The translations under genes were made by a program, and so were the position numbers. Shown one piece after another: positions 1 through 64,000 of a stretch of 64,000 bases of DNA (position 1 is the stretch's first letter; every line of letters starts with the position of its first letter). Under the pieces are notes generated by a model. That model was not told where the DNA came from, ran no database searches, and saw only the letters and a program-made list of their open reading frames with translations. Source of the DNA: Thermoleophilia bacterium (GTDB taxonomy: Bacteria > Actinomycetota > Thermoleophilia > Gaiellales > Gaiellaceae); the NCBI GenBank assembly GCA_025928515.1, contig JAICJI010000008.1:1-64000 (forward strand), in the 5' to 3' direction.

Positions 1-2
1 AG

Positions 3-107
3 AAGATCGCCGAAGGCAAGAGTCGCCGCGACGCCACCCGACTCCTCAAGCGCTACCTCGCCCGCCACCTCTACCGACTCCTCGAACAACAACCAGCAAT
101 GACTTGA
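3..107 (+). mobile_element. C-terminal fragment of IS110-family-like transposase (truncated by window start)
   Basis: Frame 3 reads KIAEGKSRRDATRLLKRYLARHLYRLLEQQPAMT*, resembling the C-terminal tail of IS110-type transposases; the 5' part lies outside the window. Confidence 0.6.
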
Positions 108-362
108 CAAGTCATAGGAGCTTCAATCCGGAACACTGGCCCAGGCGAGCGAACTATCCCTTGAGTCTCTTGGGACGTCTCAGAAAGCCGACCGCGTCAA
201 GGTCCGCAGCGGGTGCAGCGAAGGACGGGATACGTCTCCTTCGAGTTGGGTCTGGTTCCCAGCAATGTTGAAGCAAGCGCACACGATCCGATTCATGGGC
301 CCGTTCCTTACACGCGGTGGGAGGCAGCGCTCAGCGCCCCCGGCGAGCGTTCTCGTACTCGG

Positions 363-2381
363 CTAGGCCCGGGCGCGCATGCGCTCGACGCCGAGCTCTT
401 TCGCCAGCGCCTTTGCGCGATCGGCGATCGAGTGCCTCAGTTCGTCGGGTTCGAGCAACACGGCTTCGCCGCGCAGGGAGAGGACCTCGCTCTCGAGCCA
501 TTCGTCGCTGCCGACCGGCAGGTCCCGTACCGCGCTGCCGTCGGCGAGTAGCCGTGCGCCCCGTTCGATCGCCCAGCGCGCGATCGCCTTGTCGTAGAGA
601 ACCGTCGCGGTGCGTGCGTCCTGGAGCCGCGTCGGCTCGAATCCCTCGCGCGCTTCGAACTTCTCACGGGTCAGCTTCGCGCTCCGCATGCGGTCGAGGC
701 GGAACGAGCGGGCGCCGTCGCTCGTGCGATCCCAGGTGTGGACGTACCAGTTCGGCAGCTGCCGCTCGAGGGAGTAGGGCTCGACGAGCCGCGTGGAGGG
801 CTCGGAGTCGGCCTCCTTTTGGTACTCGATCTCGACGAGCTTTCGCTCGCGCATGCCGCGCGCGAGCCGCGAGACGAGATCGACCTCCTCGCTGCCGACG
901 TGCGGCTCGGGAGTGCGCGCGAGCTCGAACTGCCCGAATGTCTCCTCGAGCTTCTTGCGGACGCGCGAGAGAGGCGTGTGCGCGTCGGCCGCGATCATCG
1001 GCCCGACGTACTCGAGTGCGAGCCGGATCGCCCGCGCCTCGAGCGGCGTCAGCCGCGGCGCGGCCCGGAACGTGTCGCCCCAGAGCTCCTTGTCGACGTG
1101 CACCGAGCCGTCGCGCAACTCGGCGTAGACCGTGTAACAACCGCCGCCGAAGTTGACGAGGTTGAGCAGCGACAGGTGCTCTTCGATCTCGTCGGCAGGA
1201 ATCGAGGGGAAGCGCTCGAGCAGCTCATCCGCGGGGATCTCGGCGTCGCGCTCCTCGCCGCACGCCGCGAGGAGATAGGCGAGCAGCGCCTGGAGCACGG
1301 CGAACCGCTCGGGCGCCACCGGACCTGCCGGCCGCTCGACGACGCCGTCGCCGTCGGGCATCGGAGTCTCGCGCGCGAGGCGAGGAGCCTCGCTCTCGTG
1401 GCGCTCGCGCACACGCCGCAATGCCGCGGCGACGTCCCGCTTCAGCTCCGCCGGCTCGAGCGGCACCGCGCGGCCGTTCTGGCGCAGCACCCACGACGCG
1501 AGCTGGGGGATGGAGGAGTACTCGGTGACGAAGACGCCGTCCTCGAGCTTGCCGGTCGCGCCGTATGCGCGCTTGACCCACCAGGCTGTGTCGCCGCGCA
1601 CCTCGATCCGCGCCGTGCCGACCGCATCGCCGATCTGCCAGGGCGGCCGGCCGCGGTAGATCTCGACGTCGAAGTCCGTCGGCGCGCGGAAGTCGCGCTC
1701 GCGCCGCGTCGCGAACTTGATGTCGCCGCGGATCCTCGAGACGCGGAACGTCCGGATCTCCTCGCGGTCGAGGTCGTGGCCCACCACGTACCAGAGCCCG
1801 TTGTCGTTGAGGAGCGCGTAGGGGTTGAGCGTCCGTTCGCTCTCCTCGTCGCGCGAGATCGACCAGTACTCGAAGCGCACCGTGCGCTGCTTCGAGATCG
1901 CGTTCTCGAGCTTCGCGAGCCGGCCCGGCGTCTCGGGCGAGTAGTCGGGATCGAGCACCTCGACGCGGCTCGCCGTCTCGGTCCGCGTCTCGCTGAACCC
2001 GGGACGCCCGAGCGCGAGATTCTGCAGCGCGAGGCGCAGCGGCTCGGCGTACGCGAACTTCCCCTCGAGGAGGTAGAAGGCGGTCTGCAGGGCCGCGAGC
2101 TCCTCGTCCTCGAGCTCGAGCTGCGGCAGGAAGTACTGCTCCGAGCGGAGCGTGTAGAGCTCCTCGCCGGTGAACTCGTCGCGCTGCGACTGGAGCGGAA
2201 CGCCGAGGGAGAGCAGCTCGGCCCGGTCGGAGTAGAAGCGCCGCGCGAACGCCTCGTCGGACATCTCGGAGTAGCCCTCGACGTTCGACTTCACGTCGCG
2301 TGCGGTGAGCGCCCGCCGCTCGGCCATGAGGAAGGCGACGAGCGAGAGCTGCCGGATCAGCTTGTCCGTGTCGTGTGACAC
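363..2381 (-). CDS. pafBC: WYL-domain transcriptional regulator, fused PafB-PafC-like (tandem HTH+WYL)
   Basis: 672 aa; two consecutive HTH/WYL-like halves; GTG start with upstream TAGGGT. Confidence 0.8.
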   Translation of the reverse strand: MSHDTDKLIRQLSLVAFLMAERRALTARDVKSNVEGYSEMSDEAFARRFYSDRAELLSLGVPLQSQRDEFTGEELYTLRSEQYFLPQLELEDEELAALQTAFYLLEGKFAYAEPLRLALQNLALGRPGFSETRTETASRVEVLDPDYSPETPGRLAKLENAISKQRTVRFEYWSISRDEESERTLNPYALLNDNGLWYVVGHDLDREEIRTFRVSRIRGDIKFATRRERDFRAPTDFDVEIYRGRPPWQIGDAVGTARIEVRGDTAWWVKRAYGATGKLEDGVFVTEYSSIPQLASWVLRQNGRAVPLEPAELKRDVAAALRRVRERHESEAPRLARETPMPDGDGVVERPAGPVAPERFAVLQALLAYLLAACGEERDAEIPADELLERFPSIPADEIEEHLSLLNLVNFGGGCYTVYAELRDGSVHVDKELWGDTFRAAPRLTPLEARAIRLALEYVGPMIAADAHTPLSRVRKKLEETFGQFELARTPEPHVGSEEVDLVSRLARGMRERKLVEIEYQKEADSEPSTRLVEPYSLERQLPNWYVHTWDRTSDGARSFRLDRMRSAKLTREKFEAREGFEPTRLQDARTATVLYDKAIARWAIERGARLLADGSAVRDLPVGSDEWLESEVLSLRGEAVLLEPDELRHSIADRAKALAKELGVERMRARA

Positions 2382-2446
2382 CCGCGAAGCACCCTATCGC
2401 CGGGCGCCTGTGGAGCGCGCGTGTGGAAAGGCTGTGGAGAGAGCGG

Positions 2447-2896
2447 CTACGCCGCGGCTTTGGTCTCGAGGTGCTGGTGAGACGGGCAGTAGTCGCGCTC
2501 CGGCAGCGGGGTGCGCTGACACGGCTTGCCCTTGCGTGTCGTGGCCCGGCACCGGGCGACTCCGCCGTCGAGCAGTCCCGACTCGATCTGCTCCTCGATG
2601 AAGTCCACCGCGGCCTTCACGCCCTGGTCGACCGCCCATGCGACCTGCGCCTGCGCGGTGATCGGGAAAAAGCGCCGGATGTCCTGGAACAGTGCCCGCT
2701 CCGGCTTCGCGAAGTAGAGGGGATCGCTGGCGAGCCGCTCCATCGTCTGCTCACAGGCGATGAGCACTCCGCGGCGGGATTCGAGCTGCGTCTCGCGGTC
2801 GGCGTACGGGTCGATCATGTCCTTAACGGACCGGTAGATGGCCCGTGAGTATTGATACATACATTGCTGCAGCTGGGCTGTTCTCTCTTCGATCAC
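2447..2896 (-). CDS. hypothetical protein with C-terminal Cys/His zinc-binding-like tail
   Basis: GTG start preceded by GGGGAGA; C-terminus CRATTRKGKPCQRTPLPERDYCPSH; ORF track extends to 2971. Confidence 0.6.
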   Translation of the reverse strand: MIEERTAQLQQCMYQYSRAIYRSVKDMIDPYADRETQLESRRGVLIACEQTMERLASDPLYFAKPERALFQDIRRFFPITAQAQVAWAVDQGVKAAVDFIEEQIESGLLDGGVARCRATTRKGKPCQRTPLPERDYCPSHQHLETKAAA

Positions 2897-3048
2897 GAGC
2901 TCTTGTCTCCCCGTCTCAGACCCCGCAAGGCCTTGTCCGAAGCCAGATTCCGGCGCGCATCCCCTATGCACGCTCCTCGATCCTACATGGTAACGGCCTT
3001 GTCACAAAGTCGCGGGATTCGTTGCCTGTGACGAAAACACGCGCGAGC

Positions 3049-3222
3049 TCAGAGCCGGCGTCGCTCTGCGGGCATATCCGGCTCGGCGGCACGGCGCCCG
3101 AAGCCGGCGATCCAGAGGATCGCCAGGACGAGGCCGACGATGCCGACCGGTATCCCGACCCACGGGACGAGGAACAAGAAGACGATCCCGATCAGGATGA
3201 ACGCGATGCCTAGACCGATCAC
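3049..3222 (-). CDS. small hydrophobic membrane protein (57 aa)
   Basis: Not in ORF track; GTG start; VIGLGIAFILIGIVFLFLVPWVGIPVGIVGLVLAILWIAGFGRRAAEPDMPAERRRL*, two hydrophobic spans then a basic tail. Confidence 0.6.
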   Translation of the reverse strand: MIGLGIAFILIGIVFLFLVPWVGIPVGIVGLVLAILWIAGFGRRAAEPDMPAERRRL

Positions 3223-3258
3223 ACGGAACGGGTCCCCGCACGTGCGAAAAGGAAAACG

Positions 3259-4683
3259 TCAGGCTTGGAGGACGACGAGGCGCTCTTCGGTCATCTCGCG
3301 GATCGTGTAGGCAGGCCCTTCCTTCGTGTTGCCGGAGCCCTTGACGCCGCCGTACGGCATCTGGTCGGCGCGGAAGGTCGGGGCCTCGTTGACGGTGACG
3401 CCGCCGAAGTCGAGCGCTTCCGCCGCCGCGAGGCCCGTCGCGATCGAGGCGGTGAAGATGCCCGCCTGCAGTCCGAAGTCGGTTCCGTTCGCGCGCGCGA
3501 AGGCGTCGTCGAGGGAATCGACCGCGTTGACGACGCAGACCGGGCCGAAGACCTCGTCGCAGACGACGTGCGCAGTTTCGGGTGCCTCTCCGAGGACGAT
3601 CGGTCGGAGCAAGTCGCCGTCCGTCGCGCCTGCCAGGAGCTTCGCGCCCGCGGCCTGGGCCTCGTCGACCCATTCGGCGATCCGCGTGCGCGCGCCCTCG
3701 TCGATCACCGGCCCGACGTCGGTTGCCTCGTCCGCAGGATCGCCTACGACCAGCGCCTCGACCTTCGGGATGAAGCGCTCGAGGAAGCCGTCGAGCGCCG
3801 GCCGCTCGACGTAGATCCGCTGCACGGAGATGCAGCTCTGGCCTGCGAAGGAGAAGGCGTTCGCGGCCAGCTTCGTCGCCGCGAGGTCGACGTCGGCGTC
3901 GGCGGCGACGATGACGGGCGTCGAGTTGCCGAGCTCCAGGCGCACGCGCTTCTTCGCCGCGCGCTCGGCGATGTCCCAGCCGACGCCGCTCGAGCCCGTG
4001 AACGTGATCATCCGAACGCGTTCGTCCTCGACCAGCACGTCGCCGATCTCGCTCGCGGGGCCGACTAGGACGTTGAGCCAGCCTGCCGGGAGGCCGGCTT
4101 CCTGCTCGAGCTCCGCGAGGAGGAGCGCGGACATCGGCGTCTGCCCTGCCGGCTTGAGGACTACGGGGCAACCCGCGGCGAGCGCCGGCGCGAGCTTGTG
4201 CGCGACGAGGTTGCAGGGGAAGTTGAACGGCGAGATCGCGCCGACGATCCCGACCGGCCTGCGCAGCGTGAACGCGATCTTCCCCTCGCCGGCCTCGGAC
4301 GCGCCCATGGGGACGACGTCGCCGGCGAGCTTCCGCGCCTCGACGGCTGCAAACGTGTAGGTCGAGACCGCCCGCGAAGCCTCGACGCGAGCCGTGCGGA
4401 TCGGCTTTCCCGCCTCGGCGCAGATCGTCTGGGCCATGTCCTCGTGCCGGTCGCGCAACAGATCCGCGACCCGGTCGAGGATCGCGGCGCGCTCGTGGGC
4501 CGGCAGCGGAGACTCCAGCGCCCGTGCGGCGGCGTCAACCGCGCGGCGTGCCTCGGCCGCGCCGGCCTTCGCGATGCGGCCCACGACGTCGCCGGAATAC
4601 GGCGAGCGAACCTCGACCGATTCGCCGGTCTCGATCCACTCTCCGTCGAGGAGAAGCTTGTGTGCGTCGGTGGTGGTCGCCAT
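3259..4683 (-). CDS. aldehyde dehydrogenase family protein
   Basis: 474 aa; ISPFNFPCNLVAHKLAPALAAGCPVVLKPA, ITFTGSSGVG, LELGNSTPVIV, FSFAGQSCISVQR. Confidence 0.92.
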   Translation of the reverse strand: MATTTDAHKLLLDGEWIETGESVEVRSPYSGDVVGRIAKAGAAEARRAVDAAARALESPLPAHERAAILDRVADLLRDRHEDMAQTICAEAGKPIRTARVEASRAVSTYTFAAVEARKLAGDVVPMGASEAGEGKIAFTLRRPVGIVGAISPFNFPCNLVAHKLAPALAAGCPVVLKPAGQTPMSALLLAELEQEAGLPAGWLNVLVGPASEIGDVLVEDERVRMITFTGSSGVGWDIAERAAKKRVRLELGNSTPVIVAADADVDLAATKLAANAFSFAGQSCISVQRIYVERPALDGFLERFIPKVEALVVGDPADEATDVGPVIDEGARTRIAEWVDEAQAAGAKLLAGATDGDLLRPIVLGEAPETAHVVCDEVFGPVCVVNAVDSLDDAFARANGTDFGLQAGIFTASIATGLAAAEALDFGGVTVNEAPTFRADQMPYGGVKGSGNTKEGPAYTIREMTEERLVVLQA

Positions 4684-4694
4684 AGGATCCGCTC

Positions 4695-5306
4695 GTGCTC
4701 AAGCGTGACGATATCGCTCGGTACCTGACGAGCGAAGTCGTGTTCGCCGGCGAGAGGTGGCCGGGCTTCTCCGACGCGATCGAACACCCGGACGGCCTCG
4801 TCCTCGTGGACACCGGGATGATCGACTCGACGCCGGAGCTCGACGGGGAATGGCAGCCGACTCCGCACCCGCTGCCGGACGAGGTCGTCCAGCGGGTTGC
4901 GCACGTGGTCATCACGCACATGCACTTCGATCATCACGGCGGCAACCGGCTCTTTCCGGGCGTTCCGATCCATGTGCAGCGGGTCGAGCTCGAGGACGCA
5001 CGGGCGCAGGACGACTACACGATCCGCGAGTGGATCGACTTCCCCGGGGCGAACTACGTGGAGCACGACGGAGAGGCGGAGATCCTGCCGGGCATCCGGA
5101 TCGTGCCGGCGCCGGGAGAGACGCGCGGCCACCAGATCGTCGTCGTGGAGACCGACGAGGGGCCGGTCGTGCTCGGCGGCGACGTCGGTCACACGTTCAG
5201 GGAGCTCGGCGAGGCCGACACACCCGGTAAGCGACTCGTCCTCGAGCTGTCCGCGCCGACGTACCTCGCGCACGTCAGCGAGCCGCACGTTCCGCACCCG
5301 AACTAG
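4695..5306 (+). CDS. MBL-fold metallo-hydrolase
   Basis: HTHMHFDHHGGN-type motif (ITHMHFDHHGGN); TAGGAT 6 nt before GTG start. Confidence 0.9.
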   Translation: MLKRDDIARYLTSEVVFAGERWPGFSDAIEHPDGLVLVDTGMIDSTPELDGEWQPTPHPLPDEVVQRVAHVVITHMHFDHHGGNRLFPGVPIHVQRVELEDARAQDDYTIREWIDFPGANYVEHDGEAEILPGIRIVPAPGETRGHQIVVVETDEGPVVLGGDVGHTFRELGEADTPGKRLVLELSAPTYLAHVSEPHVPHPN

Positions 5307-5308
5307 CG

Positions 5309-5716
5309 TTACTCGTCGGGCAGCCGCGCGGTGATCGCTGCGAGCACCTTGTCCTGAATCGACGGCACGTCGTGCATCAGCGTCCGGAAGCCGGTCGCGG
5401 CGAGCACGAGGATGCGGGCCGGCCCGCGTGTCCGCACCGTCGCCGTTCTCGGCCGGCCGGTGACGAGGGAGATCTCCCCGACGAAGTCACCCGGGCCGAG
5501 CTCGTTGATCTTGCGTCCCTTGCTGCGGACGTCGGCCTCTCCTTGGACGAGGACGATGAACTCCCAGCCGTCCGCGCCCTCGCGTGTGAGGTCGCGGGGG
5601 CTCGGCAGGTCGAGCTCGTCCGCGAGCGCGGCGATCTGCGCGAGCTCGCGCTTCGAGCAGCGCTCGAACAGCGGAACCCGCTTCAGAAGCTCGATCTTGG
5701 CGTCCTTGCGCAACAT
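5309..5716 (-). CDS. stand-alone cyclic nucleotide-binding domain protein
   Basis: LLKRVPLFERCSKRELAQIA...GDFVGEISLVTGRPRTATV; no HTH; start set at MLRKDAK. Confidence 0.85.
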   Translation of the reverse strand: MLRKDAKIELLKRVPLFERCSKRELAQIAALADELDLPSPRDLTREGADGWEFIVLVQGEADVRSKGRKINELGPGDFVGEISLVTGRPRTATVRTRGPARILVLAATGFRTLMHDVPSIQDKVLAAITARLPDE

Positions 5717-5738
5717 CGACCGAGGTACAGTCTCGTGC

Positions 5739-6926
5739 ATGGCGCAGCCCGGCGCAATGATCGTCGACACGGTCCGCAGCCCGATCGGCAAAAAGAACGG
5801 GACGCTCTCCCACATTCGGGGCGACGAGCTCTCGGCGCAGGTCGTGAACGCCCTCGTGACGAGGAACGGCGTCGACCCTGCGCAGATCGAGGACGTGCAG
5901 TGGGGTTGCGTGACCCAGGTCGACGAGCAGGCGTGGAACATCGGCCGCAACGTCGCCCTGACCGCCGGCTGGCCCGTCTCCGTTGCGGGGACGACGGTCG
6001 ACCGCCAGTGCGGCTCCTCGATGCAGACGAACTTCAACGCCGCAGCGGCGGTCTGGTCGGGCCAGCTCGACCTCGTCGTCTCGGGCGGTGTCGAGATGAT
6101 GTCGCGCGTCCCGATGGGGTCGAACAACGGCTCGATGTCGCCGCTCGTCTGGGAGCGGCACGACATCGTGATGCAGGGGATCTCGGCCGAGGAGATCGCG
6201 AAGCAGTGGGGGCTCACGCGCGAGGAGCTCGACCGGATCAGCTACGAGTCGCATCAACGGGCGGCGCGCGCGATCGACGAGGGCCGGTTCGAGACGGAGG
6301 TCGTCCCGATCGAGCTCGACGTGCCGGAGCCGGACGAGTCCGGCGGCGCGGCCACCGTGACCCGCGTCCGCTTTGCCGTTGACGAAGCCGTGCGGCGCGA
6401 GACGACGCTCGAGAAGATGGCGTCGCTGCAGCCGGCGTTCATCCCCGACGGCGTCGTGACGGCCGGCAACTCGTCCCAGATTGTCGACGGCTCGGCCGCG
6501 GTGCTCGTCGCCTCGGAGGCGAAGGTCGTCGAGCTCGGGCTCGAGCCGCGGGCGCGGTTCGTCTCCTTCGGGGTCGTGGGCGTCGATCCCCACCTCATGC
6601 TCCACGGCAACCCCGAGGCGTCCGCGAAGGCGCTCGCGAAGGCCGGGCTGACGTGGGACGAGATCGACGTGATCGAGGTGAACGAGGCGTTCGCGTCGGT
6701 CGTGTCGCAGTTCCTCGCCGATGCAGGCCTGCAGGAGCGCTACGAGGCCGGCGACGTGAACCCGAACGGCGGTGGAATCTCGCTCGGCCATCCCCTTGGC
6801 GCGACCGGCGCTCGGATCACGGCCACGCTCGTCTCGGAGCTCGAGCGGCGCAACGCGCGGTACGGGCTCGCGACGATGTGCATCGGCTTCGGCCAGGCCA
6901 TCGCCGCCGTGATCGAGCGCGTCTAG
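5739..6926 (+). CDS. thiolase (acetyl-CoA C-acyltransferase)
   Basis: DRQCGSSMQ, NVNEAFA-type VNEAFASV, NPNGGGISLGHPLGATGAR. Confidence 0.93.
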   Translation: MAQPGAMIVDTVRSPIGKKNGTLSHIRGDELSAQVVNALVTRNGVDPAQIEDVQWGCVTQVDEQAWNIGRNVALTAGWPVSVAGTTVDRQCGSSMQTNFNAAAAVWSGQLDLVVSGGVEMMSRVPMGSNNGSMSPLVWERHDIVMQGISAEEIAKQWGLTREELDRISYESHQRAARAIDEGRFETEVVPIELDVPEPDESGGAATVTRVRFAVDEAVRRETTLEKMASLQPAFIPDGVVTAGNSSQIVDGSAAVLVASEAKVVELGLEPRARFVSFGVVGVDPHLMLHGNPEASAKALAKAGLTWDEIDVIEVNEAFASVVSQFLADAGLQERYEAGDVNPNGGGISLGHPLGATGARITATLVSELERRNARYGLATMCIGFGQAIAAVIERV

Positions 6927-6994
6927 CGGTTCCGGACCGGCGGGAAGAATGCGCGCGCCCGCGCGGCGATACGACGCTTGCGTCAGCGAGGCCG

Positions 6995-7636
6995 CTACCA
7001 GGCGCCCTGGCGGTACGAGATCCGGTCGGGCGGCCAGTACGTGAAGATCACCGGCCCGATCAGGCTGCTGCGCGGGACGGAGCCCCACTTGCGCGAGTCG
7101 CACGAGTTCGACCGGTTGTCGCCGAGCATGAAGTACTCGCCGTTCGGGACGTGCCAGGCCCGGCCGAAGTTCGACGTGTCGGCTCGCCTGGTTCGAGCCG
7201 GCACGTAGGGCTCGTCGAGCCTCGTCCACCTGGTGGCGCCGGGGTGGCGGATCAAGATGAAGCCGCTCCCGTCTTCGCGCACGGTCTCGCCCGGCAGCCC
7301 GATCAGCCGCTTGACGAAGGTGGTGCCGGCGTCGCTCCCGCCGCAGAGATTCGCCTTCGGCGGAGCGGTGAAGACGACGATCTGGCCGCGTTGCGGGCTG
7401 CCGAAGACGTACGCGAGCCGGTTGACGAGCACGCGATCGCTCGTCGCTCCGGTGCACCCGCTCGCCGGCCGGGCGCAATGCAGCGTGTGCTCCATCGAGG
7501 CTGACGGAATCCGGTACGGCTTGGCGACCTCGGCCTCGAAGACGAGCACGAAGCCGATCGCGACCGCGAGCGTGAGGACCCAGTCGACGACCTTCCGCCA
7601 GGGATCCGGGAGGCGACTGAGCGGGTGAAGGCTCAT
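6995..7636 (-). CDS. lepB: signal peptidase I
   Basis: PSASMEHTL catalytic Ser, VKRLIGLPGETV, GEYFMLGDNRSNSCDSR. Confidence 0.93.
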   Translation of the reverse strand: MSLHPLSRLPDPWRKVVDWVLTLAVAIGFVLVFEAEVAKPYRIPSASMEHTLHCARPASGCTGATSDRVLVNRLAYVFGSPQRGQIVVFTAPPKANLCGGSDAGTTFVKRLIGLPGETVREDGSGFILIRHPGATRWTRLDEPYVPARTRRADTSNFGRAWHVPNGEYFMLGDNRSNSCDSRKWGSVPRSSLIGPVIFTYWPPDRISYRQGAW

Positions 7637-7643
7637 CGAGTGC

Positions 7644-7653
7644 AGGATAGGCT
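7644..7653. promoter_or_regulatory. back-to-back -10 elements for lepB (-) and HADH (+)
   Basis: AGGATAGGCT: minus TATCCT (N7-ATG) and plus TAGGCT (N7-GTG) share TA. Confidence 0.55.
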
Positions 7654-7660
7654 CCGCCGC

Positions 7661-8491
7661 GTGAAAGTCGGAGTCGTCGGGCTGGGAACGATGGGTGCGG
7701 GCATCGCTCAGCTCGCTGTCGAGGCGGGCATCGAGACCGTCGGGCGCGAGGTGACGGCCGAGCTGGGGGAGAAGGCCCGCGGCCGGATCGAGCACTTCCT
7801 CACGCGCAAGGTCGAGAAGGGCCAGCTCGAGTCCTTCGAGATCGGCCTGCTGACGCTGACGACCGAGGTCGCCGATCTCGCGGACTGCGACGTGGTGATC
7901 GAGGCGATCATCGAGGAGCTCGGCCCGAAGCAGGAGCTCTTCGCCGAGCTCGACCGCATCTGCCGCGGCGACGCCGTCCTCGCCACGAACACGTCGGCGC
8001 TCTCGGTCACGGAGATCGCCGGCGCGACCTCGACCCCGGAACGCGTCGTCGGGATGCACTTCTTCAACCCGGCACCGCTCATGCCGCTCGTGGAGATCGT
8101 CCGTGGTGAGCGGACTTCGGACGAGGCGTTCGAGGCCGCGTACGCGCTCGGCGAGCGGCTCGGCAAGCATCCGATCCGCTGCCACGACACGCCGGGCTTC
8201 GTCGTCAACCGGATCCTGATCCCGCTCCTCAACGACTGCGTGCGCGTGCTCGACGAGGCGCGCGTGACCCCGGCCGACCTCGACGCCGGCATGAAGCACG
8301 GCGCCGGGTGGCCGATGGGGCCGTGCGAGCTCGTCGACCTGGTCGGGATCGACGTCCACGTGCATGCGAGCGAGGCGCTCTGGGAGAAGCTGCGGGAGCC
8401 GCGGATGGCACCGCCGAACCGACTCGTCGCAATGGCAAACGCGGGGCTGCTCGGCCGCAAGAGCGGCCGAGGCTTCTACTCGTACGAGTAG
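7661..8491 (+). CDS. 3-hydroxyacyl-CoA dehydrogenase
   Basis: VKVGVVGLGTMGAGIAQ; ATNTSALSVTEIA; GMHFFNPAPLMPLVEIV. Confidence 0.93.
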   Translation: MKVGVVGLGTMGAGIAQLAVEAGIETVGREVTAELGEKARGRIEHFLTRKVEKGQLESFEIGLLTLTTEVADLADCDVVIEAIIEELGPKQELFAELDRICRGDAVLATNTSALSVTEIAGATSTPERVVGMHFFNPAPLMPLVEIVRGERTSDEAFEAAYALGERLGKHPIRCHDTPGFVVNRILIPLLNDCVRVLDEARVTPADLDAGMKHGAGWPMGPCELVDLVGIDVHVHASEALWEKLREPRMAPPNRLVAMANAGLLGRKSGRGFYSYE

Positions 8492-8730
8492 TTAGGCCGC
8501 GGCCTCGAACACGAGGCAGTACGAGGGCTGCGGGAGCTCGGGCTCGGCAGACGAAACGCCCCGGAGGTGAGCAGCTCGAGGTTGAGCGCCTGCAGGACGG
8601 CGGCGGACGCGCGCGAAAGGAGCTGCACCGCTGCCTCTTCGGCGACACCGCCGGCCCGCAGCGCCTCGGCGAGCGCTTCCACGCGCGCGGCAAGGGTGTC
8701 AGCTCGTCTCTGCAGATGATCGTCAGTCAT
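8476..8730 (-). CDS. hypothetical small protein (possible frameshift near 8570; corrected end about 8492)
   Basis: MTDDHLQRRADTLAARVEALAEALRAGG...; the last about 25 codons look out of frame. Confidence 0.5.
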   Translation of the reverse strand: MTDDHLQRRADTLAARVEALAEALRAGGVAEEAAVQLLSRASAAVLQALNLELLTSGAFRLPSPSSRSPRTASCSRPRPNYSYE

Positions 8731-8795
8731 GGCAACAGCGGGCTTCGCCCGGGCATCTGACGTTCCTGCTCGCGGTGAGTACCCTTGGGGCACCA

Positions 8796-9299
8796 ATGCG
8801 CCGGATCCTGCTCAGCTGTGCGATTCTCGGGGTGCTCACGCTGCCGGCTGCGACGGCGTCCGCCGACGCGAACGCAACGGGCAAGCCGGGCTTCCTCGTC
8901 GTTCGCAACGCAGCGAACAACGGTGGGGTCAACGGCAAGCCGGCGGTCAGGGTCGTGATGCAGCAGGGCTTCGTGCTCGGCAGCGTCGGGAAGAAGGACG
9001 AGGCCCGCATCGACGTCTATCAACTGGGCGGCCAAAGCGCTCCGGCAGCGGCAGGCTCGGAGCCGTCCAAACCGGTGCAATGGCACGGCCTGCCTGGGCG
9101 TGAGTTCAACGGCAGCGGCTTTCGCTTCCGCGCGATCGGGGGCTTCTACCGCGTGGAAGTGCGCGGGTTTGGCGTGTACCTCTTCGCCGGGGGTCACGGC
9201 AACGTGAGGTTCCACGGCGAGGGGACCTACTCGATCGACGGCGGCACCTTCCGCTCGCTACCGGGCCGAATCCTGAAGCGCCGGATCGGGCAGGGGTAG
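8796..9299 (+). CDS. secreted hypothetical protein with signal peptide
   Basis: MRRILLSCAILGVLTLPAATASADA signal peptide; TACCCT upstream. Confidence 0.7.
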   Translation: MRRILLSCAILGVLTLPAATASADANATGKPGFLVVRNAANNGGVNGKPAVRVVMQQGFVLGSVGKKDEARIDVYQLGGQSAPAAAGSEPSKPVQWHGLPGREFNGSGFRFRAIGGFYRVEVRGFGVYLFAGGHGNVRFHGEGTYSIDGGTFRSLPGRILKRRIGQG

Positions 9300-9303
9300 G
9301 CCC

Positions 9304-9996
9304 GTGGCCGGAGAGACGATCCTGGTGGTCGAGGACGAACAGGCAATCGCGTCGTTCGTCGCGGCCTACCTCCGCAAGGACGGCTTCGCGGTACGAGTCA
9401 CCGCGAGCGGTCGTGAGGCATTGACCCTCGTCCATTCGGAGGATCCTTCGCTCGTAATCCTCGACCTGATGCTCCCGGACCTGGACGGGATGGAGGTCTG
9501 CAGGCGGATCCGCGAGTCGAGCACCCTGCCGGTGCTGATGCTGACGGCGCGCGACGACGATCTCGACAAGATCGCGGGCCTCGAGGCCGGCGCCGACGAC
9601 TATCTGACGAAGCCGTTCAACCCGCGCGAGCTCGTGGCGAGAGTTCGGGCGATCCTTCGCCGCAGTGCTCTGCGGGCCCAACCCGAGGGCGGGATCCTCA
9701 AGCACGGCGACCTCCTGCTCGACGCCGGCCGGCGCGAGTGCCGGGTGGGCGAGGAAGAGATCCGGCTCGCGCCCAAGGAGTTCGACCTGCTCTGGGAGCT
9801 GCTCGACCACAAGGGCCTCGTGCTCACGCGCGATCAGCTGCTCGAGCGCGTGTGGGGCTACACGTTCGCCGGCGACACCCGGACGGTCGACGTCCACGTC
9901 CGCCAGCTGAGGCGGAAGCTCGGCGACGCCGCGCCGATCGTCACCGTGTGGGGGATCGGCTACAAGGCCGGCCCGGCGCCCGCCGAAACCGGCTGA
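9304..9996 (+). CDS. OmpR/PhoP-family response regulator
   Basis: ILVVEDEQ, VILDLMLPDLDG, LTARDD, YLTKPFNPREL, winged-helix C-terminus. Confidence 0.95.
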   Translation: MAGETILVVEDEQAIASFVAAYLRKDGFAVRVTASGREALTLVHSEDPSLVILDLMLPDLDGMEVCRRIRESSTLPVLMLTARDDDLDKIAGLEAGADDYLTKPFNPRELVARVRAILRRSALRAQPEGGILKHGDLLLDAGRRECRVGEEEIRLAPKEFDLLWELLDHKGLVLTRDQLLERVWGYTFAGDTRTVDVHVRQLRRKLGDAAPIVTVWGIGYKAGPAPAETG

Positions 9997-10003
9997 GGCA
10001 CCG

Positions 10004-11380
10004 GTGCTCAGATCTCTGCGCTTCCGGCTGCCCGCGCTGTTCCTGGTGGGCATCGTGCTCGCGGGCGTCGTCGCCACGCTCATCGCCGTCCGCTTCTTCC
10101 AGGGCTATACCCGCACACACGCCGCTTCGGAGCTGCGGAACGAGTCGGTGGGCCTCGAGCAGCTCTACGAGCAGCGGGTCGGAACCGGTCGCGTCTCCTT
10201 GAAGAACCTCAGGCTCGCACTCGGCAAGGACAGAGTCTTCTGGGTGCCACCGGTCCGCGGGGCCAAGCTCCTGGTCGGCCCGCTGCCCGAGCTTCCGCGC
10301 CGCAAGGTCCCGGTCGAGAAGGTCGAAGTCGGTAACGCGCCCGGGTTCGACTTCAAGGTTCCGTCCGGCTCGTATTTCGGCGTCGCCCAGGTCCTTCGGC
10401 TCGGGCCCACCGCGGCGGGCGCGCTCGTCGTCGCCGAGCCCGAATCCGAGCTGCGCAGCCGCTGGATCCAGCTCGCCTGGGAGCTTGCGCTTGCCTTCGG
10501 GATCGGGATCCCGATCGCCGGCCTCCTCGTCGTCTACTTCTCGCGGCGAATCGTGCAACCGCTCGAGGCGCTGACGGCCGCGGCGGACGAGGTCGCCGAG
10601 GGGCACTACGACGTTGCGGTTCCCGAGCGCTCGGGCGGGAGCGAGGTCGAGCGGCTGGCGGCTCGCTTCGACGAGATGACGGCGAGGCTCGCGGAGTCGG
10701 AGCAGCTCTCCCGCAACTTCCTCATGTCCGTCTCGCACGAGCTGCGCACACCGTTGACGGCGATTCGCGGCCACGTTGCCGCTCTCAGAGAGGGCGTGCT
10801 CGAGGACGAGGCGTCGCAAGGCCGGTCGCTCGAGGTGATCTCCGAGGAGGCCTTACGGCTCGAGCGGCTCGTGGGTGACGTCCTCGACCTCGCGAAGCTC
10901 GACGCGCGGCGGTTTGCGCTGCTGCGTGAGGAGGTCGACATGCGCGCGCTCTGCGAGCGGGCGTACGCGACGTTCGCCGAAGAGGCGCGAGCGCGCGGCA
11001 TCGACTACGAGCTCGAGCTCGGCGAGGGAGCAGTGCTCGTCACCGACGGCGACCGCGTTCTGCAGATCGTCACGAACCTGATCGCGAACGCGCTCCACTG
11101 GACGCCGGCGGGCGGACGCGTCGACCTCGGTCTCGAGACCCAGAACGGAGAGGTGAGCGTGGCGGTTGCGGACACCGGGCCGGGGATCGCGCCGCAGGAA
11201 CGAGAACGGATCTTCCGTCCGTTCTGGTCGGGAGACGGCGGCGGAACGGGGCTCGGCCTCACGATCGCGCGGGAGCTCGCGCTCGCGCTCGGCGGCCGGC
11301 TCGAGCTCGACAGCGACCCCGGTCGCGGGAGCCGCTTCGTGCTGGTGCTACCGATCCAGGTGGCTCAGCCGGCCGCTTGA
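10004..11380 (+). CDS. sensor histidine kinase (HAMP, HisKA, HATPase)
   Basis: FLMSVSHELRTPLTAIRGH; NLIANALHWTP; ADTGPGIAP; GTGLGLTIAREL. Confidence 0.95.
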   Translation: MLRSLRFRLPALFLVGIVLAGVVATLIAVRFFQGYTRTHAASELRNESVGLEQLYEQRVGTGRVSLKNLRLALGKDRVFWVPPVRGAKLLVGPLPELPRRKVPVEKVEVGNAPGFDFKVPSGSYFGVAQVLRLGPTAAGALVVAEPESELRSRWIQLAWELALAFGIGIPIAGLLVVYFSRRIVQPLEALTAAADEVAEGHYDVAVPERSGGSEVERLAARFDEMTARLAESEQLSRNFLMSVSHELRTPLTAIRGHVAALREGVLEDEASQGRSLEVISEEALRLERLVGDVLDLAKLDARRFALLREEVDMRALCERAYATFAEEARARGIDYELELGEGAVLVTDGDRVLQIVTNLIANALHWTPAGGRVDLGLETQNGEVSVAVADTGPGIAPQERERIFRPFWSGDGGGTGLGLTIARELALALGGRLELDSDPGRGSRFVLVLPIQVAQPAA

Positions 11381-11799
11381 CGCTCGCCGAGGCGGTAGAC
11401 GACGGCGCCGTCGCGCGTCAGCCCCTCCTCGAGCTTCGCCAGGCGCTCTTCGACGCTCCGCCAGCCCGAGGCGATGAGGTCGACGAGCAGGGCGAGGTCG
11501 TCGACGCGCTCGTGCCGCTCGGTGAGTATGTCTCCTTCGATCCGCTCGAGTCGCCGGATGACCTGGTTCGTGAGCCCGCGCACCTCGGCGAGATGGCGGG
11601 AGCTCGGCCGGAAATGCTGCTTCAGCCCGTCCTGGATCGCCTCCGGCAGCCCCGACTCGAAGCGTGCCGTCGTTGCGGCCAGCGACTCGACCGCACCGCG
11701 CGCCCGCTCGAGCACCGCGTCGAACGCGGCGGGATCGGTGCGGCCCGCAGCCGCGTCCTCGATCCGCTGCTGCGCACGGGCGATGGCGTCCATGTCCAC
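11365..11799 (-). CDS. hypothetical protein
   Basis: 144 aa coding-like; GTG start with TATCTT 6 nt upstream; overlaps the kinase 3' end by 16 bp. Confidence 0.65.
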   Translation of the reverse strand: MDMDAIARAQQRIEDAAAGRTDPAAFDAVLERARGAVESLAATTARFESGLPEAIQDGLKQHFRPSSRHLAEVRGLTNQVIRRLERIEGDILTERHERVDDLALLVDLIASGWRSVEERLAKLEEGLTRDGAVVYRLGERQAAG

Positions 11800-11805
11800 G
11801 AGCCG

Positions 11806-11815
11806 AAGATAGAAC
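11806..11815. promoter_or_regulatory. back-to-back -10 elements between 144-aa gene (-) and queA (+)
   Basis: AAGATAGAAC: minus TATCTT (N6-GTG); plus TAGAAC (N9-ATG) share TA. Confidence 0.45.
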
Positions 11816-11824
11816 TCGCGTCGG

Positions 11825-12754
11825 ATGGAACTCTCCGAGCTCGATTACGAGCTGCCGCACGAGCTGATCGCCCAGCATCCGGCCGAGCGGCGGGACGCGT
11901 CGCGCCTCCTCGTCTACGACCGCGGGACGGGCGACGTACGTCACCGCAGATTCGCCGAGCTGGAGAAAGAGCTCCACGGGGAGCTCGTCGTCGTCAACGA
12001 CACGAAGGTCGTGCCGGCGCGGCTCCCGATCGAGTCGCCGCGTGGGGAGGTGCTGCTGCTCGAGCGGCTGGAGGACGGGACCTGGGAGGCGCTCGCTCGG
12101 CCGACGCGCCGGCTCCGCGCCGGCCGTCGCTACGGGCAGGTCGAGCTGCTCGAGCACCTGGGGGAGGGCCGCTGGCGGCTCCGGCTCGAGGGGGAGCCGG
12201 CGGGCGAGACGCCGCTGCCGCCGTACATCACCGAGCCGCTCGGCGATCCCTCTCGCTACCAGACCGTCTATGCGCGCGAGTCAGGGTCGGCGGCCGCGCC
12301 GACCGCCGGCCTCCATTTCACGCCGGAGTTGCTGGCCCGGCTCGATCAGGCGCGCGTCACGCTCCACGTCGGGCTCGACACCTTCCGCCCGGTGACCGAG
12401 GAGCGGCTCGAGGAGCACCGGATCCACGGCGAGCGCTACGAGGTCGCGCCGGAGGCCTGGGAGCGGATCCGCGGAGCCGAGCGCGTGCTCGCCGTCGGCA
12501 CGACGACGGTGCGCGTGCTCGAGACAGTCGCCAGAGGCGGGCAGCTCGCCGGCCGCACCGAGCTCTTCATCACGCCCGGCTTCGAGTTCCGGCGGGTCGA
12601 CGCGCTCCTGACGAACTTCCATCTGCCCCGGTCGACGCTCCTCGGGCTCGTGATGGCGTTCGCCGGCATCGAGGAGACGCGCCGCCTCTACCGGCTGGCG
12701 ATCGAGGAGCGGTACCGCTTCTACTCGTTCGGCGATGCGATGCTGATCTTGTGA
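11825..12754 (+). CDS. queA: S-adenosylmethionine:tRNA ribosyltransferase-isomerase
   Basis: DYELPHELIAQHPAERRDASRLLV; LVVNDTKVVPARL; PTAGLHFT; TNFHLPRSTLL. Confidence 0.95.
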   Translation: MELSELDYELPHELIAQHPAERRDASRLLVYDRGTGDVRHRRFAELEKELHGELVVVNDTKVVPARLPIESPRGEVLLLERLEDGTWEALARPTRRLRAGRRYGQVELLEHLGEGRWRLRLEGEPAGETPLPPYITEPLGDPSRYQTVYARESGSAAAPTAGLHFTPELLARLDQARVTLHVGLDTFRPVTEERLEEHRIHGERYEVAPEAWERIRGAERVLAVGTTTVRVLETVARGGQLAGRTELFITPGFEFRRVDALLTNFHLPRSTLLGLVMAFAGIEETRRLYRLAIEERYRFYSFGDAMLIL

Positions 12755-13008
12755 GGCCGCGGAGTGCGAACGAATGGCGCGACTTCTGGCGCGACGGCGG
12801 CGAGCGGGAGCTGCACGCACGCCTCGACGAGTTCGCCCCGCACTCCGTCCGGATCGCGACGCTGCTCGGGAGCAACGCGCCGTTGCGCGCGATCGTCGCC
12901 GAGCTCGGCCGGATCCGCGAGCACGAGCTCGGAGCCGCCGAGGATCCCGCCCGCGACGAGGAAGTCGCGGCCCGCGTCCACGGGTGGTTCCGGGGAACGG
13001 GGGCGTGA
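12751..13008 (+). CDS. hypothetical small protein overlapping the queA stop
   Basis: GTGA overlap; VRPRSANEWRDFWRDGGERELHARLDEFAPHSVRIATLLGSNAPLRAIVAELGRIREHELGAAEDPARDEEVAARVHGWFRGTGA*. Confidence 0.6.
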   Translation: MRPRSANEWRDFWRDGGERELHARLDEFAPHSVRIATLLGSNAPLRAIVAELGRIREHELGAAEDPARDEEVAARVHGWFRGTGA

Positions 13009-13045
13009 CAGCCGGACAGACCCCGAAGCAGCAGCTCGCGGCGGC

Positions 13046-13288
13046 CTAGAGGCCGGTGCTCGCCCGACCGAACGATTCGCGAACGTCTGCGTCCAACAGG
13101 TCGATGAGCGGCGTGTCGCGCAGCGTCTGCCAGACGAATTCACGGGAGCCGCACCGCTTGACGTACGCGTCCTCGAGGATGTCCGCAAGGTGCCGGCCGC
13201 TCTCGTGCTCACGGTGGATGTAGGCGAGGAGCCGCTCTTCCCGGAACCGGCGGCGCCTGCCGAAGAAGTACGGGCCCCAGCAAGCCAT
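13046..13288 (-). CDS. hypothetical small protein
   Basis: MACWGPYFFGRRRRFREERLLAYIHREHESGRHLADILEDAYVKR...; TACTCT 8 nt upstream of the ATG. Confidence 0.6.
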   Translation of the reverse strand: MACWGPYFFGRRRRFREERLLAYIHREHESGRHLADILEDAYVKRCGSREFVWQTLRDTPLIDLLDADVRESFGRASTGL

Positions 13289-13322
13289 CGTCTTCGAGAG
13301 TAGCGCGATCACCCGAGGCTAG

Positions 13323-14839
<1,517 letters not shown>

Positions 14840-14867
14840 CCTGTTCCGCGGTCTTGAAGGATCCTTC

Positions 14868-17744
14868 ATGAGAGAGCGTCGCAACTATCTGCTGCTGATG
14901 GGCGCGATCGCCGCTGCCCTCGTCGGCGCGGTGATGCTCGCGGTTCCCGGCTCGCCGATCTACCAGAAGCCGATCCTCGGCCTCGACCTGCGCGGCGGCC
15001 TCGAGGTCATCCTGCGCGCGACCCCGCACAAGGGTCAGACGCTCTCGACGCAGGGCATGCAGACCGCGCAGCAGATCATCGAGTCGCGCGCCAATGCGCA
15101 GGGTCTTTCCTCGCCGAGCGTGGCCCTCCAGGGCAATGACGAGATCGTGATCCAGCTCGCGGGCATCCATAACGCCGCGAAGGCTGCCAAGGTCGTCGGC
15201 ACGACCGGCCAGCTCCAGATCTTCGACTTCGAGTCGAACCTCGCCACTCCGACGGTGACGGGGAACCAGCAGCCGTCGCCGCTCCCGTCGCTCTACAAGC
15301 TGCTCACGGCACTGAAGGCCGAGGCGAAGAAGGGCACGCCTGAGGGGTACTTCCTGTTCCGGACCGTGACGAAGCGGGTCACGAAGAAGGTCAACGGCAA
15401 GAAGGTCACCAAGACCACGACCTTCCACAAGCTCGTCCAGGGCGATCTACCCGTCGGCACGCCGACTCGGAAAGAGCTGCTGCTGCCGTACAAGAACGGA
15501 AAGCAGCCGGCGAACACGCAGGTGCTCGCGCTGCCGGCGAATCGCGAGGTGGTCTCGTGCCAGGGCGCCGGCAACTGCATCGGCGCCGGTCGGAGCGGAA
15601 CCTCGCAGAACAACAGGTACTGGTACCTGTTCAAGCTCTCGAGCAGCAAGACGCACCCGGTCCCGGAGATCACGGGGTCGGAGCTGAACGAAGGGGCCAT
15701 CGGCACCGACGTCGACCAGAACACCGGCCAGCCGATCGTCTTGCTCCAGTTCAACCACGAGGGCGCGAAGCAGTTCGCGGCGATCACGAAGGCGGAGTAC
15801 AAGCGCGGCCGGTCGAACGCCGCCCTCGTGCCGAACGCGCTGAACACGAGCGACCAGAGGGTCGTCGCGCAGTACGCCGGTCACAACGCGATCGTCCTCG
15901 ACGGCCAGCTCAAAGAGACGCCGTACATCGACTATACGAGCAACCAGCTCCAATACGGAATCGTCGGCGGCAACGCGCAGATCACCGAGCCGAGCACGAA
16001 GGCTGCGAGTGACACCGCGTTCATCCTCAAGAGCGGGTCGCTTCCGTACACGTTCAAGCAGATCTCGAGCACGACGGTCTCGGCGACGCTCGGCAAGAGC
16101 TCGCTCCACCAGGCGATCCTCGCCGCCGCGATCGGCCTGCTCGTCGTCGCCGCCTTCCTGCTCGTCCTGTACCGCTTCCTCGGCCTCGTCGCCGTCCTCG
16201 GCCTGGCGATCTATGCGGGCCTCTACTACGCGGCGATCCTGCTCTTCAACGTGACGCTTACGTTGCCGGGCTTCGCGGGCATGATCCTCACGATCGGCGT
16301 CGCGGCCGACGCGAACGTCGTCGTGTTCGAGCGCATCAAGGAAGAGGTGCGCGCCGGGCGATCGGTGCGAGCCGCGATCTCGGCCGGTTACGGCAAGGGC
16401 TTCCACACGATCCTCGACGCGAACGTCGTGACCGTGATCACGGCGATGGTCATCTTCCTGATCGCCGTCGCGGACGTGAAGGGATTCGCGCTGATGCTCC
16501 TGATCGGCACGGTGATCTCGCTCATCACCGCGGTCGCTGCGACGCGCGCGATGCTCGGCCTGCTGAGCGGCTTCCGCTGGTTCGACAACCCACGCTTCAT
16601 GGGCGCGCACGGGCAGCAGACGGCGAAGTGGCTGCAGATCGACTTCATGCGGCGTCGCTACTGGTGGTTCGCGCTCTCCGGCGTCGTGATCCTCGCCGGG
16701 ATGGTCTCGCTCGGCGTGCGGGGCCTCAACCTCGGGATCGACTTCAAGGGCGGGACTGCGATCACGTTCACGACGCCCAAGGGGTACACGCAGGGGTCGG
16801 TCGCCAACTTCATGGCCAAGCAGGGTCAGCGCGATGCGGTCGTCCAGGGTCAGGGCCACGCCGTGAACAACACGTTCAAGCAATGGCAGGTCCGCACGAA
16901 GTCGCTCTCCCGCGCGAAGCTGGCCAGGCTGCAGCAGCTCCTAAGGGCCGATCTCGGTGCCAGCCCGCGCGGGGCTCAGAACGTCTCGGGGACGTTTGGA
17001 CACCAGATTGCGATCGACGCGATCTACGGGATCATCGTCTCGCTGCTCCTGATCTCGATCTACATCGCGGTCAGGTTCGACTTCAAGTTCGCGATGCCGG
17101 TGATCCTCGCGATGCTGCACGACATAGCCGTCACGGTGGGCGTGTACGCGCTCGTCGGGAAAGAGGTGTCCGTCGCGACTGTGGCCGCCGTGCTGACCGT
17201 GCTCGGCTACTCGATCTACGACACGATCATCATCTTCGACCGCATACGCGAGAACATCCCGCTGATGCGGCGCTCGCCGTTCGCGACGATTGCGAACGTC
17301 TCGCTGTGGGAGACGATCAGGCGCTCGCTGGCCACGACGTTCATCACGCTACTGCCGATCATCTGCCTCGAGATTCTCGGCGGCGCGACGCTGAAGGACT
17401 TCGCCTTCGCGCTCATCGTCGGCGTCACCTCGGGCGCGTATTCCTCGATCTTCTTCGCGGCGCCGGTGCTCACCATCTGGAAGGAGCGCGAGCCCGACTA
17501 CGCACGGCGGAAGGCTCAGGCGGCCGCCTCCGGGCTGCCCGCCGACGGCGGCGGCCGGTCGGTCGGAGCCATTGCCGACAGCGGCACGGCCGCGCTCGTG
17601 GCGTCGGAAGCTGCGCTCGCCGCCGAGCCCACTCCGGAGCTCGTCGACGTCGTGACCGCCACCCCGTCGGAGCCCGCCGCACAGGATCGGCGCGAGAAGC
17701 GGCGGCAGCGGCGTCGCGCGAGGCCGCATGGCCGCACGCGGTAG
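14868..17744 (+). CDS. secDF: fused protein-export translocase SecD-SecF
   Basis: LGLDLRGGLEVIL (SecD) and LNLGIDFKGGTAITF (SecF) in one ORF of 958 aa. Confidence 0.93.
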   Translation: MRERRNYLLLMGAIAAALVGAVMLAVPGSPIYQKPILGLDLRGGLEVILRATPHKGQTLSTQGMQTAQQIIESRANAQGLSSPSVALQGNDEIVIQLAGIHNAAKAAKVVGTTGQLQIFDFESNLATPTVTGNQQPSPLPSLYKLLTALKAEAKKGTPEGYFLFRTVTKRVTKKVNGKKVTKTTTFHKLVQGDLPVGTPTRKELLLPYKNGKQPANTQVLALPANREVVSCQGAGNCIGAGRSGTSQNNRYWYLFKLSSSKTHPVPEITGSELNEGAIGTDVDQNTGQPIVLLQFNHEGAKQFAAITKAEYKRGRSNAALVPNALNTSDQRVVAQYAGHNAIVLDGQLKETPYIDYTSNQLQYGIVGGNAQITEPSTKAASDTAFILKSGSLPYTFKQISSTTVSATLGKSSLHQAILAAAIGLLVVAAFLLVLYRFLGLVAVLGLAIYAGLYYAAILLFNVTLTLPGFAGMILTIGVAADANVVVFERIKEEVRAGRSVRAAISAGYGKGFHTILDANVVTVITAMVIFLIAVADVKGFALMLLIGTVISLITAVAATRAMLGLLSGFRWFDNPRFMGAHGQQTAKWLQIDFMRRRYWWFALSGVVILAGMVSLGVRGLNLGIDFKGGTAITFTTPKGYTQGSVANFMAKQGQRDAVVQGQGHAVNNTFKQWQVRTKSLSRAKLARLQQLLRADLGASPRGAQNVSGTFGHQIAIDAIYGIIVSLLLISIYIAVRFDFKFAMPVILAMLHDIAVTVGVYALVGKEVSVATVAAVLTVLGYSIYDTIIIFDRIRENIPLMRRSPFATIANVSLWETIRRSLATTFITLLPIICLEILGGATLKDFAFALIVGVTSGAYSSIFFAAPVLTIWKEREPDYARRKAQAAASGLPADGGGRSVGAIADSGTAALVASEAALAAEPTPELVDVVTATPSEPAAQDRREKRRQRRRARPHGRTR

Positions 17745-17955
17745 CAGCCGCCTCCTCCTCGACACGATCGAGGAGCTCGTCGCGGAGCTGCCGAGCCGGG
17801 TGCGCGGCAGCCGCGAGCGGTTCTCCGAGAGCGCCCTCTCGGCCCTGCGCGGCATCGCCGACGAGCTGAACCTCGTGACGCGCGACGAGCTCGAGGAGCT
17901 CGAGCTCAGAGTCGCCCAGCTCGAGCACCGCCTGAAGCTGCTCGAGCGAAGCTGA
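17728..17955 (+). CDS. small coiled-coil protein (UbiK/BMFP-like organisation)
   Basis: LNLVTRDELEELELRVAQLEHRLKLLERS C-terminal coiled coil; 17-bp overlap with secDF. Confidence 0.6.
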   Translation: MAARGSSRLLLDTIEELVAELPSRVRGSRERFSESALSALRGIADELNLVTRDELEELELRVAQLEHRLKLLERS

Positions 17956-18298
17956 CGCTTCGCTCGACGGGATAAGGAACTGCGCGGACGAGAGACGCGG
18001 TCTCCCCTCCGCTCCGTGCTGTCGGGCTTGCTGTTTTGGCGGGTTGGTTGTGTCGTGCGCTCGCGCGCGGCCGAGGCCGGCGCGCGCGCGCTCCGGCCTC
18101 CGGCTAAGCCCGGCTCCGCCGAGGCTTAGCCTCCGGCCCTTCGCCAAAGCCGGGTCGAAGCGTTTCGACCCGTGTTGGCGCTCCGGCGGCGGCGTACCAC
18201 GCAAACCCAAGGCAAGCCGTAAGGCACGAAGCCCACGGGAGACCGCGTCTCCCGTGGGCGCAGTACCTTCAACCAGCGAGCGAGTGCGCAGCACTCGC
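17942..18298. other. hairpin-dense intergenic element (candidate structured RNA or palindromic repeat element)
   Basis: Six near-perfect hairpins: 17942-17967, 17992-18004, 18102-18131, 18151-18172, 18231-18259 (13-bp stem), 18280-18298; 17992-18006 is the exact reverse complement of 18237-18251. Confidence 0.55.
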
Positions 18299-18302
18299 GA
18301 GC

Positions 18303-18758
18303 TCATCGCCGGAATCGCGTGACCGTCGCGGCGAGGAACGTCTCGGCGTCGTAGACGATGAAAGCGCACAACGCGGCGAGAGGCAGCTCGGCGAGAGCCG
18401 CCTCCGCAATCGCCTCCCACATCTCGATTCCCGTCTGGGAGGTCACGATGTCGAACCAGGCATCGCAGCAGAGCATCGTCCCGGTCACGGCGGCCAGCGG
18501 CACGAGCCACTGCGAGCCGCGGAACGATGCCCACGCCGTCGCGGCGAACGAGGCGAGCAGCGCCACATCGAACCCGACCCACGCGGTGTCGTAGTGGAAC
18601 GTGATGTGTCGAGAGGGCAGCGTGAACGTCAGATAGAGGATCCAAGGCGCGAGGCCGATCGCGACGAGGCCGAGCAGATGCGTCACCCAGCGTGGCAGCG
18701 GGATCCGCAGCGCCTCTTTGCGTTCATCCTCCACGACCAGCTCTCCCGGATCCTTCAT
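18303..18758 (-). CDS. hypothetical membrane protein
   Basis: MKDPGELVVEDERKEALRIPLPRWVTHLLGLVAIGLAPWILYLTF...; four hydrophobic spans. Confidence 0.75.
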   Translation of the reverse strand: MKDPGELVVEDERKEALRIPLPRWVTHLLGLVAIGLAPWILYLTFTLPSRHITFHYDTAWVGFDVALLASFAATAWASFRGSQWLVPLAAVTGTMLCCDAWFDIVTSQTGIEMWEAIAEAALAELPLAALCAFIVYDAETFLAATVTRFRR

Positions 18759-18764
18759 GGGCAC

Positions 18765-18774
18765 GTTGTACCCT
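18765..18774. promoter_or_regulatory. back-to-back -10 elements between membrane protein (-) and DUF2156 gene (+)
   Basis: GTTGTACCCT: minus TACAAC (N6-ATG); plus TACCCT (N6-GTG) share TA. Confidence 0.5.
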
Positions 18775-18780
18775 GGCCGC

Positions 18781-20367
18781 GTGAATCTGCGTCAGCTCCG
18801 CGCTGAAAGGCTCCTCGCCTGGGCTGCCGCGCTCGTCGGGGTCATCGGCCTGGTCTCGGCCCTGACGCCGGAGATGGCCGACCGGTTCGACTTCGTGCAG
18901 GGCGTCCTGCCCCCAGGTCTGCCGGAAGCCGCTCGCGTCCTCTCGGTCGCGTTCGGGATCGGCCTGATCTGGCTTTCGCGCTCGCTCGCGAAGCGCCGGC
19001 GGCGCGCGTGGCAGCTCGCGGTCGCCGTCGTCGTCGCTTCCGCCGCTGCGCACCTCGCGAAGGGCCTGGACTTCGAGGAGGCGGCGATCTCGCTGGTCCT
19101 GCTCGTCGCGCTCGTCCGTTGGCGGCGCCGCTTCGAAGTGCCCGGCGATCCGGCCAGCGTCCGGCCGCTGCTGCGGCTCGGCGTCGCGCTCGCCGGAGTG
19201 GCAGCGATCGCGGGCGGGGCAGAGGTGCGCGGGGTCGAGCTGTCGCCGCGCATCGGCGACGCGCTGCTCGGACTCGGCATCGCGTTCGGTTTCTTCTCCC
19301 TCTACTTCTGGCTGCGCCCCTTCGGCCACGCTGTCGTGCAGACGGTGGGGGAGCGGAGGATGGCGCGTTCCCTCGTCGATGCCTACGGCAGCGACAGCCT
19401 CGCCTTCTTCGCCCTGCGGCGAGACAAGAGCTACCTCTTCTCGCCGTCCCGTCGCGCATTCCTCGCGTACCGCGTCGTGGCGGGGACGGCGCTCGTCAGC
19501 GGCGATCCCGTCGGCGACGACGCGGAGATCGACGAGCTCCTCGAGGAGCTCCGCAGCCTCGCTCGCACGCAGGGCTGGCGGATTGCGGTCGTCGGCGTCT
19601 CCGACGAGCAGCTCGACCGGTACCGCGCGCTCGGGCTCAAGCCGGTGCCCATCGGCGACGAGGCCGTGCTGCGGCCGCAGGAGTTCTCGCTCGAAGGACG
19701 CGCGATTCGCAAGGTGCGGCAGTCGGTCTCGAGGCTCCGGAAGGCCGGCTACGTGTTCCGCATCGTGCCGGCGGACAAGGTCGAGCCTGCGCTGGAGGCC
19801 GAGCTCGAGGGCGTCTCGTCCGCCTGGCGCCGGGGCGAGCGCGAGCGCGGCTTCTCGATGGCGATCGACGACCTCCACGTGCCCGGGACGATGCTCGCCC
19901 TCGCCGAGGATTCGACCGGCCGCGTCGGCGGCTTCCTGCACCTGGCTCCGACACCGGCCGGCGGAGGGTGGTCGCTGAGCGCGATGCGACGCCGCCCAGA
20001 CGCGCCGAACGGCCTCACGGAGTTCCTCGTCGTCGAGACGCTCAGCTGGGCGCGAGACATGGGTGCGAGCGAGCTGTCGCTCAACTTCTGCGCCCTGACC
20101 GACTTTCTCGCGCCGGAGCGGGTGACGACTGCCGTGCGCCGGCTCGTGCGTCGCGGGCTCCTGCTCGCCGACAACGTCTTCCAGCTCGAGCGGCTGTATT
20201 CGTTCAACCGCAAGTTCTTCCCCGAGTGGCGCCGCCGGTACATCTGCGTCGAGCGCCTCACGGACCTGCCCGCCGTCGGGCTCGCCTATCTCCATGCCGA
20301 GTCGCTGCTCGTCCCGCCGGGCCTCTGGGCTCGCAGGCGCGAAGCTCGCCGCCGGGCCGCTGCCTAG
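18781..20367 (+). CDS. DUF2156/phosphatidylglycerol lysyltransferase C-terminal domain membrane protein (MprF-like)
   Basis: N-terminal TM segments; GDPVGDDAEIDELLEELRSLA; MRRRPDAPNGLTEFLVVETLSWARDMG; LERLYSFNRKFFPEWRRRYIC. Confidence 0.85.
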   Translation: MNLRQLRAERLLAWAAALVGVIGLVSALTPEMADRFDFVQGVLPPGLPEAARVLSVAFGIGLIWLSRSLAKRRRRAWQLAVAVVVASAAAHLAKGLDFEEAAISLVLLVALVRWRRRFEVPGDPASVRPLLRLGVALAGVAAIAGGAEVRGVELSPRIGDALLGLGIAFGFFSLYFWLRPFGHAVVQTVGERRMARSLVDAYGSDSLAFFALRRDKSYLFSPSRRAFLAYRVVAGTALVSGDPVGDDAEIDELLEELRSLARTQGWRIAVVGVSDEQLDRYRALGLKPVPIGDEAVLRPQEFSLEGRAIRKVRQSVSRLRKAGYVFRIVPADKVEPALEAELEGVSSAWRRGERERGFSMAIDDLHVPGTMLALAEDSTGRVGGFLHLAPTPAGGGWSLSAMRRRPDAPNGLTEFLVVETLSWARDMGASELSLNFCALTDFLAPERVTTAVRRLVRRGLLLADNVFQLERLYSFNRKFFPEWRRRYICVERLTDLPAVGLAYLHAESLLVPPGLWARRREARRRAAA

Positions 20368-20400
20368 CCGACGACACCCGCGCCGCGTAGCCTGTTACGG

Positions 20401-22080
20401 ATGAGCACGACCCGCAGCATCGGGCGCTTGTCGGAGATCGCGCAGGTCATGGTGCGCCACGGCTTCGGCTACTTCCTCGAGGCGCACAAGCTGAGCGACC
20501 TCCTGCCCGGCCGCTCGTCGGAGGATCGCCTCGCCGGTGTCGCGGCCGAGCACGGCGCTGCCTCGGCCCGAGGCCAGCACCTGCGCGAGCTGCTCGACGA
20601 GCTCGGGCCGACGTTCGTCAAGTTCGGACAGCTCCTCTCCACGCGTCCGGACGTGGTGCCGCCCGACATCGTCGTCGAGCTGCGCGGCCTCCAGGACGAC
20701 GTTCGGCCGTTCCCGTTCGAGCAGGCCGAGCGGGTGATCGAGGATGAGCTCGGGAACACGCTCGAGCGGCTGTTCCTCGACTTCGAGCCGGCGCCGGTCG
20801 CGGCCGCGTCGATCGGCCAGGTGCACCGCGCGACGCTCCCGAACGGACGCCGTGTCGCCGTGAAGGTGCAGCGTCCGGGCGCGCCGCGCCAGATCGAGGC
20901 GGACCTCGGGCTGCTGTACCAGGCAGCGCGGCTCGCGCGCGAGCGCATCCGGGCGCTCGACTTCGTCGACACGCGCCAGCTCGTCGACGAGTTCGCCCGT
21001 TCGATCCGCAAGGAGCTCGACTACCGCCAGGAGGGACGGAACGCCCAGAACTTCCATCGGCACTTCGCCGGCCATCCGCACGTCCATGTGCCGAAGGTCT
21101 ACTGGCAGTACACGCGGCCGCGCGTGCTCACGCTCGAGTGGATCGACGGGATCCAGCTCGCCGACCTCGACCTCGTGGCGACGACGCTCGAGGAGCGGAA
21201 GGAGATCGCGTACCGGATCACCGAAGCGTGGATGACGATGATCTTCCGACACGGCTTCTTCCACGGCGATCCGCACCCGGCGAACATCCTGCTGCCGGCC
21301 GAGGCGGGCACCATCGGCCTGGTCGACTTCGGCGCGGTCGGGACGCTGACCGACGACGACATGTCGAAGCTGACCGGTCTCTTCATCGACGCCGCGAACG
21401 AGAACATCGACCAGTTGCCGCGTCGTCTCGCCGACCTCGGTGTCCGGTATCCGAAGGAGCGGGAGGGCGAGTTCCTCTCCGAGCTGCGCGAGCTCTACTA
21501 CCGCTACTACGGCGCGAGCCTCAGCGAGGTCGACCCGATCCAGATCATTCGCGAGGGCTTCCAGCTCATCTACTCGATGAACCTGCATCTGCCCGCGCGC
21601 TTCCTCCTGCTCGACCGCTCGATCGCGACGCTCGGCTCGGTCGGCGCCGAGCTCTACCCCGACTTCAACGTCTTCGAGGTGGCGCGACCGTACGCGCGCG
21701 ACCTAATGCTCGAGCGGTTCGCGCCCGAGCGGGTCGCGCGGCGTGCGCGGAAGGAGGCCTTCCGCTACGCGCAGGTGCTCGCCGACGCGCCGCACCAGTT
21801 CCACGACTTCATGGAGGAGATCCGTGACGGCCAGATCGAGGTCGGCTTCGTGCACAAGGGCCTCGACGACTTCCTCGACAACATGCAGAAGGTCTTCAAC
21901 CGGCTCGTGATCGCGCTCATCGTCACGGGCGGGCTGATCGGGTCGAGCCTGATCGGGATCTTCGCGAAGGCCGGCCCGCACTTTCTCGGCGTCAACATCA
22001 TCTCGATCATCGGCTTCGTTCTCTCGGGCTTGCTCGGGATCTGGCTGTTGTGGGGCGTGATTCGCTCTGGCCGGCTCTAG
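20401..22080 (+). CDS. ABC1 kinase / UbiB-AarF family protein
   Basis: LGPTFVKFGQLLSTRPDVVP; AAASIGQVHRA; VAVKVQRPG; GFFHGDPHPANI; C-terminal TM pair. Confidence 0.94.
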   Translation: MSTTRSIGRLSEIAQVMVRHGFGYFLEAHKLSDLLPGRSSEDRLAGVAAEHGAASARGQHLRELLDELGPTFVKFGQLLSTRPDVVPPDIVVELRGLQDDVRPFPFEQAERVIEDELGNTLERLFLDFEPAPVAAASIGQVHRATLPNGRRVAVKVQRPGAPRQIEADLGLLYQAARLARERIRALDFVDTRQLVDEFARSIRKELDYRQEGRNAQNFHRHFAGHPHVHVPKVYWQYTRPRVLTLEWIDGIQLADLDLVATTLEERKEIAYRITEAWMTMIFRHGFFHGDPHPANILLPAEAGTIGLVDFGAVGTLTDDDMSKLTGLFIDAANENIDQLPRRLADLGVRYPKEREGEFLSELRELYYRYYGASLSEVDPIQIIREGFQLIYSMNLHLPARFLLLDRSIATLGSVGAELYPDFNVFEVARPYARDLMLERFAPERVARRARKEAFRYAQVLADAPHQFHDFMEEIRDGQIEVGFVHKGLDDFLDNMQKVFNRLVIALIVTGGLIGSSLIGIFAKAGPHFLGVNIISIIGFVLSGLLGIWLLWGVIRSGRL

Positions 22081-22149
22081 CCGCTAAGTCACGCTTTCTC
22101 CGCAAAGGACATCTGGCGGTGCGCCCGTGGTGCGCCTAGCCTCGGTGAG

Positions 22150-22788
22150 ATGACCGCGCTCCTCCTAGCCGAGCCGGAACCGGCTGTCCGCGGCTTCCTC
22201 GAGCGGCAGCTGCGGAACGACGGCTTCGACGTCGTCTCGTGCGAGCGCGCCGCGCAGCTGCCGCGCGCCGCCGATCCCGACGTGCTCCTGCTCGGAGACG
22301 CCGACGCGCTCGACCGCGGCGTCGTGCCGGACTGTCCCGTGATCGTGCTCGGCGGCGCTGATCCGGCGGCGCGGGTTCGCGCGCTCGCCCGCGCGGACGA
22401 CTGCCTGGCACGGCCGTTCGTCTACGAGGAGCTGCTCGCCCGGATCCACGCGCTCCTGCGGCGCTGCCCGCCGCGCTTCGAGCTGACCGAGGTCGGGCCG
22501 CTCGCCATCGACCGCGCCGCGCGGCGCGTGCTCGTGCTCGGGCAGGAGGTCGAGCTGTCGGCGAAGGAGTTCGCGCTGCTCGTGAAGCTCGCGTCCGCTC
22601 CTGATCGCGTCTTCACGCGCGAGCAACTGCTCCGAGACGTCTGGGGATTCCGAACCTACGTCCCGACGCGCACCCTGGAGTCGCACGCATCGCGTGTGCG
22701 GCGCAAGCTCGCGGCCGCGGGCCTTCCCGGCTGGGTCGTGAACGTGTGGGGCGTCGGTTACAAGCTTCGGCACATCCCGGCCGGCTGA
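22150..22788 (+). CDS. atypical OmpR-family regulator with degenerate receiver domain
   Basis: Intact winged helix (LSAKEFALLVKLA...VWGVGYKLR) but receiver lacks the acidic pair, phospho-Asp (DVLLLGDAD) and Lys (LARPF). Confidence 0.85.
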   Translation: MTALLLAEPEPAVRGFLERQLRNDGFDVVSCERAAQLPRAADPDVLLLGDADALDRGVVPDCPVIVLGGADPAARVRALARADDCLARPFVYEELLARIHALLRRCPPRFELTEVGPLAIDRAARRVLVLGQEVELSAKEFALLVKLASAPDRVFTREQLLRDVWGFRTYVPTRTLESHASRVRRKLAAAGLPGWVVNVWGVGYKLRHIPAG

Positions 22789-22879
22789 AGCCGTACCTCT
22801 TGCGGGTTATGCGGATGTCGCCCACGATGATCGATAAGACGACGCATACGACCGACTCTGCGGCGGAGGAGGCAGTGGG

Positions 22880-23113
22880 ATGACCACGCAGACCCTGAAC
22901 TACCGCCGAGAGCGACTCGCACGCGGGTGGCTCGATCTCTACGAGGACGCCGAAACCGGGGCGTGGGGGCTCGCCTGGGGCCCGGACTTCGGCGAGCCCG
23001 ACTGGCCGGGGCACACATACGCGCCACACGACGAGGATTTGCCGAGCGACTACCCCGATCCGACTGATGTCGAAGCACTCGTCGAATGGGGGCGGAAGCA
23101 CTTCGGCCCCTGA
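22880..23113 (+). CDS. hypothetical acidic small protein
   Basis: 77 aa, GGAGGAGG SD-like upstream of the ATG. Confidence 0.55.
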   Translation: MTTQTLNYRRERLARGWLDLYEDAETGAWGLAWGPDFGEPDWPGHTYAPHDEDLPSDYPDPTDVEALVEWGRKHFGP

Positions 23114-23133
23114 CGCTCGGCGCGGACGCGCGT

Positions 23134-23343
23134 CTAGTGGAAGTGGCCCCAGCGGGTCGCGAACACGAGGAGCACGAAGCCGCCGCCGATCAGCAGGCCG
23201 CCGATGAACTGTCCGGCGCGCCTGGCCAGCGGCATCAGCGCGCCGAGCAGGAGCGCCAGCCCGCCGACGGCTCCGAGCGCTTCTCCGAGCTCGGCCAGCC
23301 GGATCCCCGTGTGGTGCTTGATGACGAGCTCGAGCAGAGTCAT
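23134..23343 (-). CDS. small membrane protein (69 aa)
   Basis: MTLLELVIKHHTGIRLAELGEALGAVGGLALLLGALMPLARRAGQFIGGLLIGGGFVLLVFATRWGHFH. Confidence 0.6.
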   Translation of the reverse strand: MTLLELVIKHHTGIRLAELGEALGAVGGLALLLGALMPLARRAGQFIGGLLIGGGFVLLVFATRWGHFH

Positions 23344-23378
23344 GCCGCAATGATCGAGGCGGCCTCGGACGTTGCCCG

Positions 23379-23945
23379 CTAGAGCAGCGCACCCTCGAGC
23401 CGCAGCAGCCACTCCTTGCGGTCGAGCCCGCCGCCGTACCCGGTCAGGCTGCCGTTCGCTCCCACGACGCGGTGGCAGGGGAGGACAATCGGCAAAGGGT
23501 TCCGGTTCATGACCGTGCCGACGGCGCGCGCAGCGCGCGGAGCGCCGACCTGGGCAGCGAGCGCGCCGTACGTCGTCGTGTGCCCGTACTCCACCCGGTT
23601 CAGCTCCGCGAGGACGCGCCGGTGGAACTCCGGCGTCGCGCGGAGGTCGAACTCGAGGTCGAAAGCCTGCCGGCGGCCCTCGAAGTATTCGTCCAGCTCG
23701 CCGCGGGCACGGTCGAGCGCCTTCGGCGCGCGCAGGACGCGCGGCCCGAACTGGCGGGCCAGCCGCTCGAGCTCCGCCTCGGGCTCCGGATCGAAGCCGA
23801 TCCGGCAGAGCCCGCGCTCCGAGACGCCGACGAGCAGCGGCCCGACGGGCGTGTCGTCGAGCACGTCGTACGCCACGTCGAGCTCGCCGGACACGACGGC
23901 GGCCGCGCGGAAGCGCTCGTCGAGAACCGTGGGGACTCCAGTCAT
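23379..23945 (-). CDS. ogt: methylated-DNA--[protein]-cysteine S-methyltransferase
   Basis: PIVLPCHRVVGANGSLTGYGGGLDRKEWLLRLEG. Confidence 0.95.
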   Translation of the reverse strand: MTGVPTVLDERFRAAAVVSGELDVAYDVLDDTPVGPLLVGVSERGLCRIGFDPEPEAELERLARQFGPRVLRAPKALDRARGELDEYFEGRRQAFDLEFDLRATPEFHRRVLAELNRVEYGHTTTYGALAAQVGAPRAARAVGTVMNRNPLPIVLPCHRVVGANGSLTGYGGGLDRKEWLLRLEGALL

Positions 23946-24403
23946 CGCTGCTCCTTCTCCTTTCGCAGCCGCCGCACTCCGGCGGAAGCCGCCTGGCGCG
24001 CCGCCAGTTCGTTCGAGCCAAGGACGGCGCCGATCGCGTCGTAGTCGAGGTCGTAGCCGTAGCGAAGAACGACCGCCGCGCGTTCCTTCGGCGGCAGCCC
24101 GTCGGTCAGCGGGGCGAGCTCCTCGAGAGCCGGGCGCTCGTCCTCTTCGCCCGGCTCGACCGCGAGCTCGGCGGTGGGACGGTCGCGTCGCGCGGCGTCG
24201 ACGAGCGCATTCGTCGCGATCGTCAGCACCCAGGCACGCAGGTGCTCGCCGTGCTCGAGCCGCCCGTAGGCGCGCAGCGCGCGCAGGAACGTCTCCTGGA
24301 AGAGGTCGTCGGCCCTGTCGCGGCCCGCGCGCCGGCGCAGGACCGCCAGCACCTCGTCCTTGTGGGCTTCGTAGAACCGCTCGAAGGGAGGGATGCCGCT
24401 CAC
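23942..24403 (-). CDS. ECF-type RNA polymerase sigma factor
   Basis: ADDLFQETFLRALRAY region 2; LPPKERAAVVLRYGYDLDYDAIGAVLGSNELAARQ region 4. Confidence 0.9.
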   Translation of the reverse strand: MSGIPPFERFYEAHKDEVLAVLRRRAGRDRADDLFQETFLRALRAYGRLEHGEHLRAWVLTIATNALVDAARRDRPTAELAVEPGEEDERPALEELAPLTDGLPPKERAAVVLRYGYDLDYDAIGAVLGSNELAARQAASAGVRRLRKEKEQR

Positions 24404-24441
24404 CGTCCAATGAAACGTAGTCGGGGTTCAAGATGTGAGAT

Positions 24442-25272
24442 GTGCAGCTCGCCGTCGTAGGACATGTGGAGTGGGTCGAGTTCGCCCGCGTGGAGCGCGC
24501 GCCGGCGACGGGGGAGATCGTGCACGCACTCGAGACCTGGGAGGAGCCTGCCGGGGGCGGTGCGGTCGCCGCAGTCCAGCTCGCCAACCTCGGTGTCTCT
24601 TGCCTCTTCTTCACCGCGCTCGCCGACGACGAACTCGGCCGGCGCGCGCGTGAGGAGCTCGAGGCGCACGGCGTCACCGTGCACGCCGGCCATGCGCCCG
24701 CACCGCAGCGCCGCGCGCTCACGCACATCGACGAGGACGGCGAGCGGACGATCACCGTGCTCGGCGACAAGCTTCTCCCCTCGGGCGAGGACGGGTCGCT
24801 GCCGTGGGAGGAGCTCCGGCGGTGCAATGCCGTCTACTTCGTGAGCGGGGACGTCTCGGCCGCAAACGCCGCGCGCCACTGCTCGGTGCTCGTCGCCACC
24901 TCCCGCGAGCTGGCGACGCTTCGCCGCGCCGACGTCCAGGTGGACGTGCTCGTCGGTAGCGGCGAGGACGCGGCCGAGCGTTTCGAGGCCGGCGAGCTCG
25001 ACCCCTCGCCGCAGCTCGTCGTGACCACGGCCGGCCCGCTCGGCGGTTGGATCAGACCGGGCGGTCCGTTCCGCGCGGCGCCGCTCCCCGGGCCGGTGTC
25101 GGACGCGTACGGCTGCGGCGACTGCTTCGCCGCGGGGCTCACCTACGGGCTCGCGCTCGGCAGGCCGGTGGACGAGGCGGTCGCCCTCGGCGCGCTATGC
25201 GGCGCCGCGGTCCTCACGGGCCGGGGTGCGTACGGGCACCAGCTCACGGCCGACGATGTACACGCAGGTTGA
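24442..25272 (+). CDS. PfkB-family carbohydrate kinase
   Basis: PGPVSDAYGCGDCFAAGLTYGLALG PfkB signature. Confidence 0.9.
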   Translation: MQLAVVGHVEWVEFARVERAPATGEIVHALETWEEPAGGGAVAAVQLANLGVSCLFFTALADDELGRRAREELEAHGVTVHAGHAPAPQRRALTHIDEDGERTITVLGDKLLPSGEDGSLPWEELRRCNAVYFVSGDVSAANAARHCSVLVATSRELATLRRADVQVDVLVGSGEDAAERFEAGELDPSPQLVVTTAGPLGGWIRPGGPFRAAPLPGPVSDAYGCGDCFAAGLTYGLALGRPVDEAVALGALCGAAVLTGRGAYGHQLTADDVHAG

Positions 25273-25291
25273 GGAGCGATAGGGTCTTTCC

Positions 25292-25765
25292 ATGAGCCAG
25301 GTCGCTGCACGTTCAGCCGCCGAGGCGATGCTCGCAGAGCCTTCCGATCAGTCGGCGCACGACTGGCTGGTCGCGCTCGAAGAGGTGCCGCTGTTCACGG
25401 GCCTGTCGAAGCGCCACCTCCGGCGAGTCGCCAAGCTCGCCCACGTGAGGCGCTTCGCATCAGGTGCCACGCTGGCGCGCGCGGGCGACTCGGGCAGATC
25501 GTTCTTCGTGCTGCTCGACGGAACCGCAAAGGTCGTCCGCAGCGGCGGGCGGCCACGTCGCCTCGGGATGGGCGACTATTTCGGCGAGATGGCCCTGCTC
25601 GACGGCGCTCCGCGCTCGGCCGACGTCGTCGCCGAAACCGACGTGCTCGCCCTGATGGTCGACCGCAGCGGCTTCACGAAGCTGCTCAGCGCAGAGCCGA
25701 CGCTTGCGCACGCGCTACTGCGGACGCTCGCCACCCGTCTGCGCACCGCCGAGACGAGCGTCTAG
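25292..25765 (+). CDS. stand-alone cyclic nucleotide-binding domain protein
   Basis: EEVPLFTGLSKRHLRRVAKLA...GDYFGEMALLDGAPRSADVVAETDV; TAGGGT 6 nt upstream of the ATG. Confidence 0.87.
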   Translation: MSQVAARSAAEAMLAEPSDQSAHDWLVALEEVPLFTGLSKRHLRRVAKLAHVRRFASGATLARAGDSGRSFFVLLDGTAKVVRSGGRPRRLGMGDYFGEMALLDGAPRSADVVAETDVLALMVDRSGFTKLLSAEPTLAHALLRTLATRLRTAETSV

Positions 25766-25819
25766 GCCACTTCGTGTCCGATGGGGCGCGCGTCGGCGTG
25801 GTCCAATTGCTATGGACTT

Positions 25820-25853
25820 GTGGAGTAAAGTGGTTTATAGTGGGGCACAGTGG
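25820..25853 (+). promoter_or_regulatory. putative MraZ operator: four GTGG boxes at exact 10-nt spacing
   Basis: GTGGAGTAAA GTGGTTTATA GTGGGGCACA GTGG at 25820, 25830, 25840, 25850; overlaps a TATAGT -10-like hexamer (25836-25841). Confidence 0.75.
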
Positions 25854-25873
25854 TGAGTTAGGGAGAGCCCCAA

Positions 25874-26308
25874 ATGCTCCTAGGCGAATACGAGCACACG
25901 ATCGATGACAAGAACCGTCTCACGCTCCCGGCCAAGTTTCGCCGGGCGTTCGAGGACGGCATCGTCGTGACGCGCGGCTTCGACGGCTGCGTCTACGCGT
26001 GGACGCCCGAGGGCTGGGAGAACTACCGCGACTCGACTCTCACCACGCTGCACCCTCTGAGCCAGCAGGGCCGGCGGATGCAGCGTCACTTCTTCTCCGG
26101 CGCCAGCGAGACGGCGCCCGACAAACAGGGGCGGGTGAACATCCCGCCCGCACTGCTCGCGCACGCGAATCTCGGCCGCGACGTCGTCGTCGCCGGGGTC
26201 AACGACCACCTCGAGATCTGGGATCGCGCCGCCTGGAAGCGCGAGCTCGCCGAGGTCGAAGGGAGTGCTGAGGATGTTGCCGAACGTCTTGCAGCCCAGG
26301 GAAGCTGA
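25874..26308 (+). CDS. mraZ: division/cell wall cluster transcriptional regulator MraZ
   Basis: MLLGEYEHTIDDKNRLTLPAKFRRAF; KQGRVNIPPALLAHANL. Confidence 0.96.
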   Translation: MLLGEYEHTIDDKNRLTLPAKFRRAFEDGIVVTRGFDGCVYAWTPEGWENYRDSTLTTLHPLSQQGRRMQRHFFSGASETAPDKQGRVNIPPALLAHANLGRDVVVAGVNDHLEIWDRAAWKRELAEVEGSAEDVAERLAAQGS

Positions 26309-27242
26309 CCACGTTCCCGTCCTCGCCGAGGAGGTGCGGGCGGCCCTCGCCGTGCAGCCGGGCGAGACCGTCGTCGACGCGACCTTCGGCGCCGGCGGGC
26401 ACGCCACGATCCTCGCCGCCGACCTGTGCGGCAAGGGAAAGCTGATCGCGATCGACCGCGATCCGACCGCGCGGACGTACTTCGAGCAGGTCGCGAAGCG
26501 CACGACGGTCAACGCGCGGCTGCTGCGGGGCGATTTCGGCGTCGTCCTGCCGCAGCTCGCGGGGAACGGCGTTCAGGCCGACGCGATCCTCCTCGATCTC
26601 GGCGTGTCGTCGATGCAGCTCGACCGGCCGGAGCGGGGCTTCTCGTACGCCGCCGACGCACCGCTCGACATGCGGATGGATCCGACGCAGGACGTCAGCG
26701 CATGCGACGTCGTCAACTCGTGGAGCGAGCGTGAGCTCATCACGATCTTCCGCAGCTACGGCGAGGAGCGCTACGCGAAGCAGATCGCACGGGCCATCGT
26801 CCGCCGCCGGCGTGAGCAGCCGTTCGAGCGCACCGGCGAGCTCGTGGACACGATCAAGGCCTCGATCCCGGCCCCGGCGCGCTTCGGCGACGGGCATCCG
26901 GCGAAGCGCGTGTTCCAGGCGTTGCGGATCGCCGTCAACGACGAGCTCGACTCCCTCGCCGTGGCACTGCCGGCTGCGCTCGAGATGCTGCGGCCGGGGG
27001 GCCGCCTCGCCGTCATCTCCTTCCACTCGCTCGAGGACCGGATCGTGAAGCGGTTCCTCCGCGAGCGCGAGCGCGGTTGCACCTGCCCGCCCGACTTCCC
27101 GGTCTGCGTGTGCGGCCACGAGCCCGAGCTCCGGGCATTGCAGCGAAGGCCGGTCCGCGCGGGCCAGGCCGAGGTTGCCGCGAATCCGCGCTCCGCGTCG
27201 GCCCGCCTGCGCGCCGCCGTCAAGACCGGCGGGGAGGACTGA
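26274..27242 (+). CDS. rsmH: 16S rRNA (cytosine1402-N4)-methyltransferase
   Basis: HVPVLAEEV; VDATFGAGGHA; LLDLGVSSMQLD; ISFHSLEDRIVKRF. Confidence 0.95.
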   Translation: MLPNVLQPREADHVPVLAEEVRAALAVQPGETVVDATFGAGGHATILAADLCGKGKLIAIDRDPTARTYFEQVAKRTTVNARLLRGDFGVVLPQLAGNGVQADAILLDLGVSSMQLDRPERGFSYAADAPLDMRMDPTQDVSACDVVNSWSERELITIFRSYGEERYAKQIARAIVRRRREQPFERTGELVDTIKASIPAPARFGDGHPAKRVFQALRIAVNDELDSLAVALPAALEMLRPGGRLAVISFHSLEDRIVKRFLRERERGCTCPPDFPVCVCGHEPELRALQRRPVRAGQAEVAANPRSASARLRAAVKTGGED

Positions 27243-27661
27243 TGGCGGCGATCGACTGGTTCGCGCAGGCCGAGGTGGCAGAGCCTGTTCCCGCGCGGCG
27301 GCGACCGGCACGGAAGCCGGCGCAGCGCCCGGCCGCTCGACGGCGTCCGGCGGGGAACGTACGCTCGCGGCGCGAGCCCACACAACGCCGCGTCCGCGCT
27401 CACATCGTCTGGATGATCCTCTTCGCGCTCCTCCTCTCGGGTGTCGTCGCCGTGAACGTCGCGGTGTTGCGGGCGCACGTCGCCGTCGCACAGCTCGACC
27501 AGCAGCGCGAGAAGCTCGAGGCACGGAACCAGGCGCTCCAGTCCGAGGTCTCCGCCGCCAGCTCGGCACCGCGGATCGAGCGTGCGGCGCGCCGTCTCGG
27601 GCTCGTGCAGGTCTCTTCGGGGAACACGACGTATCTCGACCTCGGGTCGGGCGGCCGTTGA
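27242..27661 (+). CDS. ftsL: FtsL-like cell division protein
   Basis: Single TM plus coiled coil (VAQLDQQREKLEARNQALQSEV) between rsmH and ftsI; ATGA overlap. Confidence 0.75.
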   Translation: MAAIDWFAQAEVAEPVPARRRPARKPAQRPAARRRPAGNVRSRREPTQRRVRAHIVWMILFALLLSGVVAVNVAVLRAHVAVAQLDQQREKLEARNQALQSEVSAASSAPRIERAARRLGLVQVSSGNTTYLDLGSGGR

Positions 27662-29337
27662 AGACGCGGGTCGTCAACTCGCGGCTCCGCCTTCTCCTCC
27701 TCGGCATCCTTCTCACCTTCGCGGCCCTCGGCGTGCGGGTCGCCTGGCTCCAGACGGTGCGCGCGTCGTCGCTCGCCAGGCTCGCGCAGAGGCAGGCGAA
27801 GTTCGATCTCGCGATTCCGGCCAGCCGTGGGACGATCTACGACCGGCTCGGCACGCCGCTCGCCATCGGTGAGCAGGCGACCGACGTCATCGCCGACCCG
27901 ATGCAGATCGCCGATCCCCGTCGCGAGGCCCGCGTCGCGGCCGGCGTGCTCGGCCTTCGTTATCGCAAGGTGTATCCGAAGCTCGCCGACCGGAGCCGCG
28001 GGTTCGTCTACGTGGAGCGGAAAGCGTCACCCAGGCTCGCCGCTCTCCTCTCGAAGCGGAATCTGACGGGCTTCACGTTCCAGTCCAACGAGAAGCGCGT
28101 CTACCCGCAGGGCACGGTCGCAGCGCCGGTGCTGGGCTACGCCGGCGTCGACAACACGGGCCTCGCGGGGCTCGAGCTCGAGCTGAACAGGGAGCTCAGC
28201 GGCAGGCGCGGTGCCGAGACGGTGGTGCGCGACGCGACCGGGCAGGCGGTGGACACGATTCAGGAGCGTCCCGCGCGGGACGGCAGCAACGTCTTCCTTA
28301 CGCTCGACAGCCACATCCAGGCGAACGCCGAGCAGGTGCTCGAGCGGACGGTGCAGCAGTGGCATGCGAAGGACGCGACGGCGATCGTCCTCGACCCGCA
28401 TACGGGCGCGATCCTCGCGATGGCTCAGGAGCCCGGGTTCGATGCGAACGCGTATCCGGCGGCGACTCGGAACCTCCAGATCGACCACGCCGTGGGCGAC
28501 GTCTTCGAGCCGGGCTCGGTGTTCAAGGTCGTGACGGTCGGCGGCGCGCTGTCGGAGCACAAGATCACGCCGCAAACGCGGTTCACGCTGCCGTACTCGA
28601 TCCACGTCGCAGACCGCATCGTCCACGACGCCGAGATCCGGCCGACCGAGCGGATGAGCGTCGCGCAGATCCTCCAGCGCTCGTCGAACGTCGGCGCAAT
28701 CACCATCGCAGAGCGCTATCTCGGCGAGAGCGGCCTCAAGCACTGGATGAGACGTTTCGGCTTCGGACGGCTGACGGGGATCGACCTGCCCGGCGAGAGC
28801 GCCGGCATCTTCCCGCCGTACTGGTCGGGATCGACGATCGGGAACGTCCCGATCGGCCAGGGCGTCTCGGTCACGTCCGTCCAGCTCGCCTCCGCCTACG
28901 CGGCCATCGCGAACGGCGGCCAGTGGGTGCAGCCGCACCTCGTCGACCACGTCTTCGGCCAGGTGCCCCCGCGGCCGCGGAGGCGGAGGATCCTCGCTCC
29001 GAATGTCGACCGCCAGCTTCGGACGATGCTGAAGGGCGTCGTCTCGGACCAGGGAACGGCCGAGCTCGCCGCCATCCCCGGCTACACGGTCGCCGGCAAG
29101 ACCGGGACGGCGCAGAAGCCGGGGCCGAACGGCTACATCTCTGGTGCCTACGTGGCGACCTTCGTCGGGATGGTGCCGGCGTCGAGCCCGCGGCTCGTCG
29201 TGCTCGTGAGCGTGGACGAGCCGCACGGCCAGATCTACGGCGGCACGGTGGCGGCGCCCGCGTTCGAGCAGATCGCCTCCTTCGACCTCCAGTACCTCGA
29301 GGTACCGCCGGACCTGCGGATCGGGGCGCGCGGCTAG
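27658..29337 (+). CDS. ftsI: peptidoglycan transpeptidase FtsI / PBP2-type
   Basis: SRGTIYDRLG; EPGSVFKV (SxxK), SSN, KTGTA motifs; TTG start overlapping the ftsL stop. Confidence 0.95.
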   Translation: MKTRVVNSRLRLLLLGILLTFAALGVRVAWLQTVRASSLARLAQRQAKFDLAIPASRGTIYDRLGTPLAIGEQATDVIADPMQIADPRREARVAAGVLGLRYRKVYPKLADRSRGFVYVERKASPRLAALLSKRNLTGFTFQSNEKRVYPQGTVAAPVLGYAGVDNTGLAGLELELNRELSGRRGAETVVRDATGQAVDTIQERPARDGSNVFLTLDSHIQANAEQVLERTVQQWHAKDATAIVLDPHTGAILAMAQEPGFDANAYPAATRNLQIDHAVGDVFEPGSVFKVVTVGGALSEHKITPQTRFTLPYSIHVADRIVHDAEIRPTERMSVAQILQRSSNVGAITIAERYLGESGLKHWMRRFGFGRLTGIDLPGESAGIFPPYWSGSTIGNVPIGQGVSVTSVQLASAYAAIANGGQWVQPHLVDHVFGQVPPRPRRRRILAPNVDRQLRTMLKGVVSDQGTAELAAIPGYTVAGKTGTAQKPGPNGYISGAYVATFVGMVPASSPRLVVLVSVDEPHGQIYGGTVAAPAFEQIASFDLQYLEVPPDLRIGARG

Positions 29338-30506
29338 GCGCCCGAGCGCATCTGGCCCGCCATCGCGGCGAGGGACAGGACGCCGGTGGCGGCGCAGAAA
29401 CCGATCCCGGCCGAGCGCAACGACGTGTAGTGGATTGCGACGCCGGCGGCGATCACCGGCAGCGAGAGGCCGAAGTAGAGGACGACGAAGAAGCTCGACG
29501 CGGTCTCGCCGCGGCGCTCGACAGGCGCGCGCTCGGCGACGGCGGCGAGGCCGGCGCTGACGACGACGCCCTGTCCGAGGCCGCCGACCGCGGCGCTCGC
29601 GAACAGCGTGGGCAGTGAGTCGGCGGCGAGCGACACCGCCAGCAGGGCGACGCCGCCGACGAGCAGGCCACAGCCCGAGGCGAGCGCGTTCGGGAGGCGG
29701 TCGACGAGGGCCTGCCCCGCGACCGACATGACGAAGAGGACGAAGACAACCAGGCCGGCAAGCGCCGGGCTATGTCGATGCAGGCCGAGGCCGAGGAACT
29801 CCGGTGCGATCGAGCCGAACACCCCGGAGACCGCGAACCCGCTGAACCCGGCGAGCGACGCGCGGACGAAGACGGCCATCACCTCGGGCGGTACCTCGAC
29901 GCGTTGCGGACGGAGGTCGAGCTCGCTGCGGGTGACTGTCTCCGGTACGAAAAGCAGTCCCACGGTGACGACCGCGACGAGGCCGAGGTCGACCGCGAAC
30001 GGGATGCGCAGCGCGTGCGGCGCCCATTCGGCGAGCAGGCCGGACAGCAACGCTCCCGCGCCGAGCCCGCCGAGGTTGGCGAAGACCGCGACGAAGCTCG
30101 CGAGCCTCCGGCTGCCGGGCGGGGCAAGATCGATGAGATAGGCCGTGGCCGTGCCCGTGAAGATCCCGGCCGAGAGGCCGGAGACGATGCGTCCCGCGTA
30201 GACGGGTACGAGGGAGTCCGCGAGCAGGAAGAGGGTCGCGCTCACGGCGGAGAGCGCGAGCCCGAGCAGCAGGATGGGCTTGCGCCCGATCCGGTCGGAG
30301 AGGTTCCCGAACAGGACCAGGCCGCCGATCACACCGAAGGCGTAGATCGCGAAGATGACGGTCACGAGGAGTGGCCCGAACGCGTATCGCTGCTCGAACA
30401 GCGGGTAGAGCGGCGTCGGCAGCGTCGTGCCGGCCATCGCGACGAGGAAGGCAAGCGTCGCCAGAACGAAGCCGGTGACCGAGCCGGCCTGCCCGTCACC
30501 GTGCAC
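29334..30506 (-). CDS. MFS transporter
   Basis: 12-TM pattern; GNLSDRIGRKPILLLG. Confidence 0.88.
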   Translation of the reverse strand: MHGDGQAGSVTGFVLATLAFLVAMAGTTLPTPLYPLFEQRYAFGPLLVTVIFAIYAFGVIGGLVLFGNLSDRIGRKPILLLGLALSAVSATLFLLADSLVPVYAGRIVSGLSAGIFTGTATAYLIDLAPPGSRRLASFVAVFANLGGLGAGALLSGLLAEWAPHALRIPFAVDLGLVAVVTVGLLFVPETVTRSELDLRPQRVEVPPEVMAVFVRASLAGFSGFAVSGVFGSIAPEFLGLGLHRHSPALAGLVVFVLFVMSVAGQALVDRLPNALASGCGLLVGGVALLAVSLAADSLPTLFASAAVGGLGQGVVVSAGLAAVAERAPVERRGETASSFFVVLYFGLSLPVIAAGVAIHYTSLRSAGIGFCAATGVLSLAAMAGQMRSGA

Positions 30507-30522
30507 GAGTACATTCTGGCCG

Positions 30523-31905
30523 ATGGACCTGGAGCGCCTCGTCGCAGCGCTCGACCCGGCGGAGGTGCACGGTTCCCCTTCGGTCGACGTGCGCGATCTC
30601 GCATACGACGCCCGTGCCGTCACGCCGGGCTCTCTCTTCTTCGCCGTGCCGGGGGAACGGGCCGACGGACACGATTTCGCAGCCGAGGCCGTCGAGCGCG
30701 GTGCGGTGGCGCTCGTGGTGGAGCGCGTCCTCGACCTGCCGGTGCTACAGGTCGTCGTCCGGGACTCGCGTGCCGCGATGGCGCCCGCTGCGGACATCTT
30801 CTTCGGCGAGCCGACCCACGAGCTCGAGGTCGTCGGCGTGACCGGGACGAGCGGCAAGACGACGACCGGCCACCTTCTGTTCGCGATCCTCGCGGCGGCC
30901 GGCCGCCGGCCGGGGCTTCTGGGGACGGTCGAGGCGCGCGTCGGCGGCGAGCGCCGCGGCGTCGTGCGCACCACGCCCGAGGCGATCGACCTGCAGCGCG
31001 TGTTCCGGGAGATGCTCGACGCGGGCGACCGCTCGTGTGCCATGGAGGCGTCGTCGCACGCATCTGTTCTCCACCGGCTCGATCGGGTTCGCTTCGCGGC
31101 GCTCGTCTTCACGAACCTCAGCCAGGATCACCTCGACTTCCACGGCGACATGGAGTCGTACTTCGAGGCGAAACGGCAGCTGTTCCTCGCCGAGCCGCGG
31201 CCGCTCGCCGTCGTCAACGTCGGCGATTCCTATGGACGGCGGCTCGCGGACGAGCTCCCTGACGCGATCACCTTCACCGCAGCCGACACAAGCGCGCTCG
31301 AGGGCATCGAGCTCAAGCTCCAGGGCCGCTTCAACGTCGAGAACGCGCTCGGAGCTCTCTGCGCGGCGCGCGCGCTCGGGATCGAGGACGTGGCGATCAA
31401 GCGCGGGCTCGAGTCGGTGAGAAGCGTCCCCGGCCGATTCGAGTCGGTCGACGCGGGGCAGCCGTTCCTCGTCATCGTCGACTACTCGCACAAGCCGGAC
31501 GCGCTCGCGAAGGTGCTGCGTGCGGCGCGCGACCTCGCGGGCGAGAGCCGCGTGATCGTTGTCGTCGGCGCGGGCGGCGACCGTGACCGTGGCAAGCGCC
31601 CGGTGATGGGGCGGCTCGCGTCGGAGCTCGCGGACGTGGCGATCGTCACGTCCGACAACCCGCGCAGCGAGGATCCCGAGGCAATCGCGGCCGAGATCGT
31701 GTCCGGCGCGACCGGCGAGGTCGAGGTGGAGCTGGACCGCACGGAGGCGATCGGCCGCGCCGTCGGGCTCGCTCGCTCCGGCGACGTCGTCGTCATCGCG
31801 GGCAAGGGCGCGGAGCAGGGTCAGGAGTTCGCGGATCGAACCGTTCCGTTCGACGACCGCGTTGCCGCCAAGGAGGCGCTGGAGGCGTTGGAGGCCAGAA
31901 CCTGA
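30523..31905 (+). CDS. murE: UDP-N-acetylmuramoyl-L-alanyl-D-glutamate--2,6-diaminopimelate ligase
   Basis: GVTGTSGKTTTGHLL; DNPRSEDP (meso-DAP-type motif); TACATT 7 nt before the ATG. Confidence 0.95.
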   Translation: MDLERLVAALDPAEVHGSPSVDVRDLAYDARAVTPGSLFFAVPGERADGHDFAAEAVERGAVALVVERVLDLPVLQVVVRDSRAAMAPAADIFFGEPTHELEVVGVTGTSGKTTTGHLLFAILAAAGRRPGLLGTVEARVGGERRGVVRTTPEAIDLQRVFREMLDAGDRSCAMEASSHASVLHRLDRVRFAALVFTNLSQDHLDFHGDMESYFEAKRQLFLAEPRPLAVVNVGDSYGRRLADELPDAITFTAADTSALEGIELKLQGRFNVENALGALCAARALGIEDVAIKRGLESVRSVPGRFESVDAGQPFLVIVDYSHKPDALAKVLRAARDLAGESRVIVVVGAGGDRDRGKRPVMGRLASELADVAIVTSDNPRSEDPEAIAAEIVSGATGEVEVELDRTEAIGRAVGLARSGDVVVIAGKGAEQGQEFADRTVPFDDRVAAKEALEALEART

Positions 31906-31925
31906 TTCCGCTGCCGCTCGCCGAT

Positions 31926-33137
31926 GTGCGGGCGCTCTCGCTGGGCGATCTCGAGGGCGACGCAGAAGCCGTCACCGGCGTCCAGGTCGACTCGCGCCTG
32001 ATTCGTAGTGGCGATCTCTTCGTTGCCGTCGCGGGGGGCGAGTCGTTTCTCGACGACGCCCGCGCGCGCGGCGCAGGAGCGACGCTGGTTCCGGACGACC
32101 CTCACGCCGCGCTCGCCGCGCTGGGCCGTGCCGTCCGCGGTCGCAGCGATGCTCGCGTCGTGGCGATCACCGGCTCGGTCGGGAAGACGTCGACGAAGGA
32201 CATCCTCGCGGCGGTCCTGCGTCCTCATCTGCGCACCGTTGCGGCACCGCGTGGCTTCAACAACGAGATCGGCCTGCCGCTCACCCTCTGCCTGGCCGAG
32301 CCCGAGACCGAGGTGGTCGTCACGGAGATGGCGATGCGCGGCACCGGCCAGATCCGCGACCTCGCGCGCGTGGCTCGACCGGACCTCGGCGTGATCACGT
32401 CGATCGCGCCCGTCCACCTCGAGCAGATGGGAAGCCTCGAGAACATCGCCCGCGCGAAGGCGGAGCTACTCGATGAGTTGCCCGCCGGAGCCGTCGCGGT
32501 CCTGCCGGAGGATGCGCCGGAGCTGGAGGCCTTCGTGCCGGACGGGCTCGACGTGCGGCGCTTCGGGGAGGCGGAGTCGGAGGTGCGTGACGGCCGCACA
32601 CATCTGCGCTGGCGCGGCGCCGAGGTCGTATTCGGCTTCACCGCACGTCACCAGGCGACGAATGCGGTGGCGGCGCTGACGGCGGCAGAGGCGCTCGGTG
32701 TCGAGCCTCCGGCCGATCCGGTGGAGGTCGAGTTCTCGCTCTGGCGCTCGCAGGAGCTCGAGCTGCCCGGCGGCGGCCTGCTCATCAACGACGCCTGGAA
32801 CGCAAACCCCGTGGCGATGCGCGCGGCGCTCGCACATCTCCTGGACCGTGCGAACGGCCGCCGAACGGTGGCCATTCTCGGCGAGATGGCCGAGCTCGGG
32901 GTGGAGGCGCCCCGCTACCACGAGGAGGTCGCGCAGCTGGCCCGGAGTGTCGACGTCGTCCTCGGCGTCGGCGAGCTCGCGCGCGGCTACGACCCCGATG
33001 AGTGGGCGGCCACGGCGACGGATGCATCGGAGGTCGCGGTCCATCTCGTGCGGCCGGGCGACGCGATCCTCGTCAAGGGCTCGCGCGCCGTCGGCCTCGA
33101 AGTCGTCGCCGACGCGCTGCTGGGAGCCGCGCGGTGA
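31926..33137 (+). CDS. murF: UDP-N-acetylmuramoyl-tripeptide--D-alanyl-D-alanine ligase
   Basis: VVAITGSVGKTSTKD; PRGFNNEIGLPLT; INDAWNANPVAMRAAL. Confidence 0.95.
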   Translation: MRALSLGDLEGDAEAVTGVQVDSRLIRSGDLFVAVAGGESFLDDARARGAGATLVPDDPHAALAALGRAVRGRSDARVVAITGSVGKTSTKDILAAVLRPHLRTVAAPRGFNNEIGLPLTLCLAEPETEVVVTEMAMRGTGQIRDLARVARPDLGVITSIAPVHLEQMGSLENIARAKAELLDELPAGAVAVLPEDAPELEAFVPDGLDVRRFGEAESEVRDGRTHLRWRGAEVVFGFTARHQATNAVAALTAAEALGVEPPADPVEVEFSLWRSQELELPGGGLLINDAWNANPVAMRAALAHLLDRANGRRTVAILGEMAELGVEAPRYHEEVAQLARSVDVVLGVGELARGYDPDEWAATATDASEVAVHLVRPGDAILVKGSRAVGLEVVADALLGAAR

Positions 33138-34141
33138 TCCGCGTCCTGATCGCCGCCGCCGTCGGCCTGGGCCTCTCGGTCGGGATCGGGCCGAGGTTCA
33201 TCGAGTTCCTGCGCGAGCACGAGTTCGGTCAGCACATCCGCGAAGACGGACCGCGGCATCACATCGTCAAGCAGGGGACGCCCACCATGGGCGGGCTGCT
33301 GATCCTCTTCGCGGCCACGATCGCGTTTCTGCCCGTGAGCCACTACCGGCTCCAGTCCCTGGCGGTGATCTTCACCGCGCTCGCCTGCGGCGCGATCGGC
33401 TTCATCGACGACTTCATCAAGCTGACCCACAAGCGGTCGCTCGGGCTCTCCGGGCGCTGGAAGCTCGTTCTGCTCGCAGGGGTGACCCTCGTGGTCGCGG
33501 TCGTCGCGCGCCACCTGCATCTGAGCACCGACGTGTACATCCCGGTGGTCGACATCACGGTGCCGCTCTCGTACGGCTGGTACGTGTTCCTCTTCTTCGT
33601 GATCGCCGGCGCCGCGAACGGGACGAATCTCGCGGACGGCGTCGACGGCCTCCTCGGCGGCACGGCGATCATCGCGCTCTTCACCTTCATGGCGATGAAC
33701 GTCGTGTCCTATGTCCGGTCCGGCCACGTCGGACACCGGAACCTGACGAAGCTCGACCTCGCAATCGTCGGTGCCGCATTGATCGGCGCCGCGGTCGGCT
33801 TCCTCTGGTTCAACGCGTTCCCGGCCGAGGTGATCATGGGCGACACGGGCTCGATGGCATTCGGCGGGGCGCTCGCCGCGTTCGCGATCATGATGAAGGT
33901 CGAGGTGCTCCTCCTCCTGATCGGCGGCATCTTCGTGATCGAGGCGCTGTCGGTGATGATCCAGGTCTTCTCGTTCAAGCGCTTCGGCCGACGCGTCTTC
34001 CTCATGGCGCCGATCCACCACCACTTCGAGATGAAGGCGTGGTCCGAGACGAAGATCACGGTGAGGTTCTGGATCATCGCCGCGCTGTTGTGCGCGGTGG
34101 GGTTCGCCCTCTACTACCGCTACTACTTCGGCCAGCGATGA
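33134..34141 (+). CDS. mraY: phospho-N-acetylmuramoyl-pentapeptide-transferase
   Basis: KQGTPTMGGLL; FIDDFIKLTHKRSLGLSGRWK; NGTNLADGVDGLLGG; MAPIHHHFEMKAWSETKI. Confidence 0.96.
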   Translation: MIRVLIAAAVGLGLSVGIGPRFIEFLREHEFGQHIREDGPRHHIVKQGTPTMGGLLILFAATIAFLPVSHYRLQSLAVIFTALACGAIGFIDDFIKLTHKRSLGLSGRWKLVLLAGVTLVVAVVARHLHLSTDVYIPVVDITVPLSYGWYVFLFFVIAGAANGTNLADGVDGLLGGTAIIALFTFMAMNVVSYVRSGHVGHRNLTKLDLAIVGAALIGAAVGFLWFNAFPAEVIMGDTGSMAFGGALAAFAIMMKVEVLLLLIGGIFVIEALSVMIQVFSFKRFGRRVFLMAPIHHHFEMKAWSETKITVRFWIIAALLCAVGFALYYRYYFGQR

Positions 34142-34608
34142 GCGCCGAGGTCGACCTCGCGTTGCTCGACGCCGCACGGCTGGCGCCCGAAGAGGCAGTG
34201 CTCGTGCTCGGCGGCGTCTCGCTCGCGCTCGGAGCGCACGAGCGGGTCGGCGACGGCTGGGTCTATGTCGTCCGCTCGCAGGTGGACGAGCTCGAGGAGC
34301 TGCTCGGCGAGGCGCACGCCGTCGGCGCGAGCGGGGTGGCGTACCTCGTCGGGGAGTCGCCTGTGCTGCCGCTCCCGGATGATGCGGTCGCGGCGGCGGT
34401 CGGGCGGGTCGCGACCGACGAGGGAGCGCTCGCGGCGGCGGTGGAAGAGCTCGCCCGGGTGCTAGCCGCCGGAGGGCGCGTCGCGCTCGCCGAGCCGGGC
34501 TCCGAGGCGGGGGAGGAGCTGGCACGGTCGCTCGAGGCGGCCGGGTTCGAGGCGATCGTCGTCGAGCTCGCCGGCCCAGAGGCCGTGGTGAGCGCGAAGC
34601 TCGGCTGA
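34138..34608 (+). CDS. degenerate SAM-methyltransferase-like protein inside the dcw cluster
   Basis: PVLPLPDDAVAAAVGRV...EELARVLAAGGRVALAEP...LEAAGFEAIV; ATGA overlap with mraY. Confidence 0.65.
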   Translation: MSAEVDLALLDAARLAPEEAVLVLGGVSLALGAHERVGDGWVYVVRSQVDELEELLGEAHAVGASGVAYLVGESPVLPLPDDAVAAAVGRVATDEGALAAAVEELARVLAAGGRVALAEPGSEAGEELARSLEAAGFEAIVVELAGPEAVVSAKLG

Positions 34609-34708
34609 GGATGCGGCGGTCGGACGGCGAACCTGTATCCCATCCGCGATCAAGCTGACACAGTCCGGACACGCCTCTGGGCGTACGCTGACCTCTGGGG
34701 CTCTGCGT

Positions 34709-34723
34709 CCCCCATTGGGGGGG
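34709..34723 (+). promoter_or_regulatory. hairpin CCCCC-ATT-GGGGGGG sequestering an SD-like G tract before murD
   Basis: CCCCC 34709-34713 pairs with G tract 34717-34723; G tract GGGGGGGAG lies upstream of the GTG start at 34734. Confidence 0.45.
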
Positions 34724-34733
34724 AGCGTTTGCC

Positions 34734-36005
34734 GTGAGCGGGACATGTCCCGACGGAGCCTCTCCTGGGGAGCCGTGGCTGCCGCGCCGGGCGCTCGTCG
34801 TCGGGCTCGCCCGCTCAGGCCTGGCGGCCGTCGAGGCACTCGCCGGGCGCGGCGTACACGTCGTCGCGACCGACCGCTCTCCCGATGTCGACACCGGCAG
34901 GCTCGACGGCCTCGGCGTCGAACTCCGTCTCGGAACGGAGGAGGAGGCGTTGCTCGAAGGGGTAGATCTGTTGGTGAAGAGCCCGGGCGTTGCGGCGGAG
35001 TCGCCGCTCGTCGCAGGCGCGCACGCGCGCGCAATCCCGGTCTGGAGCGAGGTCGAGCTTGGCTATCGACTGCTGCCGCCCCGGGCGCGTCTCATGGGCG
35101 TCACCGGCACGAACGGGAAGACGACGACGACCGAGCTGCTCGGCGCGATCTTCCGCGCCGCGGACCGTCCGGTCGAGGTCGCCGGCAACGTCGGCCGAGC
35201 GCTGACCGACGCCGCCGAGGCTGCCGCCGAGGATTCGTGGATCGTGTGCGAGCTCTCGAGCTTCCAGCTCGAGGACGTCCACACGCTCGCCTGCGACGTC
35301 GCTGTCCTCCTCAACCTCGAGCCGGACCACCTCGACCGGCACGGCACCCTCGACGCCTACCGCGCTGCCAAGCTCCGAATCTTCGAGCGGGCGCGCGCAA
35401 GGGTCGTCCCGCGCGACTTCGGGGTCGAGGGGATCGAGTTCGCGGCCGACGACTCGCTGCCCGCTGAGCCGCTCATCCCCGGCCGTCACAATCGCGAGAA
35501 CGCCGCCGCCGCCACCGCGGCCGCCCGCGCGGCCGGCGTGACCGACGACGCGATCGCGGAGGCGCTGCGGACGTTCCCGGGCGTGCCGCATCGGCTTGAG
35601 CTCGTGAGGGAGCTGCACGGCGTGCGCTGGGTCAACGATTCGAAGGCGACGAACACGGCAGCCGCGCGGCGCGGCGTCGCCGCGTATGACGCGCCGCTCC
35701 GGCTGATCCTCGGCGGCTCCCTCAAAGGCGAGGACTTAGCGCCGTTCGCCGCCGATCTCCCGGAAAGCGTTCGCTCGATCTATCTCGTCGGGGCAGCGAG
35801 CGACGAACTCGCCGCCGCGCTCGACGGTGTCGCACGGTCGTACGTGCGAGCCGGCGACATCGCGACCGCCGTGGCCCGCGCCGCGGCCGACGCCGAGCCC
35901 GGCGACGTCGTCCTCCTCTCGCCGGCTACCGCGAGCTACGACCAGTTCGCGAACTTCGAGGAGCGCGGCGACATGTTCCGGCGCCTCGTCGAGGGGCTCT
36001 CGTGA
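34734..36005 (+). CDS. murD: UDP-N-acetylmuramoylalanine--D-glutamate ligase
   Basis: GVTGTNGKTTTTELL; ELSSFQLED; HNRENAAAA; WVNDSKATN; ILGGSLKGED. Confidence 0.95.
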   Translation: MSGTCPDGASPGEPWLPRRALVVGLARSGLAAVEALAGRGVHVVATDRSPDVDTGRLDGLGVELRLGTEEEALLEGVDLLVKSPGVAAESPLVAGAHARAIPVWSEVELGYRLLPPRARLMGVTGTNGKTTTTELLGAIFRAADRPVEVAGNVGRALTDAAEAAAEDSWIVCELSSFQLEDVHTLACDVAVLLNLEPDHLDRHGTLDAYRAAKLRIFERARARVVPRDFGVEGIEFAADDSLPAEPLIPGRHNRENAAAATAAARAAGVTDDAIAEALRTFPGVPHRLELVRELHGVRWVNDSKATNTAAARRGVAAYDAPLRLILGGSLKGEDLAPFAADLPESVRSIYLVGAASDELAAALDGVARSYVRAGDIATAVARAAADAEPGDVVLLSPATASYDQFANFEERGDMFRRLVEGLS

Positions 36006-37249
36006 CGGGGAGGCCGAAGAAGCTTCCGTTCGAGTGGAACCTGCTCGTGCTCGTGACGACGGCGCTCCTCCTCTTCGGGCTGGTGATGGTCTACAGCGCC
36101 AGCTCGGGCTCCGCCGCGCTCGGCAACGGCAACCCGCTCGGCTTCCTCGAGCGGCAGGTCACGTACGCGGTCATCGGGGTCGCGCTGCTCGTCGTTGTCT
36201 CCCGCCTCGACCTCGACCGGATTCGCGCGTTCGCGCCGACTCTCGTCGTCACGGCGCTTGTCCTCTGCTTGGGCGTGCTCGCGGTCGGGCCGCGGATCAA
36301 CGGCGCCCGCCGCTGGATCAACGTTGGGCCGCTCGTCTTCCAGCCCTCGGAGCTCGCGAAGCTCGCGCTCGTCGTCTGGACGGCCGCATACCTGTCGCGC
36401 CACCGGGCCCCGGGTACGCTCAAGGAGCTCGCGCGGCCCATCGGCTTTCTCGTCCTCCTCTTCGCCGTGCTCGTCCTCGTCGAGCCGGACCTCGGCACCG
36501 CGCTCACGCTCCTGCTCGTGGTGGGCGCCATCCTGCTCGTCTCGGGGACGCGGCTGCAGCTGCTCGCCACCGCATACGGCATCGTGATCGCGCTCGCCGC
36601 CATCGCCGCGTGGTGGTCGCCGTACCGGCGCGACCGCCTGCTCACGTTCCTCGACCCCTGGAAGGACCCCACCGGCGCCGGCCTGCAGAACGTGCAGGCG
36701 CTGATCAGCCTCGGCTCGGGCGGAATCTTCGGACGCGGGCTCGGCTCGGGGATCGAGGCGTACGGCGGCTACCTGCCGGAGGCGCACACCGACATGATGT
36801 TCGCCGTCGTGGGCGAGGAGCTCGGCCTCGTCGGCGTCACGCTCGTGATCATGGCCTTCTCCGCTTTTGCCTACGCCGGGATTCGGCTTGCCATCGGCAC
36901 GCGCGATCCCTTCGCAAAACGGCTTGCGGCCGGGATCACGGCCCTCGTCTGCGGACAGGCAGCGATCAACATGGCGGCCGCCGTCGGGCTCGCGCCGCTG
37001 ACCGGGATACCGCTTCCGTTCGTCTCGTATGGAGGGTCGAGCCTCGTGGTGATGCTCGTTGCGGTCGGCGTCCTCCTTAACATCGCCCGTGATGGCGGGC
37101 GACCAGCAGCTGCGGTTCCTGATCGCGGCCGGCGGAACGGTCGGGCACGTCGCGCCGGCACTCGCCGTCGCGGAAGCCCTGCGGCGCCGGGACGGGCTGG
37201 TGACGTTCGCCGGGTCGCCGGATCGCGTCGAGGCGCGGCTCGTTCCTGA
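36002..37249 (+). CDS. ftsW: SEDS glycosyltransferase FtsW
   Basis: VMVYSASS; INGARRWI; FQPSELAKLA; GLPFVSYGGSS-like PLPFVSYGGSS; EELGLVG. Confidence 0.94.
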   Translation: MTGRPKKLPFEWNLLVLVTTALLLFGLVMVYSASSGSAALGNGNPLGFLERQVTYAVIGVALLVVVSRLDLDRIRAFAPTLVVTALVLCLGVLAVGPRINGARRWINVGPLVFQPSELAKLALVVWTAAYLSRHRAPGTLKELARPIGFLVLLFAVLVLVEPDLGTALTLLLVVGAILLVSGTRLQLLATAYGIVIALAAIAAWWSPYRRDRLLTFLDPWKDPTGAGLQNVQALISLGSGGIFGRGLGSGIEAYGGYLPEAHTDMMFAVVGEELGLVGVTLVIMAFSAFAYAGIRLAIGTRDPFAKRLAAGITALVCGQAAINMAAAVGLAPLTGIPLPFVSYGGSSLVVMLVAVGVLLNIARDGGRPAAAVPDRGRRNGRARRAGTRRRGSPAAPGRAGDVRRVAGSRRGAARS

Positions 37250-38165
37250 GCTCGGGTACGAGTTCGACGCCTTCGCCGTCTCGGGGCTGCCGCGGCGACC
37301 CGGCCCCGAGCTCGTGCGGGCGACGGCCAAGGCGCTCTCCGCGCCCTTCGCCTGCCGCCGCATCCTCCGCCGCCGCAAGCCCGACGCCGTGCTCGGCGCG
37401 GGCGGCTACGTCGCGGGCCCGATGGTGCTGGCCGCGCGGCTCGAGGGGATTCCGTGCGCGCTCAGCGAGGCCGACGCACATCTCGGCCTCGCGAACCGGC
37501 TGGCCGCTCCGCTCGCCGAGCGCGTCTTCCTGGCGCTGCCGCTCGGGTTGCACGGGGACAAGTACCGGGCCGTCGGACGGCCGATTCCGGCCGCGTCCCG
37601 TCCGGTCGAGCGAGCGGAGGCGCGCGCGCGGCTCGGGCTCGCGGAGGACGCGCAGGTCGTCCTCGTCTTCGGAGGCTCCCTCGGCGCGCGCCTGCTCAAC
37701 GAGCTGGCGCTCGACGCCTGGGCCGAGCGCGGGCCTGCGGTGATCCACCTGTGCGGCGAGCGCGATTACCCCGACCTGCGTGGCCGGGCCTTGCGGCCCG
37801 ACTACATCCTCGAGCCGTTCGTAGACCAGATCGGCGTGGCCTACGGCGCCGCGGACGTCGCGTTGGCGCGGGCCGGCGGCTCCATCTGGGAGCTCGCGGC
37901 CGCCGGGCTGCCGGCAGTGCTCGTCCCCGGTGCCTTCGCAACCGGGGATCACCAGGAGAAGAACGCCCGCTGGTTCGCCGACGCGGGCGGCGCGCTCGTC
38001 GTGCCCGAGGCGGAGGCGACGCGTGCGCCCGGCGTGGTCGAGCAACTGCTCGAGGAGCCCGACCGCCTCGCCCGGATGGCAGCGGCGATGCGCGCAGTCG
38101 CCAAGCCCGACGCAGCGGAGGAGATCGCGGATGAGCTCGTCACCCTCGCGGCCGCTCGCCGGTAG
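37092..38165 (+). CDS. murG: UDP-GlcNAc:undecaprenyl-PP-MurNAc-pentapeptide GlcNAc transferase
   Basis: LIAAGGTVGHVAPALAVAEAL; GGYVAGP; VFGGSLGARLLN; RAGGSIWELAAAGLPAVLVP. Confidence 0.94.
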   Translation: MAGDQQLRFLIAAGGTVGHVAPALAVAEALRRRDGLVTFAGSPDRVEARLVPELGYEFDAFAVSGLPRRPGPELVRATAKALSAPFACRRILRRRKPDAVLGAGGYVAGPMVLAARLEGIPCALSEADAHLGLANRLAAPLAERVFLALPLGLHGDKYRAVGRPIPAASRPVERAEARARLGLAEDAQVVLVFGGSLGARLLNELALDAWAERGPAVIHLCGERDYPDLRGRALRPDYILEPFVDQIGVAYGAADVALARAGGSIWELAAAGLPAVLVPGAFATGDHQEKNARWFADAGGALVVPEAEATRAPGVVEQLLEEPDRLARMAAAMRAVAKPDAAEEIADELVTLAAARR

Positions 38166-39324
38166 GCGCATCTGGCTCGCCGGCATCGGCGGTGCCGGGA
38201 TGAGCGGCTACGCGCTCCTCGCGCACGCCTGGGGAGCCGACGTCGCAGGCTGGGACCGCGTCGAGACGCCGTACCTGCGACACCTCGATGGTGTCGAGGT
38301 CGAGATCTCGCCGGAGCCGCCGCAGCCACCGTCGGACCGGGAGGTGTTCGTCTCCACGGCATTCGCCGGCCTCGTGGAGGGGAGTCCGCGCGCCGATCTC
38401 CTGGCCGAGCTCGTCTCGCAGCGCCGCGCCATCGTGGTGGCGGGAGCGCACGGGAAGACGACGACGAGCGCGATGATCGCCTTCAGTCTCGACCGGCTCG
38501 GCCTGGATCCGGCGTTTCTGATCGGGGCCGACGTGCCGCAGCTCGACGGCAACGCGCGGGCCGGCTCCGGCTGGCTCGTCGTGGAGGGTGACGAGTCGGA
38601 CCGCTCCGTCGGCGCGCTGCGCCCGGAGATCGCGGTGCTCCTCAACGTCGACCTCGACCACCACACGACGTTCGCGTCGAGGGGGGAGGTCGAGGAGTTC
38701 TTCGAGATCTGGCTGCGCGGGGTGCCGCACGTCGTGCGCGCCGAGGAGCTCGAGCCCGTGGCCCTCGAGCTCTCCGTGCCGGGCGACCACACCCGGCGCA
38801 ACGCCGCGGCAGCTCTCGCCGCGCTCGAGCTCGCGGGCGTGCCGCGAGCCGACGCCGAAGCGGCGATCGTGGAGTTCCGCGGCGCGGGCCGCAGGCTCGA
38901 GCCCAAAGGAGAAGCCGGAGGCGTCACCGTGCTCGACAGCTACGCGCACCATCCCGCCGAGCTCGCCGCCGACCTGGCTGCGATGAGGGACGGTGGGCGG
39001 CTTCTCGTCTTGTTCCAGCCGCACCTCTACTCGCGGACGCTGCATCTGGCGCACGGGTTCGCACGCGCGCTGCGGGCCGCGGATGCAGCCTGCGTGACGG
39101 AGATCTATCCGGCGCGAGAGGCGCCCCTCTCCGGCGTCAGCGGCCGTCTGATCGTCGACGAGCTCGCGGCGCTTCGCCCCGGAATGCGCCTCGGCTGGGC
39201 ACGCTCGCTCGAGGAGGCTGCAGGCCTCGTGGCGGGGTGGGCACAGCCCGGGGACACGATCCTCACGCTCGGAGCCGGCGACGTCGATCGCGCGGCCCCG
39301 TTGATCCTGGAGGCGCTCGCTTGA
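38131..39324 (+). CDS. murC: UDP-N-acetylmuramate--L-alanine ligase
   Basis: WLAGIGGAGMSGYALLA; VAGAHGKTTTSAM; DSYAHHPAELAADL; FQPHLYSRT. Confidence 0.94.
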   Translation: MSSSPSRPLAGRRIWLAGIGGAGMSGYALLAHAWGADVAGWDRVETPYLRHLDGVEVEISPEPPQPPSDREVFVSTAFAGLVEGSPRADLLAELVSQRRAIVVAGAHGKTTTSAMIAFSLDRLGLDPAFLIGADVPQLDGNARAGSGWLVVEGDESDRSVGALRPEIAVLLNVDLDHHTTFASRGEVEEFFEIWLRGVPHVVRAEELEPVALELSVPGDHTRRNAAAALAALELAGVPRADAEAAIVEFRGAGRRLEPKGEAGGVTVLDSYAHHPAELAADLAAMRDGGRLLVLFQPHLYSRTLHLAHGFARALRAADAACVTEIYPAREAPLSGVSGRLIVDELAALRPGMRLGWARSLEEAAGLVAGWAQPGDTILTLGAGDVDRAAPLILEALA

Positions 39325-40199
39325 AGATCGAGGAGGGAGTCGAGCTCGCCCGCTTCACGACCCTTGGGACGGGCGGGCGTGCGCGCGCCTTCGCGCGGCT
39401 GGAGTCCGAGGCCGAGGCGGCAGAGCTCTTGCAGTGGGCCGAGGAGCACTCGCTGGGAGCGGCGGTCGTCGGCCTGGGCTCGAACCTGCTTGCCGCCGAC
39501 GACGGCGTGGATCGGCTCGTCCTCAAGCTCGGCGGCGAGCTCGCCACCGTCGAGGTCGACGGTGACCTGCTGCGGGTCGGCGGCGGCGCGGCGAACGCGG
39601 TCGCGCTCCATCGCGCGCGTGCGGCCGGGCTCGGCGGCTTCGAGTTCGCCTGCGCGATCCCCGGCACGATCGGCGGCGGCGTCTGGATGAACGGCGGCGC
39701 GTACGGCAGCGACTTCGCCGGCGTGCTCGAACGGGCGCTCGTCGTCACCGCCGACGGCAGCGGCTGGCTGACACCCGCCGAGCTCGGGCTCAGCTACCGG
39801 CACTCCGAGCTTCGGCACGGGCAGGTGGTGGTGCGGGCCGAGCTGAGGCTGCGCCCCCGGCTTCCGGACGAGATCAAGGCCGAGGTGCGCGAGCTCAACA
39901 CGCGCCGCAAGGACGCGCAGCCGACGAACCGGCGCACGTTCGGCAGCGTCTTCAAGAACCCCGAGCACGAGCTGAGCGCGGGGCGGATGCTCGAGGCTTG
40001 CGGCCTCAAGGGGCACCGGATCGGCGGTGCGCAGATCTCGCCGAAGCACGCGAACTTCATCGAGAATGCGGACGGCGCCACGACGGCCGACGCCATCGCA
40101 CTCATGGCCGAGGCGCGCCGCCGGGCGCACGAGCAATTCGGCGTCCGGCTCGTGCACGAGGTCGAGTTTCTGGGCGAGCTCGAGTTGCCGCAGCTGTAG
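39321..40199 (+). CDS. murB: UDP-N-acetylenolpyruvoylglucosamine reductase
   Basis: TTLGTGGRA; FACAIPGTIGGGVWMNGGAYG; SVFKNPE; ISPKHANFI; TTG start overlapping the murC stop. Confidence 0.94.
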   Translation: MKIEEGVELARFTTLGTGGRARAFARLESEAEAAELLQWAEEHSLGAAVVGLGSNLLAADDGVDRLVLKLGGELATVEVDGDLLRVGGGAANAVALHRARAAGLGGFEFACAIPGTIGGGVWMNGGAYGSDFAGVLERALVVTADGSGWLTPAELGLSYRHSELRHGQVVVRAELRLRPRLPDEIKAEVRELNTRRKDAQPTNRRTFGSVFKNPEHELSAGRMLEACGLKGHRIGGAQISPKHANFIENADGATTADAIALMAEARRRAHEQFGVRLVHEVEFLGELELPQL

Positions 40200-40230
40200 G
40201 AGGGTCCGCTCCGGCGACGAACTTCGGAAC

Positions 40231-41082
40231 ATGCCTGGAAGGGCTCGTCTCGCTCGGTCCATCGCCCGCGCCGAGTTCGTCGCGTGGCTGCCGTCGCGAC
40301 CCCGGTGGCCTGCGGTTCGCCCCCGCGCCTGGCTCGTCCAGCTCGCGCCGACACGACGATCGCTCGTCGTCGGCGTGGGCGTGCTGTTGCTCGGCCTCGG
40401 CGGCTATCTGATCGCGCGCGAGTCGTCGCTCTTCGCGATCGACCGGATCGAGGTCAGGGGAGCATCACCGCGCGTCGCGGGCCAGGTCCGCGAGGCTCTC
40501 GGGCCGGTACTGGGTCGGCCCCTGGTCGGGCTTGATGGGTCCGCAGTGCTCCGGGACGTCGACGCACTTCCGACCGTCGTGCGCGCGAGCTACGACCGAG
40601 CTTTCCCACACACGCTGCGCGTCACGGTCGTCTCCGAGCGGCCGGCGGCCGTCCTACGCCAGGGTTCGGAGAGCTGGCTCGTCTCGGCCCGCGGCCGCGT
40701 GATGGAGCGTCTGCCGGGGAGCGCCCTGCCGAGGTTGCCACGGATCTGGCTCTCCACCCACACTCACGTGAGCATCGGGAGTGAGGTCGGGGTTGCGGGG
40801 ACTGCCGCTGCAGCCCGCGCGGTCGGGCTCGCAGGTGCGTTCGCGGTCCGCGTCGCGTCGGCGTCGGACAGCGACGGCACGCTTCTGTTCCGGCTCCATT
40901 CGGGGCTCGAGCTGCTGCTCGGCGACGGCACCGACATCAAGCTCAAGGTCGCCGTCGCGGCGCACGTGCTCGCCGTGCTCCCGTCGGGCTCGGTCTTTCT
41001 CGACGTGAGTAACCCCGGCAGACCAGTCTCCGGAACCGGATCACCGACCGTCGGCTTACAGCAAGGCTCTGCTAGAGGTTGA
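40231..41082 (+). CDS. ftsQ: cell division protein FtsQ/DivIB
   Basis: TM then POTRA-like FAIDRIEVRGASPRVAGQVREALGPVLGRPLVGLD; position before ftsZ. Confidence 0.85.
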   Translation: MPGRARLARSIARAEFVAWLPSRPRWPAVRPRAWLVQLAPTRRSLVVGVGVLLLGLGGYLIARESSLFAIDRIEVRGASPRVAGQVREALGPVLGRPLVGLDGSAVLRDVDALPTVVRASYDRAFPHTLRVTVVSERPAAVLRQGSESWLVSARGRVMERLPGSALPRLPRIWLSTHTHVSIGSEVGVAGTAAAARAVGLAGAFAVRVASASDSDGTLLFRLHSGLELLLGDGTDIKLKVAVAAHVLAVLPSGSVFLDVSNPGRPVSGTGSPTVGLQQGSARG

Positions 41083-41104
41083 GGGTGTGAAGCTCCAGTT
41101 CCGG

Positions 41105-41133
41105 TTGACATCGAGCGTTCGCGCACGTACGCT
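41105..41133 (+). promoter_or_regulatory. sigma70-type promoter upstream of ftsZ
   Basis: TTGACA (41105-41110) - 17 nt - TACGCT (41128-41133). Confidence 0.65.
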
Positions 41134-41193
41134 CCGCCGCGTTGTTGCTGAAGGCAGCCCCAATCCTCTAGTGAAGGTTCAGGTTCGAAGCTC

Positions 41194-42255
41194 ATGAGCA
41201 CGAACGAAGCGGCCGGGAACTACCTGGCAGTCATCAAGGTCGTCGGCGTCGGTGGCGGCGGGACCAACGCCGTCAACCGGATGGTGGACGCCGGTTTGTC
41301 GGGCGTCGAGTTCATCGCGGTCAACACGGACGCGCAGGCGCTGATGGTCTGCGACGCAGACGTGAAGATCCACATCGGCTCCGCAGCCACGCGCGGTCTC
41401 GGCGCCGGCGCGGATCCGGCCGTCGGCCTCGCCGCCGCGCAGGAGAGCCGCGACGAGCTCAAGGAGGCGCTCAAGGGCGCGGACATGATCTTCGTCACCG
41501 CGGGTGAAGGCGGCGGCACCGGGACCGGTGCTGCGCCGGTCGTCGCGGAGCTCGGCCGTGAGCTCGGAGCGCTCACCGTCGGCGTCGTCACGAAGCCGTT
41601 CAACTTCGAGGGCCGGAAGCGCGCGCAGCAGGCCGAGCAGGGCATCGAGAGCCTGCGCGACAGGCTCGAGACGCTGATCGTGATCGAGAACGACCGCCTG
41701 CTGCAGGTGGTCGAGAAGCAGACATCGGTCGTCGACGCGTTCCGCATGGCCGACGACGTGCTCCGGCAGGGCGTCCAAGGCATCACGGACCTGATCACGG
41801 TGCCCGGTCTCGTCAACCTCGACTTCGCGGACGTGCGGACGATCATGCGCGAGGCCGGCTCGGCTCTGATGGGCATCGGCACGGCGAGCGGCGACAACCG
41901 CGCGGCTGAGGCGGCGCGCTCGGCCGTGTCCTCTCCGCTGCTCGAATCCTCGATCGAAGGTGCGACCGGGATCCTGCTCAACATCACCGGTGGTCCCGAC
42001 ATCGGCCTCTTCGAGGTCAACGAGGCTGCAGAGGTCGTCACGAGCGCGGCCGACGTCAACGCGAACGTCATCTTCGGCGCGGTCATCGACGAGGCCATGG
42101 GCGATGCGGTGCGCGTCACCGTCATCGCCACAGGCTTCGGTGGTGGGCGGCGTCGCCGCAGGGCGAGCGCGGAGCCGGAGCTGACGGCTCCCGCTGCCGG
42201 CACGGAGCGGGGGGAGAACGGCCTCGACGTGCCGTCCTTCCTGCGCGGCGAATAA
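41194..42255 (+). CDS. ftsZ: cell division protein FtsZ
   Basis: [30 protein letters not shown]-terminal [10 protein letters not shown]. Confidence 0.98.
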
Positions 42256-42473
42256 CACCGCGACGCGGAGTTTCGCGAGCCTCGACTCGGCAGGTTTGGC
42301 GTCGGGCAAACGGGGCACACGGTGCGTGCCCTCAACAGGGTTGACCATAAGAGTCAACCCCACGACCCGGTCCGCCGCCCTGGTTCGTCTTCGATGAGCC
42401 GGGGCGGCTCCGTTCTGGGGACGTTTTCGACTGAGTCGAGGCGCGATGCGTACTAACTAGGATCGGCCTGCCG

Positions 42474-43529
42474 ATGTCCGCGACGCTTCTGCACACGCCG
42501 CTCCACGACCGGCACGTCGAGCTCGGAGCGCGAATGGTGCCGTTCGCAGGCTGGGAGATGCCGGTTCAGTACGAAGGCGTCATCCCAGAGCACCGAGCCG
42601 TGCGCTCGGATGCCGGCGTCTTCGACGTCTCGCACATGGGCGAACTCGAGGTCGAAGGGCCGCACGCCCGCGACCTGCTCCAGGCAACGCTCGCGAACGA
42701 CGTGGACAAGCTCGCGCCCGGCGAGGCGCAGTACACATTGCTGACGAACGAGGGCGGCGGCATCATCGACGACCTGGTCGTCTACCGCACCGGCGATTGC
42801 TCGTACCTCCTCGTCGTGAACGCGGGGAATCGTGCAGCGGCGTACAACTCGCTGAAGGAGCGAGAGGTGCGCGGCTCGGACGTGCGTGACGTGTCCGACG
42901 ACTGCGCGTTGCTCGCCGTTCAGGGCCCACGGGCGATCGAGCGGCTAGGCCTGCCGCCGGCTCCGCCATTCACGTTCGCGGAGACGATGCTCGACGGCGT
43001 CGAGGTGATGGTCAACCGCACCGGCTACACCGGTGAGGACGGCTGCGAGCTCCTCTGCATGAGCGAGGACGCCGTCCGGCTCTGGGATGCGGTGCTCGGG
43101 CGCGGTGCGGTGCCGTGTGGGCTCGGCGCGCGCGACTCGCTGCGCCTCGAGGTCTGCTACCCGCTGCACGGCAACGACATCGGGCCCGACACCGACGCCG
43201 TTTCGGCGGGCCTCGGCTGGGTGTGCGCGCTCGACAAGGAATTCGTCGGCGTCGACGCCCTCCGGCGCATCAAGGCAGAGGGCCCCAAGCGCCGGCTCGT
43301 CGCCTTCGCGATGGAGGAGAAGGCGATTCCCCGGCAGGGGATGGCGATCGAAGGTGGTGGGGAGGTGACGTCGGGCTCGCATTCACCGATGTTGGAGGTC
43401 GGGATCGGAATGGGCTACGTCCCGACCGCGCTGGCCAAGCCGGACACCGAGTTGACGATCGACGTTCGCGGTCGCCCGCGGCGGGCACGCGTCGTCAAGA
43501 AGCCGATCTACAAGAAGAGGGAGGACTGA
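42474..43529 (+). CDS. gcvT: glycine cleavage system T protein (aminomethyltransferase)
   Basis: FAGWEMPVQY; FDVSHMGE; GYTGEDGCEL; GLGARDSLRLEVCYPLHGND. Confidence 0.95.
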   Translation: MSATLLHTPLHDRHVELGARMVPFAGWEMPVQYEGVIPEHRAVRSDAGVFDVSHMGELEVEGPHARDLLQATLANDVDKLAPGEAQYTLLTNEGGGIIDDLVVYRTGDCSYLLVVNAGNRAAAYNSLKEREVRGSDVRDVSDDCALLAVQGPRAIERLGLPPAPPFTFAETMLDGVEVMVNRTGYTGEDGCELLCMSEDAVRLWDAVLGRGAVPCGLGARDSLRLEVCYPLHGNDIGPDTDAVSAGLGWVCALDKEFVGVDALRRIKAEGPKRRLVAFAMEEKAIPRQGMAIEGGGEVTSGSHSPMLEVGIGMGYVPTALAKPDTELTIDVRGRPRRARVVKKPIYKKRED

Positions 43530-43925
43530 GTGGCAGCGGCCGAGAGCTATCCCGAGGAACTGAAGTACCACGAGGAGCACGACTGGGCGCGAGTCGACGG
43601 GGACGAGGCGGTGCTCGGCATCACGTGGTTCGCCGCCGATTTGCTCGGCGAGCTCGTGCATTTCGAGCCTCCGGCGGTCGGCTCGGACGTGACGAAGGAT
43701 CAGTCGTACGGCGAGGTCGAGTCGGTGAAGGCGGTGTCCGACGTGATCGCGCCGCTCTCGGGCGAGGTGCTCGCCGTGAACGAGCAGGTCGTCGATGCGC
43801 CGGAGACGGTGAACGAGGATCCGTACGGCAACGGGTGGCTCATCCGCATTCGCCTCGGCGATCCCGGGGAGACCGACGATCTCCTCGACGCGGCCGCCTA
43901 TCGGCAGGTTCTCGCGAACCAGTGA
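43530..43925 (+). CDS. gcvH: glycine cleavage system H protein
   Basis: YHEEHDWARVDGDEAVLGIT; YGEVESVKAVSDVIAPLSG lipoyl site. Confidence 0.96.
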   Translation: MAAAESYPEELKYHEEHDWARVDGDEAVLGITWFAADLLGELVHFEPPAVGSDVTKDQSYGEVESVKAVSDVIAPLSGEVLAVNEQVVDAPETVNEDPYGNGWLIRIRLGDPGETDDLLDAAAYRQVLANQ

Positions 43926-45277
43926 CGCAGCAGCACCCGTTCCTCGCGCTGACCGACTCCGACCGGGACGAAATGCTCGGGATGATCGGTGTGGGCGCAG
44001 TCGACGAGCTCTTCGGCGACCTGCCCGATTCGGTTCGCCTCGGGCGCGAGCTCGACCTCGAGCCGGCGCTCTCCGAGCAGGAGCTCTTCGCGCACGTCGC
44101 GGCTCTCGCCGAGCGGAATGCCGATGCCAGCAGTGAGGTGTCGTTCCTCGGCGCGGGGATGTACGACCACTACGTCCCGGCGGTGGTCGACGCCATCCTC
44201 CAGCGTGGGGAGCTGCTGACCGCGTACACGCCGTACCAGCCCGAGATGAGCCAGGGTGTGCTGCAGGCGATCTTCGAGTACCAGACGGCCATCTGCGAGC
44301 TGACCGGCATGGACGTCTCGAACGCCTCCGGCTACGACGGGACGAGCGTCGCGGCGGACGCCTTCTACGTCGCGAAGCACGCGACCGGCCGCAGCAAGAT
44401 CGTCGTCACGGAGGCCACGAATCCGCAGGTGCGCCAGGTCGTGAAGACGTACGCCGCCGGGTTCGGGCTCGAAGTAGTGGAGGCGCCCCAGCGGGACGGA
44501 ACGACCGACCCGGATGAGCTCGAGCGTGTCGCCGCGGACGCCGCAGCCGTCATCTTCCAGCAGCCGAACTTCTTCGGTTGCCTCGAGCCGGCCCCCGACC
44601 TCGTCTCGGTCGCGGCTGATGCCGGTGCGTTGCCGATCGCTCACGTCGACCTCCTCTCGCTCGGCGTGCTCGAGGCGCCGGGCCGTTACGGGGCCGCGCT
44701 TGCGCTCGGCGAAGGTCAGGCGGCGGGCAACTTCCCGTCCTTCGGCGGGCCGCACTACGGCTTCCTGGCGGCGCGCAGCGAGTTCATCCGTCGCATGCCG
44801 GGGCGCATCGTCGGCGAGACCGTAGACACCGCGGGCGAGCGCGGCTATGTCCTCACCCTGCAGACCCGGGAGCAGCACATCCGCCGGGAGAAGGCCACGT
44901 CGAACATCACCACGAACCAGACGCTGCTCGCTCTCGGCGGGCTCGTCTATCTCACGTGGCTGGGACCACAGGGACTGCGCGAGCTGGGGGAGACCTGCCT
45001 GTCGCTGGCCGCGTACGCGAAGCAACGCCTCGCGGAGCGGGCAGGAATCGAGTCGGTGTTCTCAACACAGACAACGTTCAAGGAGTTTGCCGTGCGCGTC
45101 GGACGGAACGCACGCGAGGTCGTCGCAGCGGCGCGCGAGCGCGGCGTCCATCCCGGCTACGCGCTCGGTCGCGACTACGAGGGGATGGACGACGTCCTGC
45201 TCGTCGCGGTGACGGAGCGCCGGACGCCCGAGGAGATCGACCGCCTCGCCGACGTGCTGGCCGAGGTCTGCGGATGA
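43922..45277 (+). CDS. gcvPA: glycine dehydrogenase (decarboxylating) subunit 1
   Basis: [46 protein letters not shown]. Confidence 0.95.
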
Positions 45278-46755
45278 AGCTGATCTACGAGAAGTCGCAG
45301 GCCGGTCGCCGCGCGTCGGCGCTGCCGCGGTACGACGAGCTTCCCGCGGCCCCGGAGATCCCGGAAGACCTTCGCCGCAACGAGCCGCCCCGCTTGCCCG
45401 AGGTACCGGAGTTCGAGCTCGTGCGCCACTTCACCGAGCTCTCGACCCGCAACTTCGGCGTCGACACGGGCTTCTATCCCCTCGGCTCCTGCACGATGAA
45501 GTACAACCCGCGCATCAACGAGCGGCTCGCCGCGCTGCCCGGGTTCGCGCGACTCCACCCGCTGCAGGACGAGGACGGAGCCCAGGGCGCGCTCGAGCTG
45601 ATGTGGCGCCTGCAGGAGATCCTCGCCGAGGTCACCGGTCTCGACGCCGTCTCGCTCCAGCCGGCCGCCGGCTCCCAGGGCGAGCTGACGGGGCTGTTGC
45701 TGGTACGCGCGTACTTCGCGGCGCGTGGGGAGGCGGAGCAGAGACGCAAGGTCGTGATCCCGGACACCGCCCACGGCACGAACCCGGCTTCCGTCACGAT
45801 GGCCGGCTACGAGCTGACGCCGGTACGCACAGACGCGCGGGGGAACATCGACGTCGACGACCTCCGCGGCAAGGTCGACGAGCACACCGCTGCGCTCATG
45901 CTCACGAACCCGTCCACGCTCGGCCTCTTCGACGAGAACATCGAGGAGATCGAGCGGATCTTCCACGCCGCCGGCGCGCTCATGTACTACGACGGCGCGA
46001 ACCTCAATGCCGTCTGCGGGATCTCGCGCCCCGGGGACATGGGCTTCGACATCGTCCACATCAACCTCCACAAGACGTTCTCGCAGCCGCACGGCGGCGG
46101 CGGCCCCGGCGGCGGTCCGGTCGCAGTGCGCAAGACGCTCGAGCCGTTTCTGCCGGTGCCGGCGGTGGTGCGGCGGGAGGATGGAGGCTTCGGGCTCGAC
46201 TTCGACCGGCCGCAGACGATCGGCAAGGTGCGCGGCTTCACCGGCCCGTTCGGCGTCTTCGTCCGCTCGTACGCGTACCTGCGGATGTGGGGGCCGCGGC
46301 TACGCGAGATGTCCGAGACGGCCGTGCTCAACGCGAATTACGTCCTCGCGCGGCTGAAGGACGCCTACGACCTGCCCTTCGACCGGCTGTGCATGCACGA
46401 GTTCGTCCTCTCGGCGCGCACGATGAAGCGGGAGCACGGCTGCACCGCGCTCGACGTGGCGAAGCGGCTGATGGACTACGGCTTCCACCCGCCGACGATC
46501 TACTTCCCGCTCATCGTTCCCGAGGCGCTGATGGTGGAGCCGACGGAAACCGAGGCGAAGGAGACGCTCGACGCCTTCTGCGACGCGATGCTCGCGATCG
46601 CGCGCGAGGCGGCAGACGAGCCGGAGCTGCTCAAGGAGGCGCCGCATCACCGGCCGGTCAAGCGGCTCGACGAGGTGCGCGCGGCGAAGCAGCCCGTCGT
46701 CCGGTACGCGTTCGACGACGCACTCGAGAGGGTCGAGGCGCCTAAGGGCGCCTGA
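45274..46755 (+). CDS. gcvPB: glycine dehydrogenase (decarboxylating) subunit 2
   Basis: [45 protein letters not shown]. Confidence 0.96.
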
Positions 46756-47389
46756 GCTCGAGCTCGGCGCCGACGACACGCCCGCCGAGCCCTTCGAGCA
46801 GCGCTCGTGACGCGACGTTCGTCTCGTCCACCTCGGTCGCGATTTTGTGCTCGCCGCGCTCTTGGAGCACCGCGAAAGTCTCGCCCAGCAGCCACCGCGC
46901 GATCCCACGCTGCCGCAGCGACCGGCGCACGCCGATGAAGCCGAGCCGCGGCTGCTTCGGCCGGATCCAGACGCGGCAGATTCCCACTCTTTCGGCTGCG
47001 AACGTCGCGACCAGGTAGACCGCCGGATCGAACTGGGGCGAGAGGTAGGTCTCTTCACGAAAGTCGTCGGTCGTCCAGTGCCAGCCGTCCGTGCCGGGGA
47101 CGTCCTGGCGCAGCTCGTTGTCGAGCAGCCGCAGCGTCTCTTCGTCCACCGCGTCCGCTCGCACGACCTTCACGCCTTGAGGTGCCGCCGTGCGCGGCAC
47201 GTTCGTCGGGAGGATGAGGCGCAGCTCCCTTCGCTCGCGGACGAAGCCCAAAGCTTCTAGTTCGCGGAGTCGGTCGACATCGTGCTCCTCGACCGTGGCG
47301 AAGAGCTCGCCCGAGGGAAGGTGTCCCTCTGGCGGGCCGAGGAGGAAGCGACGGCCGTCCGGCCTGAGGAACGTGCGCGCCTCAGGCAC
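46742..47389 (-). CDS. GNAT family N-acetyltransferase
   Basis: [54 protein letters not shown]. Confidence 0.87.
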
Positions 47390-48458
47390 CGACGGGCTGC
47401 GTGTCCCGGCGGGATCTCGGAGCCGCCGCCAGCTGTCCGCACGCGGCCTCGATGTCTCGCCCGCGCGTGAGGCGCACCGTGACGGGGACGCGCGCGCGCT
47501 CGAGCTCGTGCCGGAAGGCCGAGATCCGCTCGCGCGGCGAGCCGTCATAGAGACCGCCGGCCGCCGTGCGCGGGGTGTTCGGCCGCGCGCCGGCGGCGTC
47601 GCCGCCGGCGCTTGCAGCCCAAGGGTTGTAGGGGATCAGATTCACCTTGAAGTGGTCGCGGCCGAGCAGCTCCGCAAGAGCGCGGGCCTGCTCCGGCGAG
47701 TCGTTCACGCCGGCGAGCATCACGTACTCGACGAAGACACGGCGGTTCGTCGCGTCCACGTGCCGGCGGCACTCGGCGACGACGTCCGCAATCGGGTACC
47801 GGTCGTTGACCGCCATGATCCGCGACCGCAGCTCGTCGTCGGGCGCGTGGAGCGAGAGCGCGAGGCGGATCGGCTTGTCCACCTCGTCCACGAATCGCCG
47901 CAACCCCGGGAGCCAGCCGACCGTCGAGATCGTCGTGCGCCGGTGGGTGATCCCGACGTCGGGCAGGTTCCGCACCGCGCCGAGCACCTCGTCGAGGTTG
48001 AGCATCGGCTCGCCCATCCCCATGAAGACGCAGTGGTCGACCGCGGTGAGCCGCCGGAAATGGAGGGCCTGGTCGACGATCTCCGAGGCGGTGAGGTTGC
48101 GGCCGAACGCCATCGAGCCCGTAGCGCAGAAGGTGCACGTCAAGGGGCAGCCCGACTGCGAAGAGACGCAGAGCGAGCGCCGTCCGTCGCGGTAGCGCAT
48201 CAGCACGGCCTCCACGGGGTGGCCGTCTTCCGTCCGGAAGAGGGTCTTCACTGTTCCGTCGCGCGACTCGCGCTCGGCCTCGACGGTCAGCGTCGAGAAC
48301 GGCACCGCCGCCTCGAGCTCCGTGCGCAGTCCGCGCGGCAGGTTGGTCATATCCGCGTAGCCGGGCGCGCCGCGCGCCGTCCACTCCCACACCTGCCGGG
48401 CACGGAACGCCGGCTCACCGCGCGCCCGCAGTGTCTCCTCCAAAAGGGCCAGATCCAT
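47382..48458 (-). CDS. rlmN: dual-specificity rRNA/tRNA m2A methyltransferase RlmN
   Basis: SSQSGCPLTCTFCATG radical-SAM CxxxCxxC; VDHCVFMGMGEPMLN. Confidence 0.94.
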   Translation of the reverse strand: MDLALLEETLRARGEPAFRARQVWEWTARGAPGYADMTNLPRGLRTELEAAVPFSTLTVEAERESRDGTVKTLFRTEDGHPVEAVLMRYRDGRRSLCVSSQSGCPLTCTFCATGSMAFGRNLTASEIVDQALHFRRLTAVDHCVFMGMGEPMLNLDEVLGAVRNLPDVGITHRRTTISTVGWLPGLRRFVDEVDKPIRLALSLHAPDDELRSRIMAVNDRYPIADVVAECRRHVDATNRRVFVEYVMLAGVNDSPEQARALAELLGRDHFKVNLIPYNPWAASAGGDAAGARPNTPRTAAGGLYDGSPRERISAFRHELERARVPVTVRLTRGRDIEAACGQLAAAPRSRRDTQPVGA

Positions 48459-48464
48459 CGGGCT

Positions 48465-48474
48465 ACGGTAGCGT
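48465..48474. promoter_or_regulatory. back-to-back -10 elements between rlmN (-) and ltaE (+)
   Basis: ACGGTAGCGT: minus TACCGT (N6-ATG); plus TAGCGT (N8-ATG) share TA. Confidence 0.55.
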
Positions 48475-48482
48475 CAGGGTCG

Positions 48483-49466
48483 ATGATCGACCTGCGATCC
48501 GACACGATGACGAAGCCGACGCCGGGAATGCTCGCGGCGATGGCGGCCGCCGAGGTCGGCGACGAGCAGGAGCGCGAGGACCCGACGACGAACGAGCTGC
48601 AGCGCCGCGCGGCGGAGCTGCTCGGTCAGGAGGCTGCGCTCTTCCTCCCGACTGCCACGATGGCCAATCAGGTCGCGCTACGCGTGCTGAGCCGGCCCGG
48701 CTGCAAGGTCGTCGCCGAGGAGAACACGCACGTCCTGATCTGGGAGTGGGGAGGGCCGGCGATCCATTCCGGTCTCGTGATGCACGGCGTCGCGGCCGAC
48801 GCCGGCAGGCCCACCGTCGAGCAGATCGAGGAGCTCGACAACTTCGGCGCGGGCAGCGTCCTCGTCCTCGAGAACACGCACAACAGCTCGGGCGGCCGCA
48901 TCTGGCCGCTCGACGAGTTCAGTGCAGTCGCCGGCGCGGCGCGCGAGCGCGGCGCGGCCGTGCACCTCGACGGCGCGCGGCTCTTGAACGCCGCGGTCGG
49001 GGCTGGGCTGGAGCCGTCGGCTTGGGGAGTACTCGCCGACACGGTCACTGTCTGCTTCTCGAAGGGGCTGGGCTGCCCATTCGGCGCGATCCTCGCCGGC
49101 TCGGCACAGACGATCGAGCAAGCCTGGGAGGGCAAGTTCCTGCTCGGCGGCGCGCTGCGGCAGTCGGGCATCGCCGCCGCCGCGATGCTCTACGCGCTCG
49201 ACCACCACGTCGAGCGGCTCGCCGAGGACCACGCGCGGGCGAAACGGCTGGCCGAGGGCAGCGGGCTCGACCCCGCGACGGTCGACACCAACTTCGTCTC
49301 GATCCCGAACGAGCCGGGCCTGACCGAGCGGCTCCGCGAGCGCGGGATCGCGGTCAGTGACCTGCGTCCCGGCTGGCTCCGTGCCGTCACCCATCTCGAC
49401 ATCGGGGACGAGGGGATCGCGCAGGCGATCGAGTCGATGCAGGAGGTGCTCGCTGTCCGCGTCTGA
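48483..49466 (+). CDS. ltaE: low-specificity L-threonine aldolase
   Basis: IDLRSDTMTKPTPGM; HLDGARLLNAAV; TVCFSKGLGCPFGAILAGS. Confidence 0.93.
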   Translation: MIDLRSDTMTKPTPGMLAAMAAAEVGDEQEREDPTTNELQRRAAELLGQEAALFLPTATMANQVALRVLSRPGCKVVAEENTHVLIWEWGGPAIHSGLVMHGVAADAGRPTVEQIEELDNFGAGSVLVLENTHNSSGGRIWPLDEFSAVAGAARERGAAVHLDGARLLNAAVGAGLEPSAWGVLADTVTVCFSKGLGCPFGAILAGSAQTIEQAWEGKFLLGGALRQSGIAAAAMLYALDHHVERLAEDHARAKRLAEGSGLDPATVDTNFVSIPNEPGLTERLRERGIAVSDLRPGWLRAVTHLDIGDEGIAQAIESMQEVLAVRV

Positions 49467-50799
49467 GACTCCCGAGCGCCTGGCGGCGCGACTCGAGAGA
49501 GCCGTCGCGGGCGAGCAGCGCGAGAAGCGCGTGCCGAGCATCGCCGCGGCCGTTCTTCGCGACGGCGAGCTGATCTGGGAGACCGCGGTCGGCGTGGCCG
49601 ACGTCGAGGCCGGTGTCGAGGCGACACCGGACACGCAGTACCGCATCGGCTCGATCACGAAGACGTTCACGGCGGCGGCGATCATGCAGCTGCGCGACGC
49701 GGGGAAGCTCGACCTCGAGGACACGCTCGACCGGCATGTCGAGGGCGCCGCGCACACGCCGACGATCCGGCGGCTCCTGTCGCACGCATCCGGGCTGCAG
49801 CGCGAGACACACGACGACTCGTGGCTGACGCTCCGCTTCGCGCAGCCCGACGAGCTGCTCGAGACGCTCGCGCAGGCCGAGCTCGTGCTGCCTTCGGGCG
49901 CCCGGTTCCACTACTCGAACCTCGCCTTCGCGCTGCTCGGCATCGTCGTCGAGCGCGTCTCGGGCCGGCCGTACATGGACTACGTCCGCGACCGGCTCTT
50001 CGAGCCGGTCGGCCTGACGCGCGTGAGCTTCGAGCCGGATTCGCCGGCGGCCAAGGGTTATCTCGCGCAGCCGTACGCCGACGGGGTCTGGGGCACGATC
50101 GGCGTCGAGACCGGCGCGTGGGCCTCCGCGGGCCAGCTGTGGGGGACGGCCGGCGACATCTGCCGCTGGGGCGCGTTTCTCGCGCATCCCGACGAGTCGG
50201 TTCTGACGTCGTCGAGTGCCGAGGAGATGCGGACGGTGCAGGCGATCTCGGACCACCAGCGGTGGCAGTCAGGCTACGGGCTCGGTCTCGGGCTCAGCCG
50301 CGACGGCGAGCGGATCCTCGCCGGCCATAGCGGCTCTATGCCCGGCTTCATCGCACAACTTCTCTTCTCGGCGAAGGAGAAGGTCGTGGCCGCAGCGCTG
50401 ACGAACGAGAGCGAGACGGCGCTCGGCGAGCTCACGCTCCGACTCGTGGGGACCACGATCGAGGAGTGGCCGGTCGCGCCCGAAGCCTGGCGGATCGGCG
50501 AGCCGCCGCCCGAGGAAATCGTTCCGCTCCTCGGCATCTGGTTCATGGAGGCGGCACAGCTCGTGCTCCGCTGGCGAGACGGGAAGCTCGAGGGGCGCTT
50601 CGACGACATGCCCGACTGGCAGCCCTCGTCGATCTTCGAGCGTGAGGCCGACGATCGGTGGCGCACCGTCTCGGGGCCTGAGCACGGCGAGGCGTTGCGG
50701 ATCAAGCGCGACGCGGACGGATCGATCGTGCAGATGGTCTGGGCGGGCTATCCCGTGACGCGCGATCCCGGCCCGTGGCGCGCTCCGGACGCCGCGTAG
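49453..50799 (+). CDS. serine hydrolase, beta-lactamase class C family (start uncertain)
   Basis: YRIGSITKTFTAAAI (SxxK); YSN; HSG; no clear ATG, ORF track start 49357. Confidence 0.9.
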   Translation: MSASETPERLAARLERAVAGEQREKRVPSIAAAVLRDGELIWETAVGVADVEAGVEATPDTQYRIGSITKTFTAAAIMQLRDAGKLDLEDTLDRHVEGAAHTPTIRRLLSHASGLQRETHDDSWLTLRFAQPDELLETLAQAELVLPSGARFHYSNLAFALLGIVVERVSGRPYMDYVRDRLFEPVGLTRVSFEPDSPAAKGYLAQPYADGVWGTIGVETGAWASAGQLWGTAGDICRWGAFLAHPDESVLTSSSAEEMRTVQAISDHQRWQSGYGLGLGLSRDGERILAGHSGSMPGFIAQLLFSAKEKVVAAALTNESETALGELTLRLVGTTIEEWPVAPEAWRIGEPPPEEIVPLLGIWFMEAAQLVLRWRDGKLEGRFDDMPDWQPSSIFEREADDRWRTVSGPEHGEALRIKRDADGSIVQMVWAGYPVTRDPGPWRAPDAA

Positions 50800-53355
50800 C
50801 TACTCGTACTGGAGGGCTTCGAGGACGTTCAGCTTGGCGGCGCGGCGCGCGGGGAAGATGGCGGCGACAACGCCGACGACGACGGCGGCGATCGCGAAGA
50901 AGATCACCTGCTTCCACGGAAGCGCAAAGACGATGAAGTCGATGCGCGCCGCGAGCAGCCCGCCCAGCACGAGTCCGAGGGCGATTCCGATCACGCCGCC
51001 CATCAGGGCTGTGATCACGCTCTCGGCGCGAATCATGCGCCGCACCTGCCGCCGCGTCATCCCGATCGCGCGCAACATGCCGAGCTCTCGAGTCCGCTCG
51101 AACACGGTGAGGATGAGCGTGTTCACGATGCCGAACAGGCTCACGATCACCGAGAGCGCGAGGAGCACGAACAGGACGTTGAGGATCGCGTTCAACCCGC
51201 TGATCTGATTGTCGATGAACTCTTTCTTCGTCTGCACTTTGGCGTTCGGGAACGCCTTGAGCTGACGCTCGAGCGCAGCTCTGTCCGCGTCCGTCTCTCC
51301 GCCTTTCATCCGGACGAACGAGAACAGGTTCTGGGGCGTGTCGTAGATCTTGTCCCAGGCCTTGTCGGAGATCGTGACCACGCCGAACGGGGAGCCTCCG
51401 GTCGGCGGGTCGAAGATGCCGATCACCTTCACGTCGATGCTCTTGCCGGTCGGCGCGGTCAAGGTCAGCGGCGAGCCGATCGTCAGGTTGTGCGACTTGG
51501 CGAAGCTCTTGTCGGTGAACGCGCCGTGCGCGCCGAGCCGGGTGAAGACGGTGCTGTTCCCGCCGTCGAGCCAGGTCATGTTGAAGATCTGGGCGCCGCC
51601 CGGGCCAACCGCGGTCGCCTGGTGCACGCCGTTGAGGATCTCCGCGTCGCCCCCGCGGACATTCGCGATCGCCTGGACGCCCGGCGTCCGGGCCGCGGCG
51701 TTTCCGGCGGCGATCGGGATCGGATCGAAGTTGTTCTGCGCGGTGATCGCGTAGCCGCTGACCCAGAGGTCGTTGACGGCGCCGCGGAAGCTCTTCGTGA
51801 TCCCCGCTGCGATGACCGCGACGAGCGTCACGAGAGCGAGCCCGATCATCAACGCGGACGCGGTCGAGGCGGTTCGCTGGGGGTTCCGGCGCGCGTTGTC
51901 CCGCGCGAGCGCGCCTGCCGCGCCGCCGAACCTGCTCGCCGGCGCGCCGAGCACCCATGCGAGCGGACGCGCGAAGCGTGCCGCGAGGAGAGAAACACCG
52001 ATGAAGATCAGCAGCGTCCCGACTCCCATCGAGAGGAGGACGCCTTTCGTGCCGAGCCCATGCGCGAAGAGGCCGTAGATGACCAGAGCGAACCCGAGCG
52101 CCGTGAGCAGCGCCGAGCCGATCGGCCGGTATTTCGCGAATCGGCCGGGCGGCAGCTCGGATCCCTCGCGTGCCGCGGCGATCGGCGGCACGCGCGTCGC
52201 GCGAAACGCGGGGCGGAGGCTCGCGATCACGGTGACGAGGATCCCGACGACGAGCGCGACGATCACCGTCCTCTGATGCAGGACGAGCCCGTTGTTCGGG
52301 AGCGTGAAGCCGACGAGGTCGAACAGCTTGAAGAGGCCGACCCCGAGGCCGAGGCCGACTGCGATCCCGAGGATCGAGGCGAGAGTGCCGATCGCGAATC
52401 CCTCGATGACGATCGAGCGCCGCACCTGGCGCCGCGAGGCTCCCAGCGTTCTCAGGGTCGCCAGCTCACGCGTCCGCTGGGTGATCGTGATCGAGAGCGA
52501 GTTCGCGATCACGAAGGAGCCGACGAACAGGGCGATCCCGCCGAACGCGAGCAGGAAGTCCTGCAGGAAGTTGAGGAAGCTCTCGGTGTCCTTGGCGTCC
52601 GACTTCGCCTGCGCTTGCCCGGTCCGCACCTGGGTATGCGGCGGCAGGATCGTGCGGATCTCGTCGGCGAGCTTCGCCGGCGTCACGCCCGGCTTCGCCT
52701 TGGCCCGGATCTGATCGAGCTTCCCGATGCGCTGGAAGAGCCGCTGCGCGGTGGGAAGGTTGAAGCCGGAGAGCGTGGCGCCGCCAAGGCTCGACGCGCC
52801 GCCGAAGTGCACGAAGCCCGAGATCCTCATCTGGAGGGTGGGGCCGTTGGCCTGGACGCCGATCGTTTGCCCGACCTTGAGATCCTTCTTGTTGCCCGTC
52901 GCCTGGTCGATCACGATCTGGTTCGTTCCGGGCCAGTTGCCCTCGACCAGCGCGAGTGAGTTGAGCGCGGGCCGCTTGGGATCGACACTGAAGCCGAGGT
53001 TCGGCGCGCCGCCGAAGTGGACGACCTTGCCGTCGAGAATGAGGTGCGCGTTGCCGCCGACGCCACCAACCGCATCGGCCACATCCGGCAGGTTGCGGAT
53101 CTTCGGCAGGAGCGACTGGCCGAACGGCGGTGCCGTCGTCGTGCCGTTGTTGCTCAGGCTGAACGCGGACTTGCCGGTCACCGTCGCGTCGGTGCCGCGG
53201 TAGACCTGGGTGAAGATGCCGCCGAACGCGCCCTTGATCGAGTCGGTGAGGACGTAGGTGCCGGTGATCAGCGCAACACCGAGGACGATCGCAATCGCAG
53301 TCAGCACGGTGCGCAGCTTGCGCCGCAGCATCCCTCTCAGCGCGACGCGGATCAT
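50800..53355 (-). CDS. ABC transporter permease, FtsX/MacB type
   Basis: 851 aa with two FtsX-like domains; TRELATLRTLGASRRQVRRSI and TRELGMLRAIGMTRRQVRRMI. Confidence 0.94.
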   Translation of the reverse strand: MIRVALRGMLRRKLRTVLTAIAIVLGVALITGTYVLTDSIKGAFGGIFTQVYRGTDATVTGKSAFSLSNNGTTTAPPFGQSLLPKIRNLPDVADAVGGVGGNAHLILDGKVVHFGGAPNLGFSVDPKRPALNSLALVEGNWPGTNQIVIDQATGNKKDLKVGQTIGVQANGPTLQMRISGFVHFGGASSLGGATLSGFNLPTAQRLFQRIGKLDQIRAKAKPGVTPAKLADEIRTILPPHTQVRTGQAQAKSDAKDTESFLNFLQDFLLAFGGIALFVGSFVIANSLSITITQRTRELATLRTLGASRRQVRRSIVIEGFAIGTLASILGIAVGLGLGVGLFKLFDLVGFTLPNNGLVLHQRTVIVALVVGILVTVIASLRPAFRATRVPPIAAAREGSELPPGRFAKYRPIGSALLTALGFALVIYGLFAHGLGTKGVLLSMGVGTLLIFIGVSLLAARFARPLAWVLGAPASRFGGAAGALARDNARRNPQRTASTASALMIGLALVTLVAVIAAGITKSFRGAVNDLWVSGYAITAQNNFDPIPIAAGNAAARTPGVQAIANVRGGDAEILNGVHQATAVGPGGAQIFNMTWLDGGNSTVFTRLGAHGAFTDKSFAKSHNLTIGSPLTLTAPTGKSIDVKVIGIFDPPTGGSPFGVVTISDKAWDKIYDTPQNLFSFVRMKGGETDADRAALERQLKAFPNAKVQTKKEFIDNQISGLNAILNVLFVLLALSVIVSLFGIVNTLILTVFERTRELGMLRAIGMTRRQVRRMIRAESVITALMGGVIGIALGLVLGGLLAARIDFIVFALPWKQVIFFAIAAVVVGVVAAIFPARRAAKLNVLEALQYE

Positions 53356-54119
53356 GTGCCGAGCGAGTTCATCACCGCGAGCACGTCCTGCTGGCTCGCG
53401 CCGCGCAACTCCTTCACGATCGACCCGTCCTCGAGGAAGAGGATCCGGTCGGCGATCGCGGCGGCTCGCGCCTCGTGCGTGACCATCACCGTGGTCTGAC
53501 CGTACGCATCCACCGACGCCCGCATCAGCTCGAGGATCTCACCGCTCGTCTTCGAGTCCAGGTTGCCGGTCGGCTCGTCGGCGAAGAGGATCGTCGGCCG
53601 GGTGACGAGCGAGCGGGCGATCGCGACCCGCTGTTGCTGGCCGCCGGACAGCTCTGACGGCCGGTGGCGGCGACGGTCGGTGAGGCCCATCTGTCCGAGG
53701 AGCGAGTCGAGCCAGGCCTTGTCGGGCTTCTCCCCGGCGATCGATAGCGGGAGGATGACGTTCTCCTCCGCGTCGAGCATGGGCAGCAAGTTGAAGAACT
53801 GGAAGACGAAGCCGATGTGCTCGCGCCGGAGGCGCGTCAGCTTCGAGTCGTCGAGATTCGTGATCTCCGTGCCGGCGATCTGGACCGTCCCGGCCGTGGG
53901 CTTGTCGAGCCCGGCGAGGAGGTGCATGAGTGTCGACTTGCCGGAGCCCGACGGCCCCATGACGGCGACGAGCTCGCCGGAGCGCACGTCGAGGTCGACG
54001 CCGCGGAGCGCCTCGACCGCCGTCTCGCCCTCGCCGTAGCGGCGCACGAGCCCTCGCGCCTCGACCGCGGCGTTCGCGGGCACGGCGAGATCGCCCTTCG
54101 ACTGCTCCCCCACGGCCAT
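53352..54119 (-). CDS. ABC transporter ATP-binding protein (LolD/MacB type)
   Basis: GPSGSGKST Walker A; LSGGQQQRVAIARSL; ILFADEPTGNLDSKT. Confidence 0.96.
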   Translation of the reverse strand: MAVGEQSKGDLAVPANAAVEARGLVRRYGEGETAVEALRGVDLDVRSGELVAVMGPSGSGKSTLMHLLAGLDKPTAGTVQIAGTEITNLDDSKLTRLRREHIGFVFQFFNLLPMLDAEENVILPLSIAGEKPDKAWLDSLLGQMGLTDRRRHRPSELSGGQQQRVAIARSLVTRPTILFADEPTGNLDSKTSGEILELMRASVDAYGQTTVMVTHEARAAAIADRILFLEDGSIVKELRGASQQDVLAVMNSLGT

Positions 54120-54172
54120 GTCCTTCAAGGTAGACGAAAGCGCCGCGCCGGGCAAAGGGGTTCACACCATCT

Positions 54173-55219
54173 TCACCGGCCGCCCCCGAGGAGGAAGCCG
54201 AGGACCGCTGCGGCGTAGGCGGCGACCAGGAACATGCCTTCCTTCCGGACCGAGCGGCCGTCCCAGATCGTCGCGGCGACGACGACCACGGCGCCGGCCA
54301 TCGCGACGAGCTCCGTCCAGCGGAACGAGAGCGCGAGGTGGTGGGAGAAGAGCAGCGAGAGGAGCGTCACGACCGGGACGACGAGCAACGCGACCTGCGC
54401 GCCCGACGAGATCGCGATCTCGGTCGCGAGCCGCATCTTCCCGTTGCGGGCGATGAGGATCGACCCCCCGTGCTCCGCGGCGTTGCCGACGATCGCGACG
54501 ATCACGACGGCGATGAAGAACTGGCTCAGGCCGACGGCGGAAGCGAACGCGGCCAGCGAGTGGACGAGGATCTCGCTCACCCAGGCGGTGGCACCGGTCG
54601 CCAGGGTTAGAGCGGCGAGCGCCGACCATAGTGCCCACGTGCCTTCGTCCGGCTCCTCCTGCTCGCGCGCGTCCTCCCGGTGGCGACGCAGGTTGGGGCC
54701 CACGACCGCGAGATAGAGCAGCAGAAGCACGATCGCGACCGGGATCGAGGCGACGACGACGGCGTGACGTTCCGACTGCCCGGTGTAGCCGACCGTCGTC
54801 GGGACGATGAAGGCGACGACCGCTGCGCCGACGAGGCCGATCTGCACGAGCAGCGAGCGGCGGTCGATCCGGGCTCCGTCGGGGCCGGCGATCTGCGTGA
54901 CGCCGTAGACGAGCAGGAGATTCGAGATCACGCTGCCCGAGAGCGAGCCGCGCACGACGACGGGCAGGTTCGCACCGACGGCGAAGAGCGCGACGATCAG
55001 CTCCGGCGCGTTCCCGAAGCTCGCGTTGAGGAAGCCGCCGATGCCTGGGCCGGTGTGCTCGGCCGCGTGCTCGGTCGCCTCGCCGATCAGCCAGGCGAGG
55101 GGAATCAGCGCCACGGCGGCGAGCACGAACAGCGCGACGTGGCCCGCGCCGGTCAGCTTGTCGACGAGGATCGTGACGGGGGCGAGGGCGAGCGAAGCCC
55201 AGAGGAGCTTGCGGATCAC
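54173..55219 (-). CDS. cax: calcium/proton exchanger (CaCA family)
   Basis: GGFLNASFGNAPELIVALFAV and VIVAIVGNAAEHGGSILIA repeats; GTG start with TAGGCT 6 nt upstream. Confidence 0.92.
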   Translation of the reverse strand: MIRKLLWASLALAPVTILVDKLTGAGHVALFVLAAVALIPLAWLIGEATEHAAEHTGPGIGGFLNASFGNAPELIVALFAVGANLPVVVRGSLSGSVISNLLLVYGVTQIAGPDGARIDRRSLLVQIGLVGAAVVAFIVPTTVGYTGQSERHAVVVASIPVAIVLLLLYLAVVGPNLRRHREDAREQEEPDEGTWALWSALAALTLATGATAWVSEILVHSLAAFASAVGLSQFFIAVVIVAIVGNAAEHGGSILIARNGKMRLATEIAISSGAQVALLVVPVVTLLSLLFSHHLALSFRWTELVAMAGAVVVVAATIWDGRSVRKEGMFLVAAYAAAVLGFLLGGGR

Positions 55220-55331
55220 CAACCAAGCCTAAAGAGCGGCCGACCGGGCAGGAGACGGCCGGGCGCCCTAGCTCGACATCGGTGGTCTGTCAAGTCTTGC
55301 GCAGCCTTGCGTCCACTCCGACAATGTGTTC

Positions 55332-55739
55332 ATGAGACCGAAGCAAGCCGCCCCCACGCTGCCCCTGCATCCGCAGGACGAGGCCGAGTGCCGGCGTTGC
55401 GCGGTGCACTGCGAGAAGGTCGTTTATCCGGCGGCGTGTCTCGAGCGGTCGTGTCCGTTCGTCTACGCGTACGAGGAGCATGGGCACACGTTCATGGGGT
55501 GCCTGCAGAACGTGTTCGAGGCGGAGATCGACGTCGAGATGCTCGCGGCCGCCGAGCGAACGCGCGAGGGCTTCGGTGCCGTGCGTGCGCTGCGCGGCCC
55601 CTTGCCGATGTGCGACGCGGCCGTTCAGTCGACGTTCGTGCAGCGCGAGAGCAAGCTCGGCTGCCTCAATCCGGAGTTCGGGGAGCTGCCGGCAGGGTCG
55701 CCGACGTTCCGGGTGTTCGCGCGGGTCGCGGACCTCTAG
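55332..55739 (+). CDS. hypothetical Cys-rich protein, putative metal binding
   Basis: CX2CX3CX8CX4C cluster: CRRCAVHCEKVVYPAACLERSC; further Cys in MGC, PMC and LGC. Confidence 0.7.
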   Translation: MRPKQAAPTLPLHPQDEAECRRCAVHCEKVVYPAACLERSCPFVYAYEEHGHTFMGCLQNVFEAEIDVEMLAAAERTREGFGAVRALRGPLPMCDAAVQSTFVQRESKLGCLNPEFGELPAGSPTFRVFARVADL

Positions 55740-56886
55740 CTTCGAGTCGCCGCAGGATCAGGACGCCGAGGCCCGGCCCGGCCGCGGCGAGGAAGAACGC
55801 GAGGCGCCAGCTGTGGGCGGCGACGACGGCTACGACCGGCGGCGCGCCCGCCACGACGACGCCGAGCAGCGTCTGCTGGAAGCCGAGCGCCGCGCCGGTG
55901 CGCGCCGAGCCGGCCGTTTCGGCGGCCGACGCATAGGCGAGCCCGTTCCACGCCATGCTGAGCACGCCCGCCACGAGGAACAGCGGCACGAGCAGGCAGA
56001 GCGGTGCGTCGGTCGCGGCGGCGACACCCGCGGTGAAGAGGGTTAGCGCGACGCCGATCGCCCTCAGCGGGCGCAGGCGGCTGCCGAGCCGGTCCGAGAT
56101 CCGTCCCGAGCCGATGCGGGCTCCGATCGCGAGCACGTTGATCGCAGCGAGCAGGGCGGCGGCGGCGTGCGTCGAGACGTGACGGTGCTCGTGCAGGAAG
56201 AGCACGACGAAGCCCGTGATCCCGATCTGGGCGGTGAGGTACAGGCCCGTGCCGGTGCCGAGGAGCCACATGCGTGGATCGCGTACCGGGCCTGAGACGT
56301 CGCGCAGCTCCGGCTCGTCTACCGCCCCGGTGCGGATGAAGGCCGCCGCGACTGCGGCGCCGGTCGCGCACGCGCCGGCGAGGAAGAAGAACGCGAGGCG
56401 CGTCCCGCCGGACGAGGCGAGGACGGGGAGGAGGGAGGCTCCGATCGCGCCTCCGATCGGAATCGCGGTCTGCCGGATCCCGAGCGCGAGGCCGAGCTCT
56501 GACGCGGGGAACCACGCCATGATCGCGCGCCCGCTCGCAGCGTTCACGCTCGCCCCGAGCGCCCCGACTCCGACGAGCACGCCCGTGACCGCTGCGAAGC
56601 TGTGCGTGCCGGCGGCGGCCGCGAGCATGACCGCCCCGCCGCTGAGCCCGACCGGGATCACCCACCGCTCGTCGATGCGGTCCGCGACGAGCCCCCACGG
56701 CAGGAGCGTGAACAGCATCCCGATCCCGATCGCCCCGAGCACGACGCCGGTCTCGCCGAGCGTAAGTCCGTACTCCGACTTCAGCGCCGGGCCGAGCGCA
56801 GGCAGGCCGACCGAGGACGCCGAGAAGCTCGCCTGCGCGAGCGTCCCCGCGGCGAGCACGACCCAGCGATAGCGGTCTCGTCTCAC
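55666..56886 (-). CDS. MFS transporter
   Basis: 12-TM pattern; RAIMAWFPASELGLALGIRQTAIPIGGAIGASLLP; GTG start overlapping the nfo stop. Confidence 0.9.
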   Translation of the reverse strand: MRRDRYRWVVLAAGTLAQASFSASSVGLPALGPALKSEYGLTLGETGVVLGAIGIGMLFTLLPWGLVADRIDERWVIPVGLSGGAVMLAAAAGTHSFAAVTGVLVGVGALGASVNAASGRAIMAWFPASELGLALGIRQTAIPIGGAIGASLLPVLASSGGTRLAFFFLAGACATGAAVAAAFIRTGAVDEPELRDVSGPVRDPRMWLLGTGTGLYLTAQIGITGFVVLFLHEHRHVSTHAAAALLAAINVLAIGARIGSGRISDRLGSRLRPLRAIGVALTLFTAGVAAATDAPLCLLVPLFLVAGVLSMAWNGLAYASAAETAGSARTGAALGFQQTLLGVVVAGAPPVVAVVAAHSWRLAFFLAAAGPGLGVLILRRLEARGPRPARTPGTSATLPAAPRTPD

Positions 56887-57746
56887 GCTAGCCAGCGTGC
56901 GCGCAGCTCCTTCGTCTTGCGGATCTCGTTTGCGTCCGGGCCGCGGTTCTCCGGGCCGGCGGTCTCGAGCACCGCGGGTAGCCCTTGCAGCCGCCGATTC
57001 GCGAGGAACACGCCGAGCTTCTCTCCGAGCTCGCCCTCGAGGATGTTCGCGTGCCGGTCGCGGTTGGACGCGAACGGCGCGGCGGCGTCGTTCACGTGGA
57101 GCGCCCGCAGGCGGTCGAGCCCGATCGTGGAGTCGACCTCGTCGAGGCAGGCGTCGAGTGCAGCCGGATCGGTCACGTCCACGCCCGACACCCAGAGGTG
57201 GCACGAGTCGAGGCAGATGCCGAGCCGTGGATGCCGCCCGAGCCGCTCGTTCAGCGTCGCCAGCTCCTCGATCGAGCGGCCGATCGTGCCTCCCGCACCG
57301 GCGGAGTTCTCCATCAGGAGCCACGTCTCGTCGGAACAGAGCTCGAGCACGAGCTCCATCGCCGGCAAGACGCGCTCGAGCCCCGCCTCGAACCCGCTGC
57401 CGAGGTGCGAGCCGACGTGGAAGACGACGCCGTCGGCGCCGATCCCGCACGCGACCTCCATCGTGTTGCACAGCGCGAGTACCGACTTCTCGTACACGGC
57501 GTCGTCGGGCGCGGCGAGGTTGCAGAGGTAGAGCGCGTGGCACAGGACGCCGCCGATGCCGGCCTCCGCGCGCTTTTCGCGAAATCGCTCGAAGCTCGCC
57601 GGGTCGTGGTTCGTCGGCCGCCAGGTGCGCGGGCTCTGGGTGAAGACCTGCACGGAGTCGGCGCCCAGGTCGACCGCGCGGTCGATCGCCTTGTCGATGC
57701 CGCCCGCGGAGGAGATGTGCGCGCCGATCTGCATCAGCGGAGCCAT
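56883..57746 (-). CDS. nfo: deoxyribonuclease IV (endonuclease IV)
   Basis: IGAHISSAGGIDKAI; LLMENSAGAGGTIG; ICLDSCHLWVSGVDV; LHVNDAAAPFASNRDRHANILEG. Confidence 0.94.
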   Translation of the reverse strand: MAPLMQIGAHISSAGGIDKAIDRAVDLGADSVQVFTQSPRTWRPTNHDPASFERFREKRAEAGIGGVLCHALYLCNLAAPDDAVYEKSVLALCNTMEVACGIGADGVVFHVGSHLGSGFEAGLERVLPAMELVLELCSDETWLLMENSAGAGGTIGRSIEELATLNERLGRHPRLGICLDSCHLWVSGVDVTDPAALDACLDEVDSTIGLDRLRALHVNDAAAPFASNRDRHANILEGELGEKLGVFLANRRLQGLPAVLETAGPENRGPDANEIRKTKELRARWLA

Positions 57747-58762
57747 GCCTCCAGCCGCGCTGCCTCGTTCTCGACCTCGCGGCGCCGCACGCGCGGCAGG
57801 GGCGCGAAGGGCTCGACCCGGACGCGTCCGGCCTCGACGCGCCATAGCCCTGCGACGAAGCCGTCGACGAGGAACGTCGCCTCGACCATCCCGCCGCCGT
57901 GGATCACGGTCCGCCGGTGTTCCTCCGCGAGCACGCGGGTGCGGTCGGCGTGCGAGAGGACGAGATTGTCGAAGCGGGGCAGAAAGCGGACCGGCGTGGG
58001 GGAGTCTCCGGCAGGGAGAGGAGCGCGCGGGAGGTCGAGCAGCTCGCGTCCACGCTCGTCGCGGAAACGACGAAGCGGCTCGAGCGCCTCGAGCGCAGGC
58101 TCGAAGTCGCGCACGCGGAGCCCGCTCCACTCCGCGATGTCGGCGCGAGTCGCAGGCCCGAAGGCTCCGAGGTAGCGGCGGACGAGCTGCTTGCGAGCGG
58201 GCGGCGGGTCGACCTGTTCGTGGTCGATCAGGACATATCGCGTCTCGCGGGGCTGCTTCCACATTCCAGAGGCGGGCGCGTGGGTGATCCGTTCGACGCT
58301 GCGCAGCGCGTACCAGAGCCCGGTTCCGCCGTCGTGGTCGATCCCGTGCTCCTCGCGGAGCCAGGCCATGACCTCGGCGCGCGTGCGCGGCTCCCGCCCG
58401 AACTCGAGCAAGGAGCCGTGGACCTGGTCGGCGATCCGAGCCGACTCCGGGCTCACCCACGACGGCAATGCGACCGCCGAGCCGAGCACCCCGTAGTCGC
58501 GACGCGAGACGAGGTGGACGGTGCCGCGCATGAGCACGGCTCGAACCGCCTGCTCGCGGGACAACGCCCGCTCCAGCGCCTCCCGCCGGAACCCCTCGAC
58601 GCGTGTCCAGAGGCCGACGTACGGCGCGGGTGCCCACTGCGCCTGCAGGCCGGCGAGCCGTTCGAGCGCGGCGGTGACCGACAGCCGCCGGCGCTGCAGC
58701 AGCAGCTGGCGCGCGAGCGTGGCGCGATTCAGCTCCCGCACAGTCAGCGTCCGCTCGGGCAC
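57734..58762 (-). CDS. winged-helix HTH_42 family protein, AlkZ/YcaQ-like predicted DNA glycosylase
   Basis: LERLAGLQAQWAPAPYVGLWTRVEGF (Q40-A-Q42); MRGTVHLVSRRDY; LPRFDNLVLSHADR; FLVDGFVAGLWRVEAGRVRVEPF. Confidence 0.85.
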   Translation of the reverse strand: MPERTLTVRELNRATLARQLLLQRRRLSVTAALERLAGLQAQWAPAPYVGLWTRVEGFRREALERALSREQAVRAVLMRGTVHLVSRRDYGVLGSAVALPSWVSPESARIADQVHGSLLEFGREPRTRAEVMAWLREEHGIDHDGGTGLWYALRSVERITHAPASGMWKQPRETRYVLIDHEQVDPPPARKQLVRRYLGAFGPATRADIAEWSGLRVRDFEPALEALEPLRRFRDERGRELLDLPRAPLPAGDSPTPVRFLPRFDNLVLSHADRTRVLAEEHRRTVIHGGGMVEATFLVDGFVAGLWRVEAGRVRVEPFAPLPRVRRREVENEAARLEAWLR

Positions 58763-58768
58763 CCCGCT

Positions 58769-58775
58769 TACGCTA
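58769..58775. promoter_or_regulatory. interlocked -10 elements between AlkZ-like operon (-) and gltX (+)
   Basis: TACGCTA: plus TACGCT (N6-ATG), minus TAGCGT (N7-GTG). Confidence 0.55.
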
Positions 58776-58780
58776 TCCGC

Positions 58781-60046
58781 ATGGCTGTACGCGTCCGCAT
58801 GGCTCCGAGCCCCACCGGGCTCCTCCACATCGGCAACGTCCGCACCGCGCTCTTCAACTGGCTGTACGCCCGCCACGAGGGAGGCGAGTTCCGGCTGCGG
58901 ATCGAGAACACCGACACGTCGCGCGAGGTCGCCGAGGCCGTCGACCACATCCAGGAGTCTCTGCGCTGGCTGGGGCTCGACTGGGACGGCCCGCACACGT
59001 TCCAGCTCGACCGGATGGACGACTGCCGCCGCGTCGCGGCGCAACTCGTCGCGGACGGCAAGGCGTACGAGGACGAGGGCGCGATCCGCTTCCGGATGCC
59101 CGACGAGGGCTCGACCGGCTGGGACGACGTGGTGCGCGGCCGCGTCGAGATCCCCAACGAGACGATCGAGGATCTCGTGCTCGTCCGCTCGGACGGCCGC
59201 CCGACCTACAACTTCGCCTCGCCGCTGGAGGACGTCTGGGACGGGATCACGCACGTGATCCGCGGCGAGGATCACATCTCGAACACGCCGAAGCAGATCA
59301 ACATCATCCGCGCGACCGGAGCCGAGCTCCCCATCTACGCGCACGTCCCTAACGTGGCCGGCGCGGACGGGAAGAAGCTCTCGAAGCGTCACGGCGCCGT
59401 CACGGTGGCCGAGTTCCGCCGGGACGGCTACCTGCCCGAGGCGCTGCTCAACTTCCTGGCGCTGCTCGGCTGGGCCCCCGACGGCGAGACGACGATCATG
59501 GATCGCGACGAGCTCGTGAGGCGCTTCGAGCTGGCGCGCGTCAGCCCGAGCCCCGCGCAGTTCGACTACGCGAAGCTCGACTGGCTGAACGGGATGTACC
59601 TGCGCGGGCTCTCGCCGCAGGAGCTCGGCCACCGTCTCGTGATCTGGCTCGGCGAGAACGGCTACGACTGGGACGCCGAACTCGTCGCACGAACAGCGCC
59701 GCTCGTGCAGGAGAAGATCTCGCGGCTCGCCGAGTTCCCGGACTTCGCGGGGTTCTTCTTCGGCGACGTCGAGCCGGACGTCACCGACCTCGACGGCGGA
59801 GGGCCGATGCTCGCGGCGACCGAGGAGGCCCTCGGCTCACTCGAGCCGTTCGACGCCGCGACCATCGAGTCGGCGCTCCGCGGGAAGGCGGACGAGCTCG
59901 GCCTCAAGGCGCGGCAGGCGTTCCAGCCCATCCGGGTTGCGATCACGGGCTCGAAGGTCTCGCCGGGCCTCTTCGAGAGCATCGAGCTGCTCGGTCGCGA
60001 GACGACGCTCAGCCGCATCCGGGCGGCCCGCGACGCCGCGGGCTGA
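58781..60046 (+). CDS. gltX: glutamate--tRNA ligase
   Basis: RMAPSPTGLLHIGNVRTALFNWL (HIGH-type); GRPTYNFAS; KKLSKRHGA (KMSKS-type). Confidence 0.96.
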   Translation: MAVRVRMAPSPTGLLHIGNVRTALFNWLYARHEGGEFRLRIENTDTSREVAEAVDHIQESLRWLGLDWDGPHTFQLDRMDDCRRVAAQLVADGKAYEDEGAIRFRMPDEGSTGWDDVVRGRVEIPNETIEDLVLVRSDGRPTYNFASPLEDVWDGITHVIRGEDHISNTPKQINIIRATGAELPIYAHVPNVAGADGKKLSKRHGAVTVAEFRRDGYLPEALLNFLALLGWAPDGETTIMDRDELVRRFELARVSPSPAQFDYAKLDWLNGMYLRGLSPQELGHRLVIWLGENGYDWDAELVARTAPLVQEKISRLAEFPDFAGFFFGDVEPDVTDLDGGGPMLAATEEALGSLEPFDAATIESALRGKADELGLKARQAFQPIRVAITGSKVSPGLFESIELLGRETTLSRIRAARDAAG

Positions 60047-60246
60047 GCGCGGTCGGCGGCAGCGCCTTCGGTTGCGCGAGCGGATCGAGCGCTCGCTGGA
60101 AGGCGCGCCACGCCCGGCGCCGGAAGCGCCGGCTCGGCTGAGGCAGGCGGTTGGGCCGAAGGAAGTCCATTGCCATTTCAAAGGCGTAAACGGCTGCTCG
60201 GGGAGAGCGGGTACGGACCGACCGGTTGCTCGTTACACTCGTAGCG

Positions 60247-60636
60247 ATGGGCGATACCGGGGGGCATGCGGCGCCCGCTCGGGTCCTCGTCGTCGACGAC
60301 GAGCCGTCGATTCGGCTTCTTTGCCGGATCAACCTCGAGCTCGACGGTCACGAGGTCCTCGAGGCGGAGTCGCTGGCAACAGTGCGGACGATGCTCGCAG
60401 AGGAGCACGTCGACGTCGTCGTGCTCGACGTCCACCTGCGCGGCGAGCGGAGCGACCCGCTCGTCGCGGAATGCCATGCGCGCACCCCACCGATCCCCGT
60501 CTTGCTCGTAACGGGCTCCGTCGACGTGGCGCATCCGGAGCTCGCCGAGGCCGACGCGATTCTCCCGAAGCCGTTCGAGCTCGAAGCTCTCCTCTCCACG
60601 GTGCGCACCCTCGCCGGGGCTCACGCCCACCGATGA
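60247..60636 (+). CDS. stand-alone response-regulator receiver protein
   Basis: VLVVDDEPS, VVLDVHLRG, LLVTGS, LPKPF all intact; TACACT 7 nt upstream of the ATG. Confidence 0.88.
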   Translation: MGDTGGHAAPARVLVVDDEPSIRLLCRINLELDGHEVLEAESLATVRTMLAEEHVDVVVLDVHLRGERSDPLVAECHARTPPIPVLLVTGSVDVAHPELAEADAILPKPFELEALLSTVRTLAGAHAHR

Positions 60637-62150
60637 GCTCGACCACCGCCCGCAGCCCACAGCAGTACGAGGAAAGCTACGAGGCGTACTACGCAGAGGC
60701 GGCTGAGGAGCTCCGCGCGGTTCGCGTGGGCGAGAAGGAGACCTCGAAGCAGGCCGCGATCGTCGCGCGGCACGCCGACCTGTTCACGCGCGAGCAGCTC
60801 GACGTGCTGCGCGCGGCCGAGTCGGGCACGTCCGACGATGGCGAGCGGGAGCGGCTCTACCGGCTCCGCCGGGCCTGCGAGTCGGGCATCGTCGATGCCG
60901 AGCTCGCCGCGCGGGAGGACGAGCTCGAGAACGCGCTGCTCGCGGCACGGCTCACATTCGACGGCGACGAGCTTCCGCTCAACTCGGCGGAGGCGATGCT
61001 CGCCGTGCTTCCCGATTACGCGAAGCGCGAGCAGCTCGGCGCTCTGGCGCGGGAGCTCGATGCGAGCTTCGACGTCAGCCGCCGGGAGCTCCTCGTCGCG
61101 CGTGACGGCCTCGAGGCCGAGCTGTCCGGCGAACGCGACGCGGTGGCACGCAACGAGGCCGAGAAGCAGATCTCGCTGCGCGAGCTCGAGAGCGTGCTGC
61201 GCAGGGCCGCGGACGACGCGGGCGACGAGTACGCACGACTGCGTGACCGCTGGTTCGAGCGGCTGCTCGGCCCCGGGCGCGGCGCGCTCCCTTCGAGCGC
61301 GCACCTCCGCTGGCTGCGCCGCCTGTCGCCGCTCGAGTCGACGTACCCGAAGGCTCGCTCGGTCGAGATCTGCGTCGAAACCGTCCGCGCGCTGGGCTTC
61401 GAGCTGGAGGCGATCCCGAACATCCGGCTCGACCTCGAAGACCGGCCACAGAAGATTCCGCGTGCCTGCGTGGTCGCCGCCGATCCGCCCGACGTCGTCC
61501 ACCTGATCACGCGCGCCCAGGGCGGCCTGTCCGACTACCAGGCGTTTCTCCACGAGGCGGGTCACGCGCTCCACTACGCAGGCTGCGACCCGCGGCTGCC
61601 GTGGACGTTCCGCGCGCTCTCGCGCGACCACGCGCTGACCGAGATCTACTCGTACATCGTCGAGGCCGTGACGAAGGAGCCCGGTTGGCACGCGCTCCAC
61701 TTCGGCCTGTCCGAGATGGAGGCGGAGGAGAACGCCGAGGCGACGCGGTTCCTCGAGGTGCTCCTCTACCGGCGCTACGCCGCGAAGCTCCGCTACGAGC
61801 TTGGGTTCTGGGAGGCGTTCCCTGCCGAGCGGGGAGAGTCGTCCCGCGACTACGCGCCGCTGCTGACCAAGGCGACCGGCCTCGCCTACGACCCACGAGG
61901 CCACCTCTCGGACATGGACGCCGGCTTCTACTCCGCCGACTACCTCCGAGCCTGGATCCGGTCGGCGCAGCTGCGCACCTACTTGCGGCGCGAGGTCGGC
62001 GACGACTGGTGGCGCAGCAGCGCGACGGGGGAGATCCTCGCCGGCCTCTTCGCAGAGGGCACGCGCCCGTCGACCGAGGACATCGCCCGCCGACTCGGCT
62101 TCGACCCACTCGACACGACGCCGCTCGTCACCGAGCTGACCGGCACCTAA
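60633..62150 (+). CDS. M3-family-like zinc metallopeptidase (oligopeptidase F-like)
   Basis: DYQAFLHEAGHALHYAG (HExxH), ALTEIYSYIVE downstream Glu; helical N-terminus; ATGA overlap with receiver gene. Confidence 0.8.
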   Translation: MSSTTARSPQQYEESYEAYYAEAAEELRAVRVGEKETSKQAAIVARHADLFTREQLDVLRAAESGTSDDGERERLYRLRRACESGIVDAELAAREDELENALLAARLTFDGDELPLNSAEAMLAVLPDYAKREQLGALARELDASFDVSRRELLVARDGLEAELSGERDAVARNEAEKQISLRELESVLRRAADDAGDEYARLRDRWFERLLGPGRGALPSSAHLRWLRRLSPLESTYPKARSVEICVETVRALGFELEAIPNIRLDLEDRPQKIPRACVVAADPPDVVHLITRAQGGLSDYQAFLHEAGHALHYAGCDPRLPWTFRALSRDHALTEIYSYIVEAVTKEPGWHALHFGLSEMEAEENAEATRFLEVLLYRRYAAKLRYELGFWEAFPAERGESSRDYAPLLTKATGLAYDPRGHLSDMDAGFYSADYLRAWIRSAQLRTYLRREVGDDWWRSSATGEILAGLFAEGTRPSTEDIARRLGFDPLDTTPLVTELTGT

Positions 62151-63010
62151 GACGCGCCGCGGATCACGCCCGCGACGAGCGGCAGGAGCTTCTGCTTGCT
62201 CGGGGGGCGTTGCATGTCGGCGCGGACGAGCTCGTCGAGCTCCATCGCCACGAGCAGCACGATCGAGGCGATGTAGAAGTACGTGGCGAGGAAGATGAAC
62301 ACCTCGAGGCTGCCGATCGCGGTCCGGAAGTTGGCGATCGTCCGCACGTACTCGGCGAAGATCAGCGTCTCGCCGATCCAGCCGACGACGACGAGCACCG
62401 AGCCGAGGCTCGCCCAGCGGGCGCGCCGGTGCTTGGCGGGTGCCCAGCGCACGATCAGCTCGAAGGCGAACGCCACGAGCGCGATCGCGGCCGGCCAGCG
62501 GAGGATCAGGATCGGGATGCTCCAGCCACCCGACACGTGCCCGGCCCAGATGATCGCGATGGCTCCCAGCATCGATGCCAGCACGAGAATCGCGAGCCCG
62601 AACGAGATCGGGAAGCGGATCCAGAACGGCCGCGGCTCGGGCGTCTCGTAGATCTCGTCGAGCGCGCCGATCGCCGCGCGGATGATCCCCGACACCTCCC
62701 AGACGGCGAGCGCGGATGCAAGCAAGAGCAAGCTTGCCGTGGAGGACGAGAACACCTTGCCCACCGTCTGGTCGATCCCGTCGAAAACGTGCGGAAGCAC
62801 CCTCGGCTCGATCTGGGGAGCGATCGTCTTGCGCCACAGCTGCTGCTGGTGGGAGGCGCCCAGGATGCCGAGCCCGAACAGCGTGCACGCGACCGCCGCG
62901 ATGAACATCCGGAGCGCGACCGCGCTCGCGTACGTCAGCAGGCTATGCCGGTCGAAGACGTCGACCCAGAGCCGAACGATCTTCTTGAAGCTTCGCCAGC
63001 GGGCCTCCAC
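62147..63010 (-). CDS. YihY/BrkB-family-like membrane protein
   Basis: Six hydrophobic spans; SALAVWEVSGIIRAAIGALDEIYETPEPRPFW. Confidence 0.8.
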   Translation of the reverse strand: MEARWRSFKKIVRLWVDVFDRHSLLTYASAVALRMFIAAVACTLFGLGILGASHQQQLWRKTIAPQIEPRVLPHVFDGIDQTVGKVFSSSTASLLLLASALAVWEVSGIIRAAIGALDEIYETPEPRPFWIRFPISFGLAILVLASMLGAIAIIWAGHVSGGWSIPILILRWPAAIALVAFAFELIVRWAPAKHRRARWASLGSVLVVVGWIGETLIFAEYVRTIANFRTAIGSLEVFIFLATYFYIASIVLLVAMELDELVRADMQRPPSKQKLLPLVAGVIRGAS

Positions 63011-63057
63011 CGAGCCTGCACCGTTCCCGGCGTCCGCAACTCGAAACGGTCGCCGTA

Positions 63058-63960
63058 CTACGGAAGAGAACTGCTGATGCCCTGCTGGGCCAGCTGCGTC
63101 CCGTCGAACACCTCGCTGCTCGGCGGTGCCGCGATCGTGATGTGGGCGCCGTAGTCGTAGATGTCCATCGTCATCGCCATGTGCGGCGCGCCTGGCAAGC
63201 CTGCCATGGTGTACGCGGTCCGGATCCGGCGCACGAGGCCGTCCTTGCTGACCCAGACGTCGTCGGAGGCGGTTTTCATCCGAGCGGCGAGGGTTTTGAG
63301 CATCGGGCTCGAGACCCCCTTCGACTCGAGCGCCTTACCCAGGTCGACCGTGAAGTGGTAGTGCGTCGTCGATACGCCATCGACCTTCGCCGCTCCGATC
63401 TTGTGCACCTGCGCGCCTTCCGTCTTGAGCATCGCGAGCAGGTCGCTCGGCCCGAGTTGGTTGCCCGAGAACAGGCTCCCGAAGTCGATTCCGGCCTGCT
63501 TGCCGAGCTTCGAGAAGTCGAGCTTGATCCACGGCTTGCCGCCGGGGATCTGCGACGAGAGGAACCCAAGGTGCAGGTAGATGACGAGGTCGCCGTTCTG
63601 CTCGAGCGTGATCGCCTTGATCGAGGACTGTCCCAGCTTGTTCAGCACGCCCGCCGGAGCGCCCATCTCGCCGAGCATCGAGCCCAGCCTGAAGCTCATC
63701 TCCGAGCTCGGGCCGTCGATCGCGCCGACGCCGCGCATCCGGAGCGTGCTCTTGCCGAGCTTCGAGCCGCTCATCGCCACCGAGAAGCGGACCCGTGCCG
63801 CGCCCGCGTGCTGCGTCTTCGTCGCGGCGGCGGCGACAGGGTCGAGCGGGAGCGCGCCCTTCGCGCCGCCGGAACTGCCGCCGCCGCAGCCGGTCGTGAC
63901 CACGGCCAGCGCGGCGATTGCGGACACAGCTGCGATGACGGCTCTGGGACCCCGGAGCAT
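63058..63960 (-). CDS. predicted lipoprotein
   Basis: Signal peptide with lipobox VTTGC; TACACT 7 nt upstream of the ATG. Confidence 0.8.
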   Translation of the reverse strand: MLRGPRAVIAAVSAIAALAVVTTGCGGGSSGGAKGALPLDPVAAAATKTQHAGAARVRFSVAMSGSKLGKSTLRMRGVGAIDGPSSEMSFRLGSMLGEMGAPAGVLNKLGQSSIKAITLEQNGDLVIYLHLGFLSSQIPGGKPWIKLDFSKLGKQAGIDFGSLFSGNQLGPSDLLAMLKTEGAQVHKIGAAKVDGVSTTHYHFTVDLGKALESKGVSSPMLKTLAARMKTASDDVWVSKDGLVRRIRTAYTMAGLPGAPHMAMTMDIYDYGAHITIAAPPSSEVFDGTQLAQQGISSSLP

Positions 63961-64000
63961 CCAACGCAGTGTAGTTCCGTTCCGCGGCCCGGAGGGGTGA

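What the first reader, a model, noticed from the sequence alone, without database searches (positions are those of the whole stretch)
55666..58762. Overlapping operon: AlkZ-like DNA glycosylase - endonuclease IV - MFS transporter
Seen: three minus-strand genes with consecutive overlaps (wHTH/nfo about 13 bp, nfo/MFS 4 bp), so probably co-translated. The first protein is HTH_42-like with LERLAGLQAQW (Q40-A-Q42). Established: AlkZ (Streptomyces azinomycin self-resistance) and YcaQ/AlkX are HTH_42 glycosylases that unhook bulky or crosslink lesions; AlkZ uses a QxQ catalytic motif near residues 37-39. A glycosylase leaves an abasic site, which endonuclease IV cleaves. Inference: a self-contained excision-repair module physically linked to a transporter, possibly a genotoxin-resistance cassette. 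The transporter could equally be an unrelated importer.
Basis: partly seen in the sequence, partly recalled or inferred. Interest (0 to 1): 0.72.

Follow-up and report, generated by a model that had tools for sequence, protein, structure and literature searches.

The report
AlkZ-type glycosylase coupled to endonuclease IV
In a soil actinobacterium of the Gaiellaceae, a gene for a DNA repair enzyme that probably clips damaged bases out of DNA sits in front of, and is probably co-translated with, the gene for the next enzyme of the same repair pathway; this pairing recurs in about ten related genomes, although the neighbouring transporter does not belong to it.

Summary
Three minus-strand genes overlap: an HTH_42/AlkZ-like protein (57734-58762), nfo (56883-57734) and an MFS transporter (55666-56886). 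The first overlap is most likely 1 nt (TGATG), not 13; the second is 4 nt (GTGA). The first protein has the AlkZ fold (AF2 pLDDT 92.7; Foldseek AlkZ TM 0.80) and a QAQ motif aligned with AlkZ's, both glutamines invariant in 45 homologs. Nfo keeps all nine metal ligands. The glycosylase-nfo pair recurs at the same site in about ten Gaiellaceae genomes and was not found outside that family in the samples searched. The basic locus is gltX<>nfo around a shared symmetric -10; the glycosylase (one or two copies) sits exactly between that promoter and nfo, and is duplicated, lost, decayed or exchanged among lineages. The MFS gene comes and goes independently (Fisher p 0.43) and is separated by hairpin elements in close relatives, so the 'cassette with a transporter' is not supported. 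The region is housekeeping, with no biosynthetic cluster. Best reading: a base-excision mini-operon that passes abasic sites from an AlkZ-type glycosylase to endonuclease IV. Substrate unknown; no activity was tested.

The parts
57734..58762 (-). HTH_42 / AlkZ-like (AZL-type) putative DNA glycosylase, 342 aa, GTG start; Q40-A-Q42 codons at 58645-58637
   Evidence: PF06224 E 1.3e-67; AF2 pLDDT 92.7, Foldseek 5UUJ AlkZ E 3e-19 TM 0.80; Q40 and Q42 in 45/45 homologs
56883..57734 (-). nfo, endonuclease IV, 283 aa; TGATG 1-nt overlap with the glycosylase stop
   Evidence: TIGR00587 220.5 bits; PDB endonuclease IV E 8e-49; all nine metal ligands of E. coli Nfo conserved
55666..56886 (-). MFS transporter, 406 aa, GTGA 4-nt overlap with nfo; neighbour, probably not part of the repair unit
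   Evidence: PF07690 E 2.4e-39; weak similarity to organophosphate/anion MFS, SLC37A4 E 1e-4; presence independent of the glycosylase
58763..58780 (.). 18-bp intergenic region with a shared symmetric -10 (TAGCGTA, TANNNT on both strands), 6-7 nt from the start codon on each side: predicted leaderless bidirectional promoter for gltX and glycosylase-nfo
   Evidence: TANNNT at 5-8 nt in 18 of 19 junctions on each strand across Gaiellaceae; not tested by transcript data
58781..60046 (+). gltX (glutamyl-tRNA synthetase), divergent neighbour and synteny anchor
   Evidence: PF00749 E 1.3e-81; next to nfo or glycosylase-nfo in nearly all Gaiellaceae loci examined

Best explanation
A two-gene base-excision repair operon built on a conserved gltX<>nfo locus. 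The HTH_42 protein is an AlkZ-type (QxQ) DNA glycosylase that hydrolyses the glycosidic bond of a modified base, probably a bulky or N7-alkylated purine; endonuclease IV, translated from the same message through an overlapping start, cuts the resulting abasic site. Placing nfo in the next cistron keeps abasic-site removal in step with abasic-site production. Shown: gene order, overlaps, predicted fold, catalytic residues, recurrence, exact insertion site, turnover. Inferred: enzymatic activity, the class of lesion, leaderless transcription, and that the coupling is selected rather than incidental. The MFS gene is a neighbour, not a component.
For: AlkZ fold and motif; Q40, Q42, W52, R79 and T81 invariant in 45 homolog rows; intact Nfo active site. 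Same site, order and strand in G000, G002, G004, G005, G012, G013, G026, G193, G229 (split over two contigs) and JACCTU010000195. Overlapping frames at the glycosylase-nfo junction in 6 of 9 readable loci, abutting or within about 15 nt in the other 3; tandem glycosylase copies also overlap each other and always lie 5' of nfo. The start codon of the glycosylase sits where nfo's start sits in genomes without it, behind the same promoter. Literature: E. coli YcaQ crosslink repair depends on Endo IV (PMC13303869); YcaQ overexpression sensitises cells and nfo co-overexpression rescues them (PMC7367128); an AZL product was a poor substrate for E. coli Endo IV, so a specialised AP endonuclease was suggested (PMC8934636).
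Against: The pairing is confined to part of one family; at least 15 relatives examined keep nfo without the glycosylase, and in G005 it carries two in-frame stops, so it is dispensable. Conserved synteny of the whole region could preserve adjacency without functional need. Close homologs in G106, G117, G193 and G203 sit away from nfo. No activity, transcript or phenotype was measured.
Confidence: 0.62

Rival explanations
1. The protein is an ordinary AZL-type glycosylase and its adjacency to nfo is incidental: it landed once or a few times behind a good promoter and is carried by conserved synteny, without functional coupling.
For: The gltX-nfo-CaX-ABC gene order is conserved with or without it; relatives of the same clade occur away from nfo; frequent gain or loss (at least 4 state changes on the backbone tree).
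Against: Site held by at least two deep glycosylase lineages, tandem copies always 5' of nfo, overlapping frames at most junctions, and direct biochemical succession of the two enzymes.
Confidence: 0.26
2. A genotoxin resistance cassette in which the MFS protein exports the genotoxin and the two enzymes repair its adducts.
For: Overlapping genes in this genome; AZL proteins are often self-resistance enzymes with transporters nearby in biosynthetic clusters (PMC9040887).
Against: MFS presence is independent of the glycosylase (Fisher p 0.43; MFS only in 8, glycosylase only in 3); hairpin elements between nfo and MFS in four close relatives; no biosynthetic cluster, housekeeping region; MFS is weakly closest to organophosphate/anion carriers, not drug exporters.
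Confidence: 0.06
3. The winged-helix protein is not an enzyme but a DNA-binding regulator of nfo or gltX.
For: Three winged-helix motifs; first gene of the operon.
Against: Best structural matches are the AlkZ and AlkX glycosylases, then the Lhr C-terminal domain; catalytic glutamines invariant while the middle domain diverges to 20-33% identity.
Confidence: 0.06

Closest known systems
AlkZ of Streptomyces sahachiroi (PDB 5UUJ), AZL subfamily of HTH_42
   Same: Fold (TM 0.80, 23% identity over 366 columns), QxQ catalytic motif in the same place, variable middle domain.
   Different: Not in a biosynthetic cluster; operon with nfo; different taxon; substrate unknown.
YcaQ / AlkX (YQL subfamily; PDB 9ZD6)
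   Same: HTH_42 fold (TM 0.72); not in a biosynthetic cluster; repair known to rely on Endo IV (PMC13303869, PMC7367128).
   Different: QxD instead of QxQ; far side of a deep split in the tree. The genome has its own YQL-like protein elsewhere (G000:C41).
YtkR2 with putative nucleases YtkR4/YtkR5 in the yatakemycin cluster
   Same: A DNA glycosylase gene linked to genes for putative nucleases that would act on its product (PMC8934636).
   Different: AlkD-type glycosylase of another fold, inside a biosynthetic cluster; not compared by sequence here.
Endonuclease IV (Nfo)
   Same: Ordinary member with all nine metal ligands.
   Different: Second cistron behind a glycosylase in part of the Gaiellaceae.

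Membership tests
HTH_42 / PF06224 superfamily | Match over the curated cut-off along the full profile | tested here: met
   229 bits against 25.9, profile 1-329 of 329
HTH_42 / PF06224 superfamily | Winged-helix scaffold of the AlkZ fold | tested here: met
   Predicted model pLDDT 92.7, pTM 0.91; AlkZ E 3e-19, TM 0.80; AlkX TM 0.72
AZL (AlkZ-like) subfamily | (Q/H)-aliphatic-Q catalytic motif | tested here: met
   Q40-A-Q42; both Q in 45 of 45 homologs
AZL (AlkZ-like) subfamily | Phylogenetic separation from YQL (QxD) proteins | tested here: met
   Deep split, 100/100, with E. coli YcaQ and QxD paralogs on the other side; AlkZ itself was not a row of that tree
AZL (AlkZ-like) subfamily | Enrichment in biosynthetic gene clusters | tested here: not met
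   Housekeeping neighbours; no condensation domain and one full-length ketosynthase match in the held genome, 79% complete. An enrichment of the subfamily, not a strict requirement: PMC9040887 also reports AZL genes outside clusters
AZL (AlkZ-like) subfamily | DNA glycosylase activity on a cognate adduct | not testable with these tools
   Needs purified protein
Endonuclease IV (Nfo) | TIGR00587 above cut-off and nine metal-binding residues | tested here: met
   220.5 bits against 129.65; H66 H106 E142 D176 H179 H213 D226 H228 E257 match E. coli H69 H109 E145 D179 H182 H216 D229 H231 E261
Genotoxin resistance cassette with transporter | Transporter inherited together with the repair genes | tested here: not met
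   Glycosylase+MFS 7, glycosylase only 3, MFS only 8, neither 8; Fisher p 0.43

The most novel reading that the evidence does not exclude
A repair operon with an exchangeable damage reader: lineages of Gaiellaceae swap, duplicate or lose AlkZ-type glycosylases with divergent lesion-recognition domains at one fixed slot between a promoter and a constant endonuclease IV, so that locally relevant genotoxin lesions are passed to the same downstream enzyme.
Probability: 0.2. Interest if true: 0.6.

Novelty: new variant of a known kind. Interest (0 to 1): 0.42.

Why it matters
AlkZ-like glycosylases outside biosynthetic clusters have few known partners or substrates, and how cells deal with the toxic abasic sites they make is an open point (PMC7367128, PMC8934636). 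A natural operon with endonuclease IV, in a lineage with several HTH_42 paralogs per genome, gives a directly testable pair, and a place where the presumed lesion-recognition domain varies while the partner stays fixed.

Tried and rejected
(1) Transporter as a component: rejected on presence/absence and on interrupted junctions. (2) Biosynthetic cluster context: none found. (3) A single vertically inherited glycosylase at the site: rejected. The linked proteins are not one clade (p-AU 5.8e-6), and G000 and G004, the only two of a 100/100 backbone clade of seven genomes that have the gene, are not sisters in the glycosylase tree (p-AU 1e-5, 5e-4) although their Nfo proteins are 92% identical. 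Hidden paralogy (an ancestral tandem pair with differential loss, as still seen in JACCTU010000195) and exchange both fit; I could not separate them. (4) Swapping of the middle domain alone: the discordance is also in the rest of the protein (p 8e-4), so not favoured. (5) A first backbone tree with few genes for G000 gave 100/98 for G000+G004; with more genes 87/84, and the MFS tree contradicts it, so I rely only on the seven-genome clade. (7) Wider linkage: none in 61 other actinobacterial genomes holding a P0001-like gene, none outside the family in the class sample or in 80 named loci. These surveys looked for P0001-like genes next to nfo, not for every HTH_42 subfamily.

Full report
What is there. 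The three minus-strand genes are real and correctly placed: an HTH_42/AlkZ-like gene (57734-58762), nfo (56883-57734) and an MFS gene (55666-56886). The glycosylase and nfo overlap by 1 nt (TGATG) if nfo starts at the ATG at 57734. The nfo/MFS overlap is GTGA, 4 nt. On the other side gltX (58781-60046, +) diverges, 18 bp from the glycosylase start.

Identity. PF06224 ('AlkZ-like' in Pfam) matches over its full length with E 1.3e-67; nfo matches TIGR00587 far over its cut-off; the third is MFS_1. phmmer against the PDB finds only AlkZ (E 1.7e-15) and aligns QAQ to QAQ. AlphaFold2 from a 45-row alignment of homologs gives pLDDT 92.7, pTM 0.91. Foldseek ranks AlkZ first (TM 0.80), AlkX/YcaQ second (0.72), then the Lhr C-terminal domain. 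Q40 and Q42 are present in all 45 rows, as are W52, R79 and T81. Nfo keeps all nine metal ligands of E. coli Nfo.

Subfamily. In a tree of 91 HTH_42 proteins from the window's relatives and E. coli YcaQ, the window protein falls on the far side of a 100/100 split from YcaQ and the QxD proteins, in a clade with QxQ motifs. By the criteria of PMC9040887 (QxD = YQL, (Q/H)xQ = AZL) it is AZL-type. Unlike many Streptomyces AZL genes it is not in a biosynthetic cluster: its surroundings are housekeeping (queA, tgt, the division and cell-wall cluster, glycine cleavage, gltX; all but gltX named by eye from the translations), and the held genome has no NRPS condensation domain and one full-length ketosynthase match (genome 79% complete). 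The genome encodes about seven HTH_42 proteins.

Taxon. I therefore take the family to be Gaiellaceae, class Thermoleophilia (inference).

Recurrence. Among 60 relatives and a class sample, the glycosylase lies directly before nfo and next to gltX in G000, G002, G004, G005, G012, G013, G026 and G193, in G229 with the locus split over two contig ends, and in the named record JACCTU010000195. G002, G012 (over two contigs) and JACCTU010000195 have two tandem glycosylase genes. In G005 the gene has two in-frame TAG codons, which looks like decay, though assembly error cannot be excluded. At the same site relatives such as G001, G006, G007, G010 and G014 have gltX<>nfo with nothing between. Outside the family no such pair was found: none of 61 actinobacterial genomes holding a P0001-like gene, none in the rest of the class sample, none among the named loci from Actinomycetota, Myxococcota, Chloroflexota, Bacillota and Proteobacteria.

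Anatomy of the insertion. Between gltX and the gene on the other strand lies TAGCGTA or a close variant. It reads TANNNT on both strands, 5-8 nt before each start codon, in 18 of 19 junctions on either strand. In Actinobacteria such spacing marks leaderless transcripts (titles and abstracts of PMC3160421 and PMC3898074, and general knowledge), and pseudo-symmetric promoters drive divergent transcription in other bacteria (abstract of PMC12825309). The glycosylase's start codon occupies the place of nfo's start codon in genomes without it, so the gene was inserted (or removed) exactly between promoter and nfo. Downstream, frames overlap at 6 of 9 readable glycosylase-nfo junctions and are within about 15 nt at the other 3; tandem copies overlap each other too.

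Turnover. On a seven-gene backbone tree presence changes at least four times. G000 and G004 are the only two of a 100/100 clade of seven genomes with the gene; their Nfo proteins are 92% identical but their glycosylases 51%, and the glycosylase data reject them as sisters. The linked proteins as a whole are not one clade (p-AU 5.8e-6): they come from two lineages, both present in the tandem pair of JACCTU010000195, and four unlinked copies (G106, G117, G193, G203) nest among them. Either an old tandem pair was differentially lost, or homologs were exchanged at the site. Within the linked proteins residues 91-195 are 20-33% identical to the window protein, the N-terminal and WH3 parts 60-79% and the C-terminal part 45-65%. 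In published work a helix of the second winged-helix region of AZL proteins was proposed, from its divergence, as a lesion-recognition element, although the AlkX-DNA structure does not place that region at the lesion (PMC13303869). Divergent recognition is thus a reasonable but unproven reading.

The transporter. MFS is present without the glycosylase in eight genomes, absent beside it in three, both in seven, neither in eight; Fisher p 0.43 (the genomes are related, so this is a rough guide). In G001, G004, G006 and G010 a 150-200 bp element with paired hairpins separates nfo from MFS. Its weak best matches are organophosphate/anion carriers. I see no ground to include it in the repair unit.

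How it most likely works. The glycosylase removes a modified base, leaving an abasic site; Nfo incises it; other BER enzymes finish. The order of the genes puts Nfo in the slot behind the enzyme whose toxic product it removes. In E. coli, YcaQ overexpression sensitises cells and nfo co-overexpression rescues them (PMC7367128), YcaQ-dependent crosslink repair depends on Endo IV (PMC13303869), and for one AZL enzyme the product was a poor Endo IV substrate (PMC8934636). Which lesion is removed is unknown. I found no report of an HTH_42-nfo operon in the held library, which is a limited search.

Verdict. Observation confirmed with a correction to one overlap; interpretation half right. A new variant of a known kind: an AZL-type glycosylase in a recurrent, family-restricted operon with endonuclease IV, of moderate interest.

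Noticed in passing
window 58763-58780; same junction in 18 relatives: gltX and the opposite gene share one symmetric -10 (TANNNTA) 5-8 nt from both start codons, a predicted bidirectional leaderless promoter conserved across the family.
   Followed up: partly
window 55326-55739 (+): Cysteine-rich 137-aa protein with no Pfam or NCBIfam match, conserved at 59-92% identity in nearly all Gaiellaceae loci, whose 3' end overlaps the convergent MFS gene by 74 bp.
   Followed up: partly
L044 2580-2775, L045 4565-4745, L048 5640-5860, L043 1300-1470: 150-200 bp elements made of two hairpins (cores such as CACGTCCGGTGCC/GGCACCGGACGTG) sit between nfo and MFS in four close relatives but not in the window; possibly a dispersed palindromic repeat family.
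   Followed up: partly
L038, L040, L047, L050 between gltX and the next gene: About 600-bp insert that appears to encode a metallophosphoesterase-like protein on the nfo strand, between gltX and glycosylase or nfo (read by eye from the sequence, no family search).
   Followed up: no
L056 3898-5133: In G024 an MFS-like gene on the gltX strand (by eye) fills the gap between nfo and gltX, a different occupant of the same site.
   Followed up: no
G000:C4 15247-17833 and G000:C41 21938-23930: Further pairs of neighbouring HTH_42 genes in the same genome, one divergent and one tandem, of other subfamilies; similar pairs appear in relatives.
   Followed up: no
L040 6246-7280: The glycosylase gene of G005 next to nfo has two in-frame TAG codons in otherwise well conserved sequence.
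   Followed up: partly
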